From assembly GCF_965363235.1 (NCBI RefSeq), contig NC_134846.1, forward strand, positions 71,522,724 through 71,586,723: DNA of 64,000 bases, written 5' to 3'. Every line of letters begins with the position of its first letter. Within the stretch, counting starts at the first letter, position 1. Positions 1 through 64,000 of this stretch are shown piece by piece. The stretch is from Mytilus galloprovincialis (Eukaryota; Mollusca; Bivalvia; Mytilida; Mytilidae). Position numbers and translations under genes: made by a program. Under the pieces are notes generated by a model. It was not told the DNA's origin and did not search any database. It saw only the letters and a program-made list of their open reading frames with translations.

Positions 1-829
1 AGCAAATCTAGCTAGACAACAATTAACTGGTTATATACACTGGTATGCTACAGTTGTCAAAGTTTAAATAGCGATCTTTGCTCTTTACTTTATTTTGTTG
101 AAATTAAAATCTTTATCTTAAAAACAAGTGACTATTGTTTTTTAGGTTGTTAACTTACATGTAAAGATGTTAATTGTATAGATATAAAACAAAGTACCAT
201 GAAATCTTAGATTATGTAATTTTTGCTCTATTAAAGATATAGATGATGAATTTCATTTCTTTTTTCATTGCAGAATAAAACTTAAAAAATATTAAGAAAC
301 ACGTTATCCATTTGACGTGGCTCGGTACTTATACATCCCGTCAATGTGTTGTTTGTATTACCTTTCATTTTTGCTGGTGTGTTTTGTACCTGTGACTTTC
401 TGTGTTTCTTTGATACATATGACGTGGCTCTGTACTTTTAAAGATCCCGCCATTATGTTAATTGTTCTTTTATTATGCTATAATGTTATTGTTCTATTAT
501 AATATTGAAAATACTTTGAACGACAAAATTATTTTACTCGCGTAGTGGTTATTAACCTTATGTGGATTCTTAAAATTCTAAAGAACTTCTGGATAATTTT
601 AAATCTCGGTTTTTCTGAAATTAGTTCAAGCAAAACTTGATTTTTCAACCCAGTATACCACCATTCCCTATGTGAAATTATAATTTTGAAAATACTTTGA
701 ACAACAAAATTATTTTATATTGACGTTTCAATCTGACGCCAAACACGCGACTCTTAGCAATTATTTGAATGTGGTTGCTTTTTATGCTTCTTTGTTGGTT
801 ATTTGTTTGTTTTTGTTCTTATTGAGATT
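1..829. other. AT-rich non-coding stretch, no gene seen
   Basis: No exon-like reading frame is visible. Two imperfect direct copies of a motif beginning GACGTGGCTC lie at about 314 and 421, each followed by a GTACTT...ATCCCG-like stretch, so this is probably old repeat debris. Confidence 0.5.
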
Positions 830-1190
830 GTGACACGGTGATGGCTGCTGCGCCCCTGTTTTGACAATTTTGCCTGTTGTGTCTGTTTTGTTCACGCATC
901 ATTGTACATATAATGGAGTTTGATGCAACTGTCGTACAAGTGAGAGGTTTAGCGCTATATAACCAGCTGGTTCAATCCAACATTTTCTACATTTGAAAAT
1001 GCATGAATATACCAAGTCAGGAATATGAGAGTTGTTATCATTCGTTTGATGTATTTTGTCATTTGATTGTACCATTTGATTAGGGACTTTCCGTTTTGAA
1101 TTTCCTCGGAGTTCAGCATTTTTGTGATTTTACTTTTTACTTCTCTGAAATTGTTTCTAAAAAATATTGACTTTATGAGTTGCACTTACA
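830..1190 (+). repeat. Family C repeat copy (retroelement 3' end, long version)
   Basis: The copy ends in TTTTTGTGATTTTACTTTTT, the constant 3' end shared by all family C copies in this window (20.6, 24.4, 25.7, 32.4, 38.1, 40.9, 48.8 and 50.5 kb). Its 5' end reaches further upstream than most. A fixed 3' end with a variable 5' end is the signature of 5'-truncated retroelement copies. A Penelope-like origin is inference. Confidence 0.6.
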
Positions 1191-1530
1191 AAAATTAAAT
1201 ACAATATACACTCAATTCATTTTTTATTTTAACCAGATGTTTCAGATTTTCTTTATAATACCCCATGCAAATGCAAAGGTGTCTGAGGAATAGCTGAAAT
1301 ATTGTCACTCTTGGTCTTCTTTTGCTCGGAAGTAAAACACTTACAAAAAGAGGGTGTACGTTTGATTGCACGGGGTGTTCAAGTACACAGTCATGTCCGG
1401 TCAGAATGGGATAGTAAATCCGATGCCTCGTGTAGGAATGCCACGGCCAGTTTAAAATTCCTGTGCAAAATTATTGTCCCTATCCAATATACCCTCATTT
1501 TCTTGCAGGTAGTGGCAAAGAGAGGTGAAA

Positions 1531-2640
1531 TTAAGATACCAAAGGAACATTCAAACTCCTAAGTCGGAAATACCACAAAAAAAGAAGAAAAAGAAAAGCC
1601 ACAATTTTTAAAACAAAACATAGGAAAGCAAATACTGAGCAACAGAAACCCCACCAAAATAACAGGGGTGATCGCATGTGCTCCGGAAGGGTAATCAAGT
1701 CATATTCCACACGTGGCACCCGTCGTGTTGCTCGTGTAAGTTCAGACTCAGTGATGTCCTAATTTTATATATCTTTCAAAATTTGTTTGGTTATTTACTA
1801 ATGAAAATTTGTCTGTCCTTAAATATTTTGGGAGGTATATTATTACATTTCTAGATGTTAGACCAAATGTTAATTAATGTATGTAATAACAATGATAATT
1901 GTAATGATTTTATAGTTCTGATCCTGCCTGGATTTAAATGTATGTGATTGTGATTTTTATAGAATGAAGATAATAACATTTGTCTGAACTTTTTAATGTT
2001 TCATTTCAATATATAAAAATGTTTTTCTGTTACAAATCATGATGTATTGTTGTATGTGTACATGTTATGCTGCCCATCAAGGGTCCTTGGTTGGAATAAT
2101 AAATATTCTGATTCTTATTCTTATTCTTATTCGCGGTAGGTCACATTCGGGGAAAAGAAAACGGGATTATGCTTACAACGATTGAAACATATTTGTCGTC
2201 ATCTATACATGTGAAAAAAAGTTATTACTTTACGATTTAACAACTCGTGATGACGGCCGTAAAACTTATTTCGAAGGTTGACAACTTGGACCTTTAGGTT
2301 TAATAGCCTCCTTGAGAACAGCAATCTTCTAGCATGTAAATCATGATAGGAAACGCAACACTAGTACTTGGAATATTGTTAAAATTAGGAGATATACTCC
2401 ATATACCGGCGGTGCTGGAATGCTTCTAACTAGAAACTGAAGTTCAACAGTGAGAAGCCGAGATCAACTCTTTTCTCGAAAAGTGTTGTTCCTCACCGAC
2501 CCAGATTTACCAAGAGTATATGGAAGTGTTTTCTATCTTTAGGTTAAGGTTTGGATTAAACTGGGTATCAGTATCAGTACTGGTGTCGATCCCTGACAGA
2601 ATGAAAGAAAATCCGTTCTAAGTAACGGTCTATATTGGAT
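1531..2640 (-). mobile_element. Penelope-like element relic (family A), 3' part
   Basis: Read on the minus strand, this follows the family A element seen best at 37.8-39.0 kb: the C-terminal reverse transcriptase region, then a non-coding 3' tail. The constant 3' end (reverse complement of a segment near AAGATACCAAAGGAACATTC) lies near 1531. The copy is broken and old. It is split by a LINE 3' end at about 1741-2131. Confidence 0.6.
1741..2131 (+). mobile_element. 5'-truncated LINE 3' end with ATTCTT microsatellite tail
   Basis: This segment interrupts the minus-strand family A relic. Its last part reads as a LINE 3' terminus, GGTCCTTGG...AATAATAAATATTCTGATT, followed by ATTCTT-type units, the tail microsatellite common in CR1/L2/Jockey-like LINEs. 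No coding part remains. The left boundary is approximate. Confidence 0.5.
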
Positions 2641-2870
2641 ATATTCTCCTTACGAGTGTCGTTGTTCATTTAATAAAATTACAAAATAATCCTCCTATGT
2701 AGGATATGAGTTGTAGATAGTTCAGATTAAGCTGAAACGTGTTTTTTTTTCCGAATTCAGTTATGAATGTCGACTGTTTTAATGTGATTTGGATTGATAA
2801 CTAACGTCAACGACAAACAAGGGGTAAATGGATCTTCATATTTGGTATTTGTGATGAGGTTTTTACAATC

Positions 2871-3415
2871 ATGCACTGGGTCGTCTCGATACAACAAATG
2901 GAAGTTTTTAACGACCTTGACTGGCTAAACAGTCCTTGCACGGTCGGTTTGTTCGATACCACTGCTGGAGGAGTTTTTATTCCCCGAGGGTATCACCAGC
3001 CCAGTAGTCAGCACTTCTATGCTGACATGAATTATCATTGGTTTGGTCATAATTATAAATTAACTGTTTACAAAACTTTGAATCTTTTAAATACTAAGTC
3101 TTTTCCAGTGGCGGATCCAGAACTTTTTCTAAAAGGGGGGGGGGGGTGCGCTGACTGACCTTAAAAGGGGGGGCACTCCAGTCATGCTTCAATGATTCCC
3201 TATATAATCAACCAAATTTTTCCCACGAAAGGGGGGGCCGGGCCCCCCAGGGCCCCCTGGATCCGCATATGTTTTCTTCCTCTGGAAAAGATTACCTTAG
3301 CGGTATTTGGCAATACTTTTAGGATATTTTGGCCCTCAATGCTCTTCAAGTTGATGATTAGAATTAATTTAGAATTTAAAATTCGAACTATAGACATGTT
3401 AAGGAAATATCCATG
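2871..3415 (+). repeat. Retrozyme-family unit lacking the ribozyme, interrupted by a MITE
   Basis: The left part matches the start of the unit seen at 31.58 kb (CACTGGGTCG, then the ATCACCAGCCCAGTAGTC block), and the right part matches its middle (ATTACCTTAG...GCTCTTCAA). The copy ends before the hammerhead segment. It is split at about 3106-3267 by a GGCGGATCC element, so that insertion is younger. Confidence 0.65.
3106..3267. mobile_element. GGCGGATCC MITE with G/C-run arms
   Basis: Terminal inverted repeats are TGGCGGATCCAG (3109-3120) and CTGGATCCGCA (3257-3267). The body holds runs of seven to ten or more G and blocks of C. There is no coding capacity. A truncated relative with the same left end and body is at 50632-50737, and a looser one at about 45925-46080. 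The target duplication could not be resolved. Confidence 0.65.
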
Positions 3416-3725
3416 GACTCGCTCTCTCCCAGGCGAAATTCCACAGTCGACATTCACATTAGATCGTTTTGTATTTTTTCTGTTTCGTTGACTGTTCTTC
3501 TTCTTTATATACAGAAAAACATCAACTGGTTGATGATTACTTTCCGGCGCATGCCTGGTTTAACAATATTGTTAATAATTAAAAATATATATTTTTGATT
3601 TCTTAATAATTTTTCAATTTTTATATAATACAAATGTATATGTAAGTAATATTTTTCAATTTTTATTTTTAATTTTTGGTATAAGATAAAAACAAGATAC
3701 ATATTATACATGTAGGTGTTTGTAA

Positions 3726-6700
3726 GTGTCAAGGAGCATCTCTCTAGTGAGTTTCTCCTTGAAGCACTCAGTAGTGGTGCTGCAGGCTATTGGTTCAGGT
3801 AATTTGTTCCAGTCTTTTATAGTTTGGCAGAAAAATGAAAATTTGTAACTGTCTTTGCTGCATCGAATTTGTCGGTATGTTTGTTCGTGGCTAGACCTGG
3901 TGTTTGATTGGCTTTTAATTAATATGTCAGTATGTGGTATGGCAATTTTGTTGTTTGTTATTCAGTCTATGGAACATATTTAATCTGCTTTTGAGTCTCC
4001 TTTCTTGTAATGTTTGCCAGTGAAGTGTGTTAATCATGTTTGTCTTGGAGAAGACGTTACTAAGTTGTAAAACTTGTGTCTGATCCTTTTGTCATTTTGA
4101 ACAATAAAATATGTTTAAACTAATCATGTTTGTTACACTTTCAGTATATTTGTAGTTTGAGCATACATATCTCGCTGCACGTCTTTGAACTTTTTCTATG
4201 GAGTTAATGTTCTCTGTTGTGTAAGGGTCCCAGACAGTGCAGCAGTATTCAAGTTTTGGTCTAATAAGGGCTTGGTATGCTCGGTCTTTGATGGTTACTG
4301 GGTTTATTTTTAAGTTTCTTCTGATGAATCCAAGGGTCTTATTTGCTTTAGATGTCATGGTCTGAATGTGTTTGTTCCATTTTAAATTTGATGAAATAGT
4401 TATACCTAAATATTTTGCATTTTCAACTGACTCAAGAATGTGACCGTGCATGTTGTAATAAAAATGGATAGGTGTTTTCTTTGTGGTCACTCTAAGTATG
4501 TTGCATTTATCAGGGTGGAACTGCATTAGCCAGTCTTGTTCCCATTTGATTGCCCCTTCTAGGTCTTCCTGGAGTTTAAGGCAATCTGATGGTGATTTTA
4601 TCTGTCGGTAAATGATGCTATCGTCAGCAAAGAGCCTGATTTGACTATGATGTAAGTAGTCAGGTAAGTCATTGATATATATCAAAAATAGTATTGGACC
4701 TAATACAGTGCCCTGAGGAACACCTGATGTAACTGGTATGTTGTCAGAGGATAACTGTTTGTGTACGATTTGAAAGGAAAGATTTTATCCAGTTTGCGGC
4801 TTGATCTGATACACCGAAACATTTAAGTTTATATAGTAAACGGTTGTGTGGAACCTTGTCAAAGGCTTTTGCGAAATCCATGATGATTAGATCGGTTTGT
4901 ATGTTTTTGTCGTTATTTGATCATAGTTGGTGAATTAGTGATATTATTTGGGATTCGCATGATCTATTTGCCCTGAAGCCGTGTTGCAAGTCATAAAGTA
5001 TGTTGTTGGATTCAAGGTGTTTCATAATGTTGCTTGCAATTATGTGCTCTAATAATTTGCATGAAATACATGTAAGTGAAATTGGACGATAGTTACCAGG
5101 ATGATGTTTGTCTCCTTTTTTGAAAACAGGTGTTACATTTGCGTGATTCCAATCGTGAGGTACTTTTCCTGTTTGCATTGATTTTGTAAAAATTAGAGTG
5201 AGTATGTCTGTGCATGTGTTGATGTTTTCTTTAAGCACTATTCCAGTAATGTTATCAGGCCCTGTTGCCTTTTTTTGGTTTATATTTTTAATTAATTTAT
5301 AGATGCCTTCTCTGTTGATGTCTATGTCGTCCATTATTGGATGTGTTGATGGACCTTTGTCAGGGATAACTGCATTGGTCTCAGATGTAAAAGCTGATTT
5401 AAATTGTTCATTTAATATGTTAGCTTTTTTCAAGGGATCTGTATGAAGTAAACCTTCACTCCTAAGAGGTGCAATACCAGTGTTTTCATTGTTTTGGCCT
5501 TTTATGTATGAAAAGAGTTTTTTTAGGTGTTTGTTAAATCTCGAATTTTCAGGCTCTTGTATTTCAATGTCAAAAATCATGTTTTCGATATAATTCCAAT
5601 AGGCATTTCTCATCTCTTTCTGTAATTGTGTTTTAATTTATTTGAATTTTTTAGTATGTTTGCTATCATGTTTTTTCTTTTTATAAAATTTGTTTTTCTT
5701 ATTTATCAGTTTTTTCAATTTTGAGTCTATCCATGGTAGGTGGGTTTTATTTCCTATTAGCTTAGTTGGTATATGCTTTTGGATACTTTCTGTTGTTTTT
5801 GTTTTAAAGAAATTCCACATATTGTCTATATCAAGTTCTAATTTGTGTTTTTCCATATGTGTGTATGTTTCTTTCAAGTCTTTTCCAATTTTTTCCAAGT
5901 CTGCTTTCTTGTAAATCAATACTTTGTGTGGTGACTGTTTGGCTTTCGAAAGGGAAAGATTTATTTCACTGAAGATTATGTCATGGTCACCTAGTGGTGG
6001 TATGTTTCTACTCTGTTTACTAGGGATGGATTTGACATGCACAGTAGATCAAGTGTGCGTTCATTTCTTGTTGGTTTGTCAACTACCTGTGTGAGATTGT
6101 GATCTTGTAATATATCTAATAGGTGTTGGTGAAGAGAAGGATCTGGTTTGCTAGGTATTACTGATGAATTTGACCAGTCAATATTGCCTAAATTGAAATC
6201 GCCACTGAGCATGATATTTGCACTGGATATGTTGCATATCCTATTTAGTGAGGTACCTAGATGTTCTAGTGATTCCCCTTTGTCGGATGGTGGTCTATAA
6301 TATGCTCCAAGATAGGTGGTTTTATTTCCCGTTGGAGTTATTTTTGCCCATATTAATTCGCAATCTTTGTCTAATTCAGGCACATGTGATGTAATAAGTG
6401 TGTTTGTGATTGCGAGTAGCACACCTCCATAGCCATCTTTCCTGTTTTTGGTGTAGATGGTGTATTTGGATGGAGAAATATATTCATATGCTGATGTGTC
6501 ATTTGAAAGCCAGGTTTCAGTACCAAATATAACATCAGGTTTGCATGAGTCTATCATCTCATCAATTTCTGGCTTTTTGTTTTTCATTGATTGAAAATTA
6601 ATAGTGAGTACACGGAGAGGTGGAACTGTACTTTGTTTCTTATTCTGTTTAAATGGTTTTGATTTTTGTTTGAGTATTGGTGATGATGTATGAGTTGGTG

Positions 6701-6914
6701 TTCCAATATGATCTAAGCTACATGTATTATCATCTGTGCTTAAGTCTGCATAGCTATTTGATGTTTCAATAGTGGTGTTAAAAAATGTGGTAGAAAAGTT
6801 TGGCATGCCACATTTAATGCATTCCCAAGAGATGTTGCTATTATTTAGGATTTTATACATGTGCTGATCAATACCTTCACATTTGATGTGATACCATTTG
6901 CTACTACATTTCAC
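3726..6914 (-). mobile_element. Decayed non-LTR retrotransposon (LINE): PHD-like finger, endonuclease, reverse transcriptase
   Basis: On the minus strand this reads in order: a PHD-like half finger at the start (WYHIKCEG...WECIKC); an APE-type endonuclease with LRVLTINFQS, GTETWLS, GAYYRPPSDKG and LSGDFN; then a reverse transcriptase with KATGPDNI, PGNYRPISLTC, QHGFRANRSCESQ, AFDKVPHNRLLYKL, SGVPQGT-like and FADDS; and a C-terminal segment LIRPKLEYCCTVWDP. Family membership is Jockey/CR1-like. The element is dead: the frame shifts near 6.0 kb between endonuclease and linker, stops occur near 5638 and 4921, and a shift near 4.75 kb separates the finger and palm halves. The 5' end is truncated inside the PHD-like finger. 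The 3' non-coding end is poorly defined, about 3.5-3.73 kb. It lies 1.2 kb upstream of ALKBH5 in opposite orientation. Confidence 0.88.
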
Positions 6915-11308
<4,394 letters not shown>

Positions 11309-14300
11309 ATGGCACCTTTTTTTGCCTATAATTGCATATTTCCTGTGATTTGTGTTTTTCTGCATATTTGAATCAAATTTTCACAACCACATTTTGCCAA
11401 GTTGTACATACATGTAACAAGCCTTCTATGTCATTTCAATATAATCTTCATAATTAACATGTATTGACCATCAAAGAAAATCGAATTATAATATTTTCTG
11501 AAATAATCATAAAATTTAAAGACAAAATAAAAATATTGTTGTGTCCTCTTTAAAATTGCACTAACAATTTATTTTTAATGAGATTTGGATGCTACAATTT
11601 AACTTCTTTCATTCAAAATTGGAACATCTTAAATTTTTACAGTGAATACAAAATCTGATTCCTTCAGATTTGTTTATGTAATAGGTCAAAGTCTTGTAGT
11701 CTGGATTCCCCCTCCTCCCTCCTAAAAATAAAAAGAAAAGATATGAAACCAAGCCGTTGTGAGAAATGATATGAGCATGATGAGTGTTGGAGAACCAGCT
11801 TATATATATATATTATCAGTTTTTGGTTTGGAAAGATCTTTGGAAAAATTGGGAACTGAGCTCAAAGCCTGATATGTATTTCATTAATTATCAACTATTA
11901 AGTAGGAGATTTTTTTTTGTAAAATTTATGTCTCTTTTGTAAAGACTTGGCTTATAATATTGATTTCACTGCATCATAGAATGAGTGAACTTTTGTTCCT
12001 ATAACGGTAATACTCATCTTTAAATCAAAACTAGCATGTCAGTTCAGATTCTATAATTAAAATTTCTTCTTCAGATCTTTCATTGCCATGTATATCAATA
12101 TTATTTTTTTGTGTGGTTATATATTGGTCTGACCAATATAGTTTGGATATTTTATTAACAGATTTTACCTCAGTGTATGTTATACATGGTGCTTGTTCAA
12201 TGTCTCTATATAGTTAAATATAGTATAATAATTAATATAACCAAATAATTATTCGCTATATATAGTCGCTTATTTTTAATTGTTTGTAATTAAGGTGGAA
12301 ATAAGTGATGACTTGACTTGATTTTGATTTGAGATGTTGAATATTATTAGTATGTCAACAATTAATTATTATCCTCTCTCAATGAAGGTGGACATACAGT
12401 GTTACAATTAATTATTATCCTCTCTCAATGAAGGTGGACATACAGTGTTACAATTAATTATTATCCTCTCTCAATGAAGGTGGACATACAGTGTTACAAT
12501 TAATTATTATCCTCTCTCAATGAAGGTGGATATACAGTGTTACAATTAATTATTATCCTCTCTCAATGAAGGTGGACATACAGTGTTTCATTTTTCTCTT
12601 GTATTGATCATGAGTATCAGATCTAGTTTTGTCTTATGGATTTGAAAACTGTATTAAAGAGAATCATTGTCAACAGTATAAAAAAAATGACTTGTGAATG
12701 TCAGATATTCTAATGTGATTAGTAAATAAACAGAGGCTTCAAGGAGAAATGTTTATGTATAAGCCTTATTTTGTCATGATTGCCTCCTACTATTATGAAT
12801 AATAATTTCAATTTCAAGGTCTTAAATAATTACAAACCTTGTTTTATCTGTAAGTTAAATGACTTGCATATATGTAAACCTGAAGAAAGTGGTATTGACA
12901 TTGTGTGTTATGGTAATTCTCATTTATAAATGCAAGTTTTAAGTTAAGTTAATTAAAAGAAACCAAATATGTCTTATAAGAATTGAAAGAGATTCTTCTA
13001 CAAAATTTATACATTTCAGGTGTTGCATTTTATCATATCCCTTAAACAAAACATGTTTTTTCTTCTAAAAATGTCAAGAGTCTTTTTCAGTTTTGTATTC
13101 TTTTCCACCATATTAAGTTAAACATATTTGCTTAGACAAAAGGGCATGAAAATATCAAAATTTACATATTTTAAATACTAATATACATTTTATTTCGGGT
13201 TGGTAATTTTTACCCCAAAATAAGCTCATTGTTTCTTTACTTGTAAAATACTGAGAGATATTCTTTTGTTGAAACTCATTGACAATTGCATTTGTTATTT
13301 TTATTTTGTTGTTTGTTGATTGTTTTGTTTTTGCAAGTTTTGAAGTGCAAATCTTACTTTTAGATATTTTTCTTGATAATGCATGCTTTAAAGAGCCAGT
13401 GTTTCTGCAAGATTTTTTTTATCTACAATTTGTCCTTTGTCATGTTTGTTGACAAATATGTTGAATTCTCTGGTAAAACCACTAGCTTAATTTGTTCCTT
13501 ATTATCCTGTCGCTAACCAACATACATTTAAAACTTTCATTCAGATACCTATAGGTCAGCTTTGCTTTGATGAGTATCCACTAAAGCAGATATAGTAACT
13601 AAAAAAAAACAATTTTTCTGGAAAAGCTGTCCAAACGTTTATCAAAAGTTAAATTTTATAATAAACAAGATATACATGAGTTACTAAGTTTGATAGAATT
13701 TAAATTTGTTTTGAACTTTTTTAGGCATGTTATTAAGATCATATTTCCTTAATCCATTAGAATTATATATCTAACAAATTATAGATAATAATTAAAAATG
13801 TTTGAAAGTGCTGTAGGAAATAGGCATTAGAAAGTAAAAACAGAAAACCATCTGATTTTTCATTAATACAAAAATGAACCAAAATGAAATGCAAAAGACT
13901 GAATTTATACTGTTGTCATTTAAACATTATATTTTGATAGATTTCAAAGCTCAGACACCTTGATGACATTTACAGAAATAGTGACTGATAATATGTTTGT
14001 TTTGATATGGAAAAGGTTTCCTCTTGTTCTTAATTATAAAAAGGCCCTTTTTAGAAATTGACCAAGTTAACATCAGAGCTTTGCTGATTGTCATTTAGAA
14101 CCCTGGCCTTCATTATTTTTGTTCACTCTGCCTTGCCATCTATCCACAAATTCATGTCATGAAACTTTCTGTATCAGAGTTATTGGTTAAATAGTAGAAG
14201 ATAGGTTTCCAAACATTGTGAAAATGATTTTGATAATTTTTTTTTAAAAATCAACCTTTCAGAATTCATGATTTTCACTTTTAAAACAGATTTAATGCAC

Positions 14301-16270
14301 GAAAATATTTTGATTTAAACATATTTTGAAAACATCAGTTATATATTTTCTGTTCTTTTGGGTGTTTTCATTGTTTGCATGTTTTTAAATAGTTTTTATG
14401 CACATACTACTAAGTTCAAAGTTAATATCATATGCAAGCTTATATTGGTAAAAAGAACTTTTCCCAAACATTATAAGTGTGCAAAAAAAGACTAATTGAG
14501 AAACAAAATGGCCTAGTTGCCTGTCATACCAATGGTAGGGAAATTTTTCTTTGATTTTAACGAAAGGAGATAAAACTATGAAATAACATAGACTGGATCA
14601 TATCTTAAGTACACCTTGAATGGGTGAAATAGAGTGTAGTCAAGTCATTAAGCATAAGTTGATAGTACATGTATTGCAGAATGTCACAGTTGTAATCCGA
14701 CTGACATAGGATACATCATACGACATTGAAGTTTGTTTCATTTTTTAAAACTAACCATTTTTGATATGGTTAATAATTTAAGAAGGATCTAATGAGTTAA
14801 ATATTGGTTGTTAAGATTTGTTAACTCTTATCTAATGATTTAATATTGTACAACAATAAGATAAGTTATCAACTAAATAATATAATGGCTTAAATTAGTC
14901 AAATCTCAAAAAGAAACCTTTTTATTTACACAAAGCATTTTATTTTCTATTTTCATAAAGTCAGATGAATTTTGTTTTCGTCTGTTTTGTTTGCCATAAG
15001 ATTGTAAATCAGCATTTTCTTAAAGACACATTTGTAATTTGATATTAGTAATTTTTTATTCATTATTTCACATAAAACTAGAAAAGTTAGTGTATGATTT
15101 TATTTGTGAGTTTATAGTTAAAAAAATGGACAGAAATTGAAAGATATAAAAAAAAAATGGCTAAAGACAGATGGTACAAAAACTTTTTGGGAATTTTTTT
15201 ATTGAACCTTACTGCATGCATCTGTATTTCAAGTTAAACCTTTGGTTAATTTTTAGACTGAGTTGACAGATGCCAATTAAGTATACAGTATTACTCAGAG
15301 ATAGATATTAGTTATTATGATGCTAGAGTTACTTTCTAATGAGTTTGGTATAAGATATACCCAGTAGTCAGTTTATACTGTGAACTCTATTGTTATTTTT
15401 GTTTTTTATTTTGTTAATATGAAAAATATCATTGATATACATATACACAGTGTCTGATCCAAAACTTTAAAATACAAGAATTTTTAGAAAATTAAGAAAA
15501 TGCAATATGTACATTTAATTATGGTTTGTGGCCCATTATGCTTGCCAGAGAAAAAAAATTGAACCAGATACTTAGGTGAATATTAGTACACACTGTATGA
15601 TAAATATCAATGATACTTATTTATAATTTTGGAACAGTCCTAGTCCATCAGTTTGTTGTATTCTTTTTTGGTTCTTATTGTTGATCAGATCTGGTTATGC
15701 TTTATAGATAAATATAATAAAAAGTGGAAAATAAACACTATATTAAATTCTTATTTCTTGAAACTTTTGTGATGAGACAGATTTGAATTATCTTTCCTAC
15801 TGTAATTACTTTGTCAAACCAATGTGCAAAGCAAATGCTTGTATATCTTATTCCCTTTGGCACTTCGGCTAAACTTTGTCGGGAGAATGCAACTTTCTTA
15901 ATTTTACATAACCTTGATTTTATGCTTGAATAACGAGTTTTACAATTTAGACTTAGGCATATTTCATTGGCATGAAAGAGTGCATATAAATGTTTGAATA
16001 GCTATATGCTTTTAACATGTGTCACATGATCTTGGTTAAACTACCATACTCAGGAGATCAATCTCAACTTGATTGGATTATATTTTCTCAATTAATATGT
16101 GAATGCCCAAAGATGTTTATGCAGTGAGTATAAGGTTTTATTATTGGTTGTATCTCTATTATCTCATTTTCATGTTTCAATTATTGGCTTTACGTTTGTT
16201 TTCTTTTGTGGTTAACAAATTAAAAAAATCCTCTGAAATCAATAGGTTAGCATGGACCAATCTTTGAAAC
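11309..16270 (+). other. Repeat-poor non-coding region after ALKBH5, possibly a long 3' UTR
   Basis: About 4.9 kb without exon-like frames and, apart from a 46-bp minisatellite, without the repeat families that fill the rest of the window. Possible AATAAA signals occur at about 11526 (GACAAAATAAAAAT), at 12724 and near 15732 (GGAAAATAAACAC). A long 3' UTR is inference; an unrecognised non-coding RNA or simply spared DNA would look the same. A 10-bp stem hairpin with TATATTGGTC/GACCAATATA lies near 12119-12139. Confidence 0.4.
12359..12588. repeat. 46-bp minisatellite, five copies
   Basis: Units begin CAATTAATTATTATCCTCTC and end ACATACAGTGTTA. Unit starts are at 12359, 12405, 12451, 12497 and 12543, an exact 46-bp period. 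Only the fourth unit shows an internal change (GGATATACAG for GGACATACAG), so the array is young or kept homogeneous. Confidence 0.95.
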
Positions 16271-16277
16271 ACAAATA

Positions 16278-16501
16278 GTTATCAAAGGTACCAGGATTAT
16301 AATTTAATACGCCAGACGTGTGTTTCGTCTACATAAGACTCATCAGTGACGTGTTCAGATCAAAATAGTTATAAAGCCTAACAAGTACAAAGTTGGAGAG
16401 CATTAAGGACCAAAAATTACCAAAAAGTTGTGCCATATGCGGCTAAGGTAATCTATTCCTGGGATAAGAAAATCCTTAGTTTTTTTTTTCGAAAAATCCA
16501 T
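16278..16501 (-). mobile_element. Retrozyme-family unit with altered hammerhead
   Basis: Plus-strand start GTTATCAAAGGTACCAGGAT; ribozyme segment on the minus strand at 16309-16352. The core CTGATGA, stem II and GAAA are kept, but the self-complementary stem III motif ACGCGCGT is changed to ACACACGT and stem I is weakened. It is truncated after the CTTAGTTTTT segment. Confidence 0.75.
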
Positions 16502-17692
16502 CCCTTCAGTATGTAGTTTCAAAATGTTTCTTGGCAAAATAGAACACTGGATAAATAAAAGTGTCTTATATTTCAAATACTGATGAAGCTGCAGAAAATG
16601 GTAGAAAAGCTAGAAAGGACAAAATTTATGAACAAAAGAATGAAAGAAAAACAAATCTGATATAAAGCAGGCTCTTTATTTGGGACAGGTACATACAGAA
16701 TGTGGCAGAAATAGAGTAGATTAAACTGAGTAAAACAATGCTCTGAGGGAAACCAGATGTTAGATGGTGTTTCTTCAAAACGAAATCTTCATATGAAATT
16801 TGCCCTGAGGAAGAACTGGAGAAACTGTGAAACTGGTTTAAGACCCTCTACCAGTACAAAAAAAAAAGTAATCCGATATCATTGATCTATGAACCTGGTT
16901 AGTCTGCTTTCCACTGAAATTGAATAAAGTTGATGACAAAATTGCATTTACACAGCATGATGAATTAAGTGAAACAGTAGTTGGCCGATATTCTAATATA
17001 ATTAATTGATTTCAAAGATAAATAGACAACAAACTCAAACTACATACAGAGTATGAATCGGTGGTTGTACTGCTGAAAAGTACAGAAATCATATACTAAA
17101 TTTCTTCTTCTCTTTGGCACTTTTGCTTTTTCACCTGCGAAAGAGGAAGATTTTCAAGAACCACCAGCCAATCCTCTGTGATGATATGAAGGTTAAAAGA
17201 CTTGTTGGTGAATTTCCCTTTCTCGTCGGACATTTGGAAATACGATGATATTTTACTTATTTCTTTGAAGTTTTCAAGCTACAAGACAAAAATGTACTTT
17301 TAGAAACTATAGCTTGCTGTTCGATGTGAACCAAGGCTCCATGTTGAATGGAGTATCAAAACTCCGCTGTACCAATGTGTCTAGATGTAAAAACAATACT
17401 GTCTGAATTAGACCTTTTTGAACGGCTAACCATTCTATATAGTGTGCTCTTCATTAATTATGTAGTACTAGTATTAATTGTCTTATCACATTACGAATTC
17501 CCCTTCCTTAGAACATATTCCATGTGATCTCCGCTTTCACCTTCTGCCTTTATGTCTTGTCAAGGTAAGGTACCCAAAATCGATTATATGTATAAGTATA
17601 CTCGTAGTATATTGGTGGATTAAAATCATGTACTTATTCCCTATCCCCTTGCTGTAATTAAATTCCAATATGGATATAATCTATTTTATTTT

Positions 17693-17970
17693 TATGCCCC
17701 ATTAATGGGCATTATGTTTTTCTGGTTTGTGCGTCCGTTCGTCTGTCCGTGTGTCTGTCCCGCTTCAGGTTAAAGTTTTTGGTCGAGGTAGTTTTTGATG
17801 AAGTTGAAGTCCAATTAACTTGAAACTTTGTACACATGTTCCTTTTTATATGATCTTACTAATTTTAATACCAAATTAGAGACTTTCCCCCCATTTTCAC
17901 GGTCCATTGAACATAGAAAATGATAGTGCGGATTGGGTATCTGTGTACTAGGGACACATTCTTGTTATAT
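17693..17970 (+). mobile_element. Helentron/HINE-like element, ATGCCCC family
   Basis: 5' hairpin ATGCCCC-ATTA-ATGGGCAT, then a CGTCCGTTCGTCTGTCCGTG microsatellite, then AGGTTAAAGTTTTTGGTC, ending near CTGTGTACTAGGGACACA...CTTGTT. The second family member is at 63181-63475. No coding capacity. Confidence 0.6.
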
Positions 17971-17974
17971 ATGA

Positions 17975-18660
17975 ACCTATGAACCTTGTTCAAAAGTCAC
18001 AAATCGATCGAGCGAAAACAAACTGGTAGACAAACTCGTAATAGATACCAGGATCAAAATTTTATATTTTCGCAAGACAGGCGTTTCGTCTAAAAAAAGA
18101 CTCATCAGTGACGCTCGAATCATAAAAAAATTAAAAGGCCAAAAAGAGTACAAAGTTGAAGAGCATTGAGAACCAAAAATTCCTAAAAGCTTTGCCAAAT
18201 ACAGCTAAGATAATCTATCACTGAGGTAGAAAAGCCTTATTTTTTTTTAAATTCAAAGTTTTGTTAACAGTTAATTTATAATAATGAACATATCAAGACC
18301 GGGTTACAAAATAAAAATGAGAGAAACACATCAACTATAAAAGGAAAACAACGGAAACACTGCTGAACTGCAACAAAAACAGACGACAATGCAGCATACA
18401 TAGAAACGAACTATTAGATAACAAGTGCCATATTTCTGATTTGGTACCGGACATTTTAAGAAAAAATGATGGGTTGAACCTTGTTTAGTTGCACGCCAAA
18501 CCTCGTGCTTTATGACAATGTTAAATACACCGCAAAATGACATGACAGGAATACTGTACAAATAAATGTTAGAACACACAGAACATGGAAATACATAATA
18601 TAATAGGATTAATAGCACATTTCGACATGATAAACGACAGAATGGAAATAATTGCAAATA
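17975..18660 (+). repeat. Family E repeat, split by a retrozyme unit
   Basis: Left part TTGTTCAAAAGTCACAAATC...AAAACAAA continues at about 18296 with CCGGGTTACAAAATAAAAAT, as in the uninterrupted copy at 22.6 kb. The retrozyme unit therefore inserted into an older E copy. The true sense strand of E is unknown; + is by convention here. Confidence 0.6.
18012..18295 (-). mobile_element. Retrozyme-family unit nested in family E
   Basis: Contains the hammerhead segment on the minus strand at 18070-18114 with CTGATGA and GACGAAAC kept, but stem III (ACGCCTGT) and stem I decayed. The rest of the unit (AGTACAAAGTTGAAGAGCAT, then GCCAAATACAGCTAAGATAA) follows the family order. Boundaries are inferred from the interrupted E repeat. 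Confidence 0.7.
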
Positions 18661-18982
18661 CCTATAATAAATTTAGAATAGTACACAAAAACATCATAAT
18701 AGAATAACGACATGTGCGTCACGCAAATGTTGCAACGCCACAGGTAAATTTATAAAATTTGGATATAATTCAAAATCAGACTTGTAATTATGTTATTTGA
18801 TGTTTTTTATAACAATTACAAGAATTTTAATACATGTATAAAATTGTATAAGTAATTGTGTAATAAATTGTACTATCCAACTATGTCGGTTTTATTCTAA
18901 ATCAAACTGTGTAATACAAAACGTCTCAAAAAATACGTCACTTTTTGATACACTTGTTTGACGCACAGCTTATATTTCGTTT

Positions 18983-19325
18983 GTGGTTTCCTGGTGTACT
19001 GTCGTAAATTCATGGGAGATGTTCGTTGTTACAGGATGTGATGCACGATTATATTATATATTTTTGTATTTCTCCGTCCTGAGTGTTCTTGCATTTATCT
19101 GTTCTGTATTCCTGTCACGTAATTTTTTTTATCTTCGTAGTAATTTTTCATTGTCATATAAGCGGGAGGTTTTGCTAGCCATAAAACCAGGTTTTCTTAA
19201 AATTCCCTGTACTAAGTCAGGAATATGGCAGCTGTTATCAAATAGCCCGTTTCTATGTATGTTCAGTTGGCGTTTGTTTTTGTTGCAGCTCAGTGTTTCT
19301 GTTGTTCCGTTGTTTTCCTCTTAAA
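18983..19325 (-). repeat. Family E repeat in inverse orientation
   Basis: By eye strongly similar to the reverse complement of 18330-18560 (AAGAGGAAAACAACGGAACA..., CATACATAGAAACG, TGCCATATTCCTGAC). With the 18.3-18.66 kb copy it forms a long imperfect inverted repeat with a spacer of about 0.3 kb. Apparent reading frames here are repeat-derived. Confidence 0.6.
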
Positions 19326-19494
19326 GATGATGTTTTGTGATCCGAATTTGTTTTCACTTTCACGATATATGGCAATTGAACAGTGGAATACTAATGCTGC
19401 TTTATTGGTGTAGATAACAGTAGTTCAAAGACAACCTTGACCAGTAAAAGGCTCCACGCATTAAACATAAAGGATCTACACAACAACATAATCT

Positions 19495-19760
19495 ATACTA
19501 TTAAACGAGAAGACCTCATTTTGTGTGTCGCTTCTCTTCCTCCCGCAATAAATTAATATCATCATGCCTCTGTGGCCTATGGGTACCATGCATAGTCGCA
19601 TTTGTCATCCATTCTTATGATTTTCCAGTTTGGGTTATTTTGGGAGAAAAACGTAAAAAAAGGCGTTCGAATATTGTTTCCGTCATCGGACCGATTTTGA
19701 GTCATCGACTTCCTTTCTTTCAACAGATCGGCGCACACCTACATAGTAGCAATACTTAAT
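19495..19760 (+). repeat. Family F repeat (ACTATTAAACGAGAAGACCTC)
   Basis: Begins near CTATACTATTAAACGAGAAG and runs through GTGTCGCTTCTCTTC and TTGGGAGAAAAACG. A second copy on the opposite strand lies at about 57420-57655. The class is unknown. Confidence 0.5.
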
Positions 19761-20122
19761 CTTCAAAGTGGTTAAAGGAACAACATCGTCAAATGACTCC
19801 TTATAAGGGTTATTGCCCTTTGATGAGAATGTTATTCTATTTTCGTTAGTTTTAACTATATTGAAAATACGAAAATTTACAAGTCAAATAAATCAGTAAG
19901 ACAAATCCCGCCTATAGTTAGCAAGAAATTAATTTTCAATGAACTGTTAAAGAAGTTATTGCTCTTTAAATGAAAATGTTTATCCTTTATTTTTTTTTTA
20001 TTTTCATATTTTTCAGTGATTTGGAAAATCGTACATTTGGAAAGGGGAACGCTTAACAGAAAATGGTCAACATGATAAATACGTCAATAAGTTCAAAACG
20101 TTAAGATGTCTCTATATAAGAG

Positions 20123-20480
20123 TTGGTGCCTTCAAAATCTGGATTGCAAACTAAAACTGAGGAAATCACATCAAATATAAGAGGGGAACTTCCACACAAC
20201 AGAAACACAACACTAAAATGTAACACACACAGCAACGAACTATATGATATAACAGTGGCCATTTTCCTGACTTTGTACAGGACATTTAAGAAAAAAATGA
20301 TGGGTTGAACCTTGTTTTGTGGCTAGGCAAACCTCCCGCTTTTATGGCAATGTTAAATATAACACTAAAATGAACACATTACATGACGGGACTACAATAC
20401 AAATAAATGGAAGAACATACAGGACAGAGAAATACACAAATAAACAAAATCAACAATGCAACACTCACAGAAACAAACTA
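20123..20480 (+). repeat. Family E repeat copy
   Basis: TTGCAAACTAAAACTGAGG, ACATCAAATATAAGAGGGGA, ATGATGGGTTGAACCTTG and TGGCTAGGCAAACCTCCCGC occur in family order, so this is one of the longer E copies. Confidence 0.55.
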
Positions 20481-20599
20481 TAAAAAAAATTATTAAAATC
20501 TGTCAGAGTAAAATTTTAAATCCTCTCCTCGTGCAATAATATAAAATCATTTGTCTTTTAAATCTTCTAGATTACTATTCTCTCTGTAGCCATATTGCA

Positions 20600-20755
20600 T
20601 CAATGCCTACTTACCTCAGGAATAAGACAGTTGTTATTCGTTCATTTGATGTGTTTGTGATTTCGATTTTGTTCTTTCAACTAGAGACTTTCAGTTTTGA
20701 CTTTTTCTCGTATTTTGGTATTTTTTTAAAAAAAATTTTACTTTTTGATACGATA
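20600..20755 (+). repeat. Family C repeat copy
   Basis: CAGGAATAAGACAGTTGTTA, the GACTTTCAGTTTTGACTTTT segment and a 3' ATTTTACTTTTT. 5'-truncated. Confidence 0.6.
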
Positions 20756-20859
20756 TTCAAGAGTTCGCGTTTCCTATTATAGTTTCTTTGATAGTGTGTT
20801 GCTGATTATAGGGAAAACTAATGAACAAAGGATTCCAAATAGAAATGTGAAGTCGACCA

Positions 20860-21015
20860 TTTCTTTGGGGTTCGTGTTGTTTATTCTTTAGTTTTCTATG
20901 TTGTGTCGTGTGTGCTTTTGTTTGTTTGTCTTTTTCCTTTTTAGCCATGGCGTTGTCAGTTTGTTTTAGATTTATGAGTTTGACTGTCCCTTTGGTATCT
21001 TTCGTCCCTCTTTGA
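20860..21015 (+). mobile_element. Penelope-like family A 3' end
   Basis: GGGGTTCGTGTTGTTTATTC through GACTGTCCCTTTGGTATCTT ending CGTCCCTCTTT. Only the last 150 bp of the element is present. Nearly identical to 30750-30905. Confidence 0.7.
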
Positions 21016-21105
21016 AAGTATTATTGACGGTATCGTTATGAAATATCTGGATATAATCCATTGTTTTCCATAATATACTATTTGCCTTTTCATTTTTGTC
21101 GAACC

Positions 21106-21600
21106 TTCGACTTTAGTCGAAAAAGCGAGACTAAGCGATCCTACATTCCGTCGTCGGCGTCGGCGGCGTCGTTGCGGCGGCGTCCACAAATATTCACTGT
21201 GTGGTTAAAGTTTCAAAATTTTAATAACTTTCAGAAACTATCCTTGATTTGTACCAAACTTGGACAGAAGCTTGTTGATGATCATAAGATAGTATCAAGA
21301 AGTAAATTTTTGTAAAAAAAAATCCACTTTGTCCGTATTTTACTTATAAATGAACTTAGTTTATCTTCCAGTTAACATTACAAACAGTCTTCAGTTAACG
21401 TTTATAAAACATTTATTCGATTCATAAACTATCCTGGATTTTTACCAAACTTGGAAGCTTCTTTCAATCAAAAAACAGGATCGAGAGGGACATTTTTATT
21501 GATGTTTTTCCTCATTTTTGTTGAGTACACAAGACACTGGGTTCTGCAGAACTTTTACGAATTTTTTAATGGTGTTTTTTTTTTAAATTTTATCCGTAAT
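21106..21600 (+). mobile_element. Helentron/HINE-like element, TTCGACT family
   Basis: Opens with the hairpin TTCGACT-TT-AGTCGAA, then a CGTCGTCGGCGTCGGCGGCG microsatellite, then an AAACTTGG-type body in which the ACTATCCT...TTTGTACCAAACTTGGA segment appears twice (about 21237 and 21427). The 3' end is undefined. Confidence 0.5.
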
Positions 21601-21929
21601 TCTGTAAACAAAATACTTTAATATACTTCCACAGCGTTTCATTGTTTATAATGACATTTTGACATTTGCTATTGGTTGAGCCGAACCAATAACATAACAA
21701 TTAATATCAATAAAATGTTTATAAAACAATCGGGAGAACATTCTATATTTATATGTAACTATACATAAACAGGTATAAAACAGTTGCAGTTGGAGAAAAA
21801 AACTTGAATAAAAAGATTAAATTTTATATTATTGTTTTCCTTGTAACAAATGACTGATACATTATTTTTTAATGCACGAATTATTGGATTGTTGCATTCC
21901 TAAAGATAACAAGTACATAAATCAGGCCG

Positions 21930-22050
21930 TCAGTTTCCTCGTTTGACTTGCTGTTCATTTATAGGAATCTTTTATAGCTTGCTATACAGTATAAGTTTTG
22001 CTCATTGAAGGTCGTACAGCACATGGGTAATCATACCACATCCTCTTATT
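21930..22050 (+). repeat. Diverged family B 3' end
   Basis: GCCGTCAGTTTCCTCGTTTG, TTTTGCTCATTGAAGGTCGT and AATCATACCACATCCTCT follow family B order with many changes. A shorter scrap is at about 22430-22475. Confidence 0.45.
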
Positions 22051-22584
22051 TTCAAATACCATTACATTATTGCCTAAGTTTTACAAATTAACTTGATTGA
22101 TGATATCCTATATACCCATAAATTATTTGATCGATGTAATTTTGTGAAATATGCAACATATCTGGAATACTTTTTCCAACCCATTCGATATGAGTAGTAT
22201 TAAGCCTTCTTAATTTCCACATTATTTTCCATTGATTGAGTGGTGTTGTGGGTTGCTGCTTGTCGAATTTGTGTTTTTTTTATTGTTAATTAGATATCTG
22301 ATTTTCTCTTTGAACTGTTTTACATTTTTGTCATTTCTCAGCCTGTTAATGCAAGTTTAACGTTATAGGGTTATTCATTGATCAAAGCCGTGCATTTATC
22401 TATCAAACTTGTTTTCATTCTCGTCCGTGGGTGGATAGTTGTCTTATTGACAATCATACTCTATCTTTTTATGATTATATATTAAATAAGTTTGCGTCAA
22501 TGGGAATATGGAAACGTGAGACAATTCAAGTTTTTTTTCACGCATAATTGAAGTTAAATAAATAAAGGCAACAATAATATACCG

Positions 22585-22775
22585 CTGTTCAAAAGTCATA
22601 AATGGATTGAGAGAAAACAAATCCGGGGTTACAAACTAAAACCGAGGGAAACCCATCAACTATAAGAGGAAAACAACAAAACAACAGAACACTGAAGTGT
22701 AACAAAAAAACAAACTACAATGCAACATACATAGAAACGAACTATTAAAAAACAACTGCCATATTCCTGACATTG
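22585..22775 (+). repeat. Family E repeat copy
   Basis: CCGCTGTTCAAAAGTCATAA through CCGGGGTTACAAACTAAAAC to TGCCATATTCCTGAC. Uninterrupted, so it serves as the reference for the split copy at 17.98-18.66 kb. Confidence 0.6.
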
Positions 22776-22799
22776 TGTACAAATGTAAATGGAATATTT

Positions 22800-23970
22800 A
22801 TTTAACTTTATGTGTTAGAAGAGGGCCCTCTTAGAAGATCTTGTTAAAATATGTGACACAACCCTTTACTGTAACATGACATAAAAGGATGTCAAGCAAT
22901 ATAAAATGTTCAAATGCCTAAATTTGGCAACAGGGACAAATAGTGAAGTACATTTCTTATTTAATGTCCCTACAATCAATAACTTCAAACACTATTTAAA
23001 AATGTTTGACAATTATTTGAAACTTGAGTTACATCACTGTTGACGCTTCGATCTTTGGTATCAATTAAAAACAAATGCACTTTTTATTAGAGCTAGGTAT
23101 TTAAATCCCGTGTAGTACAACAATTTCTACGTTATTTACAATATTTTGTCAGTTTCTATGTACCTGTCCATGTTTGAGTTAAAATGGTATTTAAACACTT
23201 CAGTTCAATGACAAATACCTCAAATTAAGAGTTTTCATTTCAACATTTAATATCAATTGACAGAATTAAAGTTTGTTTGTATTTACGATCCTCCATTCTT
23301 TAGATTGAAATTCTAACCTTTCTATTTTTTCTGCAGATTACTGAAGCGAAGACTAACGGTTTTAAATTGGGTATTGATACCAGTAATAGTTTTACCTTTG
23401 ACCAGGTAAACTTGTGGTATCTGTTTACACGGTAATTTTATACAGGTGTAATACAGTCTCTATGTACATAATTATGATAGGATAGCACAGAGCAAACAGT
23501 CACTAGGAACAGAAGGTATGTTACTGACATTGTACTTAATGTTTTACACCTTTATTACTGTTAACACATAGTTTATGTCTTAATAGAAATTATACCATAT
23601 CTATTTCTACTTTTTGAATGAGAATTATTATTCTGTTGCTTTTATTTTTTTCAAATGGACAACATATAAGAATCTGATTATTTTGATTATAAATTATGAA
23701 TTTATGTATCTTGAAATTCCGAAGCTAGAATAAATTGACCAATTAAGAAATCGGTTCAACTTTGTATTGACTTTCAGTTTTAAAATATTGAGACGGACAC
23801 TCACATCCGAAGTCCTTTAGGACAGTTAAAAAGAAATAGAAATTTGAAGAAATAGATAATATGAAACAAAAAAAGATGATTAAATGTAACAAAAAGATAT
23901 AGACATGAAGATATAGACATAAACACTTTTATATCTTTCATATTTGGTAAATAAAAATATGTGTGTTATA
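22800..23970. other. Non-coding stretch, nothing recognised
   Basis: AT-rich sequence with no exon-like frame and no repeat family that I could match. Confidence 0.4.
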
Positions 23971-23974
23971 CACA

Positions 23975-24245
23975 GATCCTAGATAGTTATCAAAAGTACC
24001 AGGATTATAATTTTATACGCCAGACGCGCGTTTCGTCTACATAAGACTCATCAGTGACGCTCAGATCAAAATAGTTAAAATGCCAAATCAATACAAAGCT
24101 GAAGAGCATTGAGGATCCAAAATTCCAAAAAGTTGTGCCAAATACGGCTAAGGTAATCTACTCCTGGGGTAAGAAAATCCTTAGTTTTTCGAAAAATTCA
24201 AGGTTTTGTAAACAGAAAATTTATAAAAATGACCATATAATTGAC
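23975..24245 (-). mobile_element. Retrozyme-family unit with intact hammerhead
   Basis: Plus strand runs GTTATCAAAAGTACCAGGAT to TTTATAAAAATGACCATATA. The hammerhead segment at 24017-24060 (minus) is identical over all 44 nt to the copy at 31502-31545, while the rest of the unit has diverged. Confidence 0.85.
24017..24060 (-). ncRNA. Type I hammerhead ribozyme motif
   Basis: Minus strand: stem I GCGTCA pairs with TGGCGT; core CTGATGA; stem II GTCT/AGAC with loop TATGT; core GAA; self-complementary stem III ACGCGCGT; predicted cleavage GTC|TGG. All canonical core positions are present. Identity with the 31.5-kb copy over the whole motif suggests recent activity or selection. Confidence 0.85.
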
Positions 24246-24384
24246 CTAGACACTTCTATTCACGTATGAAACTTTTTTTGGGGTGGGGGGATAAGAGTAA
24301 AAGAGCGGCAAAAACATTGATCGGAAAATTAATCGAGGAAATAGGGAAGTATTTAGGGCAAATTGCAAGAGCGGATGATATCAA

Positions 24385-24512
24385 GTAAAATAACAAAAAT
24401 ACCGAACTCCAAGGGAAATTCAAAACGGAAAGTTCTTCATAGATAGCTAGTTCAAAAGTTAATACAAATCATACGAACAGAAAACAACTGTCATATTCCT
24501 GATTTGCTACAT
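24385..24512 (-). repeat. Family C repeat copy
   Basis: GTAAAATAACAAAAATACCG is the reverse complement of the constant C 3' end, followed by the AAACGGAAAGTTCTT and ACTGTCATATTCCTGA segments. 5'-truncated. Confidence 0.6.
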
Positions 24513-25439
24513 ATATTTCCCGATGTAGAATGATTTTTATATTAGAATGTAAATGAATTGTGTAATCTAAGTCGTTAATTAATTCATTTAGAAATAACAT
24601 GACTCTTGGCAAAGTGTTAATATGATTAATTTTCTATGGAATAAAAGTTCAATTTACCTTTTACAGTACTTAATAATAAGTACTTTAATTCTACTTAAAC
24701 TTTCAATAGACTTTAATATATTTTTAAGAGGTCTCGTACCCATAATATGTCTTATTTTGAACTTTAATGCGTATATTGAAATCAAGGTTGAGAGAATTAA
24801 GCATAGTAGACATGAAGGATTGATCGATATAAGTTTAAGAAAGAATCAGACCGTGTATGTACATATTCAAGTTATGATATGAGTTGGTAAAAACAAGTGA
24901 GTGTAGAACTTGTTGTCTTACCAGAAAAAACCGTCTTTAATCCCGCCAAGGCAGGAGTTCCATATGGCACCCATCATTACTGAATGAATACAATAACATA
25001 TTGCAGTTTATTCCGCTGAGGTACCATATAGAAATAGTTTGTATGTTTTGCAAAGAACAAATCAGACCCAAAATGATCTTTGTTCACATATTTACTTGGG
25101 GATCATCTTCTTGGTCTCGTTGTTACCACGTTTGGTTGAGTTCGAAAACCACTGACACACCCATGGATATGTCCTGCTCTCTTCTGTGCGTTCTGTGTTC
25201 ATGTCTGATGAGTTAGAGTAGACTACCTGGTTGAAATATGTTTTCCTTGTAATCTATATAGAAAAAGTAGATGTATGATTGATTGCTGATGAGAAAAAAA
25301 AATCATATGTAAACAATACATCTAAATCAAATTTGGCATATAGCATCCAACAACACCCACTCACCAGCGACTCCCGACTAACAACAGAGGCATATATAAT
25401 TCGATAAATAAGTTTAAGAACTGTAAAAATGACGTAAAG

Positions 25440-25535
25440 CGACAAGATGAATACAATCTTTAAAATTATTCTGAAAAGGCTTTGCTCATGAGATCGACAA
25501 GAAGCACACGAAACAAAAGTATAAAAGGGCACATC
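25440..25535 (+). promoter_or_regulatory. Upstream copy of a duplicated promoter-like segment
   Basis: GATGAATACAATC...GAGATCGACAAGAAGCA is repeated 648 bp downstream at about 26088-26178, just before the RING/TRAF gene. This copy carries a strong TATA-like AGTATAAAAGGG at about 25518-25529. It could be an alternative promoter or a relic of a tandem duplication. Confidence 0.4.
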
Positions 25536-25639
25536 TAAGACAACCGCAGTTAAAAGCTAGTTCGAAACAGATTACATCAAATAAATAAATAATCTTTTCC
25601 AAAACTAATGTATCAATCATCCTAACCAAACGTTTTATC

Positions 25640-25980
25640 GTCTATACTTACGTATTTGGCACAACTTTTTGGAATTTTGGGTCCTCAAAACACTTCAACT
25701 ATAAAACCAGGTTTAATCCACCATTTTCTACATTTGAAAAGAAAATGCCCGTACCAAGTCAGGAATATATCAGTTGTTGTCCATTCGTTTTTTATGTGTT
25801 TTGTCATTTGATTTTGCCATGTGATTAGGGACTTTCCGATTTGATTTTCCTCTGAGTGCAGCATTTTTGTGATTTTACTTTTTATACTTGTTTGGCTTTC
25901 TAACTATTTTGATCTGAGTGTCTCTGATGAGTTTTAATTGTGTAGACGAAACGCGCATCTGGCGAAACAAATTATAAGCA
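25640..25980 (+). mobile_element. Diverged retrozyme unit interrupted by family C
   Basis: CGTATTTGGCACAACTTTTT...CACTTCAACT is the middle of the unit. The sequence resumes at about 25889 with ACTTGTTTGGCTTTCTAACT and a decayed hammerhead segment (CTCTGATGAG...GACGAAACGCGCATCTGG). Family C (25691-25888) sits between. The stem II and stem III changes suggest the ribozyme is dead. Confidence 0.7.
25691..25888 (+). repeat. Family C repeat inserted in a retrozyme unit
   Basis: ATAAAACCAGGTTTAATCCA to TGTGATTTTACTTTTTA, the constant C 3' end. It lies between CTTCAACT and ACTTGTTTGG of the host unit, so it is younger than that unit. Confidence 0.65.
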
Positions 25981-26087
25981 TTCATATTGCTATTAACATA
26001 TTCATTTCCTGATATTATGAGTGTACCTCCATATTAAGAAGCAACTCGATTATTGCATCAAACCATGCATTTATATTTTGGTACAGA

Positions 26088-26190
26088 AATGAATACAATC
26101 GTTAGAACTATTCGGAAAATGCTTTACTTATGAGATCGACAAGAAGCAGATAAAAAAAAAGTCTATAAGGACAGTACATTTGATCCGCCA
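26088..26190 (+). promoter_or_regulatory. Candidate promoter of the RING/TRAF gene
   Basis: Second copy of the segment at 25440-25535, ending with a TATA-like TCTATAAGGACAG at 26162-26174, about 120 bp before the start codon. A pyrimidine-rich TTTTCTGATCTAG near 26257-26269 could be a splice acceptor, so a 5' UTR exon may lie between. Confidence 0.4.
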
Positions 26191-26288
26191 TTTATTTGTA
26201 TTGGTATATACTTGTAGTTGTTTTCTTATATCAAATTATTTGTATAGCATTGTTTTCTGATCTAGGGAAAGGAAGATAAGAAGCAAGC

Positions 26289-27290
26289 ATGGGACTGCTT
26301 AAAAAGCTTTTTGAAGAACTTCCAGATGACGTCATCTGTGCTCTCTGTAACGAAGTTTTCCTCGACCCAAGAGTTTTACAATGCAACCACATGTTTTGCA
26401 GCGCCTGCTTAGTACGCAGATCTGCAAGGATAAAGGCTGATATATGTTCAACATGCGAGACACCTTACCATGGATCTTCTTGTAGACAAGCTGACGAGGG
26501 ATTCAAGCGAAAACTACTGAACCTTAATGCTATATGTAACTACAAATGTGGCATGAAAATTAAAATGGCGCATCTACCAGAACATCTTAAAGACGAATGT
26601 CAACAAGCACCAGTGCCGTGTCCTAATGCGATCAAAGGGTGCAAGAAAAAGGTGAAGCGGTGTGATTTGAATAAGCACATTGACGAATGCAATTTTCGAG
26701 TAGTAACTTGTGAAGCATGTGGGCATGTAACTATTTTCCAAGACCTTTTCACTCACCAAAGTAGAAAAAAATGTCTAGAGCGTAAGCTTAAACAACAAGT
26801 TATAAGGGAATTAAGACATGCTCATCAGGAAGTGATAAACCACAGGTCAAATGTCAAACGAGATCATATACGCCTAGACATAGAACAAACTAAGAAAGTA
26901 ATTCAACATGCCCGTTATCTGCAAGAACGAAAACAAAAACTCCATCAGTTACTGCTTTCACAAAACAATAATGATGCCATCAACAGTGAATCTGGAGACA
27001 GTTTTTTCTTAACCGATCTAGAAGAATTGAAAAACAAAGACACTTCATTATCATCAACTCCTGTTCACTCTAGATCTACGGTTGGATCCCAGCAGTGTGA
27101 TAGATGCCTTAAGCATTTCTTCCCAGGAAAGAACCATGGAAAATCTTGTCGTTGGCATGAAGGGGTATGTATTAATATCGACAAAGAATGTAATTATGGT
27201 CGAACATCTAGCACATTGGTATTTGTCAGAAAAACAAACTTAACGGTTCAAATACTACCTTCCGATACTATGTTTCGAGTTGTCGAATGA
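26289..27290 (+). CDS. RING and TRAF-type zinc-finger protein, probable E3 ubiquitin ligase, 333 aa
   Basis: A C3HC4 RING at residues 17-56 (C17, C20, C32, H34, C37, C40, C53, C56) predicts E2 binding and ubiquitin ligase activity. Three TRAF-type zinc fingers follow: C83/C87/H99/C104, C111/C118/H130/C134 and C141/C144/H156/C162. A basic, probably coiled-coil helix runs about 163-225, then a Ser-rich linker. Near the C-terminus is a fourth metal-binding-like motif C270-x2-C273-x13-C287-x2-H290 (CDRC...SCRWHEG). There is no TRAF/MATH domain, so it is not a true TRAF; layout resembles RNF41/RNF151-type proteins, but orthology is unproven. The whole frame is one exon, starting MGLLKKLFEELPDD. 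A consensus-like donor (GTATGT at 27165-27170) falls right after HEG, so the last 41 residues may be replaced by a downstream exon. AATAAA lies at about 27319. Confidence 0.85.
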   Translation: MGLLKKLFEELPDDVICALCNEVFLDPRVLQCNHMFCSACLVRRSARIKADICSTCETPYHGSSCRQADEGFKRKLLNLNAICNYKCGMKIKMAHLPEHLKDECQQAPVPCPNAIKGCKKKVKRCDLNKHIDECNFRVVTCEACGHVTIFQDLFTHQSRKKCLERKLKQQVIRELRHAHQEVINHRSNVKRDHIRLDIEQTKKVIQHARYLQERKQKLHQLLLSQNNNDAINSESGDSFFLTDLEELKNKDTSLSSTPVHSRSTVGSQQCDRCLKHFFPGKNHGKSCRWHEGVCINIDKECNYGRTSSTLVFVRKTNLTVQILPSDTMFRVVE

Positions 27291-27299
27291 CAAGCCATT

Positions 27300-28015
27300 C
27301 AATTGTTGGTTTCAGAATGAATAAATGGGACGATTTCGAAAAAGATGCAAAATTAAGAATTTGTCTTATTGTGACAGTTCTATTGTTCATTTTAAATTTT
27401 AAGTAACAACTCTTATGTTTTTTGATCTGACGGCCTTGTAAAAAGCCTAGCGAAGATAATTCTAATTATTTTTATGGTTGTTGGAAGAAAACTATTCATT
27501 ACTTGAGTGTTTAATCTGCAGCCCCCAGTCGACTGTATAAAATCTATGGGAGACACAGTTATTGGGTGTAGAAATATAGGTACTATGCAAAAGTATTTTA
27601 AGATACCAAGGGGACTGAGAATCGAGACTCATTCAGTACACATCCTGGTTCTTACACAATGATACTAGTTCTGTGATAATTCGAGTTAAAGTACCACAAA
27701 TTAAATAAGAGAAAAAAAAAACAAGTATAAACTTGTGAGTGTCGTTTTCAACCAACAATACATACTGAAAGCACCACCATTATAAGTCTTTTGTGCAAAC
27801 TATTTTCTCTAACGATTGTATGAATGCAGGTGTTAATTAAGATGAATCTGTCAAAGATACTCAGAAAGTTAACAGTGGCAATGTTGCATATGGCTTTATG
27901 ATTAATAAAAATATATATACAAATTATCTGAATGGCATAAATTTTATATAAAAGATAACGAATGGAGTACCTCACATCACCCCGGTTTTAGTGGGTTAAG
28001 TGATGCTCAGTCATT
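27300..28015. other. Non-coding stretch after the RING/TRAF gene
   Basis: Contains an AATAAA at about 27319 that could end the upstream transcript. I saw no convincing downstream exon and no repeat family. Confidence 0.35.
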
Positions 28016-28019
28016 AGAT

Positions 28020-28145
28020 TTCTATGTCGTATTGTGTAGAGTGTTGTTTTTCTTTTGGTTGTTTATTTTTCTTTAGCAAGGCATTGTAAGTTCGTTTTCG
28101 ACTAATGAGTTTGACTAACACTTTGATATTCACCGCCTCTTATTT
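28020..28145 (+). mobile_element. Highly diverged Penelope-like family A 3' end
   Basis: TATGTCGTATTGTGTAGAGT, TTTCTTTAGCAAGGCATTGT and TGAGTTTGACTAACACTTTG align in order with the family A tail, with many changes. An old copy. Confidence 0.5.
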
Positions 28146-28149
28146 TTAT

Positions 28150-29320
28150 AACTCATCCGGAGAAAATACTTTAAAAAATGAGAGTTTACCCAAGTTTTAA
28201 AAAAAAGCAGATGTTGTTTGAATATCAAAGAGACAACTATCGACTTGAGGGCGAGAATGCAAACAACTGAACAAAGACGTTTTTTGTCACTCATGTCAAT
28301 TTGATTATTTACAATTTTACAGTAACTGTTATAAGTGTGTGTGTGGTTTTATAAATTTTCGAATTCGGACTGTTTTATTGAAAGATATCCCAGATGGATT
28401 CTTTTGTAGATCTAAAACTTGTTTACATAGATTTAAAATTTTCATTCTTTTTCTTTTCATGCATTCTACAGCCTGTAAGTATATGTTTATCTTATTCAAA
28501 CTAAGTAGTTATGAGCATCTTTATTTAGTTATGAGGTTACTTATCTTATCATTTTCCTTTGTTTTATTTGGTTTCTTTAAGTATGTTTAAACTGATTTCC
28601 TTCCATAATCAAAACTTAATACAACCAGATACTAGTATGCTTTGTCTGAAGTCTCATATAACGATTCAAGTAACCCATATACATTTAGACCACAGAAGTT
28701 TATCTATAAATTTACCAAACATATATTTATTCTATACTAAAAAAAATAAGCGTCTGTAATGAGAATGAGTATAAATAATACAAGTCTTGGTAATTCATTA
28801 CATATGGTCCGAGACCACAGTTCTGTCGTAGTGCATTTCTTTTAGACAATAAATGGAATTTAAAAAAATCATCTGCGCTTTTTCAGTGATATTTTTACAG
28901 TGTGTTGTTTTACTTTTGGGACAAGTTATATTAAAATTATAGAAAACTTCATAGGCTCTACCTCAAAATATGGACAATTTTATGTTAAGGGGGGGGGGGG
29001 TCTTGAAATCTTTTGACAGGTTTCAAATACCTAATTTTCAACTTTTTTCAGATGGACCAAATCACTACTTTACTTTAAAATGCATGACCCAAATTTCTTC
29101 ACAGTGTAATGTCATCCCCCTACTTGCTATTTGAGGCATAAAACATGAATAAATACATTTGGAAGGGATTTAAAAAACATTAGGCAAGTAACACACTGTC
29201 CACACTATGGACAATATCAAGGGACGATAACTGTGTTCACGGACCATATAACACTTGGAACTATGATATCTACAGACCAAATGTGTGTAAGTGTTAGATT
29301 ATACGTTTTTTTACATCCAA
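28150..29320. other. Non-coding stretch, nothing recognised
   Basis: Short open frames occur but none resembles a protein. A run of twelve G lies at about 28989-29000. Confidence 0.35.
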
Positions 29321-29334
29321 AACACTGTTGTACC

Positions 29335-29560
29335 TTGATTGGTTGTTGATGCTAATGCCACTAATATTAATAGCACTATTGGCTATATCGTTGCGGCTAG
29401 TTCTCATTTGGTGGAGGAAGCCGGAATGCCCGGTGCGAACCACCGACCTAACTGTCATATTTGTCAATTAGAATTGGAGTCAAACGTACCTGACACATGA
29501 AAGTTTGAACTTACAACCTCAGTGTTGATAAACTACTTGAAATTCGGCCACTCTTCTTTA
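29335..29560 (-). mobile_element. tRNA-derived SINE (tRNA-Ser-like head), diverged
   Basis: On the minus strand the head reads GAGTGGCCGAATTTCAAGTA with a box B-like GTAAGTTCAAACTT. The body follows with GGTCGGTGGTTCGCACCGGG and CGGCTTCCTCCACCAAATGA, and the 3' end carries an ATTGGTTGTTGATG-type tail. The body resembles a widespread mollusc SINE family. The copy at 31.2-32.2 kb is the same family. Confidence 0.65.
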
Positions 29561-29564
29561 TATA

Positions 29565-30745
29565 AAAAAAAGAAAACTGAGTATGTATGTCACAATCGAA
29601 TGAGGAGAAGAGGACCGGAGAATAGCTACATCGTCTAATTTAGCAGTCGTCATCTGTGACACAGATATTCCAAAACTGTCAAACACCTCAGCATGACGTT
29701 TATAAAACTTCAATACTGATAATAGGAATTATTAATACAATAGCTTCTTAACTTAAATAGAATAACTGGTAAAATAACTAGCTAGCATATTATCTTGCTA
29801 AAAAAGAAAATGTATATTAACGTGTATTTTTTCTTTCATGTGACTTGAAATGGCGACTTATACAGATTGTAAGTATTTTAACAAGTCTCGTATATCTTGT
29901 CTTTCATAAAAAATTATAACCATCTTGTAAATTGTGCAAATTCCATCTGACAAGAGAATATCACGTCTAGTGTAAACGCTGATGAAATTGTGTTCTTTAA
30001 TACTTCTTTTAAGTTTTACATGTTGTATTAGAACCTGTAAATTAAGTTAACAAAAATCCATAATTGTTATGTAATCTAATTACATGAGATTTTACATAAG
30101 AGTACTCTTGTATCAAATGATGCAGACAAAACGAATTTATTCTTTTCGCTTGATTGAAAAGATGATGCTTACTCAGGATAATTGAACGATAATTTACTAA
30201 ATTATTTACATTTTTGTTAGTGTTGGCGTTGAAAGGTGTCGTATGGAAACACGTTCTTACTTTTGGTAAATATACATTTAGTCTAATGACCGTAGTGTAA
30301 GCAATTAATTATCAATCAAATTGTCATATTTCCAGTACTAGAAATAAACTCTTATAGAGCATGTTATATGAAATATTGTTATACCAAATTTAGGTAATAA
30401 ATAATATATTTTCTTTTTCATATCCTACTATGAACAGGTACCGGTAAGTCAATGTATTAGTAATATATAATCAAGTTAGCTGTAAATATTGTGAGATTTC
30501 ATTAAAAAAAATATATATAACACCACTGAATCAACTTAATAAAATTGGTAAGCTAAAGTAAGATATTATATAAGCACGATGTTTAAAAAGCTAACACTTA
30601 TCAATTAAAAACAAAGTCTTTATAATCTGTAATGATAGGTATTACTTTATGGTGTTCAATATTTTTCTGACATGGATACGCTAAAGTAAACTTTGAAAAC
30701 AAAAATTGTATGCTAACTGTAGTCTCTGACAACAAGAATGTTTAT
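29565..30745. other. Non-coding stretch, nothing recognised
   Basis: AT-rich, no exon-like frame, no repeat family matched. Confidence 0.35.
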
Positions 30746-30749
30746 TGAA

Positions 30750-30905
30750 ATGGGGTTCGTGTTGTTTATTCTTTAGTTTTCTATGTTGTGTCATGTGTTC
30801 TATTGTTTTTCTGTTTGTCTTTTTTCATTTTTAGCCATGGCGTTGTCAGTTTGTTTTAGATTTATGAGTTTGACTGTCCCTTTGGTATCTTTCGTCCCTC
30901 TTTCA
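30750..30905 (+). mobile_element. Penelope-like family A 3' end
   Basis: Begins TGGGGTTCGTGTTGTTTATT and ends CTTTCGTCCCTCTTTCA. Nearly identical to 20860-21015. A 45-bp retrozyme scrap follows at about 30922-30965 (GTTATCAAAGGTACCAGAGT, minus-strand sense). Confidence 0.7.
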
Positions 30906-31501
30906 TAAAAAGTTTTAAAATAGTTATCAAAGGTACCAGAGTTATAATATGATATGCCAGACGCCCAGATATATATGATAATATAATATGATTGGCAGTG
31001 GCATTCAATTTATATTTGCCAATAACCTGTTTTAACATCTAATGTTGAAATGTCATACTTAGAGTGCACAGGAATTATGATGTTAAATACATGTCCTCCT
31101 TCAACTATAAAGTTCTTTAGAATAACCTGAGACCAATCACTTGGAAAGGAAAACAATCTTAACTGCTGAAAGTATTAAATACATATCTAGGTCATAAATT
31201 ATTAGTGCATCAAAACAAAGTGATGATTTGTTCTATCAACGTTGGTTTATTGGTTGATTGTTGTTTAATGCCACTATCACCAGCCCAATAGTCAACACTT
31301 CGGTGTTGACATGAATATCAATAATGTGGTTAGTTTTATAAATTTCTTGTTTATAAAACTTTGAATTTTTCGAAAAACTAAGGATTTTCTTCTCCCAGGC
31401 ATAGATTACCTTAGACGTATTTGGCACAACTTTTTGGAATTTTGGATTTTAAATGCTCTTCAACTTTGTACTTAATTGGCTTTATAAATATTTCGATATG
31501 A

Positions 31502-31545
31502 GCGTCACTGATGAGTCTTATGTAGACGAAACGCGCGTCTGGCGT
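31502..31545 (+). ncRNA. Type I hammerhead ribozyme, first unit
   Basis: Stem I GCGTCA/TGGCGT, core CTGATGA, stem II GTCT/AGAC with loop TATGT, core GAA, self-complementary stem III ACGCGCGT, predicted cleavage between 31539 and 31540 (GTC|TGG). Stem III is too short for a good hairpin loop, which suggests activity as a dimer, as known for other minimal-stem-III hammerheads. Confidence 0.85.
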
Positions 31546-31856
31546 ACCTAATTATAATCCTAGTACCTTTGATAACTATTTACACCACTGGGTCGATGCC
31601 ACTGCTGGTGGACGTTTCGTCCCCGAGGGTATCACCAGCCCAGTAGTCAACACTTCGGTGTTGACACGAATATCAATAATGTGGTCATTTTTATAAATTT
31701 CTTATTTATAAAACTTTGAATTTTTCGAAAAACTAAGGATTTTCTTATCCCAGGCATAGATTACCTTAGACGTATTTGGCACAACTTTTTGGAATTTTGG
31801 ATTTTAAATGCTCTTCGACTTTGTTCTTGTTTGGCTTTATAAATATTTCGATATGA

Positions 31857-31900
31857 GCGTCACTGATGAGTCTTATGTAGACGAAACGCGCGTCTGACGT
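31857..31900 (+). ncRNA. Type I hammerhead ribozyme, second unit
   Basis: Same fold as the first copy. Stem I is GCGTCA/TGACGT: the change G to A turns a U-G wobble into a U-A pair, so pairing is kept. Predicted cleavage is between 31894 and 31895, exactly 355 nt after the first site. Confidence 0.85.
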
Positions 31901-32402
31901 ACTTAATTATAATCCTGGTACCTTTGATAACTATCATTACTGGTGTTCTATTTCGTGGTGGTAAGTTTTTATTATTAGTGGAACGGGAGTATCCGGAAAT
32001 AACTACAGACCTTTGGTTACAAAAATGATCATCCAAGTAAATAAAGATTAGAGTCGAACGCACCTGCCACCTGTGGGATTCGAACTAACACCCCTAGTGT
32101 TGACAGGCTGGTGAAACAGTAATTCTACTACAAAGACCACTTGGCCAACCCTCGATCGACATTCAAGTTTTTAAAGTCGTTTTTATGTCATGCGTTTTCA
32201 GTCTATTGTCGACTACGACAGTCTCTTTAGTATCTGCTGAGTCTCTTTTATAAAAAAAATAAGTAAAAATTTATATAAAAAAAATAATATCGTTATAGTT
32301 TTTGCAGTTGCAAAAAAATAATATAATACATAGGTTCATGGATTTCTTGTCGTTTATCACTAGAATGATTTTGAATGTTTTACCTTAATGTGAAACTACA
32401 AC

Positions 32403-32630
32403 GTAAAAAGTAAAATCATCAAAATACTGAACGAGGAAAATTCAAAAAGGAAAATCCTTGATCAAATGACAAAATCAAAAGCTCAAACACATCAAAAGAA
32501 TGGATAGCAACTGTCATATTCCTGACTTGGTACAGGCATTTTCTTATGCAGAAAATTGTGGATTAAACCTGGTTTTATAGCTAGCTAAACCTCTCACTCT
32601 CATGACAGTCGCATAAAATTCCATTATATA
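32403..32630 (-). repeat. Family C repeat copy
   Basis: Plus strand GTAAAATCATCAAAATACTG, then ATTAAACCTGGTTTTATAGC and ATGACAGTCGC, in family order. A longer C copy. Confidence 0.6.
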
Positions 32631-32639
32631 GTATCTAAC

Positions 32640-33540
32640 ATAGTATTTAGTAAATATGTCTATAAATGTCTTTTTTTTCATTTCATAATCTACTGAATCT
32701 GACTGACGAAACAGCTTTTTGTGAGTAGCTTTAACATTCTGTTAAATATCATATTTGACAAATAATATAACCATGTATATGCAATACAATACATGCAATT
32801 TATTTTATGAAACAACTGTGCAATTTAAACAAAATTCAAAAATGTAATTAAACAAACATTTTTACAGTAAAAAATACATTCCATTAGTTTGGAAAGATGA
32901 TCTGTAAATAATTTAAAAGTTTCTTGGTGTAACAAGTGTAACTGTCTATCAATACAATGTCACTGACATTTATTTCATTTTTTTTTTCATATGCTGTTCC
33001 AATAAATTCAACAATAGGGGGTAAGTTTTTATTCATTTATGTGATCTTTTTCTCAATCATATTTAAACATACAAAATTCCACTTACGTCATTTGAAATTT
33101 ATATGCAAATCTTTTTAAAATTAAAATTGTATAATAAGTACAGGAAAAGCACGAAATTTGAATTGAATTAACATATTCAATTTGATGAAAACATCATAAA
33201 CATAAAAAAAAAGGAAGAATACACAAAACGTCAAATTAAACACAATATGCATTCCAACACATATGTTAATCATACAGGAGTCATCATATTCTTTTTGTGA
33301 AAATAGCCAAAATGTTAAACATCGTCATACTTTGTAAAGAAATAGTTTAAATACGCACACTTTTTATACATTTCCTCTATTACGAGTCTAGTATACAAGT
33401 ATGTATTATACAACAGGTTAGCTGTAATTTAAAATGTTTTCTCAAACGATGAAATACAAAAAAGCCCTGGGATGCATGTAACCAAAACTTTTGGTTATGA
33501 CCCACAAACGAAGGTTAAGGATTATTGGGGAATTTTGATA
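32640..33540. other. Non-coding stretch, nothing recognised
   Basis: AT-rich, no exon-like frame or known repeat. Confidence 0.35.
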
Positions 33541-33544
33541 AAAC

Positions 33545-34172
33545 TTAAGGGCATACGATACAGTTACAGGGAAGGTAATGACGTTGCTAACGTAAAATGT
33601 TATTTTCGCGACGTCAAACTATGACATATCGGTAAAAGATGCATTTTTCGACTGATTTTTATCATTCAAACTGATTTAATTTTAAAACGAGTGCATGGAC
33701 CCCTATTTTTTAAAACAGCAATTTGTTTCATTTTGCAAGGAGATTATGTGACCCAAATTTTATAAAACTGTAAATAGCGCAATTTTTTAAATTTCGATAA
33801 ACATGCAGCAAAAAATGACGTTTTTTCCTCTATTTATGAACATTTGATAAATATAGAATTATTTCGGAATAAAAATTGCATAATTTTTAATGATACATAT
33901 AAAATAAAGAAATTACCCATTATTTAACAAAAAACAATTTGTGTTTATCTTTTAAAACAAAAAAGTTATGTCTTTCTTTCGAAAAAGAAAATACGGACAC
34001 AAATCTGAATTTTGAGCAAATATACAAAATTTCGACCTCATTTTACTAAAAAAGTAGCACATGAAGGTATATTTTTTATTATATATTTGATTTAATCAGG
34101 TAAAAAATAGCCGATATGCAAATTTTCATCAACTTGTAAATACAGGTTCAAAACTGTATCGTATGCCCTTAA
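33545..34172. mobile_element. 620-bp MITE with 17-bp perfect inverted repeats and TTAA duplication
   Basis: Terminal repeats GGGCATACGATACAGTT (33549-33565) and AACTGTATCGTATGCCC (34152-34168) are perfect, flanked by TTAA on both sides (33545-33548 and 34169-34172). TTAA duplication is the hallmark of piggyBac-type elements, though the GGG start differs from the usual CCC. The body is AT-rich and non-coding. It sits close to a retrozyme fragment at 34.2 kb. Confidence 0.85.
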
Positions 34173-34199
34173 TAGCTATGAAGAAGTGAACTTCGTACT

Positions 34200-34310
34200 T
34201 TTTTTGTCTTTTTAACTTTCTTGGATTCGAGCGTCACTGATGAGTCTTTTGTAGACGAAACGCGCGTCTGGCGAAAATACAAAATGTAATCCTTGTATCT
34301 ATGATGAGTG
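34200..34310 (+). mobile_element. Truncated retrozyme unit with hammerhead
   Basis: Only the ribozyme end of the unit remains, from about TTTTTAACTTTCTTGGATTC to ATGTAATCCTTGTATC. See the hammerhead at 34231-34274. Confidence 0.75.
34231..34274 (+). ncRNA. Type I hammerhead ribozyme motif
   Basis: Differs from the 31.5-kb motif at two positions only: one in the stem II loop (TTTGT) and the outermost base of stem I (TGGCGA). Core, stem II and stem III are intact. Confidence 0.8.
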
Positions 34311-34482
34311 TATTTAAATAATGACTTTCCATATCAGAGGTAAAGGGGCAATACATGAACATAATATACTAGTCATTAGAGTGATGTTTATTTGATAGAC
34401 AGCATTGCAGATCACTTGTTAATTTGTTTCTATAATATTGCCTATAAAGATGTGTATCGCATAATTTGCATTGAATAGGTAA

Positions 34483-34726
34483 ATTAATGAGGCCCCTCAT
34501 GGGGGGGGGGGGTGTCCTAGTAATCACATAATCACCATTTTTTTGCCAATATAATCACATAATCATTAAATATTTGCTTATCTTTAGTAATCAAATAATC
34601 ATAAACTAAAAATACAGTCCTAGGTAATCAAATAATCATGAAATATTTGGCTTAATAATCAAATAATCATTAAAAAAACGGCCAAGTAATCACATAATCA
34701 AAAACCCCATGAGGGCCCTCATTAAT
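34483..34726. mobile_element. 244-bp MITE with six TAATCA-ATAATCA repeats
   Basis: Inverted ends ATTAATGAGGCCCCTCATGG (from 34483) and the reverse complement ending 34726 match at 21 of 22 positions. The body holds six copies of TAATCA(A/C)ATAATCA at 34521, 34552, 34588, 34625, 34656 and 34687, spaced 31-37 bp. A run of twelve G lies inside the left end. No coding capacity. Confidence 0.85.
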
Positions 34727-34739
34727 TGGGTACTCGTTC

Positions 34740-35900
34740 AATGTCATTGTCTTATACATTCACATCATATGGTTAACTTGGCAAAAATACACATAAAGAA
34801 ACGGATACATAATGATCGATTCTAAATGTGAGGGTTTAAAAATAGGTGATTTATTCTAATCTGGTTCAAATAAAGAGATAAAAGATGTCGGTATGCGATG
34901 AGGGATAACAGTTACCAAAATATAGCAGTAGTTCACATACCTGTTCAAAATATTGTTAGGTTTACAGTATATTCTATATTGTTTGATTGTTAACATAAAT
35001 CTATTATATATGAATTTCAATTTCACTATATTTTCTTCTTTTTTTCATATCACCTGCTGTTCACCATTACAACCAATCAGGGTGTAAGTATTAATTATCC
35101 TCTTTAATTTTGAAGACAGCAACAAGCAGTCACTCTTCTTTTGTGGGTTACCTTTTATATTCATTCCACAAGCTTAGTATTAGTAGAAGACCGACGATTT
35201 CCTACATCGATTGAATTTTACGAACAACTAAATGATATTCAGACTACTGTTGTTCAACAGAACATCATTATGTTATGATATCAATAAATGACATTTTTCC
35301 TCTTGATACTATTATTTGTAGTACTTTACACATAATAGTTTGCATATTAAACAAGATGTTTTAGCTCATTATCCAATTTTTCCCCATTTACTTCATTTTA
35401 CACCTAAAGAATGTAAAATGAACATTCACATGCAATTATCATATTTAAACAATGCTGCCTGTTTAACTGGTTTTAGTCTCTACAGGTTTTATTTGAGATA
35501 ACATTGCTTTGAACAGATACATGTAATACGAATCGTTTGTACCTATTTTAAGAAATGCATTAACCAGCATTTATATTCCATTTACAGACATGTCAGTTTT
35601 GTGGAAAAGTAGACTATCAGCCTGGATGCATGTCTGGATATCATGAAAGCGAATGAATTTGGTGAATCTGTGTGATAATTGTCTCCTGTTGAAGCAAACG
35701 AATGATCAGCATTACAATTTTTCACTCTAGAAACTTACTATGTTTACTAACTTTATATATATATATATATATATATATAACTATACCTCTTATTTGTTTG
35801 TATCTATTTATTAGTTATTGTTCATTCATATTATACACCTATACTATTGTATAACATAGTTGCAAAAGAATAAAAACTATTAACGTTATTGGTACCATTA
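34740..35900. other. Non-coding stretch with a TA microsatellite
   Basis: No exon-like frame. A (TA)n run of about 26 bp lies at 35754-35779. Confidence 0.4.
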
Positions 35901-35904
35901 TCTG

Positions 35905-36312
35905 TAAACAAACTCATCATAGATACCAGGACTAAATTTTGTATATACGCCAGACGCGCGTTTCGTCTACAAAAGAATCATCAGTGACACTCGAATCCAA
36001 AAAGTTAAAAAGGCCAAATAAAGTACAAAGTTGAAGAGCATTAAGGACCAAAATTCCTAAAAGTTATGCCAAATACAGCTAAGGCAATCTATGCCTGAGG
36101 TAGAAAATCCTTAGTTTTTCAAAAATCAAAATTTTGTAAACAGTTAATCTATAAATATAACCATATCAATGATAATTCAAGTCAGCACAAAAAAAATCGA
36201 CTACTGGGCTGGTGATACCCTCGGGGAAATAAATCTCCACCATCAGTGGCATCGACCCAGTGGTTGTAAATAAACTCATCATAGATACCAGGACTAAATT
36301 TTGTATATACGT
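35905..36312 (-). mobile_element. Retrozyme unit plus start of a second unit
   Basis: One nearly full unit, then a partial second copy: AACTCATCATAGATACCAGG occurs at 35911 and again at 36273, a 362-bp offset. The second copy stops after about 40 bp. The hammerhead at 35947-35990 (minus) keeps the CTGATGA and GAAA cores and stem III, but stem II has lost its closing G-C pair and stem I has a weakened pair. Confidence 0.8.
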
Positions 36313-36319
36313 TTAAACA

Positions 36320-36925
36320 TGACATCACACATTGTAATTATGTGGTCCATCTACTTAATTTACAGTTACCCAATATATATCTTGATGTGCCCTGCGATTG
36401 TCTAAATGTTGTTTATTTATTATGAAGATATTGTTTCACAAATTATGAAAGTGTTAGTTATACTGCATTGTTGTAAACTGAAATATGTCAATTACCTGTT
36501 GAAAATTACCAACCTCAGTGTCAATCTCCAAGGCAAAAGAGAAACTTTACTTATATAAGAATTTAAGAATTCCACCCCAGCCATTGCATTCAATGAGGTG
36601 TTAGTTTTTATTCTCTGTGGGAGACTTCATATATACTAACAGATGAATAACAGGAATAAAATCACTGTTAACTTTCTTAAGGTTTGATAAGTGTATGTAG
36701 GGGTTTGTGATTAATATGTATACATCAAATCGAAACTTTCACTTTACACGAGTATTCCCCATGTTACAAACTCAAAGACAAATTGAAAGAGTTGGTAATG
36801 CTTTGTTTCATAAAAAAAAGAATGGCCTATGTAAATACAAGTATCTTGTCTTAGGGAGGGAAAAATCCTACTTTGAAAAAAAATTATAAAAATGATTCAA
36901 ACAAAAAATTCTCTGAAAATGACAA
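36320..36925. other. Non-coding stretch, nothing recognised
   Basis: No exon-like frame and no matched repeat family. Confidence 0.35.
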
Positions 36926-36929
36926 TAAA

Positions 36930-37795
36930 CAGCTGCGCCATGAGCGCATGATACGCCAGACGTCTTGTGTGGAAGTTTTATGCAATAATCATAAATAGTT
37001 TCTGAGGAAGTTTTAAGCAATAACCATTTATTGTTTTTGAGACACGGCGGGACATGTGAACCCCCCCCCCAACCCCAACCCTGTTTTTTTTTTACAAATA
37101 TCACTAAAAAGTATACAGATCTTTAGATTAATATAACAAAGAAGTGTGTAAAGTTTTAAGCAATAATCATAAATTGTTTTTGAGATACGGCACGACATGT
37201 AAAAAAAACCCTCCCCCTTTTTTACAAAATACTCAATAACTCAAAAATGAAAATTTGAATCATCACCAAAAAGTGTACAGATCTTTATATTAATATAACA
37301 AAGAAGTGTGTAAAGTTTTAAGCAATAGTCATAAATCGTTTTTGAGATACGGCGCGACATGTAAAAAAACCCTCCCCCTTTTTTACAAAATACTCAAAAA
37401 CTCAAAAATGAAATTTTGAATCATCACCAAAAAGTATACAGATATTAAGATTAATATAACTAAGAAGTGTGTAAAGTTTTAAGCAATAATCAAGAAAAGT
37501 TTTTGAGATACGGTGCGACATGTGAAAAAAACAAACACACCCCTGTTTTAGTTACAAAGTGCCGTAACTCAAAAAGTTTAAATCTTATTTTCACCAAAAA
37601 GTATACAGATCATTTGACCATCATAAGGAACAACTATATTAAGTTTCATGAAATTTGGATAAGTCGTTCTCAAGTTACGGTACAACATGTTTACGCCGGA
37701 CAGACGGACAGACAGACGGACGGACGGACGGACACCGGACATTTGTATACCATAATACGTCCCGTCAAAATTTTGACGGGCTTATAAAAATGAAA
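36930..37795 (-). mobile_element. Helentron/HINE-like element with tandem core
   Basis: Read on the minus strand: 5' hairpin CCCGTCAAAATTTTGACGGG (37762-37781 region), then a CCGTCCGTCCGTCTGTC-type microsatellite, then direct repeats of about 175-185 bp (TTAATATAACAAAGAAGTGT occurs at about 37130 and 37303, a diverged form at about 37452), and at the far end a small hairpin TGCGC-TCATG-GCGCA near 36934. No coding capacity; the long frame here is repeat-derived. Confidence 0.6.
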
Positions 37796-37799
37796 AATC

Positions 37800-39000
37800 T
37801 TGATTGATAATATATGTTACGTTTGTAGGACGTGTTTTTCAACAAACTATCGTCATTCCCTTGGGATCCAATTGTTTCCCTCTTCTTGTCGACTTGGTCC
37901 TTTGTTCTTATGAGGCTTTCTTCAAACAGGAACTTATTAGGAAGGAAAAAAAGATGTTAGCAATATCATTTAACTTTACTTTCTGCTATATAGATGATGT
38001 TCTGTCTCTTAAAAGTTAAATATTTGGTGACTATGTTGAATGAATCTATCCTCTTTGTGACATTTTTACCTTTTGTGTCTGTTTGTTTTGTTCACACATC
38101 ATTGTCAATATAATGGAATTTGATGTCATACAAGTGAGAGGTTTATCTATAGCTATCAAACCAGGTTTAATGCACCATTTTTTACATAAGAAAATGTCTG
38201 TATCAAGTCAGGAATATGACATTTGTTATCCATTCTTGACTTCTTGATCAGTGACTTTCCGTTTTGAATTTTTCTCAGTGTTAACTATTTTTGTGATTTT
38301 GTGAACATACAGTACAGTCTGTTTCATATATTGACTTACATCTGTTTATAAAATTGACAATGACGGTAGGTAGGAAACAAAACTTTAAGATATTTATAAA
38401 ACAGATGATTTCAGCTTCACAATTGAAAACTTTCCATTTCTATGTAGCAACATTCCAGCAGCGCCTGTATATAGAGTATATATCTCCAACTTCATACGAT
38501 ATTCCAAGGCTTGTATTTCCTATCATGATTTCCTTGATAGACGGTTGCTGCTCACTAGGAAGCTAACAAATTAAGAGTTTCAAATAGTGAAGTTGAAATC
38601 ATCCCTTCGTTAATTTTACTGATGCCATCACGAGTTGATTGACTGTTATGGAATATCCCTTTCACAGATGATATCGGATATGTTCATTTTGTTGCAACTA
38701 CAATCATGTTTTTTTATCACCAATTTGGCCTACCGAATTAGACTATTTATCAGGTTTGTAATAACATGAGCAACACAATGGGTGCAACATGTGGAGCAAG
38801 ATCTCCTTTGCACTTCCAAAGCACCTATGATCACCCCCAGTTATTGGCAGGGTTTGTGTTGCTTAGTCTTTAGCTTTTTGTGTTGTGTCTTGTATACTAT
38901 TGTTTGTCAGTTTGTCTTTTTCTTTTTTAGCCATGGTGTTCAGTTTATTTTTAACCTATGAGTTTGAATGTCGCTCTGGTATCTTTCGCCCTTCTTTTTC
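37800..39000 (+). mobile_element. Penelope-like retroelement relic with reverse transcriptase and 3' tail (family A)
   Basis: The left part encodes reverse transcriptase motifs GRVFQQTIVIPLGSNCFPLL and FCYIDDVLSL, matching the PMGT...AP..A-L and YIDD blocks of Penelope-like elements. The right part (38330-38580) continues the C-terminal region, and the last 350 bp are the non-coding tail ending near CTTTCGCCCTTCTTTTTCA. The GIY-YIG endonuclease is not present. The copy is broken, 5'-truncated and old, and is split by a family C insertion. It defines family A, whose 3' ends recur at 1.5, 10.6, 20.9, 28.0 and 30.75 kb. Confidence 0.75.
38055..38305 (+). repeat. Family C repeat inserted in the Penelope-like relic
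   Basis: GTGTCTGTTTGTTTTGTTCA through AAACCAGGTTTAATGCACCA to TATTTTTGTGATTTTGTGAA. It separates two parts of the family A coding region, so it came later. Confidence 0.65.
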
Positions 39001-39004
39001 AAGT

Positions 39005-40390
39005 AATCTAAAACAATGTGTCAACTTATTCTAATACATTTGAACTATACATGAAACTAGAACTGTTTGTTGATTTGTTAAGTATTAACCTCCTACTTCA
39101 AGAAGCATCTTACCAAATGTACATCTCTACTCTACATGGATCTAGTAATGTGTCCTGGACTCCTGGTGTGTTATTTGGCTTATATTTGTGTTAGTGTTAT
39201 TTGGGATAAAAAATATGTTTTATTTTAAGAAAGAAAATTTTTTATGTTTACATTTAGTAAAATTTTAATTAATTTGTTTATTTAATTTTACCTATGCTGT
39301 GGCATTAGTACTCGAAATGTCACAGTTTGCTCAAAGCACTTTATTTTGAAATATTAATTGTAATTAGCATATGTCACTTTGAAAGTTTAAGATTTTATCA
39401 AAACATTATAGGATTAGGCTTTGTTAATAACGTCTATTTTTGCTAATAAGAGTACTATTAACATGTTGGGACAAATTGAGTTATTTTGGATTTTAGTATA
39501 AATATCGTTGGGAAATTTTGTAAAAGCAGTCAGTGTTTCGGAAGCGTAACCTCACACTACTCATGTCATTATACTGGACCTTTAAGAATGCCTACCAGTT
39601 GGCTGTGTAGTGTTGAGACAAATTTATCTCAGACTCATAAATTAACTTTGAAAAATACTTTTATTTTGAGACTTTTTATATTTGATTTTGAGATTAAGTT
39701 CAATTTATGATTTAGTAATTTTGGCATTTATTTTATATTTTACATTTTAAGGAGCAATAGTTTAACTTTGGATTTGATATTTAGATTTGATACTTTGTAC
39801 TTTGATTAGATTATTATTATTATTATTTGGAATTGTTTACTAATTGATTTGTTATCATTTTTCGTCTAAATTGTTATAGTAATTTAATTATGAAAATCTT
39901 CCTTGCGTTTAAGCTATGCCTATCAGAACATTAAGTCTAGCGATAGACTGACCCCCTGTCCCTTGGTTCCAGCACATACGAGTTAGAGTTAGCTCCCCCT
40001 TATCTAACAGTGCTCTGGAGTGAACCTTGGTGACAAATGTAGCAAGCTTGGTTTACATACGCCAAAACATATCATAATTATTATTGCAAGATTTCCTTTC
40101 CAAGGCTTGAAAAAATAAAGATAAAATTTGTTAAAGTTTTTGTACTTTTACACATTTATTTCAAAGACCTTCTCTTTTCATGTACATGTTGCCTAGACAG
40201 CTATTTCACAATACTGTTCAGCTTGTTTATCACTTTGGTATAACAGTAATGTAACGATTGTTTGGTTCTTCAAGCTTCCCGTTTTCTTATTATGTAACAT
40301 AATCTTTCACATCATGGCATTTTTGTACCTGAATCTTAAATTCATTACCGGTAGTTTGCTAAACACATAACTGTTCTTCGGACTGATTAA
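39005..40390. other. Non-coding stretch downstream of NUDT1
   Basis: No recognised gene. On the minus strand the NUDT1 3' UTR should occupy its right edge; a minus-strand AATAAA (TTTATT at about 40156) would give a UTR of roughly 0.25 kb. Confidence 0.35.
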
Positions 40391-40393
40391 ATA

Positions 40394-43300
40394 TCAGAGG
40401 TCATCAACTTCATCTAATCTGTACTTAAGAATATTGTCATGACCTTGAAACAGGAAGTAACCGGAAAACTTTTGACCTTTAAGATACAGTGGAAACCATA
40501 ATTTATCGTCAGGCCACATCTTATCAAATGGAATGTTAGTGGTATCAAACCACTCTGGTCTCATCTCTGAAAATGAATAAAAAATGTTATTACATTTGTA
40601 CATATTGATATATTATGAATTTAGGGGTTCAATGTGTTTTCCGCATGATTTTGAAGGAATGAAATCTGATCTTTTTGATAATCAAGATGGGAAAAAAATC
40701 TTAAGTAAATAACTCAACCAAAGGCAATCTGAACAGAAGTAATTAGTTACAGTCTGCTAAACACAAATCAGCCAGATAAGGCATTATCCAATATTGCATT
40801 TTTAAGAAGCACATTCACCAAGATATGGAGATATTTTTTTTTTTTTTTTTTTTAGATATAATGAATGAACTGTGTTCTTGTTTTTTCGATATAATGGACG
40901 TGATTCTGTTCATTTCTCATACATTTTCAACAAAAGAAAATGTTTGTACCAAGTGCGTGTACCAAGTACATTTAATATGAGTTGTTTTCCATTTGTTTAA
41001 AGTGTTTGAGCTGTTAATTTTGCCATTTGTGTAGGGACTTTCTGTTTTAAATTTTTATTGGAGTTTGATAATTTTGTGGTTTTACTTTTTACTGATATAA
41101 AATATTTTATAAATGGTAAAAACAAAAAACTCTTAATGAATTGATGTAACAGGGCAAGTGTCTTCTGCTATGCATCAACTACCATGCAAAAAATATGAAA
41201 TATATTTGTCAGGAAAATGAATTATGGGATAAAATATGGACAGGTACCTGAAGATTCTTCTACTGTACCAGTAAACTGTTCTGTTGTAAACACATGGACT
41301 TCCAATAGCTGTGGGTCTCCAACAAATTCAAATTTCAACAAACCTATCTTCTCCAGGATATTACTCACCAGACCACATTCTTCTCTTAATTCTCTAAAAG
41401 ATAAAATATCTTGCCATAACTTGTGAAAATATACAAATATACTAACATTTAAAGAGCCTTTGGTGAGCAAGCTCACTTATCTCCTTCCCTCAAGTAAAAG
41501 GGAAAAGCTTTTAATAACCAGATGGCATAGTTTTTTTCTGCTAACCTTAAAGTATTCTTCTATTTGATTATTCCTCAAAACAGTAATATCATCTTACACA
41601 AATCTATTTCAGTAACCCTGACCTTGAACTAAGACATAGTAATGGATAGGACATACATGAAGTGACCTCAAATTCATATCAATAAAGATTCCCCTCTCAT
41701 TATATGTGACCATAGATCCAAGAAAGGTTTCAATGTCATATCTATTATTTGTATAAGTACCTAGAAACCACTCATCTGTACAAAAGTGTTATATTTTATG
41801 TAGCTACAACCTTGACCTTTGAAATACTGACCCCCAAATCAATAGGGATTTACCTGTATTTATAGAACAAATCCTGGCCAATTTTTTGAAACTTTGTCCT
41901 TGACCTTTGAGATCAAAAATTTATTGGGAAATTTCTCTTATTAATATATGTGATACAAATAAGGTTGCAATACCATATGTTGTATTTGATTCAGCATCAA
42001 GAACCATTTTTCTGCACACATTTTAATCTTGATATTTGACTCATTACCAATAGAGATCTTTCTCTCAAATGTGATCACATATTCAAGTGAGATTGCAAGT
42101 TGCTATACAGTATTCAGCATCTGGAACTAAAATTGACTTGACAGACTGACAAATGGAATGACTTTTGGGGGCAAAAACAATACACCCTGTCACTTTAATT
42201 CATATTGTGGTGTATAATTTGTAGCAGGGGATTTAATTACATTTGTATATAGAATGAACAGAGTTGAAGGTCAAATGAGTAAAGTCAGTTATAAAACTGG
42301 ATATCAACATTCAAAGTATGGGGGTGAGATAAGACTTATTTGGTGACAGGTGGAGTTATATACATAAATGTTAGATGATATGATAATCTTCATATTTCCC
42401 AAAAACTCGGTATCAATTTCTCCTTTCCTGGGTTTTAATCATTATGCTGATGTATTTGTCTCTCTTAGTTTTTTTTAGTAACAGTATAATAATAATAATA
42501 TTATTAAATTCTTTATTTAAAGAGGGTAAACTGAGTTAGTTACAATAAACATCTTCCCTGAGGCCCTCACATACAAATTACAATACAATCAAAAACAGAT
42601 ATTTACACATAGTTAATTTACAGTCATGTAATTCAAAGTATTGTTATTAACATCAGATAATCAAATGAAAATAAAAAATAAACAAAAACATTGTAGAAAA
42701 CATTTCTTATCAAGATTGTGTTAGGTACTTCTTGCTTAAAAGTAAAAGTGTTTTGAGCTTTACACATTTTGTGTGGTAGTTCATTCCATAACATTGATTC
42801 AGAATAAACAAAGGATTTCTTTAAAAGCTCAGCTTTTGGCTTTCGAACTATCAGATTACCTTGAGCGACACCTCAAGGAGTAAGGATTATTATCTGATTT
42901 CAGTTTAAACTTTTGAACTAGGTACATTGGTACTTCCATACACATACATTTATATAGAAGTAAATATTTGTGGTATTTTATTCTGTTGTCAACTGTCATC
43001 CACCCAAGATTTTTTAATAAGGGGCTGAGGGGGATAAAGGATCTGCATCTAGAATTAATCTTGCTGCCCTTTTTTGGAGTTTTAAAATTCTTGTTATCCC
43101 TTCATTTTTACATTCACCGTAAATAATACAGCAGTAGTCAATTAAGGGCAAAATATACCCATTGCATACAAAAGATGTGGTATGATTGCCAATGAGACAA
43201 CTGTCCACAAGAAACCAAAATGACACAGACATTAACAACTATAGGTCACCGTATGGCCTTCAACAATGAGCAAAGCCCATACCGCATAGTCAGCTATAAT

Positions 43301-45084
43301 AGGCCCCGATATGACAATTTAAAACAATTCAAAAGTGAAAACAAATGGCCTCATTTAAATAAAAAAATGAACGAAAAACAAAAATGTAACACAAAAACAA
43401 ACGACAACCACTGAATTACAGGCTCCTGACTTGGGACAGGCACATACATAAATAATGTGGCGGGGTTAAACATGTTACCGGGATCCCAACCCTCCCCCTA
43501 ACCTGGGACAGTGGTATAACAGTACAACATAAGAACAAACTATAAAAATCAGTTGAATAAGGCTTAACTCATCAGATGGACAAAAATACAAGTGGACGAT
43601 GCCGGGTACTTGTACATCCCGACAACAAAAAGACACTAGGAACAGATTTGATGAGAGTACTCGCAGTTATCTGACAGCTAGTTCAAAGCCACTAACAACT
43701 AATACAAAAATCATGCATCTCAGACTAAACTATCAATCCGTACACATCCAACATCCAATGGATTTAGTGTAAAGACATCATAAACAGTCAGAGAAAAACA
43801 TGACCTTGTGCAATGCCAGTTACAGGTATCGACAGATTGTAGATAATATGTTTTCCTTGCATTTATATCTAAAAATTTCTTTATTTTAGAAAGAAGGTAT
43901 ATTCTGGATGATATATTAGCACAAACTTGATCAATTTGATTTCTCCAATTAAGTGTGCTGTCAATTTTAACACCTAATAATTTTTCACATGAAGAATTTT
44001 GTAATACAAGTTTGGTTGATAAGTCTGAATTGATAGTTTCTGTTTTGTTCCAGTAACCAAACATTTTGTTTTATTTGCATTAATGAACATGTCATTCATT
44101 TTACACCACTCTTTAACCCTGTATAAATCTTCTTGAACATCATCATGTATATTTTCTATGATTTTCCCAGATTTATGAAGAGTGGTGTCATCCGCATATA
44201 GGTCTGTTTCACAATTTTCATTGCATAAGGGGAGGTCGTTTATAAATAGTACAAACAATAGGGGACCAAGTATAGAAACTTGAGGGACACCAAATTTTAC
44301 ATGTTTTTGTTCAGAATAAACATTACAAATGTTTACCTGCTGTTTTCTGTTATTGAGGTATGACTTGAAAAAACTAACAGTAGCCTCACTAAATCCATAA
44401 ACAGTGGAAGCAATTGATAATTAAAGATAAGGCTGTAAACCCAAATTCTTACAGTGTCATAAAATCTATGAATTCCTTATAAATCATGTACATTGTAGGT
44501 TTGTAGAAGTTAAACTTAACAAACTGTTTCCATTAAATGTTCAACTATAAATCATAGTTCAAGCCATGCATGTGTTGTTCTGATGAACCGAGTTGAAAAT
44601 TCTTTTTTTTAACAAATGATTGTAACTCTATCATTTCCATATTGTCAGCAATTGATCTTTTCCAAAGTTTATATAAATTTCTCTCATCAAATTTTTGTAA
44701 GCTTATGCTTCAGGGAACAATGGCATACAACTTTTTGACAGTCCAGTAGGTTATCAACAAGCATCATCTTTGCATCATTTCCCTAAATTATAGCGAAATT
44801 GGACCTCCAATGGATTTTGAAATTAGGCAATTTTATTATAAACAGTTGTTTATGATTGTTTCTTGAAGTAGAAAATTGGCAAAATTAAATGAAAGATATA
44901 TAAATGTTGATAAAAGATCAATTACAAATGTTTACCTTTTTGCACCATCAATAATAGTTTCTTGCTTTTCTACTTTTCCACCAAATCCATTCCACCTTCC
45001 TTCACCAAATCCTCTTTTTTTCATTCCAAGTAAAATTCTTTTTCCATCTCTAACTAGAACAAGTGTCAAGATTTTGTTCATCAT
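40394..45084 (-). CDS. NUDT1: NUDT1/MTH1, oxidised purine nucleoside triphosphatase, three exons, 155 aa
   Basis: Hydrolyses 8-oxo-dGTP and related oxidised purine triphosphates to monophosphates, cleaning the nucleotide pool in cytosol and mitochondria. Exons are 45084-44936, 41393-41248 and 40566-40394, with GT-AG borders and phases joining in frame (AAA AG|A GAA; TCA G|AG ATG); human MTH1 is 156 aa. The Nudix box is complete: G36-x5-E42-x7-R50-E51-L52-x-E54-E55-x-G57-L58, split by intron 1 inside the R50 codon. Substrate-pocket residues match human: N32 in RWNGFGGK, F26, and W116/D118/D119 in [10 protein letters not shown]. The C-terminus [22 protein letters not shown] matches the human end. 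Two adjacent Met codons start the frame; the first (45084) is chosen. Intron 1 is 3.5 kb and contains a LINE. The copy looks intact. Confidence 0.97.
40930..41095 (+). repeat. Family C copy in NUDT1 intron 2
   Basis: CAAGTACATTTAATATGAGT, TAGGGACTTTCTGTTTTAAA and a 3' TTGTGGTTTTACTTTTTACT. Opposite strand to the gene, 5'-truncated. Confidence 0.55.
41450..42210. repeat. Probable dispersed repeat with TGACCTTGA motifs in NUDT1 intron 1
   Basis: Begins near a short hairpin TGAGC-AA-GCTCA (41464-41475). It contains repeated blocks of ACCTTGACCTTTGA type (about 41617, 41810, 41899) and the recurring phrase ...ATATGTGA...CAAG/AAGGTT. Repeats of this style are common in molluscs, but I could not assign a class. 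Confidence 0.4.
42490..44405 (-). mobile_element. 5'-truncated LINE reverse transcriptase in NUDT1 intron 1
   Basis: On the minus strand: [15 protein letters not shown], then [20 protein letters not shown] (the usual GVPQGS has V for G), [35 protein letters not shown], and after an insertion [20 protein letters not shown] with [10 protein letters not shown]. The 3' end near 42490 has an (ATT)n tail. Type is Jockey/CR1-like, a different family from the LINE at 3.7-6.9 kb. It is frame-broken: the C-terminal part after about 43.0 kb has several stops, and it is split by family B. Same strand as NUDT1. Confidence 0.85.
43165..43845 (-). repeat. Family B retroelement 3' end inserted in the LINE
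   Basis: Plus strand AAGATGTGGTATGATTGCCA is the reverse complement of the constant B 3' end; it continues through ACCGTATGGCCTTCAACAAT, GGTTAAACATGTTACCGGGA and GGGTACTTGTACATCCCGAC. The longest B copy here. It interrupts the LINE coding region between YYLQS and [10 protein letters not shown]. Confidence 0.65.
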
Positions 45085-45089
45085 TGCCT

Positions 45090-46415
45090 AAAAAACTAAA
45101 ACAAATATAAAAAGAATATTTAGTAATGTTTCCAGAAATGGTGCATGCTTTAAATTCCATGGAATAAAGAGAAAACTTGTAAAATTGGCATGTTCCATGA
45201 TCCATATGAAAATCAGAACTTCAATTCTTTTAAGACATCTTTAAAACCTCAGTATCATTTCCATGAAGATGTTTTGGTGCTCATCTAATTCTGGTATCAA
45301 CTATATCCAAACAAAGAGACTCTTATAGATTAGAACAATGTATGTATATTGTGATACAATTTGCCTAGAGTTGACTGGTAGGTTATTGGTGATGATCACC
45401 AAGAATTATAAGGAAAAACATCACTGTACATGTTATTTCTGTGGATTTATTTATTTTAGTGGGTTACATAATACACTTTTCATCAATTGAGGAAAACTTG
45501 TAATTCCATAGAAATCTGATTTTGTGGTTTTTCCATAGCCTGCATACAAGTCTTTACAAAATGTATACTTTATTAAAATCTAAACTTGTCTTAGTTTACC
45601 CACAAAAATAGGTATCCCATTGACAATGAATCCACAGTAATGTAAATATAACATGGTGTAATAAATGAAACAATATACAATAAAAACTAGATTGAGACAA
45701 GTGCCTGTGGTCTTTTGACAGAAAAATGGGAAAGTCCCAATAACTATCAAGAATCAACTATGATCAACTATCTTCCTAGTCAGAGATTACTCTGATGTCC
45801 AATGGCTGTTTTGACAGACAAGCTGGGACCAATTCGGACTACTATCTTCCCTGAATGTTTTGACAATTACTATGATTGTATAACAAAAGGGAATGCATCT
45901 TACTAAGACTATGCTATTACAAATGGCGGATCCATAAAAGGGGGGGTGGGGGTCCAGGTGTTAGAAACTCCCCCTTTTTAATGATCGATGCATCTAAATA
46001 GGGACATGTAATTGGAACACCGCCTGTTTTTCGAACCTCCCCCCTCTTTAAAAAATTGCTGGATTGGAGCATTCGCCCCTACTATAAGCATGATAAGTCA
46101 TAAAGGTTTTTATATTTTTTTTTAAACCAGCCGATCTAACACGGAAAACATACATACATCAAATTAAAACACTTAAGTCTAACCTGCTTAAGTAAAATAT
46201 GGCAAATCTATTTAACTTCTTGGTTGTTTTTGTTTTTAAAAAGTAAACAAACGATGATCCAACCGGGGAGATTTCAAAACAAAACAACACGTTTTCTACT
46301 TTCCTTTTCAATACAAGCGTCTGACTGAAAATAATCGTTTGTAAGATGCAAAAATTACCTAACCAATCACCAAAAGGACTCTTTAACGGTAGCATACAAT
46401 AACGACCTGTATAAA
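45090..46415. other. Region upstream of NUDT1, mostly unrecognised
   Basis: Should contain the NUDT1 promoter and possible 5' UTR exons, none of which I can place. A loose GGCGGATCC-type relic with runs of G and C lies at about 45925-46080. Confidence 0.35.
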
Positions 46416-46419
46416 TAAA

Positions 46420-46525
46420 GGCAACAGTAGTATACCGCTGTTCAAAACTCGTAAATCTATGGACAAAAAACAAAATCGGGGTAGCAAACTAAAACTGAGG
46501 GAAACGCATTAAATATAAGAGTATT
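46420..46525 (+). repeat. Family E fragment
   Basis: GCAACAGTAGTATACCGCTG, then AATCGGGGTAGCAAACTAAA. Truncated after AAATATAAGAG. Confidence 0.55.
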
Positions 46526-46959
46526 CGATGTTTGCTATACCACGGTCAATTTCAATGCGTTTTGTGACTATACCACTATAACAATTGCAATGGAAGGATT
46601 TTTTTGCAGTGTTTTGATAAATGATTTTACTTTGTATCTATGTATCATTTCTGAAACATTGAATGTTTATCAAGGGTTTATATTTTGTATAAAGTCAATA
46701 ATTATGTATTTTGCCTCAAATACGCAAATGAAAGTTCCGAAAACTGTACCAATACAAAACAACATGTTTTGGGAAATTATAGCAAAACTTTTGGTTGACA
46801 AACTTTTATTCGTTATTGCTAAAAAAAATTAACTTAACAGTAGTGTCATTTTCACCCTACCAGGCAGTTTACCTCTATTACTTATTATGATGTGGACTAG
46901 TCATTGTTGAATCTCGGATTGGATTGAATAATTATTAGTTTCAAACTTTTTTTTACACA

Positions 46960-47065
46960 TGCATGAATGTGTACAGTAATTCAAATGACCGTTTATATCT
47001 GACTATGCGGTATGGGTTTTGCTCATTGTTGAATGCCATACGGCGACCTAAAAGGTCATTTTTTT
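46960..47065 (+). repeat. Family B fragment
   Basis: TGACTATGCGGTATGGGTTT, GCTCATTGTTGAATGCCATA and CGGCGACC match the B body. It lacks the usual 3' end. Confidence 0.55.
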
Positions 47066-47178
47066 AAAAAGAGAAATGCAAAAATACAATTTCATGCACG
47101 GCTATGTCAGATACAAGTATTGTTTATCACAACAACAAAAACAAACTCTTTTGTTCTGTCTCATTATAATGATATAAC

Positions 47179-47223
47179 ACATCACAATCTTAACAGTGAA
47201 CATCACTGTTAAGATTGTGATGT
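47179..47223. repeat. Perfect 21-bp inverted repeat, 3-nt loop
   Basis: Arms at 47179-47199 and 47203-47223 are exact reverse complements (core CACAATCTTAACAGTGA) around the loop ACA. The right arm is the left end of the Penelope-like relic that follows. Confidence 0.92.
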
Positions 47224-47480
47224 TTTCCCTCAATATTGACACAAATGGACGACTTCACACTAAAATCTATTTCTATTTCAACTTCCTAATTATCAATTTC
47301 CCATATCTCAGCAGAAACATACTCTCTGTCCCATCGTATGGTGTGTGCATATCTCAGTTGATACATTATGCCCGTTCATGTTTATTTCATAATGAATTCA
47401 TCTACAAACGCAGAAACTGTTCAAACAGAGTTTTGAGGAGAAACGATTAAAATTGACATTCTGTTAATTTTATGGACCCC
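47196..47480 (+). mobile_element. Penelope-like reverse transcriptase C-terminal relic, second subfamily
   Basis: Encodes NIDTNGRLHTKIY, IINFPYLSRNILSVPSYGVC and ISQLIHYARSC, the block that follows the YIDD motif in bivalve Penelope-like elements (compare the diverged equivalent at 38.33-38.55 kb). Only a fragment; broken and old. It differs clearly from family A, so a second lineage. Confidence 0.7.
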
Positions 47481-47484
47481 ATCA

Positions 47485-48100
47485 AGAATAGGTTGATCTA
47501 TACAATCTATGTATAAACTAACTATCTAAGGCCGTGTTCACATTGACCTAAACTCGGTATTGTTTTACCATGTATATTTAAGGAAGAAACGATTTTTGAA
47601 TAAAATTGAAATTTTTAACAATTATTAATAAAGTTCTTTACAGAAATATTTGTCAAAACTTGACATATATCTATTTGTTATGAAAAAACCTTTACGTATC
47701 ATTCATTCAAGACTTAAAGAATCACCATTGCAGAACACATAATTCATTTAGAAAAGGTCTTCCCGAATCGACTGGACGTACACAGAAACATTTGCCAATG
47801 GTCTTTACTCAAACAACGATTCACTCATAAATGCATAACTGAAAAAAGTGTGAGGTAAATTGTATTGTATGTCTAGTATCTCCGATCCGTTAAAATACAC
47901 TTAGAAATCATAATAAAAAAATTACCCCCTCCCTTTGCCAAATACTCCTTGGAGAAGAAATATCATTTGAAACAAACAAAAAAGATAGAAATGTAGTGAT
48001 CCTTAACATCTCAATCCTTGTTCGAGCTTCGTCTGTAAGCACACTACGTTTTTATTCAATTTTTTTACGATGCTAGCAATAAAATATTTTTTTTCAATAT
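47485..48100. other. Non-coding stretch, nothing recognised
   Basis: No exon-like frame and no matched repeat. Confidence 0.35.
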
Positions 48101-48104
48101 TACG

Positions 48105-48206
48105 TAAAAAAAATCCAGTGTCTATGCTGGGTTTCGAACTCAAGACCTTTAGCATATCAACCCACGACACATCTTCATCCACTACACTAGGACTTCTGGA
48201 TTCCAA
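48105..48206 (-). tRNA. tRNA-like sequence (SINE head or tRNA pseudogene) with T8 terminator
   Basis: Minus strand has box A TAGTGTAGTGG, box B GAGTTCGAAACCC, and a run of eight T about 20 nt after box B, as for a Pol III terminator. The acceptor stem is not convincing, so a functional tRNA is unlikely. It may be a SINE head or a relic. Confidence 0.5.
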
Positions 48207-48829
48207 CTATTAGTAATTAAACATACTCAAAGAAAGCAAGATATTTTTATAAGTGGGGCGAGTTTGGAGACCTTTATTCAGTGGAATTTAAACCCTTTTC
48301 GTTAGTAAGTAAGTTATCAGACTGATTGTTCAATTTGATTTTACACTTTTTCAAAATGGGGCGAGTCGGTAAGGGGACAACCATTTGATATTCTGGGAGG
48401 GGCCAGGAGGATTTTGAAAATAAATAACTCAGCCTTGATAATCACAAAAATAGATGGTTTGTTCTGTGGTAGTTTGAAAATAAATTACCTGACTTGCAAT
48501 GTATCAGTTGAAAATAGATAACTCAGCAGGTCTGATTGTACTTCCTAGGTATTTAAATGTTTCTGTGATGGGAAGATCTCCCATCTACTAAGACAGGTGC
48601 TGTGTTATTGATATTTATAGGGTCATGACTTCTGTTTTCGTTTGGCTAATTTTAAGTCCAACTTGACTGGCAAAAGTATTAAGGCGGTTTGTCTTCTCTT
48701 GGAAATGATGGTGTGTGTGAGATTAAAGAGCAAGATCAACATCAAAATCGAGATCTTCTAATGTTGATAAAATGTTCCATCTTATTCCTCTTGGAGCATC
48801 TTTTGAATCAGTGGTGTACATGAGGTTAA

Positions 48830-49075
48830 AAGTAAAATCACAAAAATACTGAACTCAGAGGTAAATTCAAAAGGAAAGTCCCTAATCAAATGGCAAAATC
48901 AAAAGCTCAAACACATCAAACGAATGGATAACATCGGTTATATTCGGCTGACTTGGCACAGACATTTTCTATAATGTAGTAAATGGTGAATTGAAGTTGG
49001 TTTTATAGCTATCTAAACCTATCGCTTGTATGACAGTCGCTTGATTAAAATTCCACATTAAGGTTGCTATAGATA
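48830..49075 (-). repeat. Family C repeat copy
   Basis: AAAGTAAAATCACAAAAATA, then AAAGTCCCTAATCAAATGGC and TTTTATAGCTATCTAAACC. A longer C copy in opposite orientation. Confidence 0.6.
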
Positions 49076-49079
49076 TAAG

Positions 49080-49740
49080 CATAATATTGATTGATTAATC
49101 ATTGCTTCACGTCTAGTTTGAATTATACTATGCATTTTAAGTTAATACATTGCGTAGGTTCTGCCACCTTGTTGGATGGGAGAGAAATTATCCTTGTAGC
49201 ATGACTAAGCATATCACCTACGGAATGCCAGAGTGTTGTTGCGAACATAATTTAACAACCAAAGAACGTGGAATTCAGCTTACGTGAGGCAACGGATTTA
49301 TCGACCCCTTTCAATCGGGCCCGGGATGTGGCTGTGTAAATATACATCCAGCATAGCCGACGCGGGCGCACTATTTTTAAAGTATAGAAGACGTTGCTTA
49401 TTAGAAAACTTGTGCCTAATCCATTTTTCCTTTTTTAACAAGAAAATATGTTTAAACTTACTTCTTCTATCGTCAGGGAATGAGTTACCATATTTCTAGA
49501 CTGAAGTAAAACCTAGTCTGAATGAGATGATTGTAATTCGCTACTGTGGAATTTACTTTAAATAAATCATTATTGTCATATTTAAATTCATATATTAAGG
49601 AGATAATTAATGCAGTAAAATGATAATTGCAATATGTTGTAGTAAATATCTTCATTTTTCTAGGTTTGTTTTCATGGTTTTGAATTGAAGATTGTGGTGC
49701 TTTTGAGGCAACTTTAACATTACAATATCAGTAAAATATT
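49080..49740. other. Non-coding stretch, nothing recognised
   Basis: No exon-like frame. A slightly GC-richer patch (ATCGGGCCCGGGATGTGG) lies near 49315. Confidence 0.35.
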
Positions 49741-49759
49741 GGTCGTTTATAGAAATAAG

Positions 49760-50230
49760 AAGATGTGGCATGAGAGCCAATGAGACAGCTCTCCATCCAA
49801 GTCAAAATGTATCAGTGAAAAAACACACAATTTTAGCCGTGGTGTAGTGGTTAGTGCATCGGACTCAGTACTAACACAAAGGTTCCTGGTTCGATTCCCG
49901 GCTCTCCCTTGACACCATTTGCGAGTATGGTCTTGAGGAAACGATGATAGTCCGTCGAATGGCTGACCCGTGTTAAGAGAGAGAGCCATATCTCTTGCAC
50001 GTTAAAGACACCCTTGTAGATTTCGAAAAAGAGTAGGCTAATGCCACTACAAGGCAGCACTGGCACCCGCAAAGTTGAAAGGGATTAACATAAGTTGCAA
50101 ATCTTGTTTCCTAATCCACTATAAACAAATATGTTTAAACTAAACACAATTTTAGGTCAAAGTGCGGCCTTCAAAACGGAACATTGGCTCACACCGAACC
50201 ACTCATTGGCACTCAAACCAGATCTTCTAT
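49760..50230 (-). repeat. Family B repeat split by a tRNA-derived SINE
   Basis: GATGTGGCATGAGAGCCAAT...CACACAATTTTAG continues after the SINE with GTCAAAGTGCGGCCTTC, the order seen at 10.2 kb. The B copy is therefore older than the SINE. Confidence 0.7.
49837..50143 (+). mobile_element. tRNA-derived SINE with 12-bp target-site duplication
   Basis: The head starts GCCGTGGTGTAGTGGTTAGT (box A) with box B GGTTCGATTCCC at about 49891. The body contains GCACGTTAAAGACACCC and GTAGGCTAATGCCACTACAA. The target duplication ACACAATTTTAG is exact at 49825-49836 and 50144-50155. A clean duplication with readable promoter boxes suggests a fairly recent insertion. Family name not assigned; V- or Meta-type mollusc SINEs are candidates. 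Confidence 0.85.
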
Positions 50231-50631
50231 TTCTATCTACAGACGTATACCTGACAAAACTTTGCTACAGGTTTTGAAAAAGAAGACAAAATTTATAAGG
50301 GTGACATACAAACTAAAAACTCGTAAGTGGAAAAAACTGGCAACGCTATTTTAGAATCGATAGACGAAGAAGACTAACGAGTTTAAAAACACATCACATA
50401 GAAATAAATATAAAGACAGAACATAACGAACCAAACCAAATGTGTTTTCTCACCGACTTGATTAAATTTTCGTCGGAACAATCGGCAAACTCAAACCTCT
50501 CATGTTACAGCAATTAAGTAAATCAACTAAAAATACTGAACTCCAATGAAATTCTAGACGGAATGTCCCTAAGCAAATGGAAAAATTAAAAGCTCAAACA
50601 CATCAACCGAATGAATAACAACTGCAGTGGC

Positions 50632-50737
50632 GGATCTAGAAATTTTCATATGAGGGGGCCCACTGACTGCATAAAGGGGGGGGGGGGGATTCCGTCACGC
50701 TTCAGTGATTCTCTATATAACCAACCAAAATTTTTCT
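50632..50737. mobile_element. Truncated GGCGGATCC MITE
   Basis: CAGTGGCGGATCTAGAAATT, then GGGGGCCCACTGACTGCATA and a run of twelve G; it matches the element at 3106-3267 up to CCAACCAAAATTTTT, then lacks the right inverted repeat. Confidence 0.6.
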
Positions 50738-50801
50738 GTGATATTGCTGACTTGGTACAGGCATTATTATTTTAGAAAATGGTGGATTGAACCTGGTTTT
50801 A

Positions 50802-50904
50802 CAACTTCCAAGCAAGGATCGAAGCTCATAAACTCGGTAATCAATGTGTTAAATGCAGGACTTCGGGAATGTCCGGAGAGCCGACAACCTTGCTTCGGAA
50901 GTTG
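50802..50904. mobile_element. 103-bp MITE with 9-bp target-site duplication (Mutator-like)
   Basis: Inverted ends CAACTTCCAAGCAAGG and CCTTGCTTCGGAAGTTG (one-base indel). Flanked by exact 9-bp direct repeats CTGGTTTTA at 50793-50801 and 50905-50913, which is one copy in uninterrupted family C. A 9-bp duplication is typical of Mutator-like elements; class is inference. Confidence 0.8.
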
Positions 50905-51324
50905 CTGGTTTTATAGCTAGCTAACTTGCCTCTCAATTCGGTATGACAGTCGCTTCAGGTTCCATTAAATTGACAATGATGTGTGAACAATTCAAACAGA
51001 CATAAAAGGTAAAAATGTAAAAAATGGTGTTTCAGCAGTCAACATTGTGTTTATATAATCTTAATCACTCTAAAAACAAACATATCTATGTAACAAAAAA
51101 ATGCAAAGAAAGGCATAAAAAAAGACTCAACAAAATAAATACATTGTATGTCACAAAAAAGCACAAAAACCGACAGTCTCATAATGTTTTTGGCATATGT
51201 GAAGTTTTCAAAATCAAATATTATAATGTATCTTTTGGTTGTTTCGCTTTTACATGGCCGTTATTTTCTGAAACTTAATAAAAATATATGCTGGTTAGTG
51301 GTCAGATTTTATTTGAATATGCGC

Positions 51325-51362
51325 ATTTTCACTTCCGGTTTACACAATAAGCTTCCGGAAAA
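51325..51362 (+). promoter_or_regulatory. CSN1 promoter-proximal region with two ETS-like sites
   Basis: ACTTCCGG at 51331-51338 is a perfect ETS/GABP-type core, and CTTCCGG recurs at 51352-51358, just before the start codon at 51363. Such sites are common near starts of metazoan housekeeping genes. No TATA box is seen. Confidence 0.45.
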
Positions 51363-54300
51363 ATGCCGCTGTCATTTCAGCAAGGTTTACTGCAGGTAAA
51401 TTGTAACTTACAGCAAACAAAATGATTGTAGAACAGGTCTGTTATCAGCCAAATCTTTCTGGTTATGCCATGGTTCGTAAACTAAAGGTAAAACTGCAAA
51501 TTATATGTTTACCAAGCTTGCACGAGGTATCATACTCAAAAAAAATTACAATATCAACAAAATACAGCTAAATATTGAAATAATGTGTGTTATTATATTT
51601 TTTAAAGAAACAATACATTGGGCAGCTGTTGCATGTGAAAGAGACAAAGCATGTTTAACCTTAAATTTAGGTATAAGTATATTTTCTGATTGATACTAAA
51701 TTAACTTTTAAGAAATTTGGGAAATTTGAAGAGCTAAAAAATAACGCTTGTTTGATACACCTAATCGCTATTCCCAGGTAACCCGGCCACTTGAACTTTG
51801 GCGTCATACAACAATCACTTTTCTATTGTGGCGTCAGATATAATTTTTGATTTATGACGTCAAAATTTTACGGGAACCTGTGTGATATCCAGTAAAGGCT
51901 GACAAATAGCGATAAGGTGTATTGTCCGTTACCAGAGAAAAAAAAGGTCAGACAAAAAAGCCATACTAAGCTTGTCCAACAAGTCCAGTAAAATCATTCT
52001 GTAGAAAATAAATTAAATCCCAAGTTTGACATGTTTGATGATCAAAGAAATAAACAGACAACAAGGAAAGAAGATAGAATTTAGAAACAAATATTAATTT
52101 GACATGTTTAGTTGCGATCTATAATTTCAAGCTGGTTCTTTGTCAGATTTATACTTTATAACACATAAAAGGCACACTCTTCTGAGAAGCCAGTCTTATC
52201 AATCAGAATCAATGGTGGGCTTTATATCCATGTACATTGTATTTATGGTAACATGACAGTTCGACACAGAAACAAATCTGCTCCATGTTTAATATAAAGT
52301 TTGCGACACTGGAGACATTTCTGGACATAGACAGACCAGAACCTCATTTTCCTGTGTTATTCTGTTTCCTCATAATAAATATATGATAAATTTTATTTAA
52401 CAAGAAAAATTACAACTAAAGTTTAAGAAATTATTGACAACAGAATTTAGAAAATCCTATTTGATCATATCTAGACAAAAGACTTCAATTGTGTTTGAAT
52501 AATCATAAAATTTAGTTGGTTGTACGTTCATGAATATTCATGACCATTTGTTTGCACTTAAAACCTGTGAGTCATCTTTCTGACCATCGACTCTCGCTAT
52601 AGCCTAAAGAAGAGACATGTGTATTCACAGATGATTTAATGTGAATTTGTAATTGTTATTATATTATTGTTATTAGCTCACCTGGCCCGAAGGGCCAAGT
52701 GAGCTTTTCCCATCACTTTGCGTCCGTCGTCCGTCGTCGTCGTCCGTCGTCGTTAACTTTTACAAAAATCTTCTCCTCTGAAACTACTGGGCCAAATTAA
52801 TCCAAACTTGGCCACAATCATCATTGGGGTATCTAGTTTAAAAAATGTGTGGCGTGACCCGGCCAACCAACCAAGATGGCCGCCATGGCTAAAAATAGAA
52901 CATAGGGGTAAAATGCAGTTTTTGGGTTATAACTCAAAAACCAAAGCATTTAGAGCAAATCTGACATGGGGTAAAATTGTTTATCAGGTGAAGATCTATC
53001 TGCCCTGTAATTTTCAGATGAATTGGACAACCCGTTGTTGGGTTTCTGCCCCTGAATTGATAATTTTAGGGAAATTTTGCTGTTTTTGGTTATTATCTTG
53101 AATATTATTATAGATAGAGATAAACTGTTAATAGCAATAATGTTCAGCAAAGTAAGATTTACAAATAAGTCAACGTGACCGAAATGGTCAGTTGACCCCT
53201 TTAGGAGTTATTGCCCTTTTTAGTCCATTTTTAACCATTTTTCGTAAATGTTAGTAATCTTTTACAAAAATCTTCTCCTCTGAAACTACTGGGACAAATT
53301 AATCCAAACTTGGCCACAATCATCATTGGGGTTTCTAGTTTAAAAAATGTGTGGCGTGACCCAGCCAACCAACAAGATGGCCGCCATGGCTAAAAATAGA
53401 ACATAGGGGTAAAATGCAGTTTTTGGCTTATAACTCAAAAACCAAAGCATTTAGAGCAAATCTGTCAGGGGTGAAATTGTTCATCAGGTCAAGATCTATC
53501 TGCCCTGAAATTTTCAGATGAATCGAACAACCCGTTGTTGGGTTGCTGCCCCTGAATTGATAATTTTAAGGAAATTTTGCTGTTTTTGGTTATTATCTTG
53601 AATGTTATTATAGATAGAGATAAACTGTAAAAAGCAATAATGTTCAGCAAAGTAAGATCCACAAATAAGTCAACATGACCAAAATGGTCAGTTGACCACT
53701 TTAGGAGTTATTGCCCTTTATAGTCAATTTTTAACTATTTTTCGTAAATCTTAGTAATCTTTTAGAAAAATCTTCTCCTCTGAAACTACTGGGCCAAATT
53801 TAACCAAACTTAGCCATAATTGGGGTATCTAGTTAAAAAAATGTGTCCGGTAACTCGGCCAACAAACCAAGATGGCCGCCATGGCTAAAAATAGAACATG
53901 GGGGTAAAATGCAGTTTTTGGCTTATAACTCAAAAACCAAAGCATTAAGAGCAAATCTGACAGGAAGTAAAATTGTTGATCAGGTCACGATCTATCTGCC
54001 CTGGAATTTTCAGATGAATCAGATAATCGGTTGTTAGGTTGCTGCCCCTGAATTGGTAATTTTGAGGAAATTTTACTGTTTTTTTGTTATCTTGAATATT
54101 ATTATAGATAGATATAAACTGTAAACAGCAATAATGTACAGCAAAGTAAGAACTAAAAATAAGCCACTATGACCAAAATAGTCAATTGACCCCCTAAGGA
54201 GTTATTGCCCTGCATAGTCAATTTTTAACAACTTTCTTAAAATTTGAAGATTTTCAATAACATTTTCAACAGAAAGTACTGTTATAGATAGAGATAATTG

Positions 54301-57300
54301 TAAGCAGCAAGAATGTTTAGTAAAGTAAGATCTACAAACACATCACCATCACCAAAACACAATTTTGTCATGAATCCATCTGTGTCCATTGTTTAATATT
54401 CACATAGACCAAGGTGAGCGACACAGGCTCTTTAGAGCCTCTAGTTATGTTTGTATTTGATACATACATTCATGTAATATATAGAATTTAAAGTTAATGT
54501 ATAGCGAGTAGCACACCAACATTACATTTATATGTCGTTTGTTCTTTGTTGAGGCCATAAAACATAATTACTTTCAGGGTGCTCTCAATTTTTCAGATGA
54601 ATCCGAGAACCCGTTGTTGGGTTGCTGCCCCTAAATTGGTAATTTTAAGGAAATTTTGCCATTTTTGGTTATCTTGAATATTATTATAGATAGAGGTAAA
54701 CTGTGAACAGCAATAATGTTCAGTTAAGTAAGATCTACAAATAATTCAACATGATCAAAATGGTCAATTGACCCCTCAAGGAGTAATTGCCCTTTATAGT
54801 CAATTTTCAACAATTTTGTAAATTTTTGTAATCTTTTACATACATCTTCTCCTCTGAACCTACATTTGAACTAAGTCAAATATAACCAAACATGTCCAAA
54901 ATTATCATTAGGGTATGTAGTTTAAAAAATGTGTCTGTTGACCCAGCCAGTCAACCAAGATGGCCACCATGGCTAAAAATAGAACATGGGGGTAAAATAT
55001 AGATTTTGGCTTATAACTCTGAAACCAAAGCATTTAGAGCAAATCTAACACGGGTTAGTTGTTTATCAAGTCAAGATCTATCTGCCCTGTAATTTTCAGA
55101 TGAATCAGACAACCCGTTGTTGGGTTGCTACCCCTTTATTGGTAATTTTAAGGAAAATTTGCCGTTTTTTGTTATTATCTTGAATATTATTATAGATAGA
55201 GTTAAACTGTAAACAGCAATAATGTTCAGCAAAGTAAGATCTACTAATAAGTAAAAAAATGGTCAGTTGACCCCTTCAGGAGTTATTGCCCTTTAGGTGT
55301 AATACCACCATTGATTTTCCCCTATTAGTCTTTGTTAAATTTGCACTTTTCAAAAAAATGTGCAGAATTTATCTTTGTTTTAAATAAAGAAATACTTGGC
55401 ATGAGTAAAGTTTTATCCTGTCCAGTACTACATGTATAGAAAAAATTCACATAACATTTCATTGCATATAAGAAAATAACCATCATTCAGTGTTCTCCCC
55501 AGGCCGATATGTTTTAATATATGTCATAATATTTTCGAAGATCCTGCAGCGTCTTAATTGTCCGCTGTTCCTTAATACTTGATTTCGCAGCATGTTAATT
55601 TTCACATTTTCATTATAAATGTTGGTTAAAATTGTCAAGTTGCTGATCACCGCTGAGATGTCGGTCAGTGTTACGCAATAACTGATAATTAGTTTTACCT
55701 GAGCCACGCTTATCTCAGCCTTATCGGACTAAGTTATCATGTAATAGCGTACATGATCATCAAGAAGATAGATATTTGTAGAAGAAAATAAAAAAAAATA
55801 AAAACTTCAGTGCAGAAATTGAAGAAATAGATCGCAAATACATTGTATTTACGCATTGTGTGTGTGATCACTTGACCATTTAAATAACGATTTTTGTGAA
55901 TGAGAGTATTTGTAATTGAAAAAAATAAAATAAACTTTGATTAAAGATAAAGAGAAGTGATTTATTTTAATATAAAGTGAAAAAATGTTACTTGCAAGGT
56001 AAATTGTCTCAAACTGTCGTGTTTTTAGAAATAAAAAATAAAATTCCGTTCGTCGGGAAATATGTGACAATCAACACGGGTACGGAATTGCTGCAGCTTC
56101 TATATAATGTCACTAGTTGATAATTTCAATGGTCTTAACTTAAAAAAAAACTTTCAAAGTTTCGTTTATATCTACCTGCCAGAGATAGGTTTTAACAATA
56201 ATACACACGGAAGCGTAATGTAAAACTACGGAAACTTGTCAGCTGTTCATTAACATATTTTTGTTTTAAAAAGTTGTATACCAAATATGATCAAATATCT
56301 TAACCATATTCAATTTTATGAATTCTGAATGAACATGTTCTCTGCAAATAACAAAAGGGTGACTTCTAAGCAAAAGGCAGATGATGGAAGACAAAGTAGA
56401 AGTTTTTTTTCAGCCTAATGACTTCTAATGAAAAGGGGAATACACCTTCCTCTTCACTGTCAGTATAAGCAGATGTCATTGCTTCTCCTAATCCCAATTC
56501 AACCTAGCTAAAGTTTTAGCAAGTGATAACAGCAAGCACCATGTTTCTGGTTTCAATGACACTAGAACACACCCGCGAAATCGCAGGCATTCATACCGTA
56601 GTTTAAAGTATGTAAAGTGTTGTTGGAAGAATTTTGTAAAATATTGAATGACTGGAGAATTTCAGCAAATGTATCATAAGTCATAGGTTATTGGGGACAG
56701 GAAAATGTTTTTTTTATCCCTCCTTCTTCATTTCCAAAATTCCCAATTTTTGGTTTTCTATCAATTTCAATATGAACATACATTTAGTATGTTATGATCA
56801 TTTAAGTAAGGAACTTGTAATTCAGTGGTTGTCGTTTGTTTATGTCAGAGATATATAAAAGTATTATATGTCTCTGTTTATGTGTTACATATTTGTTTTT
56901 CGTTCATTTTTTGTACATAAATATGGCCGCTAGTTTTCTCGTTTGAATTGTTTTACATTGTCATTTCGGGGCCTTTAAAAGCTGAGTATTCGGTATGGGC
57001 TTTGCTCGTTGTTGAAGGCCGTTCGGTGACCTATAGTTATTAATTTCTGTGTCATTTTGGTCTCTTGTGGAGAGTTGTCTCAACATGGCAATCATACCAC
57101 ATCTTTTTTTGTTGTTGTAATAAATGAATTTTGTAAAAGATTTAATGACTGGAGAATTTCAGAAAAGGTATCAAAAGTTCACATGAATAATTTTAGCGCT
57201 TATCTGTATATTATGAACATTCATTGCTATATAAATAAAGTGTATTTACTTTCAATTCCAAGTTTACTGATCGATCCATGGTGGTCAATTGATATAGTAT

Positions 57301-57892
57301 ACAGACCCTCTCCATTTAATAAACTCTGTGACCGCCGTGGATAGTAAACTTGAAAATGATAGCAGATAGAATTAAAATACACTTTATTCGTAGTATATGT
57401 ATGTTCAAAGTATACAGAAAAACGCAAACCGGAAGTCTAATCTGACTTAAAATTTCGTCCAAAGACGGGACAATATCCGGATGCCTTTTTTCTCGTTTTT
57501 CTCCCAAAATAACTCAATCTGAATAATCATATAAATGGATGACAAATACGACTATACACTGTACCTATAGGACACAGAGGTGTGTTGATTAATTTATTGT
57601 GGAAAGAAGAGAAGCGACACCCAAAATGAGGTCTTCTCGTTTAATAGTATAGAAGTGGCTGTCTGAGTTTGCATGGCTTACAAATGTTAAAGGGGTATAA
57701 TTAGCAAAAGTTATTGTGAGAGGGGGTTTTCAACCCTAAAGAGGATAAACAAAGACAAAATTGAGGAACAGACTGTCCAACAAAATAACACTTTCTTGAA
57801 ACATTATCCCTAGAAGGAGCAGAGAGTACAGAGATGAATATATATTTATATTTTGACTTATAAATAACTTTTGTGTTTAAAATCAATTTATT

Positions 57893-57928
<36 letters not shown>

Positions 57929-60900
57929 TTGTAATTCATTATTAAATACTCTGCATTATCAAACACATAACACAAAGCATTATAATTCATATTGCATGTC
58001 ATGGATTAATGACTGATTGCTTCAGATCACAAAAGTTCACTCTAAAAATAGAGTTACGCGCCCTTGAATTTTGCACCTTAAAAAAATCCTGGGGAGAACA
58101 CTGTCATTGGAAGTTAACCAATCAAATGTCTCCCCTTATTTTATCTGTGTACAAGGTTTAGTCACCATGTAACCTCAAGATTACAAACTTTTCTATAGAA
58201 ATTCCAAATAAAAAATAATGGTGTTTTGAAATACCCAAGACGTATGTTTATGACACAGAAATGTTTTTACTGCAATAAAATGTAGGATTAATTACCTACA
58301 ACTGTCAAATTCAAGGGAATATTTTTTTAGACCTACTTTCGTATACAACCGGATGTGACGTACCATGATTTGGTGGTATTACACCTTTATAGTCAATTTT
58401 TCTTAAATTTTTGTAATCTTTTACAAAAATCTTTTTCTCTGAACCTACTAAGACCAAATGTAACCAAACTTCTCCACAATCATCATAAGAGTATCTAGTT
58501 TAAAAAATGTGACCGATGACCTTACCTGCGAACCAAGATTTCAGACATGGCTTAAAATAGTACATAGGGTAAAATGCAGTTTTTGGTTTCTATCTCTGAA
58601 ATTGAAGCATTTACAGCAAATCTGACTGGTGGCAAAAATGTTCATCAGATTTAGATATATCTGCCCTGAAATTTTCAGACAAATCTGAGAACCTGTTGTT
58701 GGGTTGCTGCCCCTGAGTTACATGTAGTAGTTTTATGGAAATTTTGCAGTTTTTTGCTATTATCTTAGATATTATTATAGTATCTAATGATATCTTATAC
58801 TATAAATTATGATTTTAACCTTATTTTACATGACACAGGCTCTTTAGAGCCTCTAGTTTTATTTGGCCTTACATACCTTTTTCTATACAGAGAATTTTTT
58901 GGAAGTGACTACATAAATATGACTAGTGAAATTATTGGAATAAATCCAGGGCTCACGCTACCAGGCGACTTTGGCGAAGAAGTTGCCTTCCCGACCGTCA
59001 CTTCGCTTTCCCCGACCCGCAAAAGCGAAAACAAGTCGCCCTGTTCTTGACGATACTCGCTTTCAGTCGCTTCCGTCATCGAACATTTTCAATTTTTACC
59101 AAGTTGATGAAACATCAATTTTTTATTGATAATTAAAGAAATTCAGACATAAACGATTCATTATCTTTAGAAAAGAGGTTGAAGCATTGTCTTCGCAGTG
59201 TGTAGCAGGTATTTTGATAAAAATACAACTTTTTATCACTTCGTGCATATCCGCAAGTTCCGGTGCTTGTTACTCGAAAACATACATCAACCTAAATTTC
59301 CGCGGCAAAATAAGTTTGTTACTTCATTTAAACTTGACAAAAGTTGCCTCCAGTAAATGTTTAATCCATTTATTGCATTAAAAACGTCATGTTCCTTTCC
59401 AAATAACTTGTCAAACATCAATAAAATTGAGAATGGAAATGGGGAATGTGTCAAAGAGACAACAACCAGACCAATTAAAAAACAACAGCAGAGGGTCACC
59501 AACAGGTCTTCAATGTAGCGAGAAATTCCCACACCCGGAGGCGTCCTTCAGCTGGCCCCTAAACAAATATATACTAGTCCAGTGATAATGAACGCCATAC
59601 TAATTTCCAAATTGTACACAAGAAACTTAAATTAAAAAAATACAAGACTAACAAAGGCCAGAGGCTCCTGACTTGGGACAGGCGCAAAAATGCGGCGGGG
59701 TTAAACATGTTTGTGAGATCTCAACCCTCCCCCTATACCTCTAACCAATGTAGAAAAGTAAACGCATAACAATACGCACATTAAAATTCAGTTCAAGAGA
59801 AGTCAGAGTCTGATGTCAGAAGATGTAACCAAAGAAAATAAACAAAATGACAATAATACATAAATAACAACAGACTACTAGCAGTTAACTGACATGCCAG
59901 CTCCAGACTTCAATTAAACTGACTGAAAGATTATGATTTCATCATATGAACATCAGGCACAATCCTTCCCGTTAGGGATTTAGTATCATACCATCATAAC
60001 ATATATGAGAAGAACATAACCCGTGTCATGCCAACAACTGTTTTTAGAATAAATGTGTTTAGTTCCGATGCAAAGACCTTATCAGTGACTCAATATTAAC
60101 GCCAAAATATGCAATCTTTAATGACTTGACAACAGTATCGTAATTATGTCAAACATCGTTTATTTTTGTAAATTTTCTTGCATTCGTCCGCCAGCCCATT
60201 GACCGAGTTCTTAACTACGGATCTGAACCGGACCAGCTATGACCGAAATCCGTACATTTACAATAATTACTACAGACGCACGGATGGAACAGCTGACAGA
60301 AGAATATTGATCCCAAAGGGAAAAATTACGCATTCCACACTCATTAAGAGACTTTTGGTTACATCTAATTGATTGGTGTATATAATTCCCTATATTTTTT
60401 ATGGATTGTTTCAAACTATTGATTAAAGTTGCTTAACTCTGAGACCATTATCATGATTATACTAATATCAATATATTATGGCCCAGCTTAATAACTTTTA
60501 TATTTTTTTTAAGAAAAACACTGAATTTCATACACAAGATAAATTTTAATTAAATTGTAATTGATATATTATAATTTCTTTACATTTTCTAAAATATTTT
60601 TTTTTTTTTTTTTAGTGCTAGATATTTAGGTGGTAGTTTCTCACAAGAACCTTAGTAAAACTTAAACATCTTTTAATTTCAAATGTTACTTTAATTGTAA
60701 TTTTTTTACTCAGATATGAATTGAACAATATAAAAAGAACATTATTTACACATGGCCCTTTATACTATTGTAAAATCCAAACATTGTAGCGAACTGCGCA
60801 AATGAGCACTTCTCTTTCAAATCTCACCACTTCTCCCTATCAGTTTCAAAAAGAGAAGTCACTTCTCCCTATAATTCTGAAGTAGTGTGAGCCCTGAAAT

Positions 60901-63728
60901 CACCATTTAAAATTTAATTGAAATATTTTTAGTATGCTAACATATTGAATTTTGTGTTTTATTAAAAGAATGTATAAAAAAGGCAACTCTTGAATACATG
61001 TACAACTGTAGCAGCTCTCTAGAAACTTGACTTCTTCTTATAGTTGATGATCAGATCCCCTGAAAATTTAGCAACTCAAAGTTTGTTGACATCGATTATT
61101 TCATTAATTGCCCTACTCAGCCCTAGACTTGTTTCTCCCCGAATCTAGAATTTAATATCTTTGAACATTAAATAATAAGTGTGGCTTCTTGAATATATTT
61201 TCATTGACATTGTTTATGACTACTTGTATCACTTAAGTTTATCCTGTCGGTCTAGTAATATTCACTGACCAATAACCCAACTCACTGTTATTCATTCAAA
61301 CTACATGTAGATTTTCAAAATTTTGTTCTCAAACAGTCAAAATCATCAGGGTTTGGAAGGTTAGAAACATGAAATAAGAAGCGGCCTATAATAAATGAGT
61401 TGGATAACAGTTACAATAATATCTTAGTTTTGTTCAAAACATCTAATGTAAATATAAACCTTTCTTTAATTTAGGGAGCTGCAGAACCAATGCAGGTAGA
61501 TGGACAGGTGGAAGAAAATGATAACGTAGAGGAGGATCAGTTTGTTGTTGAAAATTCTTCTATAGTAAGTAAACTTTTACCAATACTTTATTTGTCAAAT
61601 TCATTGATTATTTACATAGTGTTTTTATCAGGGATAGGAAAAGGACATATATTTTTTCAAAATTACATTTACACAAAATATACAGAGTCCTTCCAAAAGG
61701 CTTTGGCAACAAGGTTATCGTCTACAAATTAAATGTACATGTATTGTAAATGGATAATGTTTCTTCAATCATTGATATGTTGTTATTCCAATGAGTTACG
61801 AATATTAAATCTGATTTAGATCCAATTCTTTAAGCTTGGTAGTTTATGAAAGCACCTTTCAATACCTTTCAGTAATTAACAAATGTTCAATATGCACTTA
61901 CATGTACAATGATGTACAGATGTCACAATTTACTGAGCGTCAAAGTTTTTGCTGTTCTATCTGGTAAGGATTAGCTTGTAATCAATTATTACTATGCATT
62001 TATTATTTGAACAAATTAAACAGTACAAAATGAAATATAATTTGGTTTCTCACCTTCATTATTTATTTGCTTTTTTAAGAAAACTTTTAAAAGCCACATC
62101 AGTTAAAACTTAGTGATTACTGAATGTTAGGTTTACAGTTCTGAAGTAAACTGCAGGGTAAAAACAATAACCTCATAATCTGTAAACCATATAAATTAGG
62201 CACATGTAACATACATGTCTATTTGTTATATTTTGAAGGATCTAGAGCAGTATGCCAGTCAGTATTCAGGATTAGCCAAACTTAATAGATTACTATTTAT
62301 ATCTGATCACTGTCCACCATTGAAGGTTGAAGCACTTAGAATGGCTTTGTCTTATGTCCTCACAACATACAATACAAATCTTTATCAACAAGTTCATAGA
62401 AAGCTCCAAGAGGCAGTATCTTCGTAAGTATAATGGCATTTATAAGCAATGGTAGCACACCAGATAGTAGTTCATACTTATTGTTCATCAGCAAATTTAT
62501 TGTGCTGAATTAAGAAATTTCTATTTATACTGTTAGGATATTTTGTGCTACAATTGTTTAACCTACATTTTCAACTTCAGCTTAAATAAAGATCTTGTTC
62601 TATAGTCAGGAGTAAGGATTTAAATTTACTTGAAAAAAGATTAGGTCTGAACCAGAACAGATGCTATTTGAGTGGTTGTTTCATAATGATCAACCATGAC
62701 AAAATATTTCCTTAAACAAGTTCACATCATTGATTTCTATACACTAGTTAAGGGCGATGTATTTGCAAAAAGTTTTGTTCATGCTTGACCAAAACCTGTG
62801 ACAGGGGTCCAAAGAACAAAGAGACAGATAAACCTCCATGATCACAAAGAGGTTTTGTTTTTAAGGAAGCCATGCTGGTAACATCAAACAAAAATGTCTT
62901 ATCACATTGTAATCATGGTAATGTTATGAGATTTATTTGATTTCCTAGTATCTTTTACAACAATGTCAAACAGTCGTATGACAACAAATAAATAAAAAGA
63001 AAAGAACCAACCTAAAAATATCTCTTTCAACAAGTTACATCAAATTTAAGAATATTTTTATACCAAATTTATTTATTTGGAACTAATTACAGTGAACTGT
63101 TAAAAAAAAATGTGATATTCAAATTCAAGAGGTAAAGTAGCCTTACAATACCTTTTTCCTTTACAACGGTTTTCATTTTTATGCCCCACCTACGATAGTA
63201 AAGGGGCATTATGTTTTCTGGTCTGTGCGTTCATTCCTCCGTCTGTTCGTCCGTCCGTCTGTCCCGCTTCAGGTTAAAGTTTTTGGTCAAGGTAGTTTTT
63301 GATGAAATTGAAGTCTACTCAACTTGAATCTTAGTATACATGTTCCCTGTAATATGATCATTGTAATTTATATGCCTAATTAGAGTTTTTATTCCAATTT
63401 CACAGTCCACTAAACATAGAAAATGATTGTGCGAGTGGGGCATCTGTGTACTATGGACACGTTCTTGTTGAGATTAAGTTGAGTGAAAAACTCAGAAAAT
63501 GTTAATCATGTACATGTATATAGCATTTCTTCAAGTTCATGTATATTTATGTTATTTAAATTCTAGATCATCCAGTTTACCAGATGCAGTGGCAGGTATT
63601 GTTCACAATGTTCCTGGTCTAGATACACAGTGGATAGAAATAACATCAAAGAAAGCTGCTCTCAAATTGGAAAAACTAGATACAGATCTTAAAAACTACA
63701 AAAGTAATTCCATCAAAGAAAGCATAAG
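51363..63728 (+). CDS. GPS1: COP9 signalosome subunit 1 (CSN1/GPS1), first four coding exons, 3' end outside the window
   Basis: A scaffold subunit of the COP9 signalosome, which removes NEDD8 from cullins and so controls cullin-RING ubiquitin ligases. Exons: 51363-51395 ([11 protein letters not shown]), 61475-61564 ([10 protein letters not shown]...VVENSSI), 62239-62423 ([15 protein letters not shown]...AVS) and 63567-63728 ([10 protein letters not shown]...NSIKESI), all GT-AG and in phase; the last codon is split and continues beyond the window. Human CSN1 begins [21 protein letters not shown] and has [32 protein letters not shown] and [20 protein letters not shown] in the same order, which supports the tiny first exon and a first intron of 10,079 bp. 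About 157 residues of the N-terminal helical repeat region are covered; the PCI domain lies downstream. The copy looks intact so far. Confidence 0.93.
51756..51921. mobile_element. 162-bp MITE with TA duplication in CSN1 intron 1
   Basis: Inverted ends TACACCTAATCGCTATT (51756-51772) and AATAGCGATAAGGTGTA (51905-51921) differ at one position. Taking TA as the target duplication leaves an element of 162 bp (51758-51919), as for Tc1/mariner-type MITEs. Confidence 0.7.
51925..52670. other. CSN1 intron 1, nothing recognised
   Basis: No exon-like frame or repeat family seen before the Helentron-like element at 52675. Confidence 0.35.
52675..54446 (+). mobile_element. Helentron/HINE-like element with about 500-bp tandem units
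   Basis: 5' hairpin AGCTCACCTGGCCC-GAA-GGGCCAAGTGAGCT (one mismatch), then a CGTCCGTCGTCCGTCGTCGT microsatellite, then units starting CTTTTACAAAAATCTTCTCC at about 52758, 53259 and 53760 and a partial fourth. The 3' end carries hairpin AGGCTC-TTTA-GAGCCT followed by CTAG. The flanking bases are T and T, consistent with Helentron insertion between two Ts. Apparent proteins in each unit are repeat-derived and similar only because the units are. Confidence 0.7.
56822..57110 (+). repeat. Family B repeat, complete 3' end
   Basis: TCAGTGGTTGTCGTTTGTTT through GCTGAGTATTCGGTATGGGC to AATCATACCACATCTTTTTT. It gives the sense orientation and the 3' terminus of family B. Confidence 0.65.
57420..57655 (-). 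repeat. Family F repeat
   Basis: Reverse-complement relative of 19495-19760: TTCTCCCAAAATAACTCAAT, GAAGAGAAGCGACACCCAAA, GAGGTCTTCTCGTTTAATAG. Confidence 0.5.
58947..60896. mobile_element. hAT-like non-autonomous element, CAGGGCTCAC ends, 5-bp duplication
   Basis: Inverted ends CAGGGCTCACGCTA (58947-58960) and TAGTGTGAGCCCTG (60883-60896), 13 of 14 matching. Duplication AAATC at 58942-58946 and 60897-60901. 1.95 kb, no transposase recognised; includes a 727-bp retro-insert. It lies in CSN1 intron 1. Confidence 0.8.
59420..60146 (-). mobile_element. Family D retro-insert with 11-bp target-site duplication
   Basis: Flanked by exact TGTCAAACATC at 59409-59419 and 60147-60157. On the minus strand the 3' end reads TTTGACACATTCCCCATTTC...CTCAATTTTATT and the body holds GGTTTAACCCCGCCGC-like sequence shared with family B (43.45 kb). 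An 11-bp duplication fits target-primed insertion. No protein recognised. Confidence 0.75.
60902..61474. other. 3' end of CSN1 intron 1
   Basis: No repeat recognised. Ends with polypyrimidine TTTCTTTAATTTAG before exon 2. Confidence 0.5.
63181..63475 (+). mobile_element. Helentron/HINE-like element, ATGCCCC family, in CSN1 intron 3
   Basis: 5' hairpin ATGCCCC...GGGGCAT (63181-63209), CGTCCGTCCGTCTGTCC microsatellite, AGGTTAAAGTTTTTGGTCAA, and the end TGTGTACTATGGACAC...CTTGTT. Same family as 17693-17970. It ends about 90 bp before exon 4. Confidence 0.65.
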
Positions 63729-64000
63729 GTCAGTATCTTACAGAGTGGTTAGAGGAGAATTTTTTTAATATTTAATCACATCACAACTATTTTTTTGACA
63801 TCTCCATTATAGTGTATAGCATTATGTTATATCTGTCCATTTGTATGTATGGGAGTAAAACTGCTAGATGAACAATTGAGTTCTCATCTTTCATAAAATC
63901 TAATATCAAAGTTTGTCCATTACATCTAAACTATCTTACAAACATTGCTTATGGTCCTTTTAAAGTTACTCTAAATATTGTGCATGATGTGATTCGACAC

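Follow-up and report, generated by a model that had tools for sequence, protein, structure and literature searches.

Fixed tails and ragged heads of retrozyme copies in Mytilus galloprovincialis suggest entry by copying of an RNA circle from a fixed start

Described retrozymes and the mussel locus

About 5000 type I hammerheads in repeats of ~350-390 bp have been described in M. galloprovincialis (Cervera and de la Pena 2020, PMC7229834). The available text of that paper states that the mussel retrozyme cleaves itself at ~0.1 per min and that its circles, detected by northern blotting and RT-PCR, are abundant; the dimer construct cloned from mussel was named Mg353. The same authors propose that tandem cDNA is made from circles and give the target duplications of animal copies, when present, as longer than 4 bp, and the accessible part of another paper gives 15-bp duplications for Nematostella (PMC4918200). 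According to the available portion of a 2020 review (PMC7761336), animal retrozymes have no conserved motif pointing to a helper element. The 61 insertions compared below bear on the question of how animal retrozymes re-enter DNA, and by whose enzyme.

The locus described here lies in the window, by which we mean the whole 64-kb stretch of DNA analysed, and resembles the non-LTR retrozymes of M. galloprovincialis as PMC7229834, in its available text, portrays them: type I hammerheads, tandem repeats of ~350-390 bp, a non-coding sequence of low G+C content and thousands of copies. Compared by description, it showed no difference from these elements (clones MN642551-MN642576) in what is available of their publication. 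It is a non-autonomous, non-coding retroelement of an already known kind, and very probably one known in Mytilus already; the element itself is not new, and the added result is the anatomy of its insertions. The features of the locus are as follows.

31275..31934, + strand: entire retrozyme insertion of 1.86 units, with the 3' end ...GATAACTAT (Tandem Repeats Finder)
31275..31539, + strand: first copy, 5'-truncated to unit positions 91-355 and running up to predicted cleavage site 1
31502..31545, + strand: type I hammerhead 1 (RF00163, 33.0 bits, E 1.1e-5), predicted cleavage 31539/31540
31540..31894, + strand: complete cleavage-to-cleavage unit of 355 nt, the predicted linear monomer or circle
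31857..31900, + strand: type I hammerhead 2 (RF00163, 33.8 bits, E 5.9e-6), predicted cleavage 31894/31895
31895..31934, + strand: 40-nt tail past the last cleavage site, with the 3' end common to the family, GGTACCTTTGATAACTA, then T

The boundaries of the insertion (31275 and 31934) were set against the unit of L041, an array with 12 sites, and the cleavage positions were assigned from the motif. Tandem Repeats Finder reported 31275-31934 with a period of 355, 1.9 copies, 95% matches and 0% indels. The two head-to-tail units of the preliminary description were thus borne out in their tandem layout; the first unit is 5'-truncated, with 265 nt preceding its cleavage site (as tabulated for the insertions, L069 left out), and 31540-31894 is the single complete one. 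Both type I hammerheads placed at 31502-31545 and 31857-31900 in that description were recovered as matches to Rfam Hammerhead_1 (RF00163) over model positions 1-45 of 45, stem III included, and the predicted cleavage sites are, as had been said, exactly 355 nt apart. The Rfam type I search proposed there as a check returned these matches, with E values of ~1e-5, when 3 kb were searched; at the gathering score no hammerhead was listed in the whole 64-kb window, because both hammerheads score below the 34-bit cut-off. A standard Rfam scan at gathering score therefore misses both ribozymes, by 0.2 and 1 bit. Both have standard core bases and standard pairing at the 11 pairs examined.

The 355-nt unit has a G+C content of 37.7%, and its longest stop-free run round the circle is 56 codons, indicating that it is non-coding. 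As in published animal non-LTR retrozymes, an intact type I hammerhead is combined with a tandem layout, a unit size within 150-450 bp, a non-coding sequence with G+C below 45% and dispersal in the genome, so that the retrozyme architecture claimed earlier is supported; the signature of retrotransposition was found at the family level, the duplication at the window insertion being ambiguous.

Folding of the pair of units in the window gave, as the predicted optimum of the dimer (-30.1 kcal/mol), a double hammerhead joined through the palindromic stem III ACGCGCGU. Of 88 pairs of neighbouring units, 63, belonging to 25 of the 38 arrays, had this same structure as their predicted optimum, and the lone 44-nt hammerhead was the optimum in 0 of 132. 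The energies of shuffled pairs (mean -24.8, sd 3.4) overlapped that observed for the dimer, and a long inter-unit stem III appeared in only 1 of 300 shuffles. Folded as a circle, the complete unit was modestly more stable than its shuffles (z -2.1).

The plant LTR retrozymes, for which ribozyme-cut monomers, circles and the enzyme of another element are proposed alike, have type III hammerheads, LTRs, a PBS, a PPT and 4-bp target duplications (PMC4918200, available text), whereas the mussel locus matches type I best, shows no LTR layout and belongs to a family with duplications of ~2-7 nt. Newt satellite 2 and the axolotl retrozymes share with it tandem units of ~330-350 bp and type I hammerheads that are best as dimers, but they are amphibian sequences, with a shorter stem III in one class (PMC7229834, available text). 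Penelope-like elements and Terminons are likewise retroelements with tandem type I hammerheads; in the accessible part of PMC7761336 these hammerheads are minimal and the elements encode a reverse transcriptase, in contrast to the non-coding locus with its match to the full model.

Penelope-like elements have tandem terminal repeats (pLTRs) with type I hammerheads too, and it is highly improbable that the locus is what is left of such repeats. GIY-YIG domains are a marker of Penelope-like elements, and matches to them were found in at least 147 places in the genome (150 of 1001 candidates scored). At the locus, however, the canonical model was matched over its full length including stem III, so the hammerhead is not minimal, and ORFs of at least 120 aa are absent up to a distance of 3.9 kb from the repeat. 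Nor did the one 3' region of a GIY-YIG element that we inspected (751 nt, in L108) contain the retrozyme tail, as judged by eye, or a hammerhead at the Rfam level, and the terminal-repeat reading is disfavoured.

The retrozyme is dispersed and multi-copy in the genome, as judged by similarity search and exact-string counts. Within the window, BLAST found 11 matches to the element at E 1e-3 or better, the 31275-31934 copy included, and we counted six hammerhead-like cores, including the two at 31502-31545 and 31857-31900. The further copies, which were absent from the list in the preliminary description, are given here.

23980..24244, - strand: second insertion of the element, ~0.75 unit, with one hammerhead retaining all core bases and cleavage at ~24022/24023
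16273..16500, - strand: third insertion, 0.6-0.7 unit, with one hammerhead and cleavage at ~16314/16315
30918..30964, - strand: fourth insertion, 47 nt, beginning just upstream of the cleavage site, 3' end as in the family
34189..34316, + strand: older, diverged retrozyme copy (79%), with a hammerhead core and cleavage at ~34268/34269
35903..36305, - strand: older, diverged retrozyme copy (82%), with a hammerhead-like core and a stem II mismatch

The genome searched comprised 1.385 Gb in 331 contigs. The core string CTGANGAGTC-N7-GACGAAACGCGCGTCTG occurred exactly 15,536 times, as against the ~5000 published motifs, which come from another assembly and other criteria (PMC7229834, available text). 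Exact copies of the tail GGTACCTTTGATAACTAT numbered 12,357, of which 2,634 ran on into another unit, with an exact match over the 12 bases after the tail; the reversed controls of core and tail each gave 0. Similarity searches yielded at least 161 matches to the complete unit 31540-31894 (40 of 3592 candidate places scored), and the Rfam search of the genome at least 37 hammerheads (74 of 224,653 candidates scored). In a sample of 164 hammerheads, biased to good cores by its limit of five mismatches to a 26-nt string, the catalytic core was intact in 128, and the core and all eleven pairs were standard in 115.

Insertion ends and likeness of units

The insertions were compared on the query strand only and consisted of 38 from a similarity-ranked set (40 arrays, being that of the window and 39 fetched) and 23 from a chromosome-order set (30 tail-motif loci, two of the 23 being extra diverged matches in those loci). 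Repeated views of one array were merged, arrays running off the locus were dropped, and L067, L072 and L075 were without usable flanks.

We found that the 3' end fell at unit position 37-46, at or adjoining GATAACTA, in 52 of the 61 insertions (33 of 38 similarity-ranked and 19 of 23 chromosome-order), most ends lying ~39-41 nt past the ribozyme cleavage site and not on it. The tail pattern behind the chromosome-order set requires position 40 and is blind to earlier ends and open to later ones; the similarity-ranked set is unconstrained. The nine ends outside this range were those in L048, L051, L069 (twice), L074, L080, L088, L099 and L106, with L051 and L074 ending at position 47 and GATAACTA present in both. 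Eight loci selected solely on their ribozyme score are unconstrained too: in all eight the main match ended at 40-46, and three additional diverged fragments in these loci ended elsewhere.

The 5' ends, by contrast with the fixed 3' end, were spread over the whole unit (5, 5, 8, 6, 2, 8, 6, 8, 5 and 8 in ten bins) and fitted a uniform distribution (KS p 0.37 and 0.82), as did the fractional lengths (p 0.63 and 0.81). Insertions measured from 0.06 to 11.43 units, whole numbers not being favoured. Six of the 61 began near the cleavage site (positions 350-355 or 1-2), only one of them among the 23 of the chromosome-order set; the similarity search favours copies with such 5' ends. The fixed tail and ragged heads shared by most of the compared copies suggest that these copies entered by the copying of an RNA circle from a fixed start.

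The units themselves were compared in 88 full units from 38 arrays, 23 of which had two or more units. Unit length was constant in 17 of the 23, and the median difference between units was 1.4% within arrays versus 3.9% between them. In only 13 of the 23 was the mean difference within the array smaller than that to the closest unit of any other array. Where common polymorphisms were compared, at ten columns, units of the same array agreed in 1277 of 1290 comparisons, a count weighted to long arrays (per-array agreement was 0.93-1.0 in all 23), and units of different arrays agreed in 62.5%.

These data bear on the main rival to a circular template, in which the same family would be copied from a linear multimeric template primed at GAUAACUA, or with its true 3' end there, the circle being a by-product and the arrays simply copying their source array; we consider this unlikely. 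Repeated linear copying should pass on the heterogeneity of the source, yet 129 of 156 within-array variable columns included an allele shared with no more than one other array, as mutations arising once a copy is in place should produce, although the contrast is modest (differences with two common alleles made up 12% within and 24% between arrays) and a homogeneous source array would likewise yield homogeneous copies. Similarly, a fixed 3' end with ragged 5' ends is the ordinary LINE pattern, but no poly(A) was seen by eye at the listed 3' ends, and in the published mussel RNA it is circles that predominate (PMC7229834, available text). Because a fixed 3' end, a random stop, non-integer numbers of turns and alike units occur together, we prefer target-primed reverse transcription (TPRT) on a circle, and the locus is probably a genomic copy of the mussel non-LTR retrozyme made by TPRT from a fixed point on an RNA circle.

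The two copies in the window differ at 13 of 305 positions (4.3%), which is at least as much as the 3.9% usual for units of different arrays, and the insertion is likely to be old because of this divergence. The figure is below the median distance of the two copies to others (5.9% and 6.2%) and above the smallest (2.6% and 3.6%). At 10 of the 13 differing sites one allele was absent from the 37 other arrays or present in one of them. The window copy may be inert.

Target duplications and empty sites

Flanks were tested in 51 of the 61 insertions for direct and inverted repeats without a fixed place, in 51 for repeats at a fixed offset and in 52 with a looser start. The letters after GATAACT were A in 49 of 51, T in 45 and T in 40, and then near background. 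A 5-nt repeat of the 5' flank directly after GATAACTA was found in 10 of 51 insertions, the best of 24 offset/length settings (offsets 1-3 pass too at 4 and 5 nt), versus a mean of 1.3 in re-paired flanks, with 0 of 200 re-pairings reaching it. With the looser start, flank repeats were found in 15 of 52 versus 2.2 in re-paired controls (largest control, 10), and repeats of at least 7 nt in 3 of 52 versus 0.2. Neither direct repeats without a fixed place nor inverted repeats between the flanks of the 51 insertions were above control. Fourteen of the 19 listed repeats that are 5 nt or longer begin with TT, which is partly built in, the element's own end often being TT.

Empty sites were sought by aligning 14 pairs for 10 insertions, hand-picked from a longer list and consisting of paralogous repeats. 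Four clear paralogous empty sites (identities 75-94%) agreed on the end point and gave the following duplications.

L049 versus L102, L090 and window 38517-38705: TTT, or TTTAC with ambiguous bases
L087 versus L079: TTATC
L076 versus window 50941-51117: TTGACT or TTGACTG
L100 versus window 32434-32628: TT or TTG

Among the other six aligned insertions, L078, L052, L054 and L103 had no clear site, and L063 and L059 agreed less cleanly. The target duplications of the family are ~2-7 nt long and mostly start with TT. At the window insertion the candidate repeat is ACTATC, which is ambiguous because it overlaps with ACTAT at the end of the element itself. The retromobility inferred in the preliminary description has genomic support for the family, from the common 3' end, the ragged 5' ends, the duplications and the empty sites, and an ambiguous duplication at the locus itself.

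That the arrays are satellite DNA grown by unequal crossing-over, with the ribozyme as a bystander, might be considered from the head-to-tail arrays reaching 11.4 units in our sample, but 53 of 61 insertions measure less than three units, 16 of them less than one, and a common tail and target duplications accompany them. The ribozyme cores intact in 128 of 164 sampled hammerheads, in that sample biased to good cores, also speak against it, and because of the empty sites we find the satellite reading scarcely credible.

Proposed insertion route and search for a helper element

In the route that we propose for insertion by TPRT on a circle, a multimeric transcript would cut itself at every hammerhead, acting through the double hammerhead that two neighbouring units may form by the self-complementary stem III, which folding favours, and a host ligase (RtcB in published in vitro work) would close the 355-nt monomer into a circle. 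A borrowed reverse transcriptase would then prime on a target nicked at TT, at a single RNA point right after GAUAACUA, ~39 nt downstream of where the ribozyme cuts, where the target TT may pair with UU. The enzyme would go round for less than one turn or for many and stop anywhere, so that the resulting array would be fixed at its 3' end and ragged at its 5' end, would consist of alike units and would be accompanied by a short duplication of the target. On balance, we lean towards the general statement that mussel retrozymes insert by TPRT on a ribozyme-made circle, with TT placed at the UU after GAUAACUA and 0.06 to 11 turns copied. If so, tandem arrays would be records of single rolling-circle events and the fixed tail would be a handle on the helper element, and we offer the tail sequence and the target rule for testing candidate helper enzymes. 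In the openly available literature, as far as its text was accessible, we found no earlier report of a fixed retrozyme 3' end, and a literature search returned no text with any of six strings from the tail, the RT end or the ribozyme.

The 3' region of a GIY-YIG element, the tail of an RT-like element, a scan for the tail motif and tail counts were examined for an enzyme partner, and none was identified among them. The RT-like element is abundant, with an RT-like ORF upstream in L028. Among three RT-like fragments (L028, L087 and L079), Pfam RVT_1 was matched in one, at E 0.0058 only, and the best PDB match (E 0.32) was unrelated. Seven of seven copies of this element, found by its end with at most three mismatches, diverged right past the end of the T-run, and its last 20 nt have 11,825 exact copies in the genome. 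Its 3' ends in the window are these.

10618-10637, - strand
20994-21013, + strand
30884-30903, + strand
38978-38997, + strand

Over the last 17 nt of this element, 11 positions are identical to those of the retrozyme end; an equal or better match in one fixed register was seen for 144 of the window's 127,968 17-mers, copies of the family among them, and a gapped test of the likeness was not significant, 601 of 5000 random stretches scoring as high. With its end GGTATCTTTCGTCCCTC-TTT, the RT-like element is a weak candidate for the helper. An agreement of 14 of 20 tail positions including TTT was dropped, since target sequence can supply those T, as the empty sites show. At 30884-30964, the 3' end of an RT-like element and the 47-nt truncated retrozyme lie tail to tail, 14 nt apart.

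A motif scan for other families with a retrozyme-like tail, run with a pattern that was one base off, found retrozyme copies and two other places; the same off-by-one pattern gave 12 matches versus 5.1 expected, which is of little worth. The tail counts did not point to another large family with just the end in common, the 15-mer occurring 16,783 times (10 in reverse) and the 20-mer 12,314 times. The GIY-YIG element of L108, whose 751-nt 3' region was described above, was set aside as a partner on the same two observations. Downstream of its GIY-YIG ORF, positions 275-325 of L108 have by eye the look of a decayed minimal hammerhead, where Rfam reports none. Several GIY-YIG matches form close opposite-strand pairs, for example C8:49535925- and 49540784+.

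The remainder of the window contains a broken non-LTR retrotransposon on the - strand (4092-6914), with pieces of endonuclease (PF14529) and reverse transcriptase (PF00078). On the + strand, a 235-aa ORF (8155-8862) has a 2OG-Fe(II) oxygenase match just below the Pfam cut-off, and a 333-aa ORF (26289-27290) has a TRAF-type zinc finger above the cut-off together with sub-threshold RING matches. Other tandem arrays lie at 12358-12587, 37100-37532 and 52757-54229, with 46, 161 and 500 bp, respectively.
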